Source of the DNA: Scleroderma bovista | Taxonomy: Eukaryota; Basidiomycota; Agaricomycetes; Boletales; Sclerodermataceae | Direction: 5' to 3' | Assembly (NCBI GenBank): GCA_037178675.1 | Contig: JAYMGJ010000238.1 | Coordinates: 1-64,000 of the forward strand | Length of the DNA: 64,000 nucleotides | In this document: positions 1 to 64,000 of the stretch, piece after piece | Position numbering within the stretch: position 1 is the stretch's first letter | Layout: each line of letters starts with the position of its first letter | Made by a program: the position numbers and the translations under genes | The notes under the pieces: model-generated | The model's database searches: none | What the model was told of the DNA's origin: nothing | The model's input: only the letters and a program-made list of their open reading frames with translations

Positions 1-2149
1 CGATTGGTTTAAGTGTTTTAGAGACGAATTTGGCTAATGGATTCTGCAGAGCAGAATGGCATGGTGCAATCGGCCGCATACGTATGGGTTTCTTATGTAC
101 CTTAGGAATCCCATAGAACGATGGAAGTTTGATCTGCCCCGTGATGTTCGTTTGTGACAAACGAATCCCTTCAGGGGTGACCTCCATCGGAAAATGCTGG
201 CGGAGATACTGGCAGAGTTGCTTAGTATCTTCGTCGTGGAGTGCATCTTTGATGTAATCCACTGATTGCTTTAATTCGCCTAGTTTGACGTTTAGGAAAT
301 CAGAGACTTCCTCTGCGCCAAGAGCACGGTAACCCGTATTTGGTCCGAAGATTAATTTACGGGTTTCCCTGTCGAGCCAGTCACCAGTTACTACGCAGGC
401 TCCCAGGTTTTTGTCAGTCGGCGTGACGACATAACCCTTGGATTTAATCCAATTTTGAATGGCTGTAACGGTGGGAGATCGGATGGTACCGACCTTCCTC
501 TCCGCTTGGCATGCCGTAGAGACAGAGTCTACATAACGGTCTCCTTCGCGGAGTGCCCATTCAAGGAGATAGTTTGGTTCCTGATTGAACGGCTTACGTG
601 TTCGAGGAACGTCGTAGTCTGGTTCGAAGGGAGTAGGCATTTGGTCATTAAATAGAGAAGTTTCTATAAAATGCATACGCCATCTCAAGCGATCTTTTAG
701 ATCTTCCCAGGCCGCCGGGATGAGAGAGTGGTTGGCGTATTGTGGAAGCATAAACTTCCATCCTATGCTTAGCTCACGCAGGTACTTAATGTCTTCCCAT
801 TCGAAGATGACATCGGGTCCATAGTGCACAGTATGTAGAAACAAAGAGTGTTGTAAGTACTGTACAGGACAAAGCGTTCGTATGATAACCGCGGCCCCCC
901 ATTCCAATGGCAACTCTGTGACAAAGTTTGGGTAAGTGGACGGCGAATCGTAGAGAGCGCTACCATTGCGTACCTGTTGAAGAAAGGAAATCACTTCTTC
1001 CCAGACCTCTTCTTCTGAGACTTGCTCCCAGAAGGTCGAGTGGGCGACGTCTTTGATTTCGTCTTCTTCGAGGTCGACGGCGGCGAGGATTTCTTCCCTT
1101 GTCGGGATTTGTTCTTCGCGGCGGCACCGCTTTGGGGCTGTTTCTTCCCCTTCTTGCCTTTGCCGTGACCTACCATGAAATACACGTTCAAGAGGAGAGA
1201 GGGTTAGCTCGGGATCTCTGGAACGAGTATTCATGGTACCTTTTTGAACCTTGACGGTTCGCAACGCTTGCTTGACCCTCTTGTCAACCATTTTGAAGAT
1301 GGTGTCCTTTGACGAAAGGTCACTCATCATAACGTCGGCAGCGTTTTTCACCTCCTTCTTCTTGTTCTGTCGCATGACGAGGGCGGTAACCTTGGCACGA
1401 GACAGAAGGACGATCTTCACGGCAAGAGTTGGAAGCTCCTGACGGAAGGATTCGTATGTGCCGCGAATGTGGGCAGGGATACCGTCCTGGTGTGCTAAGA
1501 CGTCCAGATCGGAACCGATCCGGCGCGTGGGCACGAGTTGGTCTGCTAGGAGGTGCTGATATGTCATGGTCAGGATCTCGTAGAGAGCGGGTAGGTAGGT
1601 GGAGGCCGTAGAGGCCTGTTTGTAGTGCTCCTTCTCGGCCGTCTTGGCCTTGATCAACGCCGACGTCTGCTGCGAGACGTACGCTTGGTAGTTGGTTTGC
1701 ATGGCGTCGCAAACCGTGGCGTGAGTGGCGAGAAAACCGGCAGGGAACTGCACCACAGGAGGCTTGGAGGACCGAAGAGGGGCGGGGCATCGTTCGTTCG
1801 CGAGATCCGCTTCCAGGCGACCTAGTTGGTCGCAGGTTTCCTGGAAGCGGCGAGCCGCATCAGCGATCTGGAAAAGCGCGGGACGAAGAGCCTCTCGGTA
1901 CTCCTTAGGAACTAGATCCACGACATCCGAGACGGTGTCGCAGGTCATCGCCGCACCGGCACGCGGCTGGGCCGTGTAGTCGGTGTAAGACTCGAACTGA
2001 CACAGTGGCTCTCGGTCCAACTGCATCGCGTTCCTGTTCGAGCCTTCTGGAATCGGGGGCAACGCCCACGTCGCTTCCATACTGGCGAGGTCGTTAGCCA
2101 CCGCAAAAGCGGCGGGCGACATAGAACGAGCGCGACGGATAGGTGCCAT
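1..2149 (-). mobile_element. PLE copy A, reverse-transcriptase ORF, cut by window start
   Basis: The ORF starts with ATG at 2149 and stays open to base 1, covering about residues 1-716 of the 1,233-residue protein. It lines up with the full copies without insertions or deletions. It includes the N-terminal extension and the first RT motifs (the DKNLGA region and the IPKVHK motif) but the window ends before the catalytic YIDD. The 5' leader carries a hammerhead-ribozyme fold at 2221-2300. Nothing in the visible part suggests decay. Confidence 0.9.
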
Positions 2150-2220
2150 CGTAGATGCTGAGGGTCAAAGTAAAATGATAACAGCGGGTAGTAGGGTTTA
2201 TACTCAGCGAGTCAAATCAC

Positions 2221-2300
2221 GTAGAGTGGCCAAAGACACCTCAAGTGGTAGACACTGGGGTGGGCTTTCGTCGGTGGTTGACTCTTCAGTGGCTCTCTAC
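2221..2300 (-). ncRNA. Type I hammerhead ribozyme, A/B spacer
   Basis: Read on the minus strand from 2300 to 2221. Stem I pairs GUAGAG with CUCUAC and GCCA with UGGC, with a small internal loop. The core CUGAAGA follows, then stem II GUC/GAC with loop AACCACC, then GAAA. Stem III follows (AG/CU, CACC/GGUG, AGUG/CACU), then the UH site. The expected cut is after base 2233 (CUU, then U), leaving an 83-nt leader before the ORF ATG at 2149. All invariant hammerhead positions are present. The open end is at stem I, so it is type I, the form known from Penelope-like elements. Activity is not tested. Confidence 0.85.
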
Positions 2301-2307
2301 ATCACCC

Positions 2308-2316
2308 TTATATAAT
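2308..2316 (-). promoter_or_regulatory. Possible TATA box of the PLE (repeated at 6473 and 10638)
   Basis: The minus strand reads ATTATATAA just upstream of the hammerhead 5' strand, about 160 nt before the ORF, in all three spacers. It is the only clear TATA-like motif in the spacer. If it were used, transcripts would start inside or close to the hammerhead, so its role is uncertain. Confidence 0.3.
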
Positions 2317-2340
2317 AGTAGGGTGTGTTGTGCCATGTTG

Positions 2341-2384
2341 ACACACTTAGGGCAAGTGTGTGAATAACAACCCCTTATCGGGGT
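2341..2384. other. Two hairpins in the PLE spacer (also at 6506 and 10671)
   Basis: Bases 2341-2348 (ACACACTT) and 2354-2361 (AAGTGTGT) form a perfect 8-bp stem with a 5-base loop; the loop side contains the telomere-like hexamer TTAGGG. Next to it, ACCCC (2370-2374) and GGGGT (2380-2384) form a 5-bp stem with loop TTATC. Both are kept in all three spacers and lie between the RT stop and the ribozyme, so they would be in the 3' end of the element RNA. Possible roles are RT recognition or RNA end formation; this is inference. Confidence 0.5.
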
Positions 2385-2612
2385 ATATTTGATGCAACCG
2401 AGCATGATCGGCACCGCTGTTTCGGGTCATGACTCACTGGTGTGTCGTTGAAACAACAGGGCACCAATGGGAAATAAAGCTCATGACCTAAAATGGGTTT
2501 CCCTTCACAGGAGTACCCAAGGCAGTGGTAAAGCCGATAATGCGGCAATGTTTATTCGGATAAACACGAGCGCTGACGCGTCCTGTGGTTACACAGGATC
2601 ACAGCTACCGGA

Positions 2613-5600
2613 TCAGTCTCGGGCTGTGCGACGGCGTTGCCTAATCGGTTCTGGATCCTCCCAGGTGGCATTAAATCGTTTAAGCCAGTCCTGTACTAAC
2701 GGAGGGGGCGGTTGCTCAAGTATTCCGACAGACCAAGGTGGTCCGCAGATACAGTCGGCTACCGTGAATCCAGCGCGGGACATTAGTAATTCCGCTTCAT
2801 CCATGGCTAAGCGATCCATATCACGTTCGTGCCGATATGCGGCGTCGATTCCCCTTACGATATCGTACGTAGAGGGGCCGGGTTCCACTTCCCGATACGT
2901 GTCTAGGACGGACTTCTTCCAAAGAAGAGCAAGGTCGCCGAGGCGCTTAGTGCGCTTACGGGATACGACCCATTTCGAATTGTCCACAAGTAGTGTATGG
3001 AGGTCAAGGTAAGTGACCGGTCCATAGACGACGTCTCCCTCGTACTCGTGCCACAGGTCCTTCTGGACGGTCGCCCTGTCAAGGAGCGGAAAAGCATCCT
3101 TCGGGAACTGTGAACTTTCGGGGAAGAACGGCAGCCGAAACTGCCATCGTCGTAAGGGGTGCTCTTCATCATTATTAATGACGAAATCTCCCTTCTCCCA
3201 GCTGTCGCTTACAGCTTTGAGAGGCTTACTAATGTGGCGAAGAAGTTCCGATATGGAAAAATCGCTCCAAGCGTCGTTAAAGTGGGTCTTAAGGACAATA
3301 ATGTCCTTCTCGTCGTTGTCGGCTTTAATGGCAAACCGGTTTTCCCAACGAGTGTGAATGTGGTCGGACAACCACTTTCGGACGACGCGATCGGGGTATC
3401 CTCTACTAAGGTAGAGGGCAGCGAGATTCTTAGCTGCAGTCATGTAAGTGTTCCGCTTACTAGACAACACCGCCAATCGGGATAACTCTCCGATGAACGT
3501 TCCTCGTTTAACGTCATACGGGTGTGAGGAATCCCATGGAACTCTCTCAAGGTGGTTACCGGGCTTACGGTAAGGTCTCCATTGAACCTTATTGTGCTCA
3601 TCGAGATAAATGAACATGTCCAGGAAGACTAAGGATCTTCCCGGCGTGGCCCAGTCAACGGAACATCCTTCCAAGTGCCAGTTTTGCTTGGCAATGTCCA
3701 GGGCCTCGGCGGCCGTGGGCGCTTGGATGACGGCAAATATGTCATCGATGTAACGTCGGTAAAATAATACAGCGGGGTGGGATGTTATTTCCTGATCCGC
3801 TTCGATTGCGTAAATGTTCGCGATGTCCGGAGAACATGCAACGCCCATTGCAATACCTTTTGTTTGGAGATAAGGGAGACCGTTGTGTTCAACGACGAGG
3901 TTAGACACAGCGGCGGTAAGGATATGTGACCAATGGTCCCTGGGCAAGCGTCGAATGACGTGATTTGCCGGTAGGAACCGGTCGCATAATGCGATGTTGG
4001 TTAAGCGGGTAACCGTTTGAACTGCCCGCTTTACGTCGATATTAGGGTAATATGCGACGATATCTCCACCAACTAACCATAAGGGGACAAATTGTGGGAG
4101 AGTTAATCCAGTTAACTCAAGCGCAATTTCTTTTGTCCCGTTGCATATGGACGGTTCAGATGCAACGATTGGTTTAAGTGTTTTAGAGACGAATTTGGCT
4201 AATGGATTCTGCAGAGCAGAATGGCATGGTGCAATCGGCCGCATACGTATGGGTTTCTTATGTACCTTAGGAATCCCATAGAACGATGGAAGTTTGATCT
4301 GCCCCGTGATGTTCGTTTGTGACAAACGAATCCCTTCAGGGGTGACCTCCATCGGAAAATGCTGGCGGAGATACTGGCAGAGTTGCTTAGTATCTTCGTC
4401 GTGGAGTGCATCTTTGATGTAATCCACTGATTGCTTTAATTCGCCTAGTTTGACGTTTAGGAAATCAGAGACTTCCTCTGCGCCAAGAGCACGGTAACCC
4501 GTATTTGGTCCGAAGATTAATTTACGGGTTTCCCTGTCGAGCCAGTCACCAGTTACTACGCAGGCTCCCAGGTTTTTGTCAGTCGGCGTGACGACATAAC
4601 CCTTGGATTTAATCCAATTTTGAATGGCTGTAACGGTGGGAGATCGGATGGTGCCGACCTTCCTCTCCGCTTGGCATGCCGTAGAGACAGAGTCTACATA
4701 ACGGTCTCCTTCGCGGAGTGCCCATTCAAGGAGATAGTTTGGTTCCTGATTGAACGGCTTACGTGTTCGAGGAACGTCGTAGTCTGGTTCGAAGGGAGTA
4801 GGCATTTGGTCATTAAATAGAGAGGTTTCTACAAAATGCATACGCCATCTCAAGCGATCCTTTAGATCTTCCCAAGCCGCCGGGATGAGAGAGTGGTTGG
4901 CGTATTGTGGAAGCATAAACTTCCATCCTATGCTTAGCTCACGCAGGTACTTAATGTCTTCCCATTCGAAGATGACATCGGGTCCATAGTGCACAGTATG
5001 TAGAAACAAAGAGTGTTGTAAGTACTGTACAGGACAAAGCGTTCGTATGATAACCGCGGCCCCCCATTCCAATGGCAACTCTGTGACAAAGTTTGGGTAA
5101 GTGGACGGCGAATCGTAGAGAGCGCTACCATTGCGTACCTGTTGAAGAAAAGAAATCACTTCTTCCCAGACTTCTTCTTCTGAGACTTGCTCCCAGAAGG
5201 TCGAGTGGGCGACGTCTTTGATTTCGTCTTCTTCGAGGTCGACGGCGGCGAGGATTTCTTCCCTTGTCGGGATTTGTTCTTCGCGGCGGCACCGCTTTGG
5301 GGCTGTTTCTTCCCCTTCTTGCCTTTGCCGTGACCTACCATGAAATACACGTTCAAGAGGAGAGAGGGTTAGCTCGGGATCTCTGGAACGAGTATTCATG
5401 GTACCTTTTTGAACCTTGACGGTTCGCAACGCTTGCTTGACCCTCTTGTCAACCATTTTGAAGATGGTGTCCTTTGACGAAAGGTCACTCATCATAACGT
5501 CGGCAGCATTTTTCACCTCCTTCTTCTTGTTCTGTCGCATTACAAGGGCGGTAACCTTGGCACGAGATAGAAGGACGATCTTCACGGCAAGAGTTGGGAG

Positions 5601-6314
5601 CTCCTGACGGAAGGATTCGTATGTGCCGCGAATATGGGCAGGGATACCGTCCTGGTGTGCAAGGACGTCCAGATCGGAGCCGATCCGGCGCGTAGGCACG
5701 AGTTGGTCTGCTAGGAGGTGCTGATATGTCATGGTCAGGATCTCGTAGAGAGCGGGTAGGTAGGTGGAGGCCGTAGAGGCCTGTTTATAGTGCTCCTTCT
5801 CGGCCGTCTTGGCCTTGATCAACGCCGACGTCTGCTGCGAGACGTACGCTTGGTAGTTGGTTTGCATGGCGTCGCAAACCGTGGCGTGAGTGGCGAGAAA
5901 ACCGGCAGGGAACTGCACCACAGGAGGCTTGGAGGACCGAAGAGGGGCGGGGCATCGTTCGTTCGCGAGATCCGCCTCCAGGCGACCTAGTTGGTCGCAG
6001 GTTTCCTGGAAGCGGCGAGCCGCATCAGCGATCTGGAAGAGCGCGGGACGAAGAGCCTCTCGGTACTCCTTAGGAACTAGATCTACGACATCCGAGACGG
6101 TGTCGCAGGTCATCGCCGCACCGGCACGCGGCTGGGCCGTGTAGTCGGTGTAAGACTCGAACTGACACAGTGGCTCTCGGTCCAGCTGCATCGCGTTCCT
6201 GTTCGAGCCTTCTGGAATCGGGGGCAGCGCCCACGTCGCTTCCATACTGGCGAGGTCGTTTGCCACCGCAAAAGCGGCGGGCGACATAGAACGAGCACGA
6301 CGGATAGGTGCCAT
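2613..6314 (-). mobile_element. PLE copy B, full-length RT protein (1,233 aa)
   Basis: This is an intact single ORF encoding a reverse transcriptase of the Penelope-like class. Seen in the protein: an N-terminal region of about 575 residues with a basic NLS-like stretch (PKRCRREE near 339) and acidic helical segments; then RT blocks with DKNLGACV (about 580), FYGIPKVHKKP (about 680), the first catalytic Asp in GGDIVAYYPNI (about 750), KGIAMGVACSPDIAN (about 820), catalytic YIDDIF (about 855) and the PLE-typical block near 930. IPKVHK and YIDDIF are family signatures. No GIY-YIG endonuclease is visible in the roughly 290 residues after the RT, as in the endonuclease-deficient Coprina/Athena branch. 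The start at 6314 is the first ATG and is shared by all copies. Expected role: copying its own RNA onto DNA ends. Confidence 0.9.
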
Positions 6315-6385
6315 CGTAGATGCTGAGGGTCAAAGTAAAATGATAACAGCGGGTAGTAGGTTTTATACTCAGCGAGTCAAATCAC

Positions 6386-6465
6386 GTAGAGTGGCCAAAG
6401 ACACCTCAAGTGGTAAACACTGGGGTGGGCTTTCGTCGGTGGTTGACTCTTCAGTGGCTCTCTAC
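6386..6465 (-). ncRNA. Type I hammerhead ribozyme, B/C spacer
   Basis: This is the same 80-nt fold as in the A/B spacer, with the core CUGAAGA, stem II GUC/GAC, GAAA and the stem I pairing fully kept. It differs from the A/B copy by one base in the apical loop of stem III, where no pairing is disturbed. Predicted cleavage follows the base at 6398, again 83 nt upstream of the copy B start codon at 6314. Confidence 0.85.
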
Positions 6466-6777
6466 ATCACCCTTATATAATAGTAGGGTGTGTTGTGCCA
6501 TGTTGACACACTTAGGGCAAGTGTGTGAATAACAACCCCTTATCGGGGTATATTTGATGTAACCGAGCATGATCGGCACCGCTGTTTCGGGTCATGACTC
6601 ACTGGTGTGTCGTTGAAACAACAGGGCACCAATGGGAAATAAAGCTCATGACCTAAAGTGGGTTTCCCTTCTCAGGAGCACCCAAGGCAGTGGTAAAGCC
6701 GATAATGCGGCAATGTTTATTCGGATAAACACGAGCGCTGACGCGTCCTGTGACTACACAGGATCCCAGCTACCGGA

Positions 6778-9700
6778 TCAATCTCGGGCTGTGCGACGGC
6801 GTTGCCTAATCGGTTCTGGATCCTCCCAGGTGGCGTTAAATCGTTTAAGCCAGTCCTGTACTAACGGAGGGGGCGGTTGCTGAAGTATTCCGACAGACCA
6901 GGGTGGTCCACAGATACAATCAGCCACCGTAAATCCAGCGCGGGACATTAGTAATTCCGCTTCATCCATGGCTAAGCGATCCATATCACGTTCGTGCCGA
7001 TATGCGGCATCGATTCCCCTTACGATATCGTACGTAGAGGGGCCGGGTTCCACTTCCCGGTACGTGTCTAAGACGGACTTCTTCCAAAGAAGAGCAAGGT
7101 CGCCGAGGCGCTTAGTGCGCTTACGGGATACGACCCATTTCGAATTGTCCACAAGTAGTGTATGGAGGTCAAGGTAAGTGACCGGTCCATAGACGACGTC
7201 TCCCTCATACTCGTGCCACAGGTCCTTCTGGACGGTCGCCCTATCAAGGAGCGGAAAAGCATCCTTCGGGAACTGTGAACTTTCGGGGAAGAACGGCAGC
7301 CGAAACTGCCATCGTCGTAAGGGGTGCTCTTCATCATTATTAATGACGAAATCCCCCTTCTCCCAGCTGTCGCTTACAGCTTTGAGAGGTTTACTAATGT
7401 GGCGAAGAAGTTCCGATATGGAAAAATCGCTCCATGCGTCGTTAAAGTGGGTCTTAAGGACAATAATGTCCTTCTCGTCGTTGTCGGCTTTAATGGCAAA
7501 CCGGTTTTCCCAACGAGTGTGAATGTGGTCAGACAACCACTTTCGAACGACGCGATCGGGGTATCCTCTACTGAGGTAGAGGGCAGCGAGATTCTTAGCT
7601 GCAGTCATGTAAGTGTTCCGCTTACTAGACAACACCGCCAATCGGGATAACTCTCCGATGAACGTTCCTCGTTTAACGTCATACGGGTGTGAGGAATCCC
7701 ATGGAACTCTCTCAAGGTGGTTACCGGGCTTACGGTAAGGTCTCCATTGAACCTTATTGTGTTCATCGAGATAAATGAACATATCCAGGAAGACTAAGGA
7801 TCTTCCCGGTGTAGCCCAGTCAACGGAACATCCTTCCAAGTGCCAGTTTTGCTTGGCAATGTCCAGGGCCTCGGCGGCCGTGGGTGCTTGGATGACGGCA
7901 AATATGTCATCGATGTAACGTCGGTAAAATAATACAGCGGGGTGGGATGTTATTTCCTGATCCGCTTCGATTGCATAAATGTTCGCGATGTCCGGAGAAC
8001 ATGCAACGCCCATTGCAATACCTTTTGTTTGGAGATAAGGGAGACCGTTGTGTTCAACGACGAGGTTAGACACAGCGGCGGTAAGAATATGTGACCAATG
8101 GTCCCTAGGCAGGCGTCGAATGACGTGATTTGCCGGTAGGAACCGGTCGCATAATGCGATGTTGGTTAAGCGGGTAACCGTTTGAACTGCCCGCTTTACG
8201 TCGATATTAGGGTAATATGCGACGATATCTCCACCAACTAACCATAAAGGGACAAATTGTGGGAGAGTTAATCCAGTTAACTCAAGCGCAATTTCTTTTG
8301 TCCCGTTGCATATGGACGGTTCAGACGCAACGATCGGTTTAAGTGTTTTAGAGACGAATTTGGCTAATGGATTCTGCAGAGCAGAATGGCATGGTGCAAT
8401 CGGTCGCATACGTATGGGTTTCTTATGTACCTTAGGAATCCCATAGAACGACGGAAGTTTGATCTGCCCCGTGATGTTCGTTTGTGACAAACGAATCCCT
8501 TCAGGGGTGACCTCCATCGGAAAATGCTGGCGGAGATACTGGCAAAGTTGCTTAGTATCTTCGTCGTGGAGTGCATCTTTGATGTAATCCACTGATTGCT
8601 TTAATTCGCCTAGTTTGACGTTTAGGAAATCAGAGACTTCCTCTGCGCCAAGAGCACGGTAGCCCGTGTTTGGTCCGAAGATTAATTTACGGGTTTCCCT
8701 GTCGAGCCAGTCACCAGTTACTACGCAGGCTCCCAGGTTTTTGTCAGTCGGCGTGACGACATAACCCTTGGATTTAATCCAATTTTGAATGGCTGTAACG
8801 GTGGGAGATCGGATGGTGCCGACCTTCCTCTCCGCTTGGCATGCCGTAGAGACAGAGTCTACATAACGGTCTCCTTCGCGGAGTGCCCATTCAAGGAGAT
8901 AGTTTGGTTCCTGATTGAACGGCTTACGTGTTCGAGGAACGTCGTAGTCTGGTTCGAAGGGAGTAGGCATTTGGTCATTAAATAGAGAAGTTTCTATAAA
9001 ATGCATACGCCATCTCAAACGATCCTTTAGATCTTCCCAGGCCGCCGGGATGAGAGAGTGGTTGGCGTATTGTGGAAGCATAAACTTCCATCCTATGCTT
9101 AGCTCACGCAGGTACTTAATGTCTTCCCATTCGAAGATGACATCGGGTCCATAGTGCACAGTATGTAGAAACAAAGAGTGTTGTAAGTACTGTACAGGAC
9201 AAAGCGTTCGTATGATAACCGCGGCCCCCCATTCCAATGGCAACTCTGTGACAAAGTTTGGGTAAGTGGACGGCGAATCGTAGAGAGCGCTACCATTGCG
9301 TACCTGTTGAAGAAAAGAAATCACTTCTTCCCAGACTTCTTCTTCTGAGACTTGCTCCCAGAAGGTCGAGTGGGCGACGTCTTTGATTTCGTCTTCTTCG
9401 AGGTCGACGGCGGCGAGGATTTCTTCCCTTGTCGGGATTTGTTCTTCGCGGCGGCACCGCTTTGGGGCTGTTTCTTCCCCTTCTTGCCTTTGCCGTGACC
9501 TACCATGAAATACACGTTCAAGAGGAGAGAGGGTTAGCTCGGGATCTCTGGAACGAGTATTCATGGTACCTTTTTGAACCTTGACGGTTCGCAACGCTTG
9601 CTTGACCCTCTTGTCAACCATTTTGAAGATGGTGTCCTTTGACGAAAGGTCACTCATCATAACGTCGGCAGCGTTTTTCACCTCCTTCTTCTTGTTCTGT

Positions 9701-10479
9701 CGCATGACGAGGGCGGTAACCTTGGCACGAGACAGAAGGACGATCTTCACGGCAAGAGTTGGAAGCTCCTGACGGAAGGATTCGTATGTGCCGCGAATAT
9801 GGGCAGGGATACCGTCCTGGTGTGCTAAAACGTCCAGATCGGAACCGATCCGGCGCGTGGGCACGAGTTGGTCTGCTAGGAGGTGCTGATACGTCATGGT
9901 CAGGATCTCGTAGAGAGCGGGTAGGTAGGTGGAGGCCGTAGAGGCCTGCTTGTAATGCTCCTTCTCGGCCGTCTTGGCCTTGATCAGCGCCGACGTCTGC
10001 TGCGAGACGTACGCTTGGTAGTTGGTTTGCATGGCGTCGCAAACCGTGGCGTGAGTGGCGAGAAAACCGGCAGGGAACTGCACCACAGGAGGCTTGGAGG
10101 ACCGAAGAGGGGCGGGGCATCGTTCGTTCGCGAGATCCGCCTCCAGGCGACCTAGTTGGTCGCAGGTTTCCTGGAAGCGGCGAGCCGCATCAGCGATCTG
10201 GAAGAGCGCGGGACGAAGAGCCTCTCGGTACTCCTTAGGAACTAGATCCACGACATCCGAGACGGTGTCGCAGGTCATTGCCGCACCGGCACGCGGCTGA
10301 GCCGTGTAGTCGGTGTAAGACTCGAACTGACACAGTGGCTCTCGGTCCAACTGCATCGCGTTCCTGTTCGAGCCTTCTGGAATCGGGGGCAGCGCCCACG
10401 TCGCTTCCATACTGGCGAGGTCGTTGGCCACCGCAAAAGCGGCGGGCGACATAGAACGAGCACGACGGATAGGTGCCAT
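6778..10479 (-). mobile_element. PLE copy C, full-length RT protein (1,233 aa)
   Basis: This is a second intact copy with the same length, start context and RT motifs as copy B. I see only two residue differences from copy B (Val/Ile near 494; Glu/Gln close to the C-terminus), although the DNA differs at many more sites, mostly silent ones. Within the last 170 bases of the ORF there are about eight differences, of which one changes the protein. The 5' leader holds its own hammerhead fold (10551-10630). The copy looks recently active or still under selection for protein function. No GIY-YIG domain is present. Confidence 0.9.
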
Positions 10480-10550
10480 CGTAGATGCTGAGGGTCAAAG
10501 TAAAATGATAACAGCGGGTAGTAGGTTTTATACTCAGCGAGTCAAATCAC

Positions 10551-10630
10551 GTAGAGTGGCCAAAGACACCTCAAGTGGTAAACACTGGGGTGGGCTTTCG
10601 TCGGTGGTTGACTCTTCAGTGGCTCTCTAC
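10551..10630 (-). ncRNA. Type I hammerhead ribozyme, C/D spacer
   Basis: This third copy of the hammerhead fold has the core, stem II and stem I intact. Predicted cleavage follows the base at 10563, 83 nt upstream of the copy C ATG at 10479. Cuts here and in the next spacer would release an RNA of exactly 4,165 nt with one ORF. Confidence 0.85.
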
Positions 10631-10942
10631 ATCACCCTTATATAATAGTAGGGTGTGTTGTGCCATGTTGACACACTTAGGGCAAGTGTGTGAATAACAA
10701 CCCCTTATCGGGGTATATTTGATGCAACCGAGCATGATCGGCACCGCTGTTTCGGGTCATGACTCACTGGTGTGTCGTTGAAACAACAGGGCACCAATGG
10801 GAAATAAAGCTCATGACCTAAAATGGGTTTCTCTGCACAGGAGTACCCAAGGCAGTGGTAAAGCCGATAATGCGGCAATGTTTATTCGGATAAACACGAG
10901 CGCTGACGCGTCCTGTGGTTACACAGGATTACAGCTACCGGA

Positions 10943-13155
10943 TCAATCTCGGGCTGTGCGGCGGCGTTGCCTAATCGGTTCTGGATCCTCCCAGGTGGCG
11001 TTAAATCGTTTAAGCCAGTCCTGTACTAACGGAGGGGGCGGTTGCTGAAGTTTTCCGACAGACCAAGGTGGTCCACAGATACAATCAGCCACCGTAAACC
11101 CAGCGCGGGACATTAGTAATTCCGCTTCATCCATGGCTAAGCGATCCATATCACGTTCGTGCCGGTATGCGGCGTCGATTCCCATTACGATATCGTACGT
11201 AGAGGGGCCGGGTTCCACTTCCCGATACGTGTCTAAGACGGACTTCTTCCAAAGAAGAGCAAGGTCGCCGAGGCGCTTAGTGCGCTTACGGGATACGACC
11301 CATTTCGAATTGTCCACAAGTAGTGTATGGAGGTCAAGGTAAGTGACCGGTCCATAGACGACGTCTCCCTCGTACTCGTGCCACAGGTCCTTCTGGACGG
11401 TCGCCCTGTCAAGGAGCGGAAAAGCATCCTTCGGGAACTGTGAACTTTCGGGGAAGAACGGCAGCCGAAACTGCCATCGTCGTAAGGGGTGCTCTTCATC
11501 ATTATTAATGACGAAATCCCCCTTCTCCCAGCTGTCGCTTACAGCTTTGAGAGGTTTACTAATGTGGCGAAGAAGTTCCGATATGGAAAAATCGCTCCAT
11601 GCGTCGTTAAAGTGGGTCTTAAGGACAATAATGTCCTTCTCGTCGTTGTCGGCTTTAATGGCAAACCGGTTTTCCCAACGAGTGTGAATGTGGTCGGACA
11701 ACCACTTTCGGACGACGCGATCGGGGTATCCTCTACTGAGGTAGAGGGCAGCGAGATTCTTAGCTGCAGTCATGTAAGTGTTCCGCTTACTAGACAACAC
11801 CGCCAATCGGGATAACTCTCCGATGAACGTTCCTCGTTTAACGTCATACGGGTGTGAGGAATCCCATGGAACTCTCTCAAGGTGGTTACCGGGCTTACGG
11901 TAAGGTCTCCATTGAACCTTATTGTGTTCATCGAGATAAATGAACATATCCAGGAAGACTAAGGATCTTCCCGGTGTAGCCCAGTCAACGGAACATCCTT
12001 CCAAGTGCCAGTTTTGCTTGGCAATGTCCAGGGCCTCGGCGGCCGTGGGTGCTTGGATGACGGCAAAAATGTCATCGATGTAACGTCGGTAGAATAATAC
12101 AGCGGGGTGGGATGTTATTTCCTGATCCGCTTCGATTGCGTAAATGTTCGCGATGTCCGGAGAACATGCAACGCCCATTGCAATACCTTTTGTTTGGAGA
12201 TAGGGGAGACCGTTGTGTTCAACGACGAGGTTAGACACAGCGGCGGTAAGGATATGTGACCAATGGTCCCTGGGCAGGCGTCGGATGACGTGATTTGCCG
12301 GTAGGAACCGGTCGCATAATGCGATGTTGGTTAAGCGGGTAACCGTTTGAACTGCCCGCTTTACGTCGATATTAGGGTAATATGCGACGATATCTCCACC
12401 AACTAACCATAAAGGGACAAATTGTGGGAGAGTTAATCCAGTTAACTCAAGCGCAATTTCTTTTGTCCCGTTGCATATGGACGGTTCAGACGCAACGATC
12501 GGTTTAAGTGTTTTAGAGACGAATTTGGCTAATGGATTCTGCAGAGCAGAATGGCATGGTGCAATCGGTCGCATACGTATGGGTTTCTTATGTACCTTAG
12601 GAATCCCATAGAACGACGGAAGTTTGATCTGCCCCGTGATGTTCGTTTGTGACAAACGAATCCCTTCAGGGGTGACCTCCATCGGAAAATGCTGGCGGAG
12701 ATACTGGCAGAGTTGCTTAGTATCTTCGTCGTGGAGTGCATCTTTGATGTAATCCACTGATTGCTTTAATTCGCCTAGTTTGACGTTTAGGAAATCAGAG
12801 ACTTCCTCTGCGCCAAGAGCACGGTAGCCCGTATTTGGTCCGAAGATTAATTTACGGGTTTCCCTATCGAGCCAGTCACCAGTTACTACGCAGGCTCCCA
12901 GGTTTTTGTCAGTCGGCGTGACGACATAACCCTTGGATTTAATCCAATTTTGAATGGCTGTAACGGTGGGAGATCGGATGGTACCGACCTTCCTCTCCGC
13001 TTGGCATGCCGTAGAGACAGAGTCTACATAACGGTCTCCTTCGCGGAGTGCCCATTCAAGGAGATAGTTTGGTTCCTGATTGAACGGCTTACGTGTTCGA
13101 GGAACGTCGTAGTCTGGTTCGAAGGGAGTAGGCATTTGGTCATTAAATAGAGAAG
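10943..13155 (-). mobile_element. PLE copy D, 5'-truncated, RT domain retained
   Basis: This copy matches the others from its stop at 10943 up to base 13155, then breaks off abruptly (residue about 497 of the full protein). All RT motifs remain, including YIDDIF; the N-terminal 496 residues and the 5' leader are missing. The reading frame stays open past the break and picks up an ATG at 13186 in the flanking sequence, giving a chimeric 747-codon ORF whose first 11 residues come from the neighbour. It also carries private amino-acid changes (such as Met in place of Arg in DIVRGID). 5' truncation fits incomplete reverse transcription. Whether the chimeric ORF is expressed is unknown. Confidence 0.9.
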
Positions 13156-15587
13156 CGTTTCTTGCGTGACCGTTATCTGGAACCATGTGCTAAAATGACA
13201 GCAGCCTCTTGTTATTGCTTCTGGTTTGTCTGTTGGAAAAGAAGGACCGTCTGTGCACGTGGCCTGTTGCGTTGGGGCTGTGGTTGCTAATTGGTTCCAG
13301 AGGTTCTCCCGAAGTCAAGGTACTTAGTTCCTTTTTCTCTTGTCTTCTCTTCGTTATATCATACGGAATTAGGTAAGATGAGGGAGGTCATCACAGCCGC
13401 CAGTGCAGCAGGTGTTGCCGTTGCTTTCGGTTCGCCTATTGGTGGGGTCTTGTTTTCGATTGAGGTAAGGGTTAAACTGGCCACGTTTATCATCTTTCTA
13501 AAAATCCATCCGTTCAGGAGATGAGCCACATATTCCGGATCAAGACTATGTGGCGCAGCTTTGTTTGTGCGTTGGTTGCTACCTTTACACTTTCTGTCCG
13601 TACGATTTCTCACATCTCGCAACGTATCCTTATATGTTACTTGCAGGTCATGAACCCATTTCGGACCGGGAAACTTGTTCTTTTCCAAGTGACCTATAGT
13701 CGTAGTTGGCACTTCTTTGAAATCATATTCTGGGTCATCATCGGCATATTTGGGGTAAGGGTTACTCTCTGGGATCGTGCTTCATTAATATGATTACCAG
13801 GGCCTTTACGGTGCCTTTGTAGTGAAACTTAATATACAGGTGGCAGCTTTCCGCAGGAAGCATCTGGCAAAGCATGGGGTAGCGGAGGCCGTTGTCCTTG
13901 CCGTTCTGACGGCAATGGTTGGATATTTCAACCGATTCCTTCGCATAGACATGACCGAGATGATGTCAATATTATTCAGGGAATGCGAAGGGGGCGGTGA
14001 TTACGACAATCTATGCCAGTATGTGTGTTGCGTTTTCTATTCTGTGTTTGTGATATGACGGATTTCCACAGGCAATGGGCACAGTGGCCTATGGTTAACT
14101 CCCTTCTCCTCGCAACAATCATAAGAACGGGATTTGTGATTATATCTTATGGCGCGAAAGTTCCAGCGGGGATCTTCGTACCATCGATGGCTATCGGTGC
14201 AACTTTTGGCCGAATGGTAGGCATCATCGTGAAGGCGGTATACAGGTTCGATGTTTGCCACTACTGGAACATATTTCTTACATTGTTTCTCTAGAGCTTA
14301 CCCACAATCTGGAATATTCACTTCTTGCGACCCTGACTTGCCTTGTATCACTCCTGGAACGTACGCTTTTCTTGGTGCTGCTGCGGCATTAAGTGGCGTC
14401 ATGCGAATCACGGTCACTGTTGTTGTCATCATGTTTGAGCTGACTGGTGCATTGACATACATCCTACCCACCATGGTGAGCTCTCGCATATCAGTAGCAT
14501 GTAATTATGGACGCCCACCTGCCTTCTGATAGATTGTAATTCTGGTCGCCAAAGCTGTTGGCGACTTCATCGGAATGCGCGGCATGGCTGATGAAACTAT
14601 TCGGTTCAATGGATACCCTATTTTAGATCAAGAAGGCCATTCACCAGATGTTCCAGGTGCGCCAATGCCCCGATGACATTCAGCTCTAGTGGATTTATTG
14701 TGCCGAAGTTCTGGAAGTTATGAAGAAAGACCTGACCACCCTGTATACATTAGGGATGCGTGTCTGCGACGTTGGTATGAGCCCATTCCCCTAGATCCTT
14801 CAGGATGACCTGATTTTTCATTTGGAGAGGATGTACTTTCCTCCACCGATGTCAAAGGCTTTCCGATTATCGCTTCGAAATCATCATATATTCTCTCCGG
14901 GTACATTGGTCGGACAGAATTGCGTTATGTGCTAGGTAAAATTTACAAGTGGTGGGCGAGGGTAGGGTATCTCATTACCATTTCAGATAAGGCGCAACAT
15001 ATGGGCGATATCACACCAGAGACCCAATGTTCATTTAACCGACAAGCCTCCGACCAGGAACATGACATCCTCTCTGGTGTAGGGTCCGGTTCTGCGCTTG
15101 GAGCCGAAGAAGAAGTTGCGGCAGAACTGTTGGAGACGACTGCGTCGAATGATGTTCTCAAACTATGGCCATGGGTGAATCAGGTGACCCTTACTTATCT
15201 CCCTTCCATCATCGATGTACTGAGCAGAAACACATTGAAGACCCCTCTTACTGTACCTCCAAGATTGCCCCTTGAAATTCTTATGCAGTTGTTCAAACGC
15301 ATGGGGTATATTAACCTCCCTTTCCCCTTTATACAACTGACGTGGCTTCGCACAGGCCCCGTGTCATCCTGGTGGAAGAGCAGGGTATGCTCAAAGGCTT
15401 GGTAACTGTAAAGGATGTACTACGTTTCAACGCGACGACTGAGGCGACTGAGAGTGATGAACGGTGGGGTAGCGGAGATTTTGAAGCGGCTCTGGAGGTG
15501 ATGTGGAATTGGGGGGCAGGTGTCACGGAAAGTGTTGTTGATCGATGGAGAAGCATATTGCGATCACAGCGGGGAAATGGATCTTAA
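13156..15587 (+). pseudogene. CLC-type chloride channel, N-terminal part missing
   Basis: Exons (approximate): 13206-13319, 13373-13464, 13518-13595, 13647-13754, 13801-14018, 14072-14245, 14295-14475, from 14533, then several to the stop at 15585-15587. They encode GKEGPSVHVA (the conserved ion-path motif), [42 protein letters not shown] and [14 protein letters not shown], followed by a cytosolic region with two CBS domains and a typical C-terminus ending after VTVKDVLRF. About 595 residues remain, against roughly 750-850 in fungal GEF1-like channels. The first transmembrane helices are gone at the junction with PLE copy D. The rest reads open, so the break is recent or a new promoter or start is used. 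Intact family members are intracellular chloride/proton transporters affecting vesicle acidification and copper/iron homeostasis. Confidence 0.85.
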
Positions 15588-16017
15588 CCATTCATTTTTA
15601 CTCTTGCTCCGTGTGACATGTGTTCGCTGCATCGTTTGCTCTTACTTTTATCGTCCCCTTCGTTCGACGGGGGAGCACAGCTGATCGGTCTCGTAATGAT
15701 GGAAAAAAACTAGGTTTTGCGAATGGCTTTCTGACCACAATTACCAAATTCTTTCCGGTGTCCTAGGGAATTTGTAGTGGGCCATCTAACTCACCTCACG
15801 AGTCCCTAAGGGAGTAGTGAAAGTCCAGTAGGTCCTCAAGCCCTGGGTCGAAACACAATGCAACACTTACCTCAGTGTACTACGTTTTTTCCCTAGTAAT
15901 GTGGACAGACAAAACTTCGTATTTCATTGTGTGGCTGTTAGCCTTTAGGTCGGTATGTAATGCTCTGAACCGCTTGATCCGAGCGTCACGTTCGTCTGGC
16001 CATATGTAAGTACCTAT
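15588..16017. other. Intergenic region between convergent CLC and SET genes
   Basis: I see no coding potential. This is the shared 3' region of two genes transcribed toward each other. Confidence 0.6.
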
Positions 16018-18286
16018 CAAGCGGTTGACCGTGCCTTGGAAGCGCGTCCAGCATCCATACCAGTGTCACTGATGTTGCCGCGTTTTGTGCTTGCATCACC
16101 AGCCTTGCTCCGGACATTGCCTTCCTTTCGCCTTTGATCTCTACCCTTGCTCCCCACCTTGTATCCGTCCTTCTGATCAAGTAAGAGTAAGCTGACACAG
16201 TTTCGCGCGGCTCGTAAGATCCGCTTTTCAGCTACGCGGACGATGATGGCGTGCCTGTTTCTTGTAGTGAGCGATACCGGATCTTCAGAACTGAGAAGGC
16301 GTTCGTCATCCTGAGGAAAGGTGAATTGTTAGTAAGGAAATACATGCTCAACGCAAAGAAAATCAGGACGTGGATAACCCACCCTCACCTCGATAGTTCC
16401 ACCTGCATACATTGCTTCCCTGTTCTCCAGCACCTCCTCAAGTACTCCAAGCACTTCTGCATCAGGTTGTTTGCTCTTCGGTAGCTTCCCCTTCTTGCGA
16501 GCCGATTCAAAGTCGGCGCTGCGGAGCAGGAGACGGGCGAAGGATATGAATTCACGAGGGAATTCGTAGGGAGAGGTGGTGTCCAGATGTAAACTGTTCG
16601 GGTGGGGAAGGACGAAAGTACTAACTCGGTCACGAATGTCGGAGTTGTCCAGCGACGAAGAGTGAAATAAATACTACGTACTCATCGCCGCCCTCATCTA
16701 GCCACCATTCAATCCGTTCTGCGATACTATTTCCCTTTTCTTTGGTTCCCCATCGCGCGCGCACAACTTCAACCACCAAGTCTGCCTTGATTTCAACGAC
16801 GTCAGATGGGTTTCCCAGTGTAGTCAATGAAACTGCATCGTCTCTGTGAGGATCGATTCCTGTTGTTCGAGCGAGAACGTTTTCAGCGTCCATGTTGAGT
16901 GGGATCAGGTCGACATGGCCGTAGCACCGTAACAGGTCTGAGTTGGGAGGGTCGCCATACGTGTTGAACTGCGGTGTGGTCGCACACGGGTATCATGCGA
17001 ACAAGAAGATCAAATCAAAAAGAAAGGATCAGTTGAGACAATCAATACTGAAACAAGTATATCACCGCACAATTTGCTCTCCCTTTTTGATCGGTCTCGT
17101 CGCTACCATCCGCAGAATCTTAGGCTCATAGAAGAGTTTGGCCTAGAATGGTCATTGTTTTAGCGTGCCCAATTCACACCAGTAGGAATTGGGGGGCACG
17201 AATTATGGTTCAACAGAGATAAGTTACTCAGAAGATGTCGATCATACACAAGAGGACTCACGTTTTCACTACCCCACCTCGCGTTCAACAGATCAGCCAT
17301 GGGTACCATTGCGACGTCTGAAGGATCATCTTCATCATCAGTGGTAGGTGGAAGTTCATCAACGTCCATCGCACTCCCAAGAGACGTGTTGGCGTTGTCG
17401 GCGTTGTCTTCTGGCTCACTCTCGGAACCAAAGACTCCAGTATCGTCGTTTTCGTCATTGCTCTGCTCCTCTGCACTGTCGTCGCTCGTCCATCTGTTCA
17501 CTGTGAAACTCCTCGAAAGTATACGGCTTCCGGCGCGATGGTATGCTTCTAGGGTATACCATTTTGAGAGATGATGTGGGAGAAATAAAGAAGGGACCGC
17601 CTAGCAAAATGAAACAAAATTGAATAATCTGAGGACGTCAAGTCCCAGCTTGTTGAACGACGGACACACCCTGACAACGGGAATAAGCGTTTCGTGATAC
17701 GCACGCTCAGCATCTTGTCGACCTATTTTCTCTATGATTCAGAGTATTAGCACCTCACCCGCGCCCATGCCACACGACCCGCAACGAGGCAAATTAGTAT
17801 GACAGACCTACCACTCCTGTCCCCTTGAGCTCTTCAAGCTCGTGCTCACTCCAGAACATTGGGGTATCGAATGTTTCAGGGAGAGAGCGCATATATGGTG
17901 ACCATTTTCCCGTCTCGGGTGTACCTATCCCCTGCTCGTGTGCACAAGCATCTTCCCACATCATGCAGAGGATGAGGCCAACCCATCCCTTGTGTAGGTT
18001 GTGGGCACGCCATTTGTCCAAGCCAAATAGTTGTGGGAGGGGCGATGTACGTGTAGAGAGCGTTAGAACACGCGGAAGAGAGAAAAGAGTGTAATCGGCC
18101 TGTGATTTTGGGGACTTGCCAATCAGTTGATCGTACACATGATGGTAGTGAACGCACAGGTATATCGCACAGTGCAACGGCTCCCCGACCACTGCCAGGG
18201 AACTCAGTTATGCCCAATACACGTAGGTCAACTGTGCCGCCGTTGGATTGGAACCATTTTATGAAAGCGTCGATATCCGCATACAT
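16018..18286 (-). CDS. SET-domain protein lysine methyltransferase (RKM4/SETD6-like)
   Basis: A multi-exon gene starting at ATG 18286. The first exon gives FIKWFQSNGG and GSGRGAVALCDIP (SET start); later exons give ADYTLFSLPR, HKGWVGLILCMMWEDA, FDTPMFWSEHELEEL, RILSRSFTVNRW, an acidic insert (from about 17500) and MVPMADLLNARWGSENV. Next come AKLFYEPKILRMVATRPI, KKGEQI joined to FNTYGDPPNSDLLRCYGHVD, and a Rubisco-LSMT-type substrate-binding C-terminal half (EWWLDEGGDEY). The motifs ADLLNAR and NTYGDPPNSDLL are typical of fungal Rkm4, which monomethylates a ribosomal protein, and of animal SETD6. The protein ends in a basic tail at 16018. Head-to-head with the CUE gene, 105 bp apart. Confidence 0.85.
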
Positions 18287-18391
18287 AGTTCAAGTCAACG
18301 AGTCGATCGAGAAGGCGCCTGGTCACAGCCTCGATACGCAGTCGAACCCCTCATACTTCTCATCCTTGCACCTAGTACTAACCACTCCATC

Positions 18392-19898
18392 ATGATCACC
18401 CTTTCGCCACCTTCTGCACAGACGCCGCCCCCATCAGACGCCCTCAGAGTCGGGCATGACGCTGATTCTGATCCGCGCATCGCAAGCCTCAAGGGCATGT
18501 TCCCTGATTTCGACGCCGCAGTCATGTACGTGGACGTCCATCCAATCTCAGCTCCTGCTTACCCACTTGGTAGCCTCTCCGTCTTCGAATCGGTCGACAA
18601 TGACCAAGATCGTGCTCTTGATATCCTCCTGGGTATGAACGATCCTACATACATATCTTCGACTGTACCACCGTCCACTGCCCCACAACAACTGGGCCCG
18701 ACTCAAGAAGACCTTGACGAACAGCTCGCCCGCCGTCTTGCTCTCGAAGAAGAGCAGGCTGCAAGGGCTTGGTCAGCTGACAGACAACCTGGCTGGCGCC
18801 ACCCGATGTCCCCATCCCAAGACCAACAGCAAGCTGGGTACCAGACATACCAGCCCCGTAGGGGCAGTGGCCGTGGCTGGGGTTCTAGCAGCTGGGGAAG
18901 TTGGAGCGGTGCACAGGGTCAGACCACGCAATCGCAAGGACAGGGTGGGCAGCGAGATACGATGGCCGAATTTCAAGAAGGCTTCAATAAGATCGCCGAA
19001 TGTAAGGTGCTTTTCCTCGGAATCATTCATTCCTGATCCTCTCCTCTTATTTTGTTGTCTGCCGGTAGCTGGCAAGAAAACTTTCAGCACCATCGTCTCC
19101 AGAGTTAAAGCCAAGATGCAGGAGTTTGATCAGGGTGGTGGCTTTGGTTCCGGAAGCACCACAAGCACTGCCCATGCTACTCCTGGCCATAGTAACCAAG
19201 TTCCTCTCGGGTCTGCTGTACAAGACTATACTTACTCTCCGCCCTATGGTGCCGGACGAACCACCGACCCTTCATGGAGCGCCGGTCAACCCCGCACTAA
19301 TACATATGCATACGCTCCAGTTCCCGCAGCACCTTCTGTTCCTCCCGCAGGCTCACGACCTGATACACATACACGCACTCCCAGCCCAATAGCTATACAA
19401 GGGTACGATATCTCCGATCATACCGACAATACGGATCCGTTCGGTCCTCCTGTTCCTCCATCTTTCCCCCAAGAAAACGCGGTCGTAGCCTCTGGTGCAA
19501 AGCAAGATGTGGGTGCTACAAGGGCCTCAGTGTCTATTGAACTGCCGGCACGCGAGGTCCCGGGTGCGTTTCCGACAACTCCCCATGGTCCAGCCCCTGT
19601 TTCCCCACTATCCCAAGGGCCAAGTTCGGATTCTGGGTTAGGGCCTGTCCCTATCTCTGGATTGATCCAGTCCCAATCGTCGCAGGTAGCGGCTGGACCT
19701 GCACCACGTTCCAATGTCGACTTCACCAAGCTGGGTCTTCTTCCGAAGCGGCCCGTCTCGCTTGTGAGGCCGCAGTCCCCACCCACTACTACTACCACTG
19801 GTGCTGGAAGTGGCAACAATACACGTGTGCAAATAAAGGGGGAGAACGATGATGATGAATTGGAATATGTCGAGAACCCATTCGAGGATCGGCATTGA
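18392..19898 (+). CDS. CUE-domain ubiquitin-binding adaptor (Cue5/TOLLIP-like)
   Basis: ATG at 18392. The CUE domain is interrupted by an intron of about 44 nt: the exon ending in FPDFDAAV joins LSVFESVDNDQDRALDILLGMNDP. A second intron after NKIAE joins GKKTFSTIVSRVKAKMQEFD, a segment also found in Cue5/TOLLIP-type proteins. The middle is rich in Gln, Gly, Ser and Trp, and the long C-terminal part is disordered and Pro/Ser-rich, ending in an acidic tail (VENPFEDRH). CUE domains bind ubiquitin; yeast Cue5 links ubiquitinated aggregates to Atg8 in autophagy. A function in selective autophagy is inferred from the family, not shown here. Confidence 0.8.
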
Positions 19899-20046
19899 GG
19901 TGAAAGGTATACATGATACTTTAGTCCAGGAGATAGAATCGTCATTTTATGTAGCCACTAGAAGTTCTGCACAGCTATGTAACACATCAGTACTGATGTC
20001 CATTATCAGTAGTAACCATTATGTACTATCCATCTCATTGCCTCAA

Positions 20047-20120
20047 GGCCCGTTGGCGTAGTTGGTTATCGCATCTGTCTAACACACAGAAGGTCCCCTG
20101 TTCGAGCCAGGGTCGGGTCA
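20047..20120 (+). tRNA. tRNA-Val (anticodon AAC)
   Basis: A 74-nt cloverleaf without an intron. Acceptor strands GGCCCGT and TCGGGTC pair, D arm GCG...CGC, anticodon stem TCTGT/ACAGA with loop CTAACAC (anticodon AAC), T arm CCCTG/CAGGG with loop TTCGAGC, discriminator A. A short T-rich stretch follows from 20122, as expected of a Pol III terminator. Confidence 0.9.
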
Positions 20121-20340
20121 TTTCTTTTGCTGCCATTTTTTATATTTTACTATTCATAACTCTTCCAAGCTCAAGGCCAAATTTCGCATCTGCACACCTG
20201 AAAGATTCTAGATTCTATGGTACAGATATTGCATGCAAATTACAAAACTATCAACATTTCATGTGCGAACGAGAAAAAAAGAAAGAAACAGAGGCGGGTA
20301 TACCGAACGAAGACCATGCCTTGACTACCATGAACAACAA

Positions 20341-21782
20341 TTAAAACGCCGTCGTAGAGTCGACCTCGATGGTGGGCACAATGGAGGCAATGAACTTTAG
20401 AAATACAACAAGATAAAAGTCCACTCGCATGGTCTCGGGTTGTTCGTCTTCCTCCCTTGCCGCTTGCTTATCCTTGCTCTCATCTTTGGTCTTGCGCCCA
20501 AACACCCATTTCTTCTTGCTACTGTTATTACTGTCCTTGCTGGTACCCTCCTTCTTGCGTGCAGCGAACTGTTCTTCGACACCTGCGTTCATGCGTTCGA
20601 TCACCTTTTTCATGACGCTCGCGTGTTTGCAGGGGTGCACAGATGCAGCTTGGAGCGTCGAGGAATGTGGGAATGCTTCGATCGTCACAGTTTTGAGGGC
20701 ATGGTCAGCAGACACGTCTTGGAAGATTTGAGCAGGCATCAGGGGATTACGGTTCTGCATTGCATTGTTGTGGCAAGCCCAAACGATTGAAAGAGGCGAG
20801 TAGGACATACCTCATCGTAACCGATTAGCCAGATCCGCGGCGTCTGATAGTACTTATCGTACGTGATCATGACGTCGTATGTGCGTACTTGGAGAAGGTT
20901 GCCTTTCGCGGGGTCTACTTGGCTACGAGGGATCGTGCTCAGACCAGTGGTCGCAGTAAGCGAGTGCGCATATTTACCTAGCATCGATGACCCCGCCGGA
21001 CGACGGAATACCTGGCTTGGGCGCGGCAGTCGCCTCATCGACCTCTTCCTCAAGGTTGTCCTCTTCCATATCCGGAATATCATCCAGATCTGGTGTCTCC
21101 CCTACTGTCGCTGCAGCGGTAGAAGTGATTGACACGTTCCCCATTGCACTTGCAAGTTCATGATCGTCCCCATCTACGTCGGGGATGTCATCGATCTCGC
21201 CTGGGTTTGCAGCAGAATCGACTGTGCTCTTGCGGCCTGCATGCGTTTCCACCCATTCATCTGCAAGACCAGATGAGGAATCACCGAAAGAGAGGAGGCG
21301 TTCGGCATCTTCATCTGCGTCAGTGTAGGCGAGTGATTGTGCGCGTCGGAGGCAAGGAACCCCACGCGTAACGAGATATTGCTTGTCCGCGGGGAGGTAA
21401 TCCCGTGCTTTGGACGTGTCGCCCTTTTCCCTATGATGTGCCGGCGTTGAGGATGTGATTTACTAGGATCGGGAGGACCTTACCACTGCCAGACGGGGAA
21501 CTTGTATGCCAGGAAGTCGCCCGCTGCCACGAATTCCTCTGTGCGATATCGTCAGTGGGATTTTGGAGGTGAGTATGCAGTCCATGCCTGGTGTGATCCT
21601 TCCGTGCTCTTTGAACTTGCTCTCTTTGAGGACCTGGTCGTATGGGTTAGGGGACAATAGTGGCTAATAGCGAGGTGCATACGGGGCTGAGGTAGTCGCG
21701 GACTGCCCAGTATTGTTGCTGGGGCGTCGGTGAGGACAGATCGAATGGACTGCGCTATTCTACTTGCCTGGATTGCGTGCAT
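20341..21782 (-). CDS. ATG3: Autophagy E2-like conjugating enzyme Atg3
   Basis: ATG at 21782. The exons give MHAIQ, then [65 protein letters not shown], an acidic flexible region (about 21252-20990), then [21 protein letters not shown] and [12 protein letters not shown]. The catalytic Cys lies in [11 protein letters not shown], and the C-terminus is [20 protein letters not shown]. All are Atg3 signatures; the protein transfers Atg8 to phosphatidylethanolamine. A Lys-rich insert ([14 protein letters not shown] region) sits between the catalytic site and the end. The first and third introns appear to use GC instead of GT donors (at 21767 and 21587). Gene complete. Confidence 0.93.
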
Positions 21783-21902
21783 TGTCGCTCTGTTCGCTGG
21801 TGGATATGTTGCTGGGCACAGGCAAAGGAGACAAGAGCCACAATCACAAATCGATAAGGCCACGTGGAATACTAGCACATAGTACTATAGACCAAAGGGC
21901 TA

Positions 21903-23452
21903 CTACTGTTTACTTTTCTTCGTTCCCGCTGACTCTACTACTTCTGTCCGCTTCCTCTTCTTCGACTTGGTCTCCTCTCCTTGTTGATCCACCTTCTTGC
22001 CTGCAGGTATACTCTTGTGCTTCCTTTTCTTCTTCCCTTCCGACCCCACTGTGTCGTGGACGTTGGGCTGATCGACAGCCGCTGCAGGGTCATCAACGCG
22101 TGTCTGGGTACTATTCTCACCAGAAACCTCAATAGTAGAGGCGATATGCTTCCGGGCCTTCTTTTTCTTCTTCCCTTCGGATACCTCTGCGCACTGGACA
22201 TTGGTCTGATCGACATCCATCGCAGGGTCCTCAACGTGTGCCCGATCCTCTACAACAACAGAGGTAGCCGCCTTCTTCACTGTCTTCACTTCCTCCATCT
22301 TCTCGGCGTCCACTTTTGACTTGTTACGTTTTGCACTGTCATCTTTCGGATCTTTCTCTTTCTTTCTCTTCTTATCCTTTTCCTTTGATCGTAGAGATGC
22401 TGGATCAGAGGGCTTTTCAGGAGATGGCAGACGGGGAATGGAAGCTTGATCGGCAATAACTCCCTGCATATCCTTTTCCTTGTAGACACTGGGCTGATTG
22501 ACATCCATCGCAGAGTCCTCAACGGCCCGGATGCTATCCTGTTCAGCCTCCGCAACAATTGAAGTAGCATCCTTCCTGGACTTCTTCCGCTCCTTCACTT
22601 TCTCGCCTCCCTTGTTCTCGTCAGTGTCCACTTTTGACTTTTCGCTATTTGCATCTCCATCTTTGAGCTCTTTCTCTTTCTCCTTTTTCTTCTTCTGCTT
22701 GTCATTGTCCTTGGATTGTCGCGACGTGGGACCAGAGGGCTTTTCAGGAGATGGCGGAAGAGGAACAGAAACTGGATCAGTGATAGTTGCCTGTGTTTCC
22801 TTTTCCTTGTTCTGCAGGTGTCGAATAAATTCCTAGTCGTGTATCGCTCACCTTTTTGTCAATAATATTGTTCGACCTTGCCTTCTTCTCCTTTAGTTTC
22901 TTGTCCTTTTTCGGTTTTACAGGCACTACTTCTGTTGGACCTGACGCAGACTTGGGTGGTTCTGAGGTGAGGGCCGTGGTTTTGGTCTCCCCGTTGGACT
23001 CGCCCCGGCCCTGCTCGTCGGTTCCCTTCGCGTCATTTGACTTCCCCTTCCTGTTATTCTCTACACCCTGACATTGATCCTGTTTCTACACACGTTCAAG
23101 ATAACTGACATCTGAAGGAGAGAGAGCGTACCCCTTTGGGACCTTTGTACAAGCCTTTCTGGTATTTCTCGGCCTCAGTAATACACGACGTGTGACCCTT
23201 AAACTCAGTAGGTGTATGAAATGTCGTGGAACAATCTATACAGTCAAAGGGGGCGTGACAGCATGCATAATGAGCGTCTAGTTTTGGTTTTTTGACGACA
23301 TCTCCACAGCCTGTGAGGTGGTGGACGAAATTATGTGTCAATTTTCTGGACCTGTGTGGCCGAATGAGAAGATGTGCTGACCATTGCACCTGGAGAAAAC
23401 TGAGCGTTTGCAGTGCAGTGTGGTCGAGTGTCACCTACTGAAACGAAACCAT
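21903..23452 (-). CDS. LYAR-like nucleolar zinc-finger protein
   Basis: ATG at 23452 (MVSFQ), an apparent 8-nt exon at 23382-23389, then exon 3 from 23310 giving GCGDVVKKPKLDAHYACCHA, CIDCSTTF and HTSCITEAEKYQKGLYKGPK. This is the LYAR-type zinc finger (paired Cys/His) of nucleolar ribosome-biogenesis and growth regulators. The remaining two thirds are very Lys/Glu-rich with repeated blocks (PSPEKPS...SK..DK..KKEK twice; AMDVDQ-type acidic boxes three times) and end in a basic tail, TKKSKQ, at 21903. Divergent from prefoldin subunit 4 with 98 bp between start codons. Likely role: pre-rRNA processing in the nucleolus. Confidence 0.85.
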
Positions 23453-23509
23453 CGAGACAGGATATTTATGCGCGCGGTGAGGGTATTAGAAAAAAAAGAG
23501 TTATACACT

Positions 23510-23520
23510 TCTTATATAAG
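23510..23520 (+). promoter_or_regulatory. TATA-like box upstream of prefoldin subunit 4
   Basis: The sequence CTTATATAAGC lies about 30-40 bp before the ATG at 23551, inside the 98-bp divergent promoter. The motif is palindromic and could serve either side. Confidence 0.35.
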
Positions 23521-23550
23521 CGGACGATCCTTGACAACATCCAAAACACG

Positions 23551-24383
23551 ATGAACAACATGCGCATGGTGAGTTTACACCCGCCGTCGAGTCTGGACAA
23601 CGATGTCGACCTATGGACCCTCTGATAACTTGACATCATCTTTGACTATTTGATCTGTATGCAAAAGCTCGCAGAGGACGAGGAAAACGATGATGGGGTC
23701 GAGGTTACGTGGGGTGGGTGCCTTTCCTCGATTGCATGCTCGCTTTATTAGTTTCTACACCGTCCATCCTCTGGACCAGAACACTGATGCCATGATAATA
23801 TCGCGCCGTATACTCAGAGGATCAGCAACAGATCAACACGTTTTCGAAACTCAATGCACGTCTAAGAGGCATCGAGGATAGATTAGAACAACTTAGGGTG
23901 TGTCTTGCTGCTGTTCGTGGCTTTGTGAGCAAGCTCACAGGTTATTGCTCATCCGCTCGCGATTCCACATGTCTGTGTCCATGCCCTGTACGCGTAACTC
24001 GTTTTGCCGTCCTTCAACCCTTCCCCGTCTTGCCATACACACTATCTCAGCAAGAAAAAGAAGCCTTAGATGACCTCTCCACGGAACTCGAGCTGATGGA
24101 TGAAGACATGATGGTGTTGTGCGTCGGTTTCTCCCTCGTATCCATTATCCCCAAGGCATGCCTCCTAATGATCGACATATGGTACCACAGATACAAACTG
24201 GGCGAATCCTTTCTGCACCTCTCGCAGCCAAAGGCACTCGCCCGTTTAGAAAATGACCAAGCCGCTGTCTCTGCACAGTTTGCCGAGCTCAGCCACGTCG
24301 CAGAAGAATGCGAGAGCGGAATGAAGGATCTCAAAGTACGGTTGTACGCCAAGTTTGGCAGGGCGATTAATTTAGACGAGTAG
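23551..24383 (+). CDS. Prefoldin subunit 4
   Basis: Five exons. MNNMRM, then LAEDEENDDGVEVTW, EDQQQINTFSKLNARLRGIE and DRLEQLR, then QEKEALDDLSTELELMDEDMMV, and finally YKLGESFLHLSQPKA, ECESGMKDLKVRLYAKFGRA and INLDE at the stop. The pattern of two coiled-coil helices around a short hairpin and the ending FGxAINLDE identify beta-type prefoldin subunit 4 (yeast Gim3). The hexamer passes nascent actin and tubulin to the CCT chaperonin. The length (about 135 residues) fits. The last intron appears to start GTTGTG, a weak donor, to keep frame. The first exon has an optional second ATG three codons in. Confidence 0.88.
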
Positions 24384-24690
24384 CATATGGATGCAACCTT
24401 GTAAAAGGTCAATATGCACTCACATCCTACATGCACCATTATGAACCCCACAAGTACTTAGCGAATTTACTCTGTCACTTAAAAAACGACGGTGCCAACT
24501 ATCAGCCCTTGCGAAGGACCTAGGATGTTGAGACCCAAACCCCGCAAAGTCGATGGAAATAGTATGTACATATGTAGGAAATGAAGATGGAAAAATAGCA
24601 AGTCTATATAGGCATGTGGAGAGGCGAACCTAGTCACAAATGACGCTCGAATCAGGAAAACTACACACTCTCGCTGAATATCCACAAGAT

Positions 24691-27600
24691 TCACAGTCCA
24701 TCCTCTGCATCAACTAAATCCAATAAAGACCCGTCGGGCTGTTTCGCCCCTGCCTCGATGAACGCCAGTAATGCTTCGAACACTTCGGTGCGCTGGCAAA
24801 ACCGGTCCGCAGACAGTAGACTCTTCTCCTGCATACTACTACCACTCCCGACGGACGGCTTCTCAAGTGGGTCCTCGTCCAGTAAGAGCACCGCATGCGA
24901 CCGTTTTTGTGCCCCAGAACGTGCCATAGGTGTCGCAGTCGAGCGCGAAACGGACTCCAGTATTGGCTCCGTCCGTAGTCGTGAGCTGGAAACTAATGAC
25001 AGCCTGACTTCTTGGCCTTCTGCTTCATCGGCTACCCTACTCTCCTCAGCGAAACCTTCACCCTTGATCGTACTTGTCCACACGCCTTCCTCTTCCGAAC
25101 TGGACCGAGTCCGTTTCTTAGGAGGCACATCCTCTGGACAGTTGTCCCTTTCTCTTTCCCAGCACCCTTCGCTGTCCCACTCCGAAACCGCGGCCTCCTG
25201 CACCTGTCTCGGCATCAGCACAAGTAATGGCCATTCCGCACCGTTATCAATATCTTCTACACTTACGTTAACTCCATAACTGTGCTGGTGACCCTGATCT
25301 GGGGAGCCTGCATCACTTCTCTCACTAGGAGGTGTCCGGGATTTAGGAGGCGTAATAGCCAACAAATATGAAAGTAGTGACCGGAAGGAATCAGCCTCTT
25401 CGGAGTTGGCATGGTCCACGACATCGGCAACATCCTTTTGCAGGTAATGCAATGCCGTCAAGGCAGGTAGGTCTTCACACATTTCGCGGAATCTGGAGAG
25501 ACGTATGTGAGGCGTCTTTCTTCAAACAACGCAAGTAAGACTTACCGTTGCCGTCGTATGTGGTAGAATCCCCGCCTGATGACCTCCTCCGGTCCAGCCC
25601 TGCGAGGTGTTTGCACCGTTAGCATCCGAAGTATAAGTTACCTGCAGAACCCAAGAGGCATCGAGGTCCATGGACTCACCTGACCAGTGTCATACTCCAA
25701 AAATCGTCTAGCCGCAACTCTCGCGCCACTGTCCGTGAATGGTCATCCCTGTCGGCGGTTTCGTCTCTTTCACCGTCCCTGTCCCTTTCTCCACTTCTGT
25801 CCCCAAGTAGCATACCATCATTGTCATATCGGAGCCAATGCCAATGATATCCAGATCCACGCGCACCATCTCCAGTCCCAGGCCCTTCCGCCTCCCTCGA
25901 ATCCCCTCCAGGATTACCATCCCCTTCACTCCTCTGCGCACCGTCCCCAGAACTACCACGTCGATCATCTTCATCTCCATGCTCCCCTGCATTTCCACCG
26001 TGCAGAAATACCCTCCCAGTCTTCTCATCGTATACAACCTGATGCGCGTACCTGGGGCGTGGGACATCCTCATCCACGCTATCAATCTCTTGCACATACC
26101 CTTCCCACCTCCCTGCACGCCTGTTCTCTCCATCGCCGCCGGGGTCAGGACGTGGAACACTCGCCACACTGAAATTCTCGTGCACGCTCTCGGGTAAGAT
26201 CTGCGTCCACGTTCCTGGGACATTCGGATATGTGTATCGGTATACCCAGTTGGGAGCGTCAGCCGTCAGGACATTCAGTGTCCCTGTTTGCTTGCCGCGG
26301 GTGAGGCCGCAGAATCTGTAAAACATGTAAGCGAGCCACAGGGGATACAGTAAATCACACCAACAAAAACAACGCATCAGTGAAACATAAAAATGGAAGC
26401 AATGGAAATACGCACACATAAATCTCCCTCAGTCTCGGGTCTATAACGGCCCTCTGCGTGAAACATGCGTCAGGTCCGCCAACAGTACTGAAGTTGGCGA
26501 ACAGCTCTGTCACAGTATTACTTTGGAGATCGTATGCGTACATGTCAGACAGGTAACGATTGTCTCGCTGGCCCGCGAAGATGAAGAACGTGTGTGTGTG
26601 TGGGTCAAGGACCATCGAATGTCCTATATGTTGATGTTATGTAGGGAAGGACAGGATTGAGTATAGTACAGACGTACCATACCGTGGTGGGATTGGCGAT
26701 TGGGAAGAAGGGGAAGCGCTTGCAGGCCTGACAGTTCAGCCGCAGGTTACAATTATTCAGTGTACCATTGTGTGCACTTACTGCAGTAGTTTCCATTTGC
26801 TCGTCCTGACGTTATAACTGTAGAGACCCGAGTACTTTGGCGAGTCCCAATCACCATGAACAATACGTCCTCCAGAAACATAAATCATCTGTGCATCCGA
26901 GTCCATCACCATCTGGTGATCAAATATAAGCTGAGGCCCCCCAGACGTCTACAAACATAAGTTAGACTGACATGCTCGCGGAGAAACACTAATAGATCGG
27001 CAGCTAGCCAAGTACTCACCGCCGTATCGAACGAGAGCAAATCCCACTTTCCAGCGTCCAACCCTCTCGTATGATACCGATAAAACCCGGAACAGAACGA
27101 CCCCCCTTGAGTCCCATTTCCATCTCCGGTCTGAGTATGTCCCTCTTCACCATCTGACGACGGAGGAACTCTCCCAACATCATCACCAAGCCTCCCCAGC
27201 ACATAGAGACACCCCGCCTTCGAGTCACACACCATCTTATGACAAGATCTTGGACTAGGACCATTCTTCTCTCTTACTGTGGTCCTACACAACATTTCCC
27301 ACCTCTCTGCCCCAATATCATATGCCCAGAGATCATCTAGACTCTTCCGCCCGTCCCACCCACCAAAGAGATAAATTATACCCCGCGATGCGTCCAGCGC
27401 CATCGCATGTCCGCCTCGTGGACCCGGTGCATCCCCGTCCGCGTCAGAGCCGTGCAGACGTGTCCAACATGCGTGGGGCTGGCACGAGCGGATGTAATTA
27501 TCGAACAGACGTGCTGAGGACATTTTGGGAAGGATCGATTCAGCAGATGAAAAGTCACCCTGAAGCACGAGCGCCGTGTGTAAAGCTGATACGAGGGGGT

Positions 27601-28571
27601 GTTCGAGTTGTAGGCGGGTACGCGTGAGGATGGAGGTATATGGCGTGAGTAGACGGCGCTTGCGCAGGTGTTTGAGGATATGCCGCAAGACGACGGCTTC
27701 ACGGTACTGATCATGATATATCAGTTAAGGCTGTGTAAAGAGGAAGGGAGATGGATGGAAACAAAGAAGGATCTTATCACGTACCTCGTCGTACTGCACC
27801 CTCAAAGGCTCTACATACGAGGGTTCAGTAATACCCGCCACCGACACATACCAAATGGAAATATGAAAGCTTTGTCCGTGTGCGCTGCCATCCCGTCACC
27901 ATTTAGACTCGGCACGTCTAACGCACCATACGCTCTACTTACGACAGAGGAATAATCTTGATGAAGCGCGTCGTAAATGGCACGCCATCCTTGTTCGACT
28001 GCGCGATGGCAAACGTCTCGGGTATAACGTCGTCTTTGAGGTTAGTGTGTAGTACCTGGATCATATGATCGGGGTGCAAGCCAACGTAGAGCTTGAATTC
28101 CCTCATGTTACACGGGTGTTCTGGAAAACACAGATGTTCAACAGAAACAGCGCTCCCAAACACGCAAACTGAACCGCGCCCGAATACTTACTTCTATGAA
28201 ACTAAATAAAGAGCAAATACGTCTCCACGTTGAGCAATGCATTGAAAACAAAAGAATATAATGCACACCTTCCCGAACGTAATGCTCTCTTCAGAGTCAT
28301 AAGCTTTAGACAGAGAAACACTTCCAGAATGCAAGGGTGACACTCAACTGACAACAGCCAATGTATCCAGACGAAGAAGTAGCCATTGCTTCATGCTCGG
28401 TGGCTGCTGTGCTCCACTCCATCTGCTCGACTGGTCGTGCGGCCGGTCGGTCTTGATATTATCTGCGACATAGTGGCCGCTGTGTTCAGAACAGCCAGCG
28501 ATGGTATAGACAAGAGGCTCTGTTGGAGGAAGCGATGAGCTGCTCATTGTTGAGGACATTGGTGGAATCAT
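24691..28571 (-). CDS. Muskelin-like protein (discoidin, LisH/CTLH and kelch repeats)
   Basis: N-terminal exon from ATG 28571 contains YTIAGCSEHSGHYVADNI and DQSSRWSG, then FKLYVGLHPDHM and TTRFIKIIPLS: the discoidin-like domain of muskelin. The exon at 27688-26906 gives VLRHILKHLRKRRLLTPY-type LisH/CTLH sequence, then PHACWTRL and the kelch motifs GGHAMALDASRGIIYLFGGW and SPRSCHKMVCDSKAGCLYVLG. More kelch units follow at about 26800-25700. The last exon (25482-24691) has MCEDLPALTALHYLQKDV and RFCQRTEVFEALLAFI, matching the muskelin C-terminus, around a long disordered insert. In animals muskelin is part of the CTLH/GID ubiquitin ligase. All landmarks are in order, so the gene looks complete; exact exon joins are not fully resolved. 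Confidence 0.85.
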
Positions 28572-28745
28572 GAATTATGGACAGGCTAATTGATAAGCGG
28601 CGACTCGCGAGGGCAGTGAATACATTATTGTACAACACGTCGTCATGCTTATACACGACTTATGACAAATCGTACTTGACATGATGTGGGTAAAACTACC
28701 AAGACAAAAGAAAGTGCAGAGTGCAAGCACCACTAAAGTTACACT

Positions 28746-30321
28746 TTACGCCTTCTGCTCCTCGAGGGTCTTGAGGTTCCAGGGCTCCGACGTTACGAAT
28801 TGCTGGGACGGGACACCAAGTTCGAGGAGTTTGGCAAACGCAGCAGAAAAGCTATAGCAAAAATATTAAGTCGAGTTTTCAGTAAAACAAAGTCGGAGGC
28901 ATACTCTTTAAAGAAGAGGTCTTGGTCGTCAGCATATGCCTTAGCAAACTTCTTAAAATTCTTGTCCTGAGTAAGAACATAGTCTGTCCTGCATACGGAT
29001 TACCTCAGTCTGATTACCATGTTTTTGGAAGTAGAGAGACGTACGGCAACATCATCAAAGTTCCAGTCTTCTTGTCCTGGTATTGCTTGGGACCGCCCCA
29101 CTTCCTCCACACCCACCTATTAATAAATAATCAACTAACCAGGCTGGAAAACCATGCGATCGACGCACTTCTCCTCGAAAAGTAACTTGTAGAAGTCATT
29201 GGTGAAAGTGGTCGGCGAGAACGTCCAAGGACCCTCAAAACCCGACCTACACAAGCCAGTAAGTACGAATGCGTCATCAGAATGTGTGATTCCTCACCTG
29301 TCAGGGTGGCAGCGTCCTAGAGCATGAGCTCCGATGAGTGCTACGATCTCCTGATCGTTGAAGCCCATGCGGTAAAAAATCTGACAACCACGGCAATTGA
29401 GTGGGCATCCAAAAAATCAACCAAGGGCATTCAACTGACGTCTCGCACGTGCTGCGAGCCCTGAGTAGCATCAGGGAGACGATCATCTGGGGTGGCATCG
29501 GAAGCGAATCCGTCAATACGACCAGGACGCCAGGGGATCTTCGGGCCAGCCATTTCCTGGATGGCAGCAACGCCAGCGAGGGTCCAAAGATCACCGTAGG
29601 TTATCCATGGGTGCTGCTGCTTGACCTTTTCCATCACCTCACGAGCAACATGGAGGCCACTGTTAGCTCCATGGAGCGACTCGGGTTCGAAGCGCATGGT
29701 TGCAAAGTTGCTAAAGAATGATGACCATAAATTGATTACGTTAACATGGGGAAATAGATCGATGGTGATTGGACCGAGTACCTGCCACCTGTTCCCGTGG
29801 TCTTGTCAAACGTACCAGAGGCATGCCACGCAAGACGAACTATAACGGGGCCAAAGGAGCCATCTGAGACAGAAATGAGGAATGGCTTGGGGTATTCGTA
29901 GCAAGTGTTTACCATCGTATCCCCCAGCTTCGTCCAAGATGTGAGCGATGGTATTGTATACCTAGTGAAGGAATCGTTCATGGTTCTGGCGACACGTGCT
30001 GTCTGATGAGGATGTGCACACCTTTTGATAGTCCTCCTTGGTCGGGGTGAACTTGACGGCAGCCCTGCCCGTCTGAATGGCTGACTTTGCGGCAGTCGTG
30101 GCCTTGCGTGAGGATTCAGAGTCGGACTGGTACAAGTAGTAGCCAGCAGCTGTAGCAGCCAAAAGGAAGATCCCAGCATACAAGGGAGTGTTTGACTTTG
30201 GGGGTGGAGGTGGGGTGGTCGTAAACCTTCTGAAACTGGTTGACCTCAGTTCCGCCCGCCTTGCTGAGGCGGTGAATATGGCTCTGCGGGCTGGGATACG
30301 GAAGGCAGTAGTGAGCGACAT
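28746..30321 (-). CDS. CCP1: Cytochrome c peroxidase, mitochondrial
   Basis: ATG at 30321. An Arg/Ser/Thr-rich mitochondrial presequence is followed by a single membrane segment ([17 protein letters not shown]), as in yeast Ccp1. Then [14 protein letters not shown] with the distal Arg, Trp and His, [55 protein letters not shown], the proximal heme region, and a C-terminus ending in KTLEEQKA at 28746. The enzyme reduces hydrogen peroxide with electrons from cytochrome c in the intermembrane space. Tandem with muskelin (175 bp) and divergent from the DUF6699 gene (171 bp between start codons). Confidence 0.93.
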
Positions 30322-30492
30322 CGGAAGTTGGAGGAGAGGCGGCGAACTAAAGCTATGCCATTTGAGTGACCGACACTGCCACTGGGACAGACTCATATGA
30401 CTCCAGCGCCATCGACAGGACAGCCCTTGCTGGTCACCGATACACTGTACTTGATATAAATTGCTCAGATCTCTCGCATATCCGTCACGATC

Positions 30493-31168
30493 ATGGATCC
30501 ATTCGCAAATCGTGCTTGGGCACCTAATCAGTGGTACCAACCTCAGTACGACCCACGCGTGTATATCCCCCCTTACTACGGGGCATCCTATGGCTGGCCA
30601 GGATTCAGTACTTCACCCACTCGCCTTCACTTCTTCCCCTGCTAACGCTCGTTACACAGATGACCGCGCGCGCGCGCCAAAATATCCTAATCTCAACCCC
30701 GCCCTTGCGGCCGACACTACCCAGGTCCGATACGACGTCAGAAAAGCACCGTCCGATGGCATCCTCTTTTCCACCGCCGCCCAGCTTGGTCCTTCCCCCG
30801 CGCTCCTCTCTACCACACCATCCATCCGCATTATATCCCACTCTTTCCCATGGGCGCTCGATATCCGCGCTCCTGTGACCTGTTTAGCCGTGTTCGAAGG
30901 CTTGCACAAAATGCTTCAAGAACCCATTGCTGATTCAGAGTGGGGAATTGTATGCTCGTTGGATAAAGCGCGGCGTGAGACAATCGAAAAGGCTGCAAAG
31001 GCAAGAACTGAGAAAGACAAGGTGAAAAAGTTGAAGAGAATTGACTGGCTTGGGGACAAGACAGCTTTCAGAGGGCTTGAAAAAGACGATGAGTTTGCGA
31101 AGAACAGATTACTGCCAGAGGCTACAGCATGTCCCGAAACGTGGGTCGTCAAGTTTGGAAAGCCATAG
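30493..31168 (+). CDS. DUF6699-type protein, function unknown
   Basis: ATG at 30493 (MDPFANRAWAPNQWYQPQYD), rich in Tyr, Pro and Trp. One intron joins GWPGF to NDRARAPKYP, followed by NPALAADTTQVRYDV, SIRIISHSFPWALDIRAP and VTCLAVFEGLHKMLQEPI, ending in WVVKFGKP. The combination RYDV, then RIISHSFPW, then VFEGLHKML matches the DUF6699 family common in Agaricomycetes, as far as I recognise it. No catalytic motif is visible. It shares a 171-bp promoter with cytochrome c peroxidase. Confidence 0.7.
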
Positions 31169-31388
31169 GTCTTCTTTTTTTTCTTTTCTTTTCTGATTTT
31201 GCTGGGTCCTTTTCTTGGTGTGCCATGTTTTACTTTTACTCCCACTCCCATAATCTACTGGGAGGACACGCGATGACTCTTTCAGACCTGCTAGTAAATG
31301 CCCGAGATCTGAAGTACCTGGATATCACGGCGAGATGTACATAGTCACTACGGTACTTAGACACATTGGCCTGTATGTATGTAGATTA

Positions 31389-32862
31389 TTAGAACCCAAC
31401 GCTCAGCCTGATAGCATCAAGAAGCAAATCTTTGTAATCTCCCCCAGCCTCCCACATGGAAAAGCCACGGAGACCGGTCTGCTTAATGTACGCTCCTTTG
31501 GCAGAGAATGAAGCCCGGTCATCATACGATACCATTACTTGCGAATCCTTGTTGTATACGTAGGGCTATGCGTTCAATCACGCGCCATGTCATTGTCAGT
31601 CGCCATGCCTTACCCAATATCACGAAGGAAATCCTTACAGTCTGGCTGCAACTATCGAACCTGGAGTAAATCCCCTGGGCAGGCGTGCCCTGCTCGTTCA
31701 AAAAGCCTCCCTTGATGAGACCCCAGAACTCGAACACGCCGGTACTTCCCCCCCATGCATCACCTTCGGGCTGGTCACCCCGGTCGAACGGAGGGTAAGG
31801 AGCAGGTTGGGACACGGAAGACAGTCCTAGTTCGCTAGTCGGATTGTTCGCAAACGCGTCCGAAGGCTTTACTCGATACGAATGTCCATATGACGCGACG
31901 CCTAGCACGATCTGATTCGCAGGGAATCCAGCAGACATCCATGCATTCACGGCACTTGTCGCAGAGCCCTGCTGGTACTGGGCTGGCGCACAGGAGTCCG
32001 CAAGGGGTGCATTCGGTCCGACCGCAGATGACCAAGAGCCAAAGATGTCATAATTCATGATAGTGATGTAGTCGAGGACTTTGGCAAACCCTGATACATT
32101 CTTGGATGGGTTTCCTTGCGCGTCGCGGAAGGGGAGGATAGGAACAGATGCTGCAAGAATTAGTTTTTTACCGACGGGTGTCTTGCGGAATTCTTGGAGG
32201 AAGGCGAGGAAATTGGAAGTGTCCGTTGGGCTGACAACATTTTGGCCCGAACCCTGCACACCAGGGTACTCCCAGCTGTTATGAATAATGAGATCAGCTG
32301 GCTCACTTTCCGAAAGGGGCAGGTGCTCACTCGAAGCTAAGCCCGTCCACGTTGTATTTCTGGACAAAATCGGACAGCGTGTTCGCAAATGCAGTACGGT
32401 TCTTTGCGGACCCGAGATCAGAGGAGAAATATGCACTTCCAGACCATCCTCCGATACCAACAAGTGCAGAGACACCCTATCAATTCATCTCAACAACACA
32501 AGTCAAAGCGTATCTATTGAAATCACACCCACATTTTGATGTGCCGCGCTCACAAAGTCGGGGAGAACGGCGGGGTCAGAACCCTCCAAAGTGATACTAT
32601 TGACACTCGGCGTAGTCTCCCTACGAAAATATAGTCAGATACCCACAGAAATATGGCAGAACGCAACGCACGCGAAGGAATACACCAAGGTATTGTATTT
32701 TTTCCAGTTGATAGAAGAAACAGGGAACCCATCGGAGGCGTGCCATCCAGCAAACCAGGCAGCTGCAATGGGTTGGCCATTCCTTCGAGTGAGAGGAACG
32801 GCGCGTGCTATGACGGATGGCAACAAAAGAGCTGCAAATAGGAGAGTAAGGAGCGTGTGCAT
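31389..32862 (-). CDS. Secreted GH18 chitinase
   Basis: ATG at 32862 opens a signal peptide (MHTLLTLLFAALLLPSVIARA). Then IAAAWFAGWHASDGFPVSSI and TLVYSFACV, the catalytic strand VDGLSFDWEYPGVQG split by an intron inside the Asp codon, and FLAFLQEFRKTPVGKKLILA, YITIMNYDIFGSWS, QIVLGVASYGHSY and FEFWGLIKGGF. The C-terminal exon (YDDRASFSAKGAYIK, GLRGFSMWEAGGDYK) ends at 31389. These are GH18 landmarks. In the DxxDxDxE motif the second Asp is Ser (DGLSFDWE); the catalytic Glu and the Asp two residues before it are kept. No chitin-binding module is seen. Likely role: wall remodelling or chitin degradation. Confidence 0.88.
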
Positions 32863-34310
32863 TATAAACGAGCGGAAGGGGCCAGTCAGGTAACGAGCCC
32901 GACGGCGAAAAAAGAGCGACGGAAAGTATGCAGAGCAAGTTGAGCGATTCCGCTGAGCGCCTGGCGAGTATTTATGTGCTGGACGCTGGGATCCACACGT
33001 AATTTTTTAGGTATGGCATAGTGTAAATCTCATGGTTCGATGTGCTTCAACCCTGAGGTGTCAGACTAATAACTGAGCCAATGAAATGGAAGCGAACAAC
33101 ACCTCGATAAAAAAAATTGAACCCAGAAGAGGGAGGGAACATAATACAGGCTTCCTTTTTGGAGTACACGTTCGAGGCCTAAGTGATATGTGTTGAAGTT
33201 GGACTGCTTGAGGGCTCCCTTAGTACCTGAAGGGCATGAACGTTTGGAACACACCTAAAATTTGTGCTCGCTTAGACGGAGTAGAAGGCTCCGTCAAGTA
33301 CATACAAGAGACTGTCAAACAAGAAACAGCACATCTGAGAGAGGCCCCCAGTGACGCTACACTTTTGAATACTTCGGTGACCTCTCTGATTGGGTGAGAC
33401 GAGTCGGCTAAGCAAAGTAATTCAGTTAAGCGTCATTATGGCTGGCCGTTGGTGACCCGATAATCGTTTCAAGTTAGCCATAGTAGCAGGGCCCATGCTC
33501 GGGAGACTGATCCGGGCCGGCCTGACAAATGCAATATGCAATGGATTCGAGGCGATTAAACAGTGTGACATAGACTAGGTATCTCGGAGAAACCATGATG
33601 CAACATGTGCATATCATGGACGGAGGGAGTATACAGCAGTGGAGGCCTGTCAGGTCTCGTGTCCAGCTTGAGATTTGATTCTTGGTAGAGCAGCGGCCTG
33701 GTGCCTGTTTGACGCAATGTCCTGATAGGCTAGCGAAGGCCTATTGCACACAAGAGAGGCGTATTCCGTGGGACCAAGCAAAACGTGGGCCGAGATGGAA
33801 GGAGGGATTGAAAAAAGGCGCGGCTTGAGTTGCTCGTGGATAAGGTGCATATAAAGTAGAAGACTGCCAACTTAAACGATACTTGTTTCAAGGCAATAGG
33901 TAATACTAGCCTAGTATCATAAGGACTACAGACCAGTATTATCCGTCAGTGATACCGTTCACAGACCATTGTCTTACTACTTGAAAATAGGAAGCAGTGG
34001 AAGGATTCACGCTATGGAAACTAGAAGGAACAAACATCTTCCTTCAGAATTTGAGGGTAGAACCTTGTGGAGGGGTATGACAACACGTCAAACATTCCAG
34101 TGGTCTATTGAGTTGAAGACCATCGTCACAGATACAGTTTCATGATACTACGAGTGTCATTCCTGCATTAATGCTAGAAGTACGGGACCATAGCATCCAT
34201 AGAGGCATTCGCCCATATCCTACACAACGGGTAGATGTAACAAAAAAATTAGTGTTCCGTGTCCGTCGGAGATCCGAATCCTCACCCAAGTAAACAAACA
34301 GGATTGAGGA
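32863..34310. other. 1.4-kb intergenic region, no gene seen
   Basis: I see only short unsupported ORFs and no RNA gene. A perfect 7-bp hairpin (GACGGAG/CTCCGTC, 33275-33295) is the only structure I noted. The right part holds the promoter of the chitinase on its left side and the 3' end of the lyase gene on its right. Confidence 0.5.
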
Positions 34311-37001
34311 CTACGCCTTGTAGAGTGTATCAAGGAAAATAGTTGCCACCTCGCCTACCAAAGTCGGCCCCACCGGGCTCGAACTGCCCAGACCTGCAAC
34401 GCAATCACGGGATAGTCAGTTCATACCGCATGGCATCATAAAAGTGCAATGAAGGAATCAGGCAAAACGCCTATGGCACAAGAACTAGGAAAATGGGACG
34501 CACCGTAAAGTGACACCATGTATCCTTTCCCTTCCGGTGCCCGGCGGGCTTGCTCGACGGAGGCCTTAAGATCCTCCACGAAAATGTCCACGACAGCCAG
34601 GGTGAGTCTCTACACCGATCGATAATGGGGGTTAGTTGCCAAGACCCGATCCTGGTCGAAACAAATGATAATAAGAGACTCGCACCGTACAAGCAATATG
34701 CACACCCTTCGGCTCTGTAATGGCATTCAAATGCCATCCTCGCTTCCTCATTACGTCACCAACTTCCAGCGCATCCACGTCCTTGTCACGCGAGGCAAAT
34801 GCAATAACGCTTGCGGGTGGCGAACCAAGGACGTACAAAGAAGGGATAGACGTAGTGATGGCATTTGCAATTTTGCGGGCGCAGGTAACAAGAGAGCGGC
34901 AAGAGGCAAGGTAGCCGCTGTGAGATATGAATATATGAGAAACCCGCGGTCAAAGACAGTGTCGAAGGGAGTGCACGTACTCGGATCCCATATACTGCAT
35001 GGCTGCCCACGTGCCTGCTATCAATGAACCGGGTCTAAAAAAACATTAGAAAAATACGCCCCAGAAGGAACAGAAAAAGCTCACCTCGACCCAGACAAAC
35101 TTGGACTAGCATATACCCCACCCACCCAGTTTGGATTTACGTAGTACTGATAGCGCCGGAGAGACGCATCGCGGTACATTATCACCGAGGATCCCTGCCC
35201 GCAATGCGTCACCTGATTCCCGCAGAATGGAGATGCAAAGAACTTACCTTTGGCGCAAAACCGTACTGTTCAATCACCCCGATCCAACATGGACGTGCAA
35301 GAGCGAAAAGTAGGATAGAGAATCGCAAGCCGGGAGACCGAGAAGGCGGGTTTATTCACAACCAAGGGTCAGTAACCGCACCATTCCCGTGACTTAGAAG
35401 TAGAATGCACCTTATGCGTATCGCAGCTCACACTCGTCACACCCTTCACCCTGAAATCGAATGGTTCCAGCCTATACCTAACATTTCCCTCTGTATCTGT
35501 CTCGCCATCCGCAAGGCCAGCGCGTTCGAGGAATGGTACGACGAACGACCCGAGGCAACAATCAACGTGAAGACCAATGTTATGCTTCGAGGCAATCTGC
35601 CCGAGAGCTACGATACTGTCTTGGTTGCCATCTGGGTAGTTTATGGCAGAGCCAACGATCTGGCGTGGTGATGAGGTCGGACAATGAGATGATAAAGGGA
35701 GGCACCCACCATGATGGTGTTAGGATTTCTGTTCCATATAAGTGTGAATACAAGTAAATGAGGAGAAGACGGAAGAAACGCACATCGCCATTCGAACGCG
35801 TCTGATGTCGACTTGACGCGTGACGGGATTAACGGGGATCGTATGTACCTTGACACCCATATATGCAGCTCCTTTGTCAAATGCTGCATGGGCTGTGACA
35901 GGTATGACCCTGCCAACAAGACAGTCGTTCGCTCACTTCAAATCCAAGCAATCGAGAAACAGCTACACACATCTCTGGCTCTGTAATGCCCTTAACGGAC
36001 CTCGCCCAATCGCGATACGTCTTCACCGCCATAACAATGGACTCTGTGCCACCCGACGTCATTGTGCCTGCACCGTCCGGGTTGTTATATAACCTAAGAC
36101 ACATGGATACGATTTCAGCCTCCATCTTCCGAACTGCAGGAAATACGTCCGGATGCAACGGGTTGGAGACCGCATATCGCTCACATGCAGCGAAGATCAC
36201 GCGAGTAAGATCCGCACCGCCATCTAGATATCACAAGGATGAAGTAGAGTAAGGTTGGAATTGAGGGCAAAGGAATACGTATACGTACGGTAGACAGTAC
36301 CACTGATTTTTCCTTCTTTCCAATCTAATTTATCATCGTTCTTACCGTCTTTGCCATCATTCCCCACGCCTGTCTCCTCGTCCATTCTTGCCATCTCCTC
36401 CAAGATCCATTCCATTGACTGGCCATGCTGGGGAAGCTCCAGATGCCTTGTGACATCCGCTCCCTGAGGCACGAGCTTGGTTTCGATGTCTTGTCGGACT
36501 TTCGACAACTCAAGTTGGACCTTGGTACGCCCAGGAGGGAGGGTGAGGACGAGGACGAGGACGTTCTGTGAATATCCGATTGCGTGCGCGTAGAGCGGTC
36601 ACTATGACGATGAACGGGGGGATGGAGGGGGAGCAAACCTTGGCAACACCACTCGCAAACACACCAATGCACCTCCATAACCCGCGTGCACGCACGTGGC
36701 GATATGCTCTCAACGTGTAGGTGAAGAGGACGTAGTAAAGGAGGAACGACTTGAGGGCATCAAACGGGGCAGAGGAGGTGGTGTGTATGACGATCTTTAT
36801 CGCTGTTGCTGTTCCGGGAATAGTTGTTGTGCGGAGAGTAGTGACAAAGTCGGGAAGGTTCGAAGGAGTCTCGACGATGGATTTTAGATCACGGAGAACA
36901 TCTCTTCCAGTGGTAATAAGACTGGTCTTGGTCACGCGGGCCCACTCGAGTATCAAGGCAAGACATGCAAAGAAGAGAGAGTTGAGTAGTGTCAGTGTCA
37001 T
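34311..37001 (-). CDS. DPL1: Sphingosine-1-phosphate (dihydrosphingosine phosphate) lyase
   Basis: ATG at 37001. N-terminal membrane region ([16 protein letters not shown]; later [19 protein letters not shown]), then [13 protein letters not shown], the GKISGTVY motif of the family, [20 protein letters not shown], and [20 protein letters not shown] for PLP-phosphate binding. The catalytic Lys lies in VSCDTHK joined to YGFAPKGSS across an intron, followed by a substrate-domain tail ending [14 protein letters not shown] at 34311. This PLP enzyme of the ER cleaves phosphorylated long-chain bases to a fatty aldehyde and phosphoethanolamine, the exit step of sphingolipid breakdown. Gene complete by landmarks; the intron before YGFAPK is longer than average (about 130 nt). 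Confidence 0.9.
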
Positions 37002-37900
37002 TTTCTTGCCGAGCTTGTGCAGACAGTAGGTCGAGGGTATCCACTGTGTCGTTTGTTTTATCGTCAGGGTTCACGTGTGTCCAGGCACGTCAACTGCGGA
37101 TAGGGGAACACATCAGACCAGTTGGCGCCTCAGTTGATTTTGCTCTTCTAGCCTCCCAGCTTGCCTAGCAGCTTCAAAGGCAAGTTGGGTTAGGCCTTGT
37201 ACCGGAGCACAAGCTGGCCATTTGATCAACCAACAAGCTTTACGTAACCTTACGCTGTTGACACAGTACAGCTACTTGGTATTCACTTGAGATGAGGCGT
37301 CGTAGCTCAGCAATACATTTAGCACTGTGCTGCGCTTTGTACTATTCTCAGCCCCTTTGGTCCCGACGCATTCCTGCAGCACTCTTAATATGTAAGTGAA
37401 TGGGTTCCCGAAAACTGAAACAGCCGTTCGGTATACGACCAGGGTCTCCATAGGGCCATAGATAATCTTGGGAGACCAAAAGTTCCGAGGCTTCCCGACA
37501 TCGACTTGCTCCATGTTAGTGCAGAGAGTGTTACAGCAAAACGCATAACTTTCTCAGGCGAGAGCTGAGAGCTGGGAATGTGGATTCTAGAACAGTATTA
37601 GCGGACCTATTGGGCTGTACGGAGAGGCACCGGAGGGCCCCGCTTCCACATTGACCGGTGAATCGGGAATAGTTCAACGTTTTCCCGTACAATGATATGG
37701 AGGGATCAATCTGCCCACCGCGCTAGGGGGCCATATATCTAGGAATGAGAGATGAAGGAACATCACCGAAATGCGCTCCGGGTACTCGTTCAGCTGTTTT
37801 GTGAATATTTCGAGTCTCGCCGACGAACCTGGCCAACGACCACGCAGGGGACCGTATGTATAAACACTGACCCCAATAGCTCCATAGCACCTTTCAGAGG
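37002..37900. other. Gene-poor stretch upstream of the lyase
   Basis: It contains an open minus-strand stretch (37272-37514, with FWSPKIIYGPMETLVVYRTA) that could be an exon of an unrecognised gene, but no family match or clear splice pattern. Otherwise it is the promoter region of the lyase gene. Confidence 0.35.
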
Positions 37901-37926
37901 AACATGACACATGTTCACCATACTGG

Positions 37927-39178
37927 TTAAATTGCAAAATGAAGGGGGGTGGCAATAATGAGGGCGGCATATTGGTATTCCTGAGGGATGCATACGGGGG
38001 GAGGGGGGCGATTAACAACTTGGTAATCCTGTAGACTGCGGGTGTCGTATTCCGCGATGAATATAAATGGTGGTTTGCTGTGCTTGACTTTTAGAATATA
38101 CATTGGATGCGAGCCAGATCGAAACAAAAACAGCGGCGGTACGATGGGCTCCTTGCTCTGCAGGGATGACTGACACTCAAATGGAGGTTCCGGGGACGTC
38201 AGGAGCGAAGCACATGTTGTCGTCCACGTATGGAGTGAACGAGTCCTTGGACTCCAACAAGTTCTGTATTTCCTTGGATTGCATTCCAGTATGGACGTGG
38301 AGCATGCGAATGAACACTGGTGAATTCCACTCATGGGTGGGACGACGGATTTGCGAGTGGGCTATTCCGCGGTGGGTAAACCAGGCGGTTGGTCAGAAAA
38401 GGTGAGACGTTAGAGTACCACTTGCTTTGGGCCAGCGGACAAGAAAATATAGTGGATCGGATAATCGCACCAATTTCCACAAATTATTGGGGGTGTGGCC
38501 TGGTGTGGCAGAGGGTGCGAATATCACATGCCAACCAAGGTTGTTGCACACAGTGTTTTGTGTTGTTCTCCTCGGAAGCTCGGAGACTCTGGTTAGTCTA
38601 TCACTTTTCCCTATCGAGTTGGCGGATTCGAGTTCGAGCGTGTCCAAAGGCTCCACCAATAAGCATCATGTATGGTAGTAAGCGGGATGGATTTAGGATG
38701 AACAGTTATAAACCATTTCGGAGCTTGTGATCTTCTAAAGCGAGCAGCGGTCCTGATATCCCGAGGCGACCAACTCTCGGAACGGGCCATGTTGACTGTC
38801 CCGTCGAACGTGGTCGCGGTGGGTCCCCTAAAAGTGACCACTCCGTATAGGGGATGTGCCGCGGAGGAAGCGAACGTCCAACCCGGACCGTGCACGGCGG
38901 AAGGTAAAAGAGAGCGACGTCGGTCTTCGAGCCGCCGGGATATGTCTCGAAAAGGAAACGACGGTTGGCCCAGTCATTTTGGCGAGATCAAAAATATCGT
39001 ATGTTTCGGACGGGATAAGAAGATGGTCGTCAACACTCTTTGGCCGTGCTCCGTCTGTGGAAGTGCTCATCCCATCATACCAGGCCTTTTGTCTTGCTGA
39101 GCCCCCCAGTTCAGTCCATATCGCGATTTGTGCTCGTCTCTCTTCTCGTCTGCTCCTTTTCGAGTCAGGCAGATCCAA
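37927..39178 (-). CDS. Uncharacterised multi-exon gene, structure unresolved
   Basis: Several protein-like stretches lie on the minus strand: MDLPDSKRSRREERRAQIAI from ATG 39178; HPLYGVVTFRGPTATTFDG with RSQAPKWFITVHPKS (38895-38640); CNNLGWHVIFAPSATPGHTP (about 38560-38500); VFIRMLHVHTGMQSKEIQNL (about 38330-38270); and MYILKVKHSKPPFIFIAEYD (about 38110-38030). They are in different frames and would need introns to join. I recognise no domain. It could be one gene, two small genes or a decaying gene; coordinates are outer limits only. Confidence 0.3.
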
Positions 39179-39183
39179 CCATC

Positions 39184-41470
39184 ATGGCGTTTTCCCTAAC
39201 AAGACCTTCCTCTCCATCTCGCGACCTACATAACTCATCCAATGACGACGACCACCTCTCCTCACCGCTCCATGCTGCCCTCTCCAGTCTCGCCAGCCCT
39301 TCGACAGACCACGACATGCCCAAGGAAAAGGAACGCCCCAGTCTCGACATCCTCGTGGAATCCAACTGCATCACCTTCAGGGGTGCGGGCGCAGATGTAC
39401 AACCCGCTCTACTCTCCGGTCACGTCGTCCTTAACCTCGCCGAGTCAACCTCCATCAAAGAGATCACACTCCAATTCAGGGGCAAAGTCAGGCTCCCTAC
39501 GCCGTTGAATGAACAGTGTGTCCTCTCTTTCTTCGACGTTGGCTAATGGTCTGACTTTCAAATCTAGACGAGCGCTAAACAACGCTCAGATATACAGTCT
39601 CTGCACACACGACTGGTCTTTTTTGGAAGGCGAGAAGCGCCACAGCCATACCCTCAAGGCTGGCCGGCATTTGTTCCCTTTCCAGCTCCAGCTAGGGGGC
39701 TCATTGCCTTCTAGCATCACAACGACTGCCCACGGCGGCGTGTTTATATCCTATAAACTTAGAGCCGTCGCTGTACGGCCTGGCTTTGCTCATAACATGC
39801 AAGCTGCTATTCCCGTTTTCCTCATGCGCTCGTTCGCCCCGGAGGCCCTCGAGTATCAGCAAACAGTCGAGATCGAAAGCAGCTGGCCTGAAAAACTTAT
39901 GTACTCGATCATGCTTCCCCACAAAGCCTGGGCAATCGGTGATACACTCACCGCAGTTGTCAAATTTTCGCCCTTGACAAAGGGTGTCCGCGTTTTAAAG
40001 GTGGTCACCCTTCTAAAGGAGACAACGAAAATTCATTGTCGTGGAGCCACGCAGGAGCACACTAGAACTGTGGCTAATGTGGAGCACGAGATTTCCCATG
40101 GAAGGGCGGTGTCGCGACTCGCGCAGCACGATGGAGTACCTGTGCCCATCTTGCACGAGGTGCACCATCCTTCTCCCCCAAATGGACTATCCAGCCAAGA
40201 TCGCACACCGAGTTCAGGCTTGTCGTGTACGCCCTCCCCCCCAGCCTCCATGTCCCCCGTCCCCCACTTTGTTGTCTCTCAACCGATACCCGGGCCGTCA
40301 GCAGGTCCTGCTGTGTCGACGGATCTTGACCAACTTCGCATGAGTGACACCGACGTGGTTACCCAGATATCCTTTACCATACCAAGATCTATGACGTGTT
40401 CGCACTTGCTGGAGCCTATAGCAGTCACCCACCGAATACGTTGGTCTATCTTAATGTCCAATTTAGACGGACATACCTCTGAACTGCGTTGTTCGCTCCC
40501 ACTGTACGTCCTCGACCACCACTTCCTTGAAGAAGCACGCGCCAACTCTGCCGCTACGCGTCGCCTCCTGCTTGGTCCCTCAGAGGTTCCCCTTGAGGAA
40601 GAGCAGGATGCAGAGTTGCCAAGTTATCCCTCCCACATACGCGATCGTGTGCCGGGTATGTACCTCCCGGAAGCCAGTACAGTACGCGTGACAAATCCTT
40701 GGACGACACATGTGGACGGGAGTCCCTCGACGCCGCCCGTCTCTGTATCTCCGGGGCGCCCGGCGATCCCCCATTTACCTCCCGTCCCCCACCCAGAAAC
40801 ACGCACCCCACTAGAGTGGATTAACTCGGAGTTACTTCTCTTGATGTCTTCACCGGGCGCGTCCCCACAGAATTCTAACCCGATCTTCCCCTCGATTTCC
40901 AACGGAAGCAGTGCCCCTGCAAGTCGCTCCGGGTCGAGGCCAGTGAGTCGTCGTGGAAGTCGGGCACCAAGTCCGGATCGGTACTTGACAATGACCTCTA
41001 TGGCGGGTCTGAGTGCTGGTGGTGCCGGTGGAAGCTCCTCATCCAATGAGACGTATGTTCACAGCAGCCAAGAGAGTCGGTCTCTTCCTGGAATATTTAA
41101 CGTGACAATGAAACCTACAACTCACGCATGGCGACCCTCACGTTCAAGCTCACATCCAAACCTCGCGAGTTCCATGCCGTCGTCTTTTTCAACGAATACG
41201 ATTGGCCATTATGCTCATCCCCAAATACCTACCCATGCACCACGTCCCGTAGCTACTACACCGCCAACTCCCCCTTCGGAGGTGACAAGATCGAGGACCC
41301 AGTCGGAGTTGTGGCACCGTACTCTTACAGAAGTCCCCGATTATGGGGCATCAGCGAGGGGCATCATAGGTGGTGTCCCCCCTCTGTCGAGTATGCATGG
41401 GCTGCCATCGTACGAAGAGGCGGAGAGGAGTCTGGGACATGACTCGACTGAGGCCGCTTTGCTTCATTAG
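39184..41470 (+). CDS. Alpha-arrestin-like protein (Arrestin N and C domains)
   Basis: ATG at 39184; one intron of about 53 nt (39516-39568) joins PLNEQ to RALNNAQIYSLCTHDWSFLE. The N domain has VLNLAESTSIKEITLQFRGK and AGRHLFPFQLQLGGSLPSSI; the C domain follows with LPHKAWAIGDTLTAVVKFSP, KVVTLLKETTKIHCRGA and RSMTCSHLLEPIAVTHRIRW. The long tail is Ser/Pro-rich, with LPSY motifs (AELPSYPSHI and GLPSYEEAERS), resembling the PY-type motifs that recruit Rsp5-family HECT ubiquitin ligases. Fungal alpha-arrestins direct plasma-membrane transporters to endocytosis. Which transporter is served cannot be told. The protein ends at 41470. Confidence 0.85.
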
Positions 41471-42228
41471 GTGCTGGTGTCTTCTTTTTCCTCATGTTCG
41501 TCGATCACTTATCGTATTTGCGACATACCTTGATGTGTAGCACAGTATCTCTGACTCATTTCTTTTGTAGACTTTAATTTGACGATAATAACCATGGCAT
41601 TCAGTTCCTTCGTCTCTACCCCCTCACTCTTCATTCATTCTCCCATGCACTATTACCTTTATAAACAGCCAACGAACTTATTTATACACCCCCATTCCCA
41701 TAGACTTCTGGCTTTATTGCACGGGTACGAAAGATGCATTTGTTGTAGTAATCGCTATGGACTGAACAGGGAATAACGATGTGGTCTCCAGGGTAAATAT
41801 AATGTCCCCTCTGGACTTGTGTGCGTTAGTAATTCACCTTGTACGGACCCTGTCCACGTATTTAGGCGATATGCACGAGGAAAACATGGAAATAAGTTCA
41901 ATACGAGAGTTGGTACAACGCACATGCTACAGACTCATTTGTATGAGGGACAGGAGAACGGCGACTCGACAACAATTACTGTAAACCAATAGTGAAAGGG
42001 AAGAAAAATTATGGTCAACAAGCGGAAAGGTGGGAATCAGAAAGGTAAATATAGCATTGGATTTGGACAGGACAGGACAACATGTTAGGTACTGTTGCAT
42101 GTACACAAAAAAAACCCCTATGCACAAGAAACAGAAACCAATGTACTGGGGAACAATTACAGGTACAAGGGGACCAGAAAAGGATGAAGCAATAATGAGA
42201 TATGAGATGGGCGCCGTCCTTCCTCCTT
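41471..42228. other. Intergenic region between convergent arrestin and CCR4 genes
   Basis: I see no supported gene. It holds 3' regions of both neighbours; the base composition is more A/T-rich than the flanking exons. Confidence 0.55.
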
Positions 42229-44651
42229 TCACGGGGGCATACCGTTCGATGTAGGGTTGGCCATGAATGAGCGCGGCAAGACATCTCGTGGGGGTTTCAC
42301 TCTGAATTCGCTCACCAAACATACATGGCTGAAAGAATGCCCATCAGTACGTCGGCTGAACAATCGAACAGCGGGACATCGACACTTACTCAGAAGGGAA
42401 ATGCGCGTTCGGGAACCCGACGACCTTCTCAAGGTACCCCTTGTCCACCTCACCCAAAACGGCAATGGCAGATACGTTGTTGGTTGTATACCATATATAG
42501 TCGATTACACCCTGGAAGCTGGGGGTATAGTTCGTCAACGAAATATCCCCAGCAGCAGCGTACGCGCTCTTCAGGTTAAGTTTGTGTCTGAGGCCATCGG
42601 TCGTGTACTTGCCGTAAAGGTGTGACATAAAGTCTGCGTGATCTGGTGGTACGAACCCGGTCGAGAGGAACTCGCAGACGCCACTCGATGGAACAGAGTT
42701 GAAATCACCACAGATGATGGTTGGTATCTTGGACCCATCTGTGTACACAGGTTGCGGACGTAACGAGCTAGATTGGTCGTCAGAGGTGGCCGGCGGACGA
42801 GGGGGTAACTTTGAGAAGTAGGCGGCGATCTTCTCTACTTCCTCCACTAGCAACGCTACCTGGACTAGCTTGACATCTCGGAAGCTTGGGTCCCAGTGAA
42901 TGTGTGCATTGGCAACGATAATGCGAGTCCCGCTCTCCTTGTTCTCAAAGAGACATACGGCAGCGATGTGATCCTTGCCAAGAACGCGGTTGAACATATC
43001 ATCCGTCTTCTTAAAGTCTGGTCGTTGCATCGCGACGGTACTAAATTCGACTAGCTGCCTCTCTACGAGCTGGTACCTAAAACGGGGTTAGAGGTCAGTA
43101 TGTCAAGTATCCTGAGTACGTACTTGTTCGTCTTGTAGAAGGTTGCACAGCCATCAACTTGGCGACGATCGGCATCGCTCATGGTCTTGTACCGTGACTT
43201 CGGATAGTAGACACCTTCGTAGTCCTGTCCTTCGAGATGCTTCACGAAGTAGTCTTCGTACTGAGCGATGTCGACCTCCTGCAAACATACGAAGTCTGCA
43301 TCGTGGCTCATCACCTCTGTCAAGATCAATTCCTTCCGGTAGTCCCATGACAACGCCCATGAAGGGGTGTAGCCATACAATCTTTCAGTCGCGTATTTTT
43401 CGCACAAGATGTTGTAGCAAAGCACGCTGAAAATCTCTGTATGAGGGTCATTTGCCATTGCTTCCCGTTCCATTGGACTGATAACGTTTTTCCACACACG
43501 CTGCGGCGGCGGTGGCGGCGGTGGACAAGAATCCCGAAGGAATGAGATGAGCGCTGGGGTGCCATCCTTCTGTACGATGGTCTTGAGGGATGTATCAAGG
43601 GGATTTCCCTCTACGCCCAGAGTTTGAAGTTGGTGCAGGCTACCAAGTTCCGGCGGCAGTGCAACAATCTGGTTGTCAAAGAGATAAAGTTCTTTGAGTT
43701 GCGTGAGCATGCCCATCTCTGGAGGGAGAGCAGTAAGGGCGTTCCCCGACAAATCTAGAACTTCTAAATGCCGCAGCTTAGATATCTCTGGTGGTATTGA
43801 TGACAACCCATTGTGGTTGAGGTAGAGGTTAATAAGGAAGGTGAAAGTGAAAAGGCCAGAGGTTGGCGGGATCGTCTTAATATTGACCCCGCCCATGTCG
43901 AGTGAGTTCCATGTATTTTCGGGGGGCTTCGCGGTGGGCCGAGGCGCCTCAGCAATGGGTGCGACTGTCGAAGACGGATGGTTTGGTGCTGAATTGGCTG
44001 AAACGGGGGAGCTGTCCGAAGCACTAGTAGGAGCAGGCGTGCTGGAGGTAGTTGAAATCCCGCCATCCTTAGATGCCGACTCAGATATGTCCGTAGTGAT
44101 GTTGGGTTTCACATGGTTTGGGTTCGTAATAGGAATAGCTGATTTAGTGACTGTCCGTGAGGCCATTGCACTAGCGCGCGCCCGGTGATGGGGTGAGCGG
44201 GACGATCTTATCATCTTTAAATATATTGGTTGATCAGATATATACTCGTGTATGACGTGTATGATATGAACACGCGCACCTCGCACTTGAGAAGCTGTTG
44301 CTGCCAGTGGGGGGTGATTATTTGACTGGCTGCACTTCCCGGGGATGCCTGGCCCATATGCTGCGAGTGCATATGGCCATTGGGAGGTGAGGGGTAGTGA
44401 GAAAGGGAGTTGTGGTGCTGGTGGTGGGCGATTGGAGCGTGTGGGAGGGCATGAGGATGACCTGTGTGGTGTTGCATCGGGTTGACGGATCCATTGGTGT
44501 AGAGCGCATAACCAGGGGATGCGGGGGGCGGCCCAATGTTTTGCGAGCCTGGAGGTCCTAATACAGGATGATGCGTACGACTCCACGGAGACTGGTCTTG
44601 GTGGTTTGGATGTTTGTGGGTGACGGCGGGGGACTGCTGGGAGTAAAACAT
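42229..44651 (-). CDS. CCR4: CCR4 deadenylase (LRR plus EEP nuclease)
   Basis: ATG at 44651 (MFYSQQSPAVTHKHPNHQD), a His/Pro/Gln-rich N-terminus ending HWQQQLLKCE, which splices to MIRSSRSPHHRARASAMASR. Then leucine-rich repeats (LINLYLNHNGLSSIPPEISK and two more), and the endonuclease/exonuclease/phosphatase domain: VLCYNILCEKYATERLYGYT, LILTEVMSHDADFVCLQEVD (metal-binding Glu in LQEVD), GCATFYKTNK joined to YQLVERQLVEFSTVAMQRPD, IIVANAHIHWDPSF, IICGDFNSVPSSGVCEF, and FPSDHVCLVSEF with the catalytic Asp-His, split by an intron. Ends at 42229. It is the catalytic deadenylase of the CCR4-NOT complex and shortens mRNA poly(A) tails. Divergent from mevalonate decarboxylase (379 bp between start codons). 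Confidence 0.93.
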
Positions 44652-45030
44652 GGCATTTGGCCACACCCAAGACAGCCTGCTAGTGGTAGTAGAACCAAGT
44701 AGGCTCTTATAGCCGAGACAATGGGGTGGGCAGGTGCTGCAAGTATCCACAACCTGTAAACAGACCAAAAACGCTAGTACAGCCAATTGCAGTCGCCTGT
44801 ATTGTTTCCAATGCCACAGTCGTGTTCGTCGTCGTCGAAATGTGTCGCCGTCGATGTCGATAAAGGACGGACAGACTCGACACCTTGAAAACGGTCGGCG
44901 TGATCGGATGTCACCCCTGTGACAATATCGGCGTGACATATCCATATCAGGATCACCTCCGGACAACACAGCCACTCTATATCATGCCACCTTGATCAAG
45001 TCTGTTCGCTTCCTGCGATCAACTATCATC

Positions 45031-46348
45031 ATGTTTTTCAAGCAAGCTACCGCCTCTGCGCCGGTCAACATTGCCTGTATCAAGTCAGTCGACAGGCTAA
45101 TTTCTCTTACAATCTCTGATCTTGCTCTAGGTACTGGGGAAAACGCAATGAATCCCTGATTCTACCCACCAACTCATCGTTGTCGGTCACGCTCAGTCAG
45201 GACCATCTCTGTTCCACCACCACCTCCCGCACTTGTGCAGAGTATCAGGAGGACTTGCTCTGGCTCAACGGAAAGGAGATCAAAATTGACAATGACAAAC
45301 GTCTGAGCACGTGTCTTCGAGCCATGAGGGTGCAACGGGAACACTTCGAAGCTGAACATCCAAATGAGCCAAAGGTACACCTCTACGCTACCATATATAT
45401 ATATCAGCTAACTTAACATTCCACATTCTTCAGATCTCTCATTTAAAAGTGCACATCTGTTCAGAGAATAATTTCCCCACTGCTGCTGGACTCGCCTCGT
45501 CTGCATCTGGCTTTGCAGCTTTGGTTTATTCGCTTGCAAATCTCTACGATCTCCCAGTCTCCCAACCTTCCGATCGCTCTGAGCTCTCACTTAGTGCTCG
45601 TCAGGGCTCCGGCTCTGCTTGCCGCTCGCTCTTTGGCGGGTTTGTGGAGTGGCAAATGGGAAGGGATGATCTTCAAGGATCTGACTCCCGTGCTGTCCAG
45701 ATTGCAGATCGTGATTTCTGGCCAGAAATGCATGCTCTCATTTGTGTAGTCTCCGACGACAAAAAGGGAACGTCTTCTACCGCTGGCATGCAGCGCACCG
45801 TGGAGACCTCCGCCCTCTTCCAATACCGTATCCAGCATGTTGAAACACAGCTAGATGATATCAAGAAAGCTATCTTGGCAAAGGACTTTGATGCCTTCGC
45901 ACGCATTACCATGCGGGATTCTAATCAATTCCACGCCGTCGCTCTCGATACCGAACCCCCGATCTTCTACATGAACGACGTCAGTCGTGCTATCATTGCT
46001 GTTGTGACTGAATACAACCGAGTTTCGATTGCTGCGGGCGGAAAACGCAAAGCAGCGTATACTTTCGACGCCGGCCCAAATGCTGTCATTTACGCACCAG
46101 AAGAGAACATGAAGGAGATCGTTAGCATGATTATCCAATACTTCCCTCAGTCACAACCTTTCGTGGATCCTTTCCTCAATGACGTCATTGAGGGAAGTCT
46201 CGTGCCGGGCTTTAACACTGCCGTTGCGCGACAATACGAGCTTGGTGCAGTCAAGGGGCTCATTCACACCTGTGTAGGAGATGGACCCAGAGTGCTTGGC
46301 GACGAACATGCCTTATTCGACACCGAAGGTAACCTCAAAAGAACCTAG
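45031..46348 (+). CDS. MVD1: Mevalonate diphosphate decarboxylase
   Basis: ATG at 45031. Exons give ASAPVNIACIK, then YWGKRNESLILPTNSSLSVT, then SHLKVHICSENNFPTAAGLA followed by the GHMP-kinase phosphate loop (PTAAGLASSASG) and SARQGSGSACRSLFGGFVEW, MRDSNQFHAVALDTEPPIFY and AAYTFDAGPNAVIYAPEEN. The C-terminal extension ends NLKRT at 46348. About 400 residues, the normal length. This GHMP-superfamily enzyme makes isopentenyl diphosphate from mevalonate diphosphate with ATP, feeding ergosterol synthesis (yeast Erg19). No unusual residue seen. Confidence 0.95.
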
Positions 46349-46839
46349 AAATATCACACTGGCGTTTGGCAGATTGATCGAACGATCTAAGATTTGCTGT
46401 TTTCTAGAATGCTTTGTTAGGCAAATTTGATACAGACATGGTTGTATACCCGTCCTCACAAAATTCAGGGCGTGTCCGACATTACAGATTGTATTTTCTC
46501 CGTACTTGCCAACTGGAAATAGAACGTTCTTCCTGGAGCGAAACAAGACCACATGTGGGATTTCCTTTTAGTTTGATAATGTGTCGCTTTTTGCTTGCCG
46601 CATCTGATAGTATGACCGAAAAGTCGACCGGCTTGCGCGTCGATGTTATCAATCTACAAACACCAATGACATTCACAACAGCATCGACGGATTAAACCAG
46701 TCTACGCATAACACTATTGCACATTGCCTATTTTCGAGTAAATTTCTTCACGGCCGCACATGATACGGGGGGGAGTGGGGGGTCCTTCGATTGAGGACTA
46801 TAACCGATGGAGTCAACTTACAAAGTCACACATCAATCT

Positions 46840-47872
46840 TTAACAAGACATACCGGGACCCGCATGACCATGTCCCCCGGCATTCATGGTAAATCCTTCA
46901 GCGGAACTATGCGTGATATGGACATCTGAGATTGAATTTTGTTCTAGAGAGTGTGCTTGCCCATATCTTAGTGTCTGGCCCAGGTTCTCCCGCTTGGACT
47001 GGCTATTGAGAGTGGAGTCGCCCCTAGCCCACTGAGTAGCAGCTGGCTGATTGTGTCTGGTTACTACTGGCGTAGTCTGAGACTGGACGACTTCTGGACG
47101 ACCAGGCAGTACACTAGAATCATCGTCTGCAAACATATCCCTTAGCACAAGAGAACAAACCAGTAGAAACAGACCTTACTACTTAAAAAATTTTCTTGTT
47201 TCTCGGTGAAGTGTTTCTTCAAGGTAGGATTTGTAAACTTGGTATCCATCAAATAGTGCATGGATCCAGAATCAGACTCAGAGAGCATTGGCAATCGCAC
47301 CCCATCTTCTCCATGATCAAACGCTGAGTTTGCGTGACCACTCACACTATTCGAAGGGGAACTGGATGACCTGTAGTTAGGATCCTGACAGGGTTGGTTT
47401 GGCGCGGTAATGTCTTCGTTTTTCTTTTTGTCACACGGCTGAGCCGAGACAACTGTGTTCACAGGACCCCGCAATACCACTTCAGATCGGTTTGTGAAGA
47501 TGACGTACTGTAATGCAGTCAGAAAAGTCAAGCGTTGGAGTAGAGGTACAGACCTCAACTCGGTTGTGGAGTATCCTGGCTTTGTGGAGAATCGTTTGAC
47601 ACGCAGAGGACTCCCCCACCAACCACTTCGCATACCGATTCCGAGAAAACTCAGCACTTTCCACTTGAACCAGCTCCTCTCGACACCTAGGTTAGGAATT
47701 GCAAACCGAGATCAAATTATCTAATAAACCTGATTATGATCATCATAACATACCTCCTGCATTCAGCGACAATAGAAGTCCTCTGCTCCTCTGTGAGGTT
47801 TTTGTTATCCCCAAGAAGCGTGAGAACGTTATTAAGTAGTTCTTTCGCGCACTGAAGGCTATTCGAAGGCAT
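46840..47872 (-). CDS. Uncharacterised basidiomycete-type protein
   Basis: ATG at 47872. Exon 1 gives MPSNSLQCAKELLNNVLTLL and LTEEQRTSIVAECRR; exon 2 CREELVQVESAEFSRNRYAK and TILHKARILHNRVE; exon 3 YVIFTNRSEVVLRGPVNTVV and a Ser-rich segment, ending in ENFLSSK; the last exon runs to GHGHAGPGMSC and the stop at 46840. The first two exons are helical and amphipathic, the rest low-complexity. I recognise no family; a small scaffold or regulatory protein is possible. Joins use GT-AG introns of about 50 nt and keep one frame, which supports a real gene. Confidence 0.6.
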
Positions 47873-48879
47873 CCTAATACAACGTCTGCTTTGGAGAGGG
47901 CAATTTTTTGATGTACGACGACAGTCCCAGATGCATTGGCTTTATACGATTAATACATGCTGCTTTACCAAATGTACATGGACAAGAACGCACCCACAAC
48001 TTCCTGTGCAGTTCGCGACGGATACAACAACAAACTAGTCTCTGCAATGAGACGTTTTTGGGGTCCTAGTAATCAAAAAGTCGCCAAACGGCGTGGTGAC
48101 GTACAATGATCAGATTTTGCAACCACAGGGACCCACAACAATAAGAGGCATGCCAGGTTGACCGTATGTATTTGGTCAGCCTTGTATGTATGCCAGTGTC
48201 ATTGAGCAAGTATATATATATGTATCAAGTGGGTGGCCCATCCATTAGTACTACATCGGAGTGCTTAGTCAGTCTTGAATTCGCTTGACTGGCAAGACAA
48301 CTCAGCAGTGCCAAGCTAAGATACATATCATACCTATGGTGTACCCATCACAAATTTCTCAGATCTGAGATCACCTAGTACTTACACATTACTGTAAAAA
48401 TATCATTGATAGTCGTGTAATGTATGTATTACAGAAGGTACAGGTCCAATGCAAGTTGTTGTGCGTGCGTGCTGTACATGTGGTAGTGAGAGAAGAGGAC
48501 TACTCAATGTACCATACTTGTGTTGTTATCGCGAGAGTGGTGATCACCCTACTTCTCGCTCTCATGCGTGCGTACGTGCTATGGTGGTGGTCGACATGAC
48601 ATCAGTGGTAGGTCGGTGGTAGTCGCACCACTCGTCTTCGTCGTGCATGCGAGCATGCTGTTGTCATCACCATTGTGGTGGTGAGAGCCTGTTATGCCTG
48701 TAACGTGATAGCTCAGACTCTCCAAAGTCAGATACTGCGTAATCAGGGGCATTTGTCGAAAATGCAGATTTACGGGGGTCTGTGATCCAAATCGAGCCCA
48801 GCCGAGAGGTGTCGAGTTTATGTGAAAAAAACTGCAGGAACATGGATTCCGACAAAGAGGATTGGTAAATGAATTGTAA
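47873..48879. other. 1-kb gene-free region with simple-sequence and inverted stretches
   Basis: No gene seen. It has a TA-rich run (about 48210-48225), GTGCGTGCGTGC near 48463 and a CATGCGTGCGTACGTGC stretch near 48564. Confidence 0.45.
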
Positions 48880-50351
48880 TTACGACAGGGGAAGTGGAAC
48901 TGCAGGAAGGCGTCTCGCAACATACCGAAGTTGACGTGTCCAATGTGACACCGTCAGGATAACATTTTCCAGTACATTTTCTTGCTTATCCACTAGACGT
49001 GAACGAAATTTCCACGAACCAAGATTTTTCCTGATTATTTCGAAACGGGTAACAACTTCATCCATAGTAGGTCGCTTGGATGGATCATCCTGCACCATGT
49101 CTGCAATCAGGGCTTCCATGAACTGGAATCCATGGTGCGGCTAATCAGGTCATCAGATTTAATCATACAGCCAAATTTGAGACATACTTCAATAAAGTCT
49201 TTCCGGATCGTATTGCCAATGTAGAAAACATCGGTAGGGAACGGATTGCAAGGCTCGTCATTGTTCTGGAACTCGGGAACTTCCTTGTCGCCACCCCATA
49301 TCGGCACTTCCAGAGGATTGGAGATGGAAGGGTCATACCAGCGGGACAAACCGAAGTCAATGAAATAGTACTTCACGGGACATTGGGTGCGGGTCTTGAA
49401 ACGTGCATATCCCGAGAAGTCTCGCTTCATGAGAGGGTGAACTGGGTGGAAGGGATCGACATAAAGCTTGCTGGAGTCCATCATGATATTCATGGTCATA
49501 CAGTCCCTGTAGCAAAGTCAATATCCGAAAGGCAATTAAACAACTGTTTGTATACCGGTGGGCGACCCGGTTTCTGTGCATGAATTGTAGGCCCTGACCC
49601 CTGTGTCAACATGACTGGTCGAAAAGTAATCCTCTGCCTACCTCGAATAACTGTCGAAAACACTCCACTGCTTCTCCAATGGTATAAAAAGGTGGTGAAA
49701 TGTACCTTGAGAGCAGTGGCATAACGATGAAGACTTTATCTTCGTCCTCCACAGGGATAACGTCATAAATTGGGACGCAATGATTGCCAGGATCTGTCCC
49801 CAACGGCGCAAAAGAGAACATCTGTCCTATTTCGACTTCGTAAGGGTGCTCTGATTTCTTTATAATCTTGAGAGCAACATATGCGCCATCAGAAATGCGG
49901 GTAGCATCCAGCAGTGTCGTAGCCATCTGGACCGCGTCAGTAGGACACATCAGAGTCATTTGGTTTTACCTACCTTGGATGACCTACCGTCTTCGCATAA
50001 AAATTTATTCTTCTTTGTCCCGAGCCAAGATGGAACCCAACCAGGTGCGTAACGGGGCCGAAGCAGGTATCCGCGCGACTTCAACCATTCAAAGTGATTG
50101 GACCACCAGACTTCGGACTTCGTCAATTGTCCATCGGTGACTGCACGCGTGGCTCCAAAAGCCGCTAGTTCGAGTTGGGCCCTTGAAACCCCACGTCGTT
50201 CGTTCTCCTCTGCCTTCTTGTGTGGACGAACCATGCCATCCGCGCGTTCAACGACACCAGACAATGGACGAGAAATCGGGAGTGTAAATATACATAAATA
50301 TGGACCCTCATGGACCCCAAATACGCCCGCGGCGCGGAGTTTGTAATGCAA
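48880..50351 (-). CDS. Atypical protein kinase of an Agaricomycete-expanded family
   Basis: From about ATG 50351. An N-terminal tryptophan motif (WWSNHFEWLKSRGYLLRPRY and APGWVPSWLGT) precedes the kinase domain: ATRISDGAYVALKIIKKSEH (the VAIK-type Lys is present), VEDEDKVFIVMPLL, FMHRNRVAHRDCMTMNIMMD (catalytic loop) and YYFIDFGLSRWYD (DFG Asp present). The tail has DMVQDDPSKRPTMDEVVTRF, which fits the end of a kinase domain. The catalytic loop reads HRDCMTMN rather than HRDLKxxN, so the usual Lys is missing while Asp and Asn remain. Exon joins within the domain are incomplete in my reading. Whether it is catalytically active is open. Confidence 0.7.
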
Positions 50352-50486
50352 AGATTATCCGTATCAGGACTTTACCTCCAGAAGGACAAGAAGAGCACTG
50401 GCAATAGCTTTTCCACGTCGACTTATATAATTAAATGATATAAGGAGGGAAGTTGTGATATGTACCGATCCTAACGTTGTTCTCTC

Positions 50487-51528
50487 ATGCCCTCAGCCAA
50501 GGACAGAACTATTGTCATCCCACTTCGACTTGGGCCGGTGTCAAGAGTTAACCGAAGTCTCTTCTCGCTCTTCAGAATGAAAGACACGATGAGACAGGGC
50601 AGTTTATTCCTGGAGGCTACCTTGGACGAGATCGTGCAAATTCGTCAGATGGCGGAACATAAAAGCGAATTTGGGCACCTCTTTGAGAATGCTAAGGATC
50701 AGTATGACGAGTGCGCTGCTTCTATCCCATCTTCCGTATGCAATAATAAAAAGACATTTCCCAAGACTCATGGGCCAAAAAGAAGCACTTGAAGCTCGCA
50801 AGGTGTCACTGAAACCGTGGAAAATACTGGAGTTACTATCGATGATCAAGGAAACCAATCTATTCGTGGTAGCTGGCTGTGATCTCTATAATTCAACCAA
50901 GGTATGAAGCACTAAGATAACCATGCAAGATAACGCTCATCCAACCTTCCATAGACCACCTCGGAAAAAATTAGGCGCGGCTTGTTGTCAGTGCCATCAT
51001 TAAACATACTTCCAGCTGAAGGTAAGTTTACAATTTACATTTCGATGGCTTTTCCTTTCGCATCATCCAGTAGAAAGTATATCCGCGGACGAAGAGGTAG
51101 AAGGCATCGCAATCCCCCTGAGCGGCGATCTCGATGATGATACTAGCACCATCATTACTGAGACAGCCAGCATCCTTACCAATACGGACCCGTTTGCAGA
51201 CCCACAGCCTTTGGCCGATGGTGGTGACAATACATCAAGTGGGTCATACTCGGCTAAGGTTCTAAGAATGATTGACTGACTGACTGAAACTGCTATAGTC
51301 TCAGCTGGATTCATGGAAACATCCAGGGAAAGTGGCCACAGTAATTCAAGCTTAAGCCATGTTGTCAAATTCACATATATCGAGAATTACCATAGTTCAA
51401 CCACCACACTTTCGGGAGTCGAGACAGGCGCGGCAACGATATCCATCAATTCTGGCTGTCCAGGAAATGCGGGTGGGTTGCTGACTTATTCCAACGTGCT
51501 TTTTTCACGCCCTACTTTGCAGGTGTGA
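50487..51528 (+). CDS. Hypothetical gene, divergent from the kinase
   Basis: ATG at 50487 gives MPSAKDRTIVIPLRLGPVSR and a helical segment ending about FENAKDQYDECAASIP. Downstream open stretches suggest more exons: LMGQKEALEARKVSLKPWKI, IKETNLFVVAGCDLYNST, an acidic Thr/Ser-rich part near 51090-51240, and MSLSHVV-type sequence to a stop at 51526-51528. I recognise no family. Splice joins are plausible but not fixed, and the frame changes between segments, so the C-terminal half is uncertain. The 135-bp promoter is shared with the kinase. Confidence 0.4.
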
Positions 51529-51548
51529 CTCAATACCAAGGAAGCCCA

Positions 51549-52104
51549 GTGGATTGAGCCATCACAACTGTCAACAACTTTTCTGATTTCACTTCCTAAG
51601 TAGATAATGAGTAGTAGCAATCACCTTGTTTAACAAGGTCACTCCCACTGCCACCAGAAATGTGTCAATATTTTTCAGCCCTCTGCTTGAATGTCTGCAA
51701 TGGCTTGTAATTAATGCCTGTTGATGTGGAGTATTAGGTTGTGTGTAATAGTGTATTGTCCCAGATCAGCAAACTAACCCTTTTGCTTAGCCAAGCACCC
51801 AGCTCAGCAAGTCTGTCCCAGGCTTTACACAGCAATGACAGACTGGCCAGTGTTGCACAGACACTCCAGTCAATCCAGGGGAGGGTTGGTTTGCTGATGC
51901 CTCAATGAACAGTTTGGTTGAAATTCAATCTCTGCTTCTGTTGCAGATGGGTAGCATCATGCATGTCCATGCTCCTACTTTTCTGTGGCATATGTCATAC
52001 ATGTTAAACAAGGTGGTTGTTGTCTGCAACAGCACCAGTGGATTGACAACTGCCAAGAACTTTTCTGATTTCACTTCCTAGATTATGAGTAGTAGTAATA
52101 TGCA
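51549..52104 (+). repeat. Direct repeat of about 60 bp flanking a gene-free segment
   Basis: The sequence CTTTTCTGATTTCACTTCCTA recurs with its flanks: copy 1 about 51549-51625 (CAGTGGATTGA, then AACTTTTCTGATTTCACT, then GAGTAGTAGCAAT), copy 2 about 52036-52104 (CAGTGGATTGA, AACTTTTCTGATTTCACT, GAGTAGTAGTAAT). Copies differ by small indels and are about 485 bp apart. The segment between has no ORF. They could be remnants of LTR-like or other element ends. Confidence 0.55.
51765..51898. repeat. Inverted-repeat unit of 134 bp
   Basis: ATCAGCAAACTAACCC at 51765-51780 pairs with GGGTTGGTTTGCTGAT at 51883-51898 with one mismatch in 16. It lies inside the segment framed by the direct repeats. No clear target-site duplication. 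It could be a MITE-like element or a hairpin RNA source. Confidence 0.45.
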
Positions 52105-52348
52105 ATACAGCTTTCAAGTTGATAGAACTGCATTGCTTCACATATGTAATAATGTACATCTTTCAGACAGATTGAACCAACAGCATCATATATTACCACA
52201 GATTGGAATGTCAAAACTGATTGTGAGTATCAATATCATCACCAACAAGTCATTGGCATTCGAGTCAGTCAGATCTATCCAGTAATTCCTGAATCTATGT
52301 GTGACAGTGAGCAAGAGGACGAGATGCCAAAGTCCGAGTAGCGATTTG

Positions 52349-53560
52349 TCAAGAATACAGCACCCGGCTTGCCAGCTCGAACCCAAGGAAGGTGGCCCCG
52401 TTCGCGAAGGGGGACCTAATGGACTGTGTTAGCTGAAAATGTGCGGTACAATGTCAGGATATTACTCACCGAATAAGGGTGGGACCAAGGCCTCGCGTGA
52501 AAGCAGTGATGCCCTCTGTTCGCCAGACTTTACGGACGCAATCCCTGGCGGAGGTATATTTTTGGCCTGTCGATGGAGTGAATCCATCTGTCTGCATTCT
52601 AGATTTAATCATGTCTATCGGGTATATCACTGCCCATAACTGCAAGCGACGGCTAAGCAAAACGAGCATGTCTATGATGACAAACACTCACAGCATACCC
52701 AGCCGTAGCACCATATAGGACGGCATTCATAGGGTTTATTTGCTCACGGCGGATACCTTTCACCGTTATTTCACGTTGTATCAACTTTTCATAGACCAAA
52801 AAGTAGACACCGTAGCCCGTTGCCTCGCGGAGGAAAGTAACACATTGGCCTTTGAATAGACCGGGAATTCCGTGCTGCGAGACTATCTTTTTGATTGCAT
52901 CAAAGGGACCGGAATACATGGAATTGGAGTTGGACTGGGTTTGTAACCCTGCGGCCAATCAGCAAATGAACGGGAGGTAAATATTAAACTACTCACGGAT
53001 TCGAATGTGCTCGACGGGCCCAGATACAAACCCGTTTGCAAGACCAGCTCCAACACCAGCGACGAAAAGTTGCCCACCAGAGAGCATTTTACCTCCTTCA
53101 CCTCCCCGACCGTTTGCAAGATTTGCAGCAGCAAATACCCGCTTTGCATACTCCAATGCGCCAAATTGTATTGACACACAGACACCTATACCTAACAGCG
53201 GTGTGAGAGTGCCCTATAATCATGTTGACGGAAGGAAGTAAAGGGAATGGGAGGCTTCGTTACCTTGTAAAATGCCAGTGGTCCTTCATTCTTTAAAATC
53301 CCACCCGCGCAATGGAGCATGCCCTTGTAGGTACCTTTCGCGGATGTTTGCATGCGCTGACAGACCGTACATGAAGATGATAGTTCCCCCAAAAGCTCAC
53401 GAGTGTGCACTGACCACTTTTACGATGTCGAAAGGTTGCCCGACCATGACCTGTGTTGCGGAAAAGGTAAAAACATCATGAATCTTTGAGTCCAACCGCT
53501 CACCTGAGCAATACCTCCAGCAGTCCCAGCAGCCAAGTCCTTGAGGGTATTGGTCGACAT
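52349..53560 (-). CDS. Mitochondrial carrier protein (YMC1/CRC1-like)
   Basis: ATG at 53560 (MSTNTLKDLAAGTAGGIAQV). Three repeats of the SLC25 family are visible, each with a PxDxxK-type motif: GQPFDIVKVRMQTSAKGTYK, GPVEHIRIR followed by LQTQ, and YPIDMIKSRMQTDG. Other landmarks are GILKNEGPLAFYKG, VSQHGIPGLFKGQCVTFLRE and TEGITAFTRGLGPTLIRSPF, ending in ASRVLYS at 52349. Residues around the motifs resemble Ymc1/Ymc2 and carnitine/acylcarnitine carriers of the inner membrane. The substrate is not fixed by sequence alone: amino acids or acylcarnitine are likely. Divergent from the zinc-finger gene, 153 bp between start codons. Confidence 0.85.
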
Positions 53561-53713
53561 CTTCCTGGTATCCTTGAACTGACTGTAGAGCTGGTTGCCA
53601 ATATTTCGGAATATGTCGCGTGACGACCCCCGAAACCCCTTTCGCGGAGACACCAGGGTGTAATTTATTACGTCAGCGGAGAAACAGCAACTGTTTCGTC
53701 AACCAAGCTCTTC

Positions 53714-55636
53714 ATGCTCAGTGAGCATGAGCCAACAGTTTCAGGGACCGAACCTATCGACGTGAATACTGAAGAGGTGGAAGGGAATGTCGAGGATGAC
53801 GAATATCAGGATGACGAAGAGGAAGCAGAAGAAATCGCGCGTCGGTTGAAAGAGCAGCTGTGGGCGGACATCAGCAAGGCCCAGGCGGCTCAGGCGAATG
53901 AAAGGACTCAGAATACTCGGGCTTCACCCAGCGTCCAAACTAGTCATCCCGGTGGGCGACTGCCTACTCTTGGGTCATGCAAGGCGGTCTCCAGGAAAGA
54001 GTCAGCGGCTCTCGAAACCATGAAAAGCATTCTAGCGCTAACGGCGAAGGATCCCGAGGCGCAGTCCACGCTTTCAGGAACCCTTGTTCCCAACTCAAAC
54101 GACAACATACTCGAGGTACTGAGTCGCACAGTCCATGATGGTGTCATTCCCAGCTGCCTTGCAAAAATACTCAGTCCCATGCTTGTTTCCTTGGCACGCT
54201 CCGATACCCTGTTCGCTACTATGCGAAATTCGAACGTCCCTGCTGTCCAGCTTGACAAAGGGAAACGCCAACGAGAGGAAAGTGATGAGGAGCAACGACT
54301 AGCTGAGTCTCGCACATTCAAACGGCCCACCCTTGCTCACAACGACATTGAACGGCAAATAATGGAAGCAGTTCGGGTTGTCTCCAGCGCACTTTCTGCA
54401 AATTCTGCTTCTAGTGACGGATCCATGGACCCCTCTATGATATCGGCTATACAGCTACATCTTCACCAAATCTTCCTATTTGCTATGACATCATCTGCGG
54501 GTGGTGGTCAAGAAATGCTTGCCCTTCAAGAAATTGGTGGCCTGATCCAAGTCATAGGCGTGCTGAGTGGCACCCAGATTGGACCTACTGCGCCCCCACA
54601 GGGCATCTCAGCCCCCACAGACCCCCATGCATCTAGCACCTTACCCTTCCAGCCGCGATCCTGGATGTTCAGTGATATTGGCACTGCTGTCTACCCTTGT
54701 CTTATCCCTCGCTGTCAGAAGACGTTTTGCCGTCTTTTTAGTCTACGAGCTCATCAGCGTATACATGCTGTGCATCGACCGTTTCGTTGTACTACGTGTC
54801 CTGCTTCATTTGCCCGGAACCACGATCTAAAACGTCACACCAAACTACACGAAAAAAGGGCCTGGCAGTGTGCAGGATGTGATAAAATGTTCTCTAGACG
54901 GGACGCAATCAAACGGCACAAGAATAGTAGTGCAGCTCGGGGTGGAAAAGGTGAACTTTGCGTCAATGCTGCTATACGGGAGGTGGAGGTGGACAGAAAT
55001 GGCGACGAAAACGTTATTCGAGAGGGTAGACGGACCAAGATGTGGACCGACATTGTCACGAACACCGTGGGGCCGGGTTATGGGGACCATGGTGGCTTAG
55101 AGGATGGAGAAGTACACGCTGAGATCATCCAGCGGATGCAGGAAGCGGTGCTCAGCCTTCATCCAACATTGCAGGCGCACGTATCCCTGGCACTGGGCAC
55201 CGATCATGCGGCTCCACCGTTACATCTTGATCCGACTGGTGGCCAAGCAACCTTGGCCAGCGTGATAGCCAGGGCCCAAATGCAGAGCATGGCTTCGCAG
55301 TTTCAACCCCTTGTCCACCAGCCTACCAGTGTTGAACAGCCATTCTTACACTCCGATGACAATTTGGTTGACTCGGCAGGTCCACAAGATTTGCCCCCAG
55401 CTACCGAAGGAGGCTCGCAAAGTGGTGGCACTGTTTCGGCTCCCCAGTTGTCCCTTTACGGACTCTCTGAAACACAGAGAGCCCTTCTGGAACAGGCGAT
55501 TGCCAACGCCGCGTCGGCGGCCCAAGCGCAGGCAGAGGCAGAAGCCGCATTGGAAGAGGACGAGGATGGTGATGACCGTGGCGAATCTGACCCAGAAGAA
55601 GTCGGTGAACTTGTCGGTCTAGATGGCACTCCATAA
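53714..55636 (+). CDS. C2H2 zinc-finger transcription factor
   Basis: A single-exon gene of 640 codons. The N-terminus is acidic (VEDDEYQDDEEEAEEIARR). Three C2H2-type fingers occupy about residues 330-415: CLIPRCQKTFCRLFSLRAHQ with RIH; CTTCPASFARNHDLKRHTKL with H; and CAGCDKMFSRRDAIKRHKNS with a late Cys (GKGELC) in place of the final His. The C-terminal half has Gln/Ala-rich helical stretches (QAIANAASAAQAQAEAEAAL) and an acidic end. The fold of three fingers after a disordered region resembles fungal sequence-specific regulators, but the target is unknown. No intron, unlike most neighbours. Confidence 0.8.
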   Translation: MLSEHEPTVSGTEPIDVNTEEVEGNVEDDEYQDDEEEAEEIARRLKEQLWADISKAQAAQANERTQNTRASPSVQTSHPGGRLPTLGSCKAVSRKESAALETMKSILALTAKDPEAQSTLSGTLVPNSNDNILEVLSRTVHDGVIPSCLAKILSPMLVSLARSDTLFATMRNSNVPAVQLDKGKRQREESDEEQRLAESRTFKRPTLAHNDIERQIMEAVRVVSSALSANSASSDGSMDPSMISAIQLHLHQIFLFAMTSSAGGGQEMLALQEIGGLIQVIGVLSGTQIGPTAPPQGISAPTDPHASSTLPFQPRSWMFSDIGTAVYPCLIPRCQKTFCRLFSLRAHQRIHAVHRPFRCTTCPASFARNHDLKRHTKLHEKRAWQCAGCDKMFSRRDAIKRHKNSSAARGGKGELCVNAAIREVEVDRNGDENVIREGRRTKMWTDIVTNTVGPGYGDHGGLEDGEVHAEIIQRMQEAVLSLHPTLQAHVSLALGTDHAAPPLHLDPTGGQATLASVIARAQMQSMASQFQPLVHQPTSVEQPFLHSDDNLVDSAGPQDLPPATEGGSQSGGTVSAPQLSLYGLSETQRALLEQAIANAASAAQAQAEAEAALEEDEDGDDRGESDPEEVGELVGLDGTP

Positions 55637-57382
55637 ACACAAGAGTACTGACATTATCATCTATTCCATGCATTGTATCAACAGTCAATAACTATTCCAT
55701 GTATGTGCTCTCTTGTTAAATAGTCGGGCGATTCTTAAATAGCGCACGACGATCATATTCGCGCGTTTGCACTGTACATGGGTGGTATCGCAGGAAGTGA
55801 AACGAATATAGAAGGAATGACGAAACTGTTGCCTTATGCCAGGCTGTGGGGAAGGCTGCGCGGGGATGTATTGGTATATAGAGCTCTACAGCGGTGATCT
55901 TACGAACCCAAGTACTCACCTCCACAATAAAAACTATTTACATCCTCCCGCTCCGTGGTCGTGGCGGTCGGGCAGCCGAATATTGCTCTCTCCGCTTGGC
56001 CTCCGCTTGCCGCCAAAACTCCTGAGTTTGAGCAGACTCCCGTTGCCATGCTTCCGCTATTAGTTGTGCGGGTGAGAGGTTCACGACAGGGTCATGGTAT
56101 AAATGCCCTCCCTTCCCGTCTTGTTTCGGGCGGGGAACGTCAGACGTCATCGCATGCTAGAAAATATACGGTTCAGACATTCCAGGGTTTGAACAAGCAA
56201 ATGAGCAAAATGGGCGTACTACGGCAGCTCAAAATTCAGGCAAGGTTACAGGACAGGGACCCTTGGATTGACCTTTATACAAGGTTGTAAGCTTAGTTTT
56301 GACAGTGTCGACACCTGTTCGTAAGGAGGCTCCATCAAGAATCGAGGTCTGCTCTCCATTGTTTGTTCCCCTATTAAGGAAAGTTCAAAGATACGGATGA
56401 AAAACCCGACGGAATATTTGCCTTCTGAGCTGGAACTTGACCTGCGTGAATGAACTTCGCGCACTTCGCAATGAAAAGCCATAAATAGGTGGCGAACAAA
56501 CGAATTTCCATAAAAGGAAGTTTCAAGGCGGGTCAGGGCACGTAAGGTTTCACTTTCCAGGGGCAAGCAAAATAGCTACAAGACATTTATTATGGCCTGG
56601 AGACAAATATCAGCCTATCATATTCATGCATAACAGTGTACTTGCGTCGAAAAATGAAGTGATTACGCGGTGCTCGCCGGAGCGACATAGGCTGTAGACT
56701 GCAGTAAGGAAACCACAAGTGCGGTAAAACGGACGTTGCGGGTGACATTCTTTGAAAGCGGGGGATCGTTGCCCCCATTAAGGAGTAGGAAACCACGAGG
56801 CATTCGTGGAGTTAAAGATATGTGGAATATCTTCTGACGTCGAGGGGAATGCATTTTACAGTAAGAATCGACCCTAAAGAAATGGACAAGAGGGCTCGTG
56901 CCTTTGGTCATTGTCACCTACTTAAGGCAAGGCCAATGTTCACGGTGCGGGAATGTGGGCATCTATTGCATTCCTCTCAGTTAAGGAAACATGAAAAGGA
57001 GATCCCCACCCGCGGAAGTGACCAGCCCTCATTGACGACGTGACGACGCCACAGACTCCTTGGTACTGCCATAGGATGGATCCGTAATAGTAGTGGTGTA
57101 CATTTTATTATGCTTGAAGATCCGGATGAGGAACGGCACTGACAGTGAAATGTCTCATTGGGCGCCGTGTCAATGAACTCCACTGTCGATAAACCGACTC
57201 CGTTCTCCCGGTCGCTAGAGACAAGCCTGGTTCATGAAATGATTGCAATTTGCCCTCCAGTCGCGACGCCGTCCGATGACTCGAGATGATCCGTCACGAT
57301 CCGGTTATCCTGATTAGTTAACTGCCCATGGAACAGCAGAGGAAAGCGCTGTATTAGTTACCCATTGTAAGCTTTCGTGACA
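55637..57382. other. 1.7-kb gene-poor region
   Basis: Apart from the small ORF at 55938-56150, I see no gene. Several open stretches (56246-56566, 56663-56917) lack any recognisable motif. Confidence 0.45.
55938..56150 (-). CDS. Small basic protein, 70 aa, unknown
   Basis: ATG at 56150 to a stop at 55938, with LYHDPVVNLSPAQLIAEAWQ, a charged helix (RESAQTQEFWRQAEAKRREQ) and a basic end (PPRPRSGRM). The composition and helical pattern look coding, but there is no family match and no supporting splice evidence. An upstream exon is possible. Confidence 0.4.
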   Translation of the reverse strand: MTSDVPRPKQDGKGGHLYHDPVVNLSPAQLIAEAWQRESAQTQEFWRQAEAKRREQYSAARPPRPRSGRM

Positions 57383-58963
<1,581 letters not shown>

Positions 58964-59592
58964 ACTAACACAGTATCACTTCTAGTGGGTAGCTGGTGCA
59001 TCTTTATCACGCCACGAGGAATTCCTCTAGCACCCGACAGCCTTCCACTCATCATTCCTCGAACATGCGGCAATCAGTTAACAGACCCCAAGAAAACTAG
59101 CTATGTTAGGCACTCGCGCACTGATCAGCGCGACAACTATTACCTTGGCCCGATCAGACGCCATGGGGAGTAATGACCCACGGTGATGACAATGGCAGAA
59201 GCGAGAGGGCACGACAACGGCAGACGATGACTCCGCCGAGCAGTTGGGCAGCCAGTGCTGCTACTACAACGCGACGATGGCGGCCTGTGGTGGGCACGCT
59301 ACCATTGTAATGGTGTAGGCGATACTGATGCTGCGGGAATCGGTCAGCCGACGTACGCACCAATTATCTTCGACTGCTTGTTCAACTAGCTACGATAACT
59401 CTTGATCTCTGGTTTAGTTTGGGTACTGCATGTCTTCATCTGAATGGCAACTTTCTTACAATTGATGGTCTCCTTTTGTTCTTGGGAGTGCAAGGCCATA
59501 CAGATAAAGTTTTGATAAGTTTTGGCAGTTTAATACAGCACACTGTGCTAATCATGGAGCAAGTACCTAATCAATTCAACAGGAAAGGCTAG
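58964..59592. other. Intergenic region, no gene seen
   Basis: Between the convergent NADH pyrophosphatase and CoA-binding genes. Only short unsupported ORFs. Confidence 0.55.
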
Positions 59593-60191
59593 TCAAAGCT
59601 GGGCCTGAACTAGTACCTTGTCGCCATCTCGCCACAAACATTCACCCTCCCAAAGAACTTGGTTTTCCATTCCATTCTCCTTGATGAAGTCAACGCATGC
59701 AACATCAGAAGCCCCAGGTTGGATCCAGATGGAAGGGATGGATAGCTTCTTGGCTTGTTTCAGAATGTCCAAGGTGACCTAGTAGGGACAGATTGGTACT
59801 TCCTGCTTAGTGAACCTGGGACACCAAATGATGCAGTCTTATGATACCTTTGCTGGTGTGACAATACTAAGGGCAGTCTCAGTGGCCGACGGCAGATCCG
59901 CAATGTTTCGGACAGTTCTGATGCCTTCCAGTGTGTCAACTGTCTGTAAAGGGGATTGAATCACAGCATCGACCACCACTGAAAATGAAGCGGACAGGGT
60001 GTACGGGAGTGACTAGCTTGTCCCGTGCGATATACCATTTAAGAATCTAGCAATGTGTGGTGAATAGCATGCCGCTTTCCTTAGATATCCGTCACCTTGT
60101 TACCCCACTTTGCTTCGTCAATCGATGCCCCAACGACTGCAAACCTGGGGAACGAAAGAAATGCTTTCTGCTTCTTCACTGAGCTCAACAT
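59593..60191 (-). CDS. CoA-binding-domain protein (YccU-like)
   Basis: ATG at 60191. Exons give MLSSVKKQKAFLSFPRFAVV and GASIDEAKWGNK, then LKWYIARDKLVTPVHPV, QTVDTLEGIRTVRNIADLPS, ALSIVTPAK, and VTLDILKQAKKLSIPSIWIQ with PGASD and VLWEGECLWRDGD, ending in LVQAQL at 59593. The sequence VVGAS, TPVHP and IWIQPGASD matches the CoA_binding_2 Rossmann domain seen in bacterial YccU and fungal NAD(P)-binding homologues. The enzymatic role is not established for this group. About 140 residues, normal for a single domain. Three or more short introns. Divergent from the securin-like gene. Confidence 0.75.
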
Positions 60192-60308
60192 GATGTTGAA
60201 CGCTGTTGTTGGTCGTGCGGGCCAAAGCCATCCAAAAAGTCATGTGACGAACACGCTCACGTGTTGGTTGCCTGTGCTCCTCGACCGCCACCTGGACAGT
60301 GTCCAAAG

Positions 60309-61763
60309 ATGCTTGGTACACGTCCGACAGCTGTGTCGCTAGATGGTGATAGGCGAAATATCACCAAGACACCTGGGCGTGCACTTGCAAAGCCACGAAG
60401 TGCATTGCAAGAGAATGCATGTCGTGATGTGCCGATGACGGTCAACGCCAAGGGAAAGAAGGTCATCCACAATACTCCTCTGCCACTGAGAACGCTACGT
60501 GCGTTAATTGATTTGGTTAACGATATATATCTGAAATCGTACATTATAGAAACGGATCGTGTGCTGAAGGATGCTCCAGCCAAGCAAACACAAGTTTCAA
60601 AGCTCAGGGAAACACCTCTCATCCGCCCACTCGGTGACAAAACGCCCTTTCCAAATCGTACTGCCAACCAAGTCGTTCCTCCCTCATTTAGCTCTAAAAC
60701 AAATCCTACTCTGCTCGATGGATCCCTCCGAACCAGTTCCACACGAAAGCATGATCGGCTTCCCAGAAGCGCGAGCAAGACTTTTGAGACACCAGTCACC
60801 AGTGGGAATCACTGGGACGTAAGCGACATAGATATCGAGATCGGAGGGGTGGTCGCAAACCAGTCCCTGGAAGAAGAAGACTACGACGAGGTCGAGTACA
60901 TGCCCCCAAAAGTCGAGGGTGAGTCTTGTAGTCCATCTTCGCAAAACTGACTAATTTTCATGTTAGATATTTCGTATGAGCCGCCATTTGAGTTACCTAA
61001 TTATAGAGAAGTCGGCAAGACGCTCATAGCTCTGATTCGTTCGTTCCCTCTTGACGATAATCCACCGACCGTCCCTTCGTTTTCCAATGAGGTCTTGGAG
61101 AGTAAGAACGATGAACTTCCCCTGCCATCTATCGGTATGTCTACCTCGCAAACAATAGCATGAAAGTTCAACGAGTCCCCAGAGAGCGACGACCTTTTTG
61201 TTGAGGTGAAAGCTGAAGTAAAGGGATCAGTTAAAGCTCCTGAATCTGTACCTTCGCTTCGAAACCCCCAGAAAAAGAGCGAATTTCGTAACCTCACAAT
61301 TACCAAGACAGCTGCATGTATTTCCCGCTCGACGGTGCCTACATTGCGGAAGCTGTCAGCCATGTCTACACACCGTCTGCCACCAACAGGGCCAAGTCGA
61401 CCAGCTCAGTCCACGTCACGTCCTCCATCAGCATGCATTCCTTCGTCAGCACGAGCTACTAGAGCATCCTCCGTTTTGCGTTCCAGATCGATAGCACCCT
61501 CCCATACAAGCACGACGTCTACGCGAACTACATCTCTGACTCTCAATAAGTCGTCGATCACCCGGAATGCTGGGACGACGAATGGGACTACCAGTGGGTG
61601 GGCTCAGCCAAGATTCAGATCGAACAGTAAACCGCCTCCTAGTTCTATGTCAAAGTCAACGACTCGTATAGGAAATGGTGTTCTGGGGACGCCCAAGGAT
61701 CTTGAGGGGTTGATCATATTCGAAGATACATGGGACATTGAAGAGTTTCGATTTGATGTTTGA
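60309..61763 (+). CDS. Securin-like protein
   Basis: Start taken as ATG 60309 (MLGTRPTAVS); other in-frame ATGs lie upstream. The N-terminal part holds TPGRALAKPRSALQEN, which contains an RxxL destruction-box-like motif (RSAL), then PLGDKTPFPNR. The intron starting at about 60499 must be removed to keep frame. Later exons give EVEYMPPKVE joined to DISYEPPFELPNYREVGKTL and IALIRSFPLDDNPP, a conserved block I associate with fungal securins (Pds1/Cut2 group), and an Arg/Ser/Thr-rich tail ending in DTWDIEEFRFDV at 61763. Securin holds separase inactive until anaphase. The identification rests on motif order and is moderate; a phosphorylated cell-cycle regulator of another type is the alternative. 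Confidence 0.5.
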
Positions 61764-61877
61764 AATTAGTTTTGGTGATGACACGAGTTACCCAGGTATA
61801 TGTGAATGAATGTACTGTACATGTAGCGCGATCCGCTATGTCCAGCTGTTGGAATTCCCTTCGTCCTTTGAAGCAAC

Positions 61878-64000
61878 TTACCCGAATAAATATTGTTTGA
61901 GCGAGCGCATTGGCCATAATAAGTTGGATGACGTGGAGTCACCGTATGGCTCAACATCTAGGTATAATGGTCCACCCGCCCCCAACTGCCCGGTCTCAAC
62001 TTCCCATTTCCATTCTGGCTCCAACGACGGAGAGTTAATATCTAGCTCGTAGGCCCTAAGTTCCATCCAATCCAAGGCTTGCTGGGACGTGAGGCGCTCC
62101 AGTGGTTTACTGACCCACAGCATCTCTGAAAAGCTCCGCATGTCAGGTGGTATATTAACACCGTCGAAACTTGGGCGAACGCCTCGTAGCAACCTCAGAC
62201 TGATATCACGCCGGGAAAGCTTAGGAAATGGTGGTTCGCCCGCATAAATCTAAGCAACATTCGGTAAAACTCGAAAAGGAGCATGGCACTAAGCTCACGT
62301 ACGAAGTATATCGTACAACCCAGTGCGTAGATATCACATGCACGCTTGTTAATCTTATCGAAGTCTTGCTGTGCATTTGCATTATGCAGCTCAGGGGCCA
62401 TATACTGCCAAGTTCCACAAATGCTGCGTTGAACAGACTCCATGTAAGCTTGGGTATCAAATGTAGTGGCCAGCCCAAAGTCTGTCAGGCATGCTCGACC
62501 CTTGTCGCTGACCAGGATGTTTTCCTTGGTTAAGAAATGAGTAAAACTGGAATTCACAATGAGATCAGTGAGTCGACGAACAGGTTTGAGGTCTCGGTGA
62601 GCCACATGTGGTTGCAAGGAATGGAGGTAGTGAAGACCCCTGGTGATGTCTAAAATCTACCAAATAAGGGAAAGAAACAGGACCGGACTGCTATGGCTTA
62701 CTAGTGACGTGCGGTTTGCATTTTGGTTAAGAGCAAGGTAACTGGTCAGATTACCTTGCCTCATCCACGGGGAGACCAAGTACATCTGCATTCCATCCCT
62801 ATACACGCCATACAAAGGGACGCAATTTGGGTGGCGCAAGGACTTCCAAACGATTGCTTCGTTACAAAAGGCCTAAATCGTAATTTGTAGCCGTTATCCA
62901 AGTAAAGGTACTGCCACGCACCCTTCGAGATTCCCCTGAGGATTCGTCAGACCTCGACAGGAGTTCCTTCACCGCAACGACGCGATTGCGGAAGGTCCCC
63001 TTATAAACGCAACCGAATCCACCCCGTGCATGTTCTTCGAGGTCACTAACCGATCCTATTGGGAGGGAAAGTGAGGTGGGATAACACCCGAAACGTTTCG
63101 TTATCTGGATCAGCGCGTTCAGGAGGCAACGGCGGAACCAATCTTCAAGGTCTTTGCTTGGGTCAAGAGATTGGATTACCGCATTCAACAGCTCTACAAG
63201 GGGTGCGGCTTTGGTCTCTTCGACAATTGATATTTGATTTGACCCCTGTTCTGTGAGGGAAAGAGACACCATTGCTGCGAAATGTAGAACGTCGTCTCGT
63301 AGGAGCGTGGAGTTGCCAATGAGCTGTTCATTGCACGTATGTGTCCTCGAGCGCGGCTTCGTCTGGTGAGGGATGTGAGTTGAACTCGACTATCACACGG
63401 AATAACGGACCTCTTGCAACATGCCACCAAGCGTTGACAGGTACATGAGAGCGGTATCCAGGATGTTAACCTTTTTATTGTAACACTCGAGTCTCACTAT
63501 CGAGTCGAGCTGAAACAAGCGCTGAGAATCCGCAGCACATATCTTCAAGTGGGTGAAGGTAAATGCAACAAGACCCTGTAGTCAGAGACAGTGTTGTAAC
63601 ACATTTGTAGGTTGGGTAAGATTTAAGCACCCTCACCGGAAAAAGAAGTGTTTTCTGGATTTGTTCCAAGCAGATTTCCTTGGTAGCATTATCATTCCAC
63701 CACTTAAAACCATGCACAAGGTCCGCAATGCGCTGCTTGACCTGTTCACAGAGCTGGTTAGCCAGTTTCCTGTGGTGGTGGAGTTGAGGGTCGGCTACGC
63801 GCGGTTGGCCATCGATAGTGGTGTATTTAGGAGAGTCCTTGTTAGCTCGAAACCAGCAGGTAAATGAGTCTTGGGAAGTTGAGGCTGGGGAAGGTGCGGG
63901 TTGCTTTGGGGATCGTTGGGCACCGCGTCGAGGATGAAGGATATGATCCCGTGCATGATTATTGAACTCCATTCGAGGGACCAAGGCATGGCATTCATGG
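61878..64000 (-). CDS. Protein kinase (TKL-like), runs off the right edge
   Basis: The kinase domain reads from about 63090 leftward: SDLEEHARGGFGCVYKGTFR (Gly loop), VVAVKELLSR (ATP-binding Lys), IVWKSLRHPNCVPLYGVYRD, HVAHRDLKP (catalytic Asp), ENILVSDKGRACLTDFGLAT (DFG), ICGTWQYMAPEL, and ACDIYALGCTIYE-type sequence, then a tail ending LKQYLFG at 61878. Upstream helical exons around 63840-63500 (LHHHRKLANQLCEQVKQRIA, LVHGFKWWNDNATKEICLEQ) may form the N-terminal part, with the start beyond the window. The domain keeps all catalytic residues. Agaricomycetes carry large families of such kinases of unknown role. Exon joins are partly inferred. Confidence 0.75.

Follow-up and report, generated by a model that had tools for sequence, protein, structure and literature searches.

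All three spacers of a tandem retroelement array in the fungus Scleroderma bovista carry, on the minus strand, an 80-nt type I hammerhead ribozyme (HHR) motif. The array lies in the window, which is the whole stretch of 64,000 nucleotides analysed (positions 1 to 64,000 of contig JAYMGJ010000238.1). That the spacers hold genuine type I HHRs is confirmed, and their catalytic activity is likely. They are probably part of the pLTR-like end region of a telomerase-like, probably endonuclease (EN)-deficient Penelope-like element (PLE). The probability of a genuine type I HHR in such a setting, taken together with the whole mechanism proposed below, is put at about 0.78. Observed directly are the anatomy of the motif, the maintenance of its pairing across five families, its place between a TATA-like box and the 3′ end of the element, and the retention of the motif plus ~50 nt in inserted copies. 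The features concerned are as follows (R1 is a covariance model described below).

2..2149, minus strand: retroelement ORF, first 716 amino acids, its 3′ part lying off the contig end
2176..2186, minus strand: zone matching the 3′ ends of non-tandem copies (unit 4129-4139), by local alignment
2221..2300, minus strand: HHR of spacer 1, with C3 at 2289 and predicted cleavage between 2233 and 2232; R1 25.1 bits, filters off
2308..2314, minus strand: TATATAA, starting 25 nt before the HHR core
2613..6314, minus strand: retroelement ORF, 1233 amino acids, reverse transcriptase
6386..6465, minus strand: HHR of spacer 2; R1 26.2 bits, E 1.4e-5
6778..10479, minus strand: retroelement ORF, 1233 amino acids
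10551..10630, minus strand: HHR of spacer 3; R1 26.2 bits, E 1.4e-5
10943..13153, minus strand: ORF of a copy 5′-truncated at about unit position 1492

Stem I of the window copies is in two parts (GCCA/UGGC and GUAGAG/CUCUAC), stem II is a 3-bp helix (GUC/GAC) with a 7-nt loop, and stem III, of ~30 nt, is in three parts. The core is intact, with CUGAAGA, GAAA and, before the returning strand of stem I, the UU of the cleavage site. Three helices with helix I open-ended, and a core of CUGANGA and GAAA with UH at the site, define type I. The internal loop of stem I (A/CA) and the loop AACCACC are candidates for a loop I–loop II tertiary contact. The sole difference among the three copies is at window position 2251, in the hairpin loop of stem III, where the first has C and the other two have U. 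The original prediction had placed a type I hammerhead of just this construction in each spacer of a PLE-like retroelement, with the one difference between copies in an unpaired loop, and in all these respects it is upheld. Predicted cleavage leaves 83 nt up to the ATG at 2149, a spacing identical in each spacer.

The host is most likely an EN-deficient PLE. Its reverse transcriptase is telomerase-like, and its copies, which have pLTRs, follow one another head to tail as partial tandems with a period of 4165 and a 5′-truncated copy at one end; both are marks of PLEs. One further protein, P0002, is 81% identical. For a GIY-YIG domain, the ORF gave no Pfam match at E≤1, as is characteristic of the EN-deficient class; PF01541 had 0 matches at E≤0.001 in the host genome, whereas 12 of the 14 genomes used as controls (prokaryotes where named) do have it. 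A PDB sequence search with the ORF found no match, nor did plasmid records, a collection not of fungal DNA that carries little weight here. Fungi are said, in the relevant passages of one account (PMC3846280), to hold only EN-deficient PLEs. Between window copies 1 and 2 there are 70 differences, of which 61 are in the ORF (2613-6314 versus 6778-10479; 58 synonymous and 2 non-synonymous codons), and on this ground recent tandem duplication of one copy was rejected. Each array copy may instead be a source element in its own right, evolving separately under selection. [The 5′-truncated end of the array adjoins a CLC chloride-channel gene (window 13153-14500; PF00654 pieces from 13202), seemingly without its N-terminal part as the first PF00654 piece is at profile position 47; the flank beside this gene matches nowhere else in the genome. 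A third reverse transcriptase family, on contig C263, is 25% identical and has three copies 7973 bases apart; neither regular expression nor R1 at E≤1 found an HHR in its 30 kb.]

The 80-mer is matched 12 times in the host genome (51.8 Mb in 850 contigs), one match being partial. Also present are related ORFs of ~32-45% identity, whose spacers carry other HHRs. The window HHRs are of family A, and the other four families have these cores and second stems:

Family B1: CUGACGA or CUGAUGA; stem II GGC/GCC
Families B2 and B3: CUGAUGA; stem II GAC/GUC
Family B4: CUGAAGA; stem II GUGGAU/AUCCAC

Over the five families the pairs of inner stem I and stem II are kept in 35 cases out of 35. When the 3′ arms were re-dealt, 12 of 14,400 re-dealings equalled this, ties included; ties occur because some families have an arm in common (inner stem I in B1, B3 and B4; stem II in B2 and B3). 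(Cross-family MAFFT alignments were left out of the pair counts, as differing loop II lengths put GAAA out of register in them.) CUGANGA and GAAA are in 22/22 distinct HHR rows, both having been required by the row search. Of these rows, 21 have CUU as cleavage triplet and one, of B2, has CUC. CUU is a slow cleavage triplet, a point against catalysis that would fit retention of uncut HHR.

In family A the HHR has changed more slowly than the sequence around it. Relative to window copy 1, the copy on contig C711 has changes at 3/80 HHR positions, 35/312 positions of upstream spacer and 75/506 fourfold sites; for the copy on C151 the values are 8/80, 59/312 and 31/120. None of the 11 HHR changes is in the core; five are at unpaired positions and six at paired ones. 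Five of these six keep the pair, all as G-U, and one (in C711, at the end of the apical helix of stem III) breaks it. The G-U outcomes have to be read with caution, since 6 of the 8 changes in C151 are C-to-T and such a change in a G-C pair yields G-U by itself. [A diverged B1/B3 HHR at C433:22228-22308 (genome G000) has GAAA and stem III and is without CUGANGA in the matched stretch.]

Where inserted copies end is informative about their template RNAs. Nine non-tandem family A copies represent eight distinct 3′ junctions (those on C193 and C12 have common flanks), at unit positions 4129, 4129, 4133, 4133, 4134, 4134, 4136 and 4139, as placed by local alignment good to a few bases. The cleavage site is between unit positions 4082 and 4083, and none of the eight is there: all are 47-57 nt beyond it. 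Thus the template RNAs had either escaped cleavage at the 3′ HHR or been religated after it. (The copy on C560 is in two pieces, with an interruption inside the HHR.) There are no telomeric repeats in the 100 bases past the eight family A junctions; in family B, telomeric repeats follow the tail behind the HHR. Family B looks like a telomere-attached element. [Its HHR-bearing pieces are chained by (CCCTAA)n at loci L002, L008, L012, L017, L021, L039, L042 and others.]

On the other side of the ribozyme, each of the five families has a TATA-like hexamer (the pattern taken being TATAWA or ATAAAA) whose first base is 18-25 nt ahead of the core; it is there in 14 of 17 distinct contexts among the fetched loci, against a background of 0.45% of window positions, a count for which the families may not be fully independent as they are perhaps of common ancestry. 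The other three contexts are two core-pattern matches outside the HHR rows and one copy fused to telomeric repeats; a truncated copy on C81 was missed by the context pattern. The pLTR of a rotifer Penelope is described as having a TATA box followed after 20 bp by an initiator-like site (PMC3846280, in part). A transcript starting ~25-35 nt after the box of the window element, itself 25 nt before the core, would be without the 5′ strand of stem I, and so would have no complete HHR before its ATG.

Some 5′ ends fused to telomeric repeats bear on the same point. Among the fetched loci are 26 distinct sequences behind telomeric repeats, 18 of which map to the A or B units used and 8 of which do not. 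Three of the 18 mapped junctions start at −3 to +8 of core C3, where a uniform spread over ~4700 positions would give 0.05; the junctions are few and their clustering was noticed first and counted afterwards. An exact-pattern search of the genome, with 35 B2-type and 33 B1/B3-type exact matches as its base, found telomere joins inside the HHR at C8:748, C81:179, C247:10782 and C838:9083, the last three being those near core C3. The join at C8:748 begins after GAAA, outside the core, and that on C81, which adjoins a long tract of telomeric repeats close to where the contig starts, may be plain truncation. Together, the TATA-like box and these few 5′ ends hint that the RNA may start inside the HHR. 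[Fourteen of the 26 sequences behind telomeric repeats, in family B, begin with G (CCCTAA/G), as if the repeats are often added to ends finishing in C.]

The mechanism proposed is that RNAs would start in or near the HHR core, leaving the upstream copy of the ribozyme incomplete and the downstream copy complete. In read-through transcripts of the array, internal HHRs could cut the RNA to unit lengths with an 83-nt leader, while RNAs that act as insertion templates would keep the 3′ HHR uncut, and its fold may help to bring the 3′ tail to the reverse transcriptase. The transcription start, the cutting and the role of the HHR are here inferred. In its strict form, with the promoter set so that RNA begins inside the HHR and each RNA has a single, directional, 3′-terminal ribozyme that stays uncut on insertion and cuts only array read-through, the proposal is tentative, with the odds somewhat against it. 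If it is true, the HHR would be a selector of 3′ ends, distinguishing full-length from read-through RNA, and not a 5′ processor. Self-cleavage 83 nt upstream of the start codon, as the original prediction had it, is not upheld in that form: the geometry fits a read-through transcript of the array, but the 3′ junctions, all beyond the site, and the closeness of the TATA-like box to the core do not favour it.

The 3′ junctions also accord with a different role, in which the HHR fold is now mainly a structural 3′-end signal for the reverse transcriptase and cleavage is weak or vestigial. PAc of the lizard Anolis carolinensis, a tandem PLE with its HHR at the pLTR-ORF junction as here (PMC11167929), lends this some weight: according to the passages on it, insertion was unaffected by HHR mutations, and RNA-seq showed no ends at the cleavage site. 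In the same account unprocessed RNA is the main substrate for PAc insertion in vitro, and the uncut 3′ ends of family A agree with this preference and with the behaviour of the mutants. PAc differs in having a GIY-YIG endonuclease and an HHR described with stems I and II only, overlapping the start codon (PMC11167929, in part). Its ribozyme does cut with protein present (PMC11167929, same passages), which speaks against a mainly structural role, as do the retention of CUGANGA and GAAA in every distinct HHR row (with the reservation that the search required them) and the absence of core changes from the two diverged family A copies. A vestigial ribozyme is accordingly possible but doubtful.

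Alternatively, transcription would start upstream and the HHR would trim the RNA at its 5′ end, leaving a leader of 83 nt. In R2, an HDV-like ribozyme trims a 5′ end in this way. The constancy of the spacing to the ATG is in favour, and so is the plant retrozyme NbRZ1, whose LTR-directed transcript is described as cut by its own HHR with loss of the 5′-proximal part (PMC12029980, in part), a layout opposite to that proposed here. Such trimming is unlikely, however, with the TATA-like box just 25 nt before the core. Among the non-tandem family A copies found, none reaches the 5′ end, so that no 5′ end at the cleavage site is observable from them; in family B, four telomere-joined 5′ ends within HHRs precede the site and none is at it, with the proviso that the exact join patterns exclude joins at that site while the junction mapping of fetched loci includes them.

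The window HHR is a further example of already known PLE HHRs and not a new kind, because the abstract of a 2014 study by Cervera and De la Pena reportedly includes fungal ones. Fungal and protist PLEs reportedly encode HHR variants with stable conformation as monomers in that study, and PLE hammerhead ribozymes are also said to be the subject of Lunse et al. in 2017. The ~30-nt stem III of the window HHR agrees with the fungal and protist variants so described. Coprina PLEs of basidiomycetes, reportedly described by Gladyshev and Arkhipova in 2007, are by description like the window element in being fungal and EN-deficient. No paper with a title or abstract opening on HHRs of fungal PLEs was among the matches listed. 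That PLEs carry HHRs is already established (PMC6155905, PMC7761336, PMC6431247, PMC7229834); as in the window element, the ribozyme is of type I and is placed in the terminal repeats of copies arranged in tandem. Most are described in two of these, so far as the passages concerned go, as minimal and without helix III (PMC6155905, PMC7761336), in contrast to the long stem III here. The telomere-associated, EN-deficient Terminons/Athena of rotifers have, in the relevant extract, an HHR near the 3′ end and then reverse-complement telomeric repeats (PMC6431247). Family B is alike, whereas family A, with no such repeats after its 3′ junctions and an array beside a CLC gene, is not. In another basidiomycete, Pleurotus ostreatus, HHR-like sequences are likewise present as Hammerhead_3, but as five 55-bp type 3 calls (Rfam 11) with no element named in the portion concerned (PMC5040776). 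The in vivo activity and role of PLE HHRs are 'still a mystery' according to part of a review (PMC7761336). One fungus with five HHR families, in which stem III is long, the element ends are mapped and the TATA-like box keeps a nearly fixed distance, makes 5′ trimming, separation of array transcripts and marking of 3′ ends distinguishable by mapping RNA ends.

A core-plus-stems descriptor matched 3 sites in the window, the three HHRs, and 0 on the plus strand. On 150 Markov sequences of window length it gave 3 matches in total, or 1 if outer stem I was also required, and an earlier version gave 0.05 per sequence on 60. The unconstrained minimum-energy fold of the 80-mer contains stems I and II and upper stem III. 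In an 85-nt version the full HHR fold has −23.3 kcal/mol against −24.8 unconstrained, i.e. it is 1.5 kcal/mol costlier. The covariance search of the minus-strand region with Rfam hammerhead models, which had been suggested as a check, gave zero matches: none at gathering thresholds in the whole window, and none at E≤10 in 2150-2400 or the 80-mer alone, the only rows at E≤10 being snoRNAs at 12.5 and 11.6 bits, far under their cut-offs. The HHRs of the B families similarly gave no Rfam hammerhead match, whether in seven loci searched with gathering thresholds or, at E≤10, in 1051 bases that contain two HHRs. A match to a curated covariance model is a recogniser and not part of the definition of an HHR motif.

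Model R1, built from a MAFFT alignment of families B2 and B3 only, from this genome, scores the family A HHRs at 24-26 bits, and B1 and B4, also absent from it, at 51-59 and 32.6-33.6 bits. With default filters, spacers 2 and 3 were found at 26.2 bits and spacer 1 only on the reverse strand, at 17.8 bits; with filters off, the HHR of spacer 1 appeared on the correct strand. The next-best match elsewhere in the window has 11.8 bits (E 0.35). The absence of a significant covariance-model hit, which was to have counted against a ribozyme, thus holds for Rfam and does not for R1. Palindromic pairing contributes to the R1 scores, since the reverse strands of the HHRs also reach 12.4-17.8 bits. A plus-strand ribozyme (14.9-17.8 bits in the window) was rejected, as the aligned strand has neither CUGANGA nor GAAA where they should be and is taken for a palindrome.

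Chance, or a palindrome artefact without function, has in its favour the silence of the Rfam hammerhead models, the modest folding z-score of the 80-mer (−1.64) and the reverse-strand R1 matches, but is made very improbable by the recurrence in five families of the same core at the same place with partly different stems, by the re-dealing of stem arms, by the rarity of descriptor matches (0.02-0.05 per window-sized random sequence) and by the slower change of the HHR than of fourfold sites. The window's only Rfam match at gathering thresholds is a tRNA gene at 20047-20120 on the plus strand.
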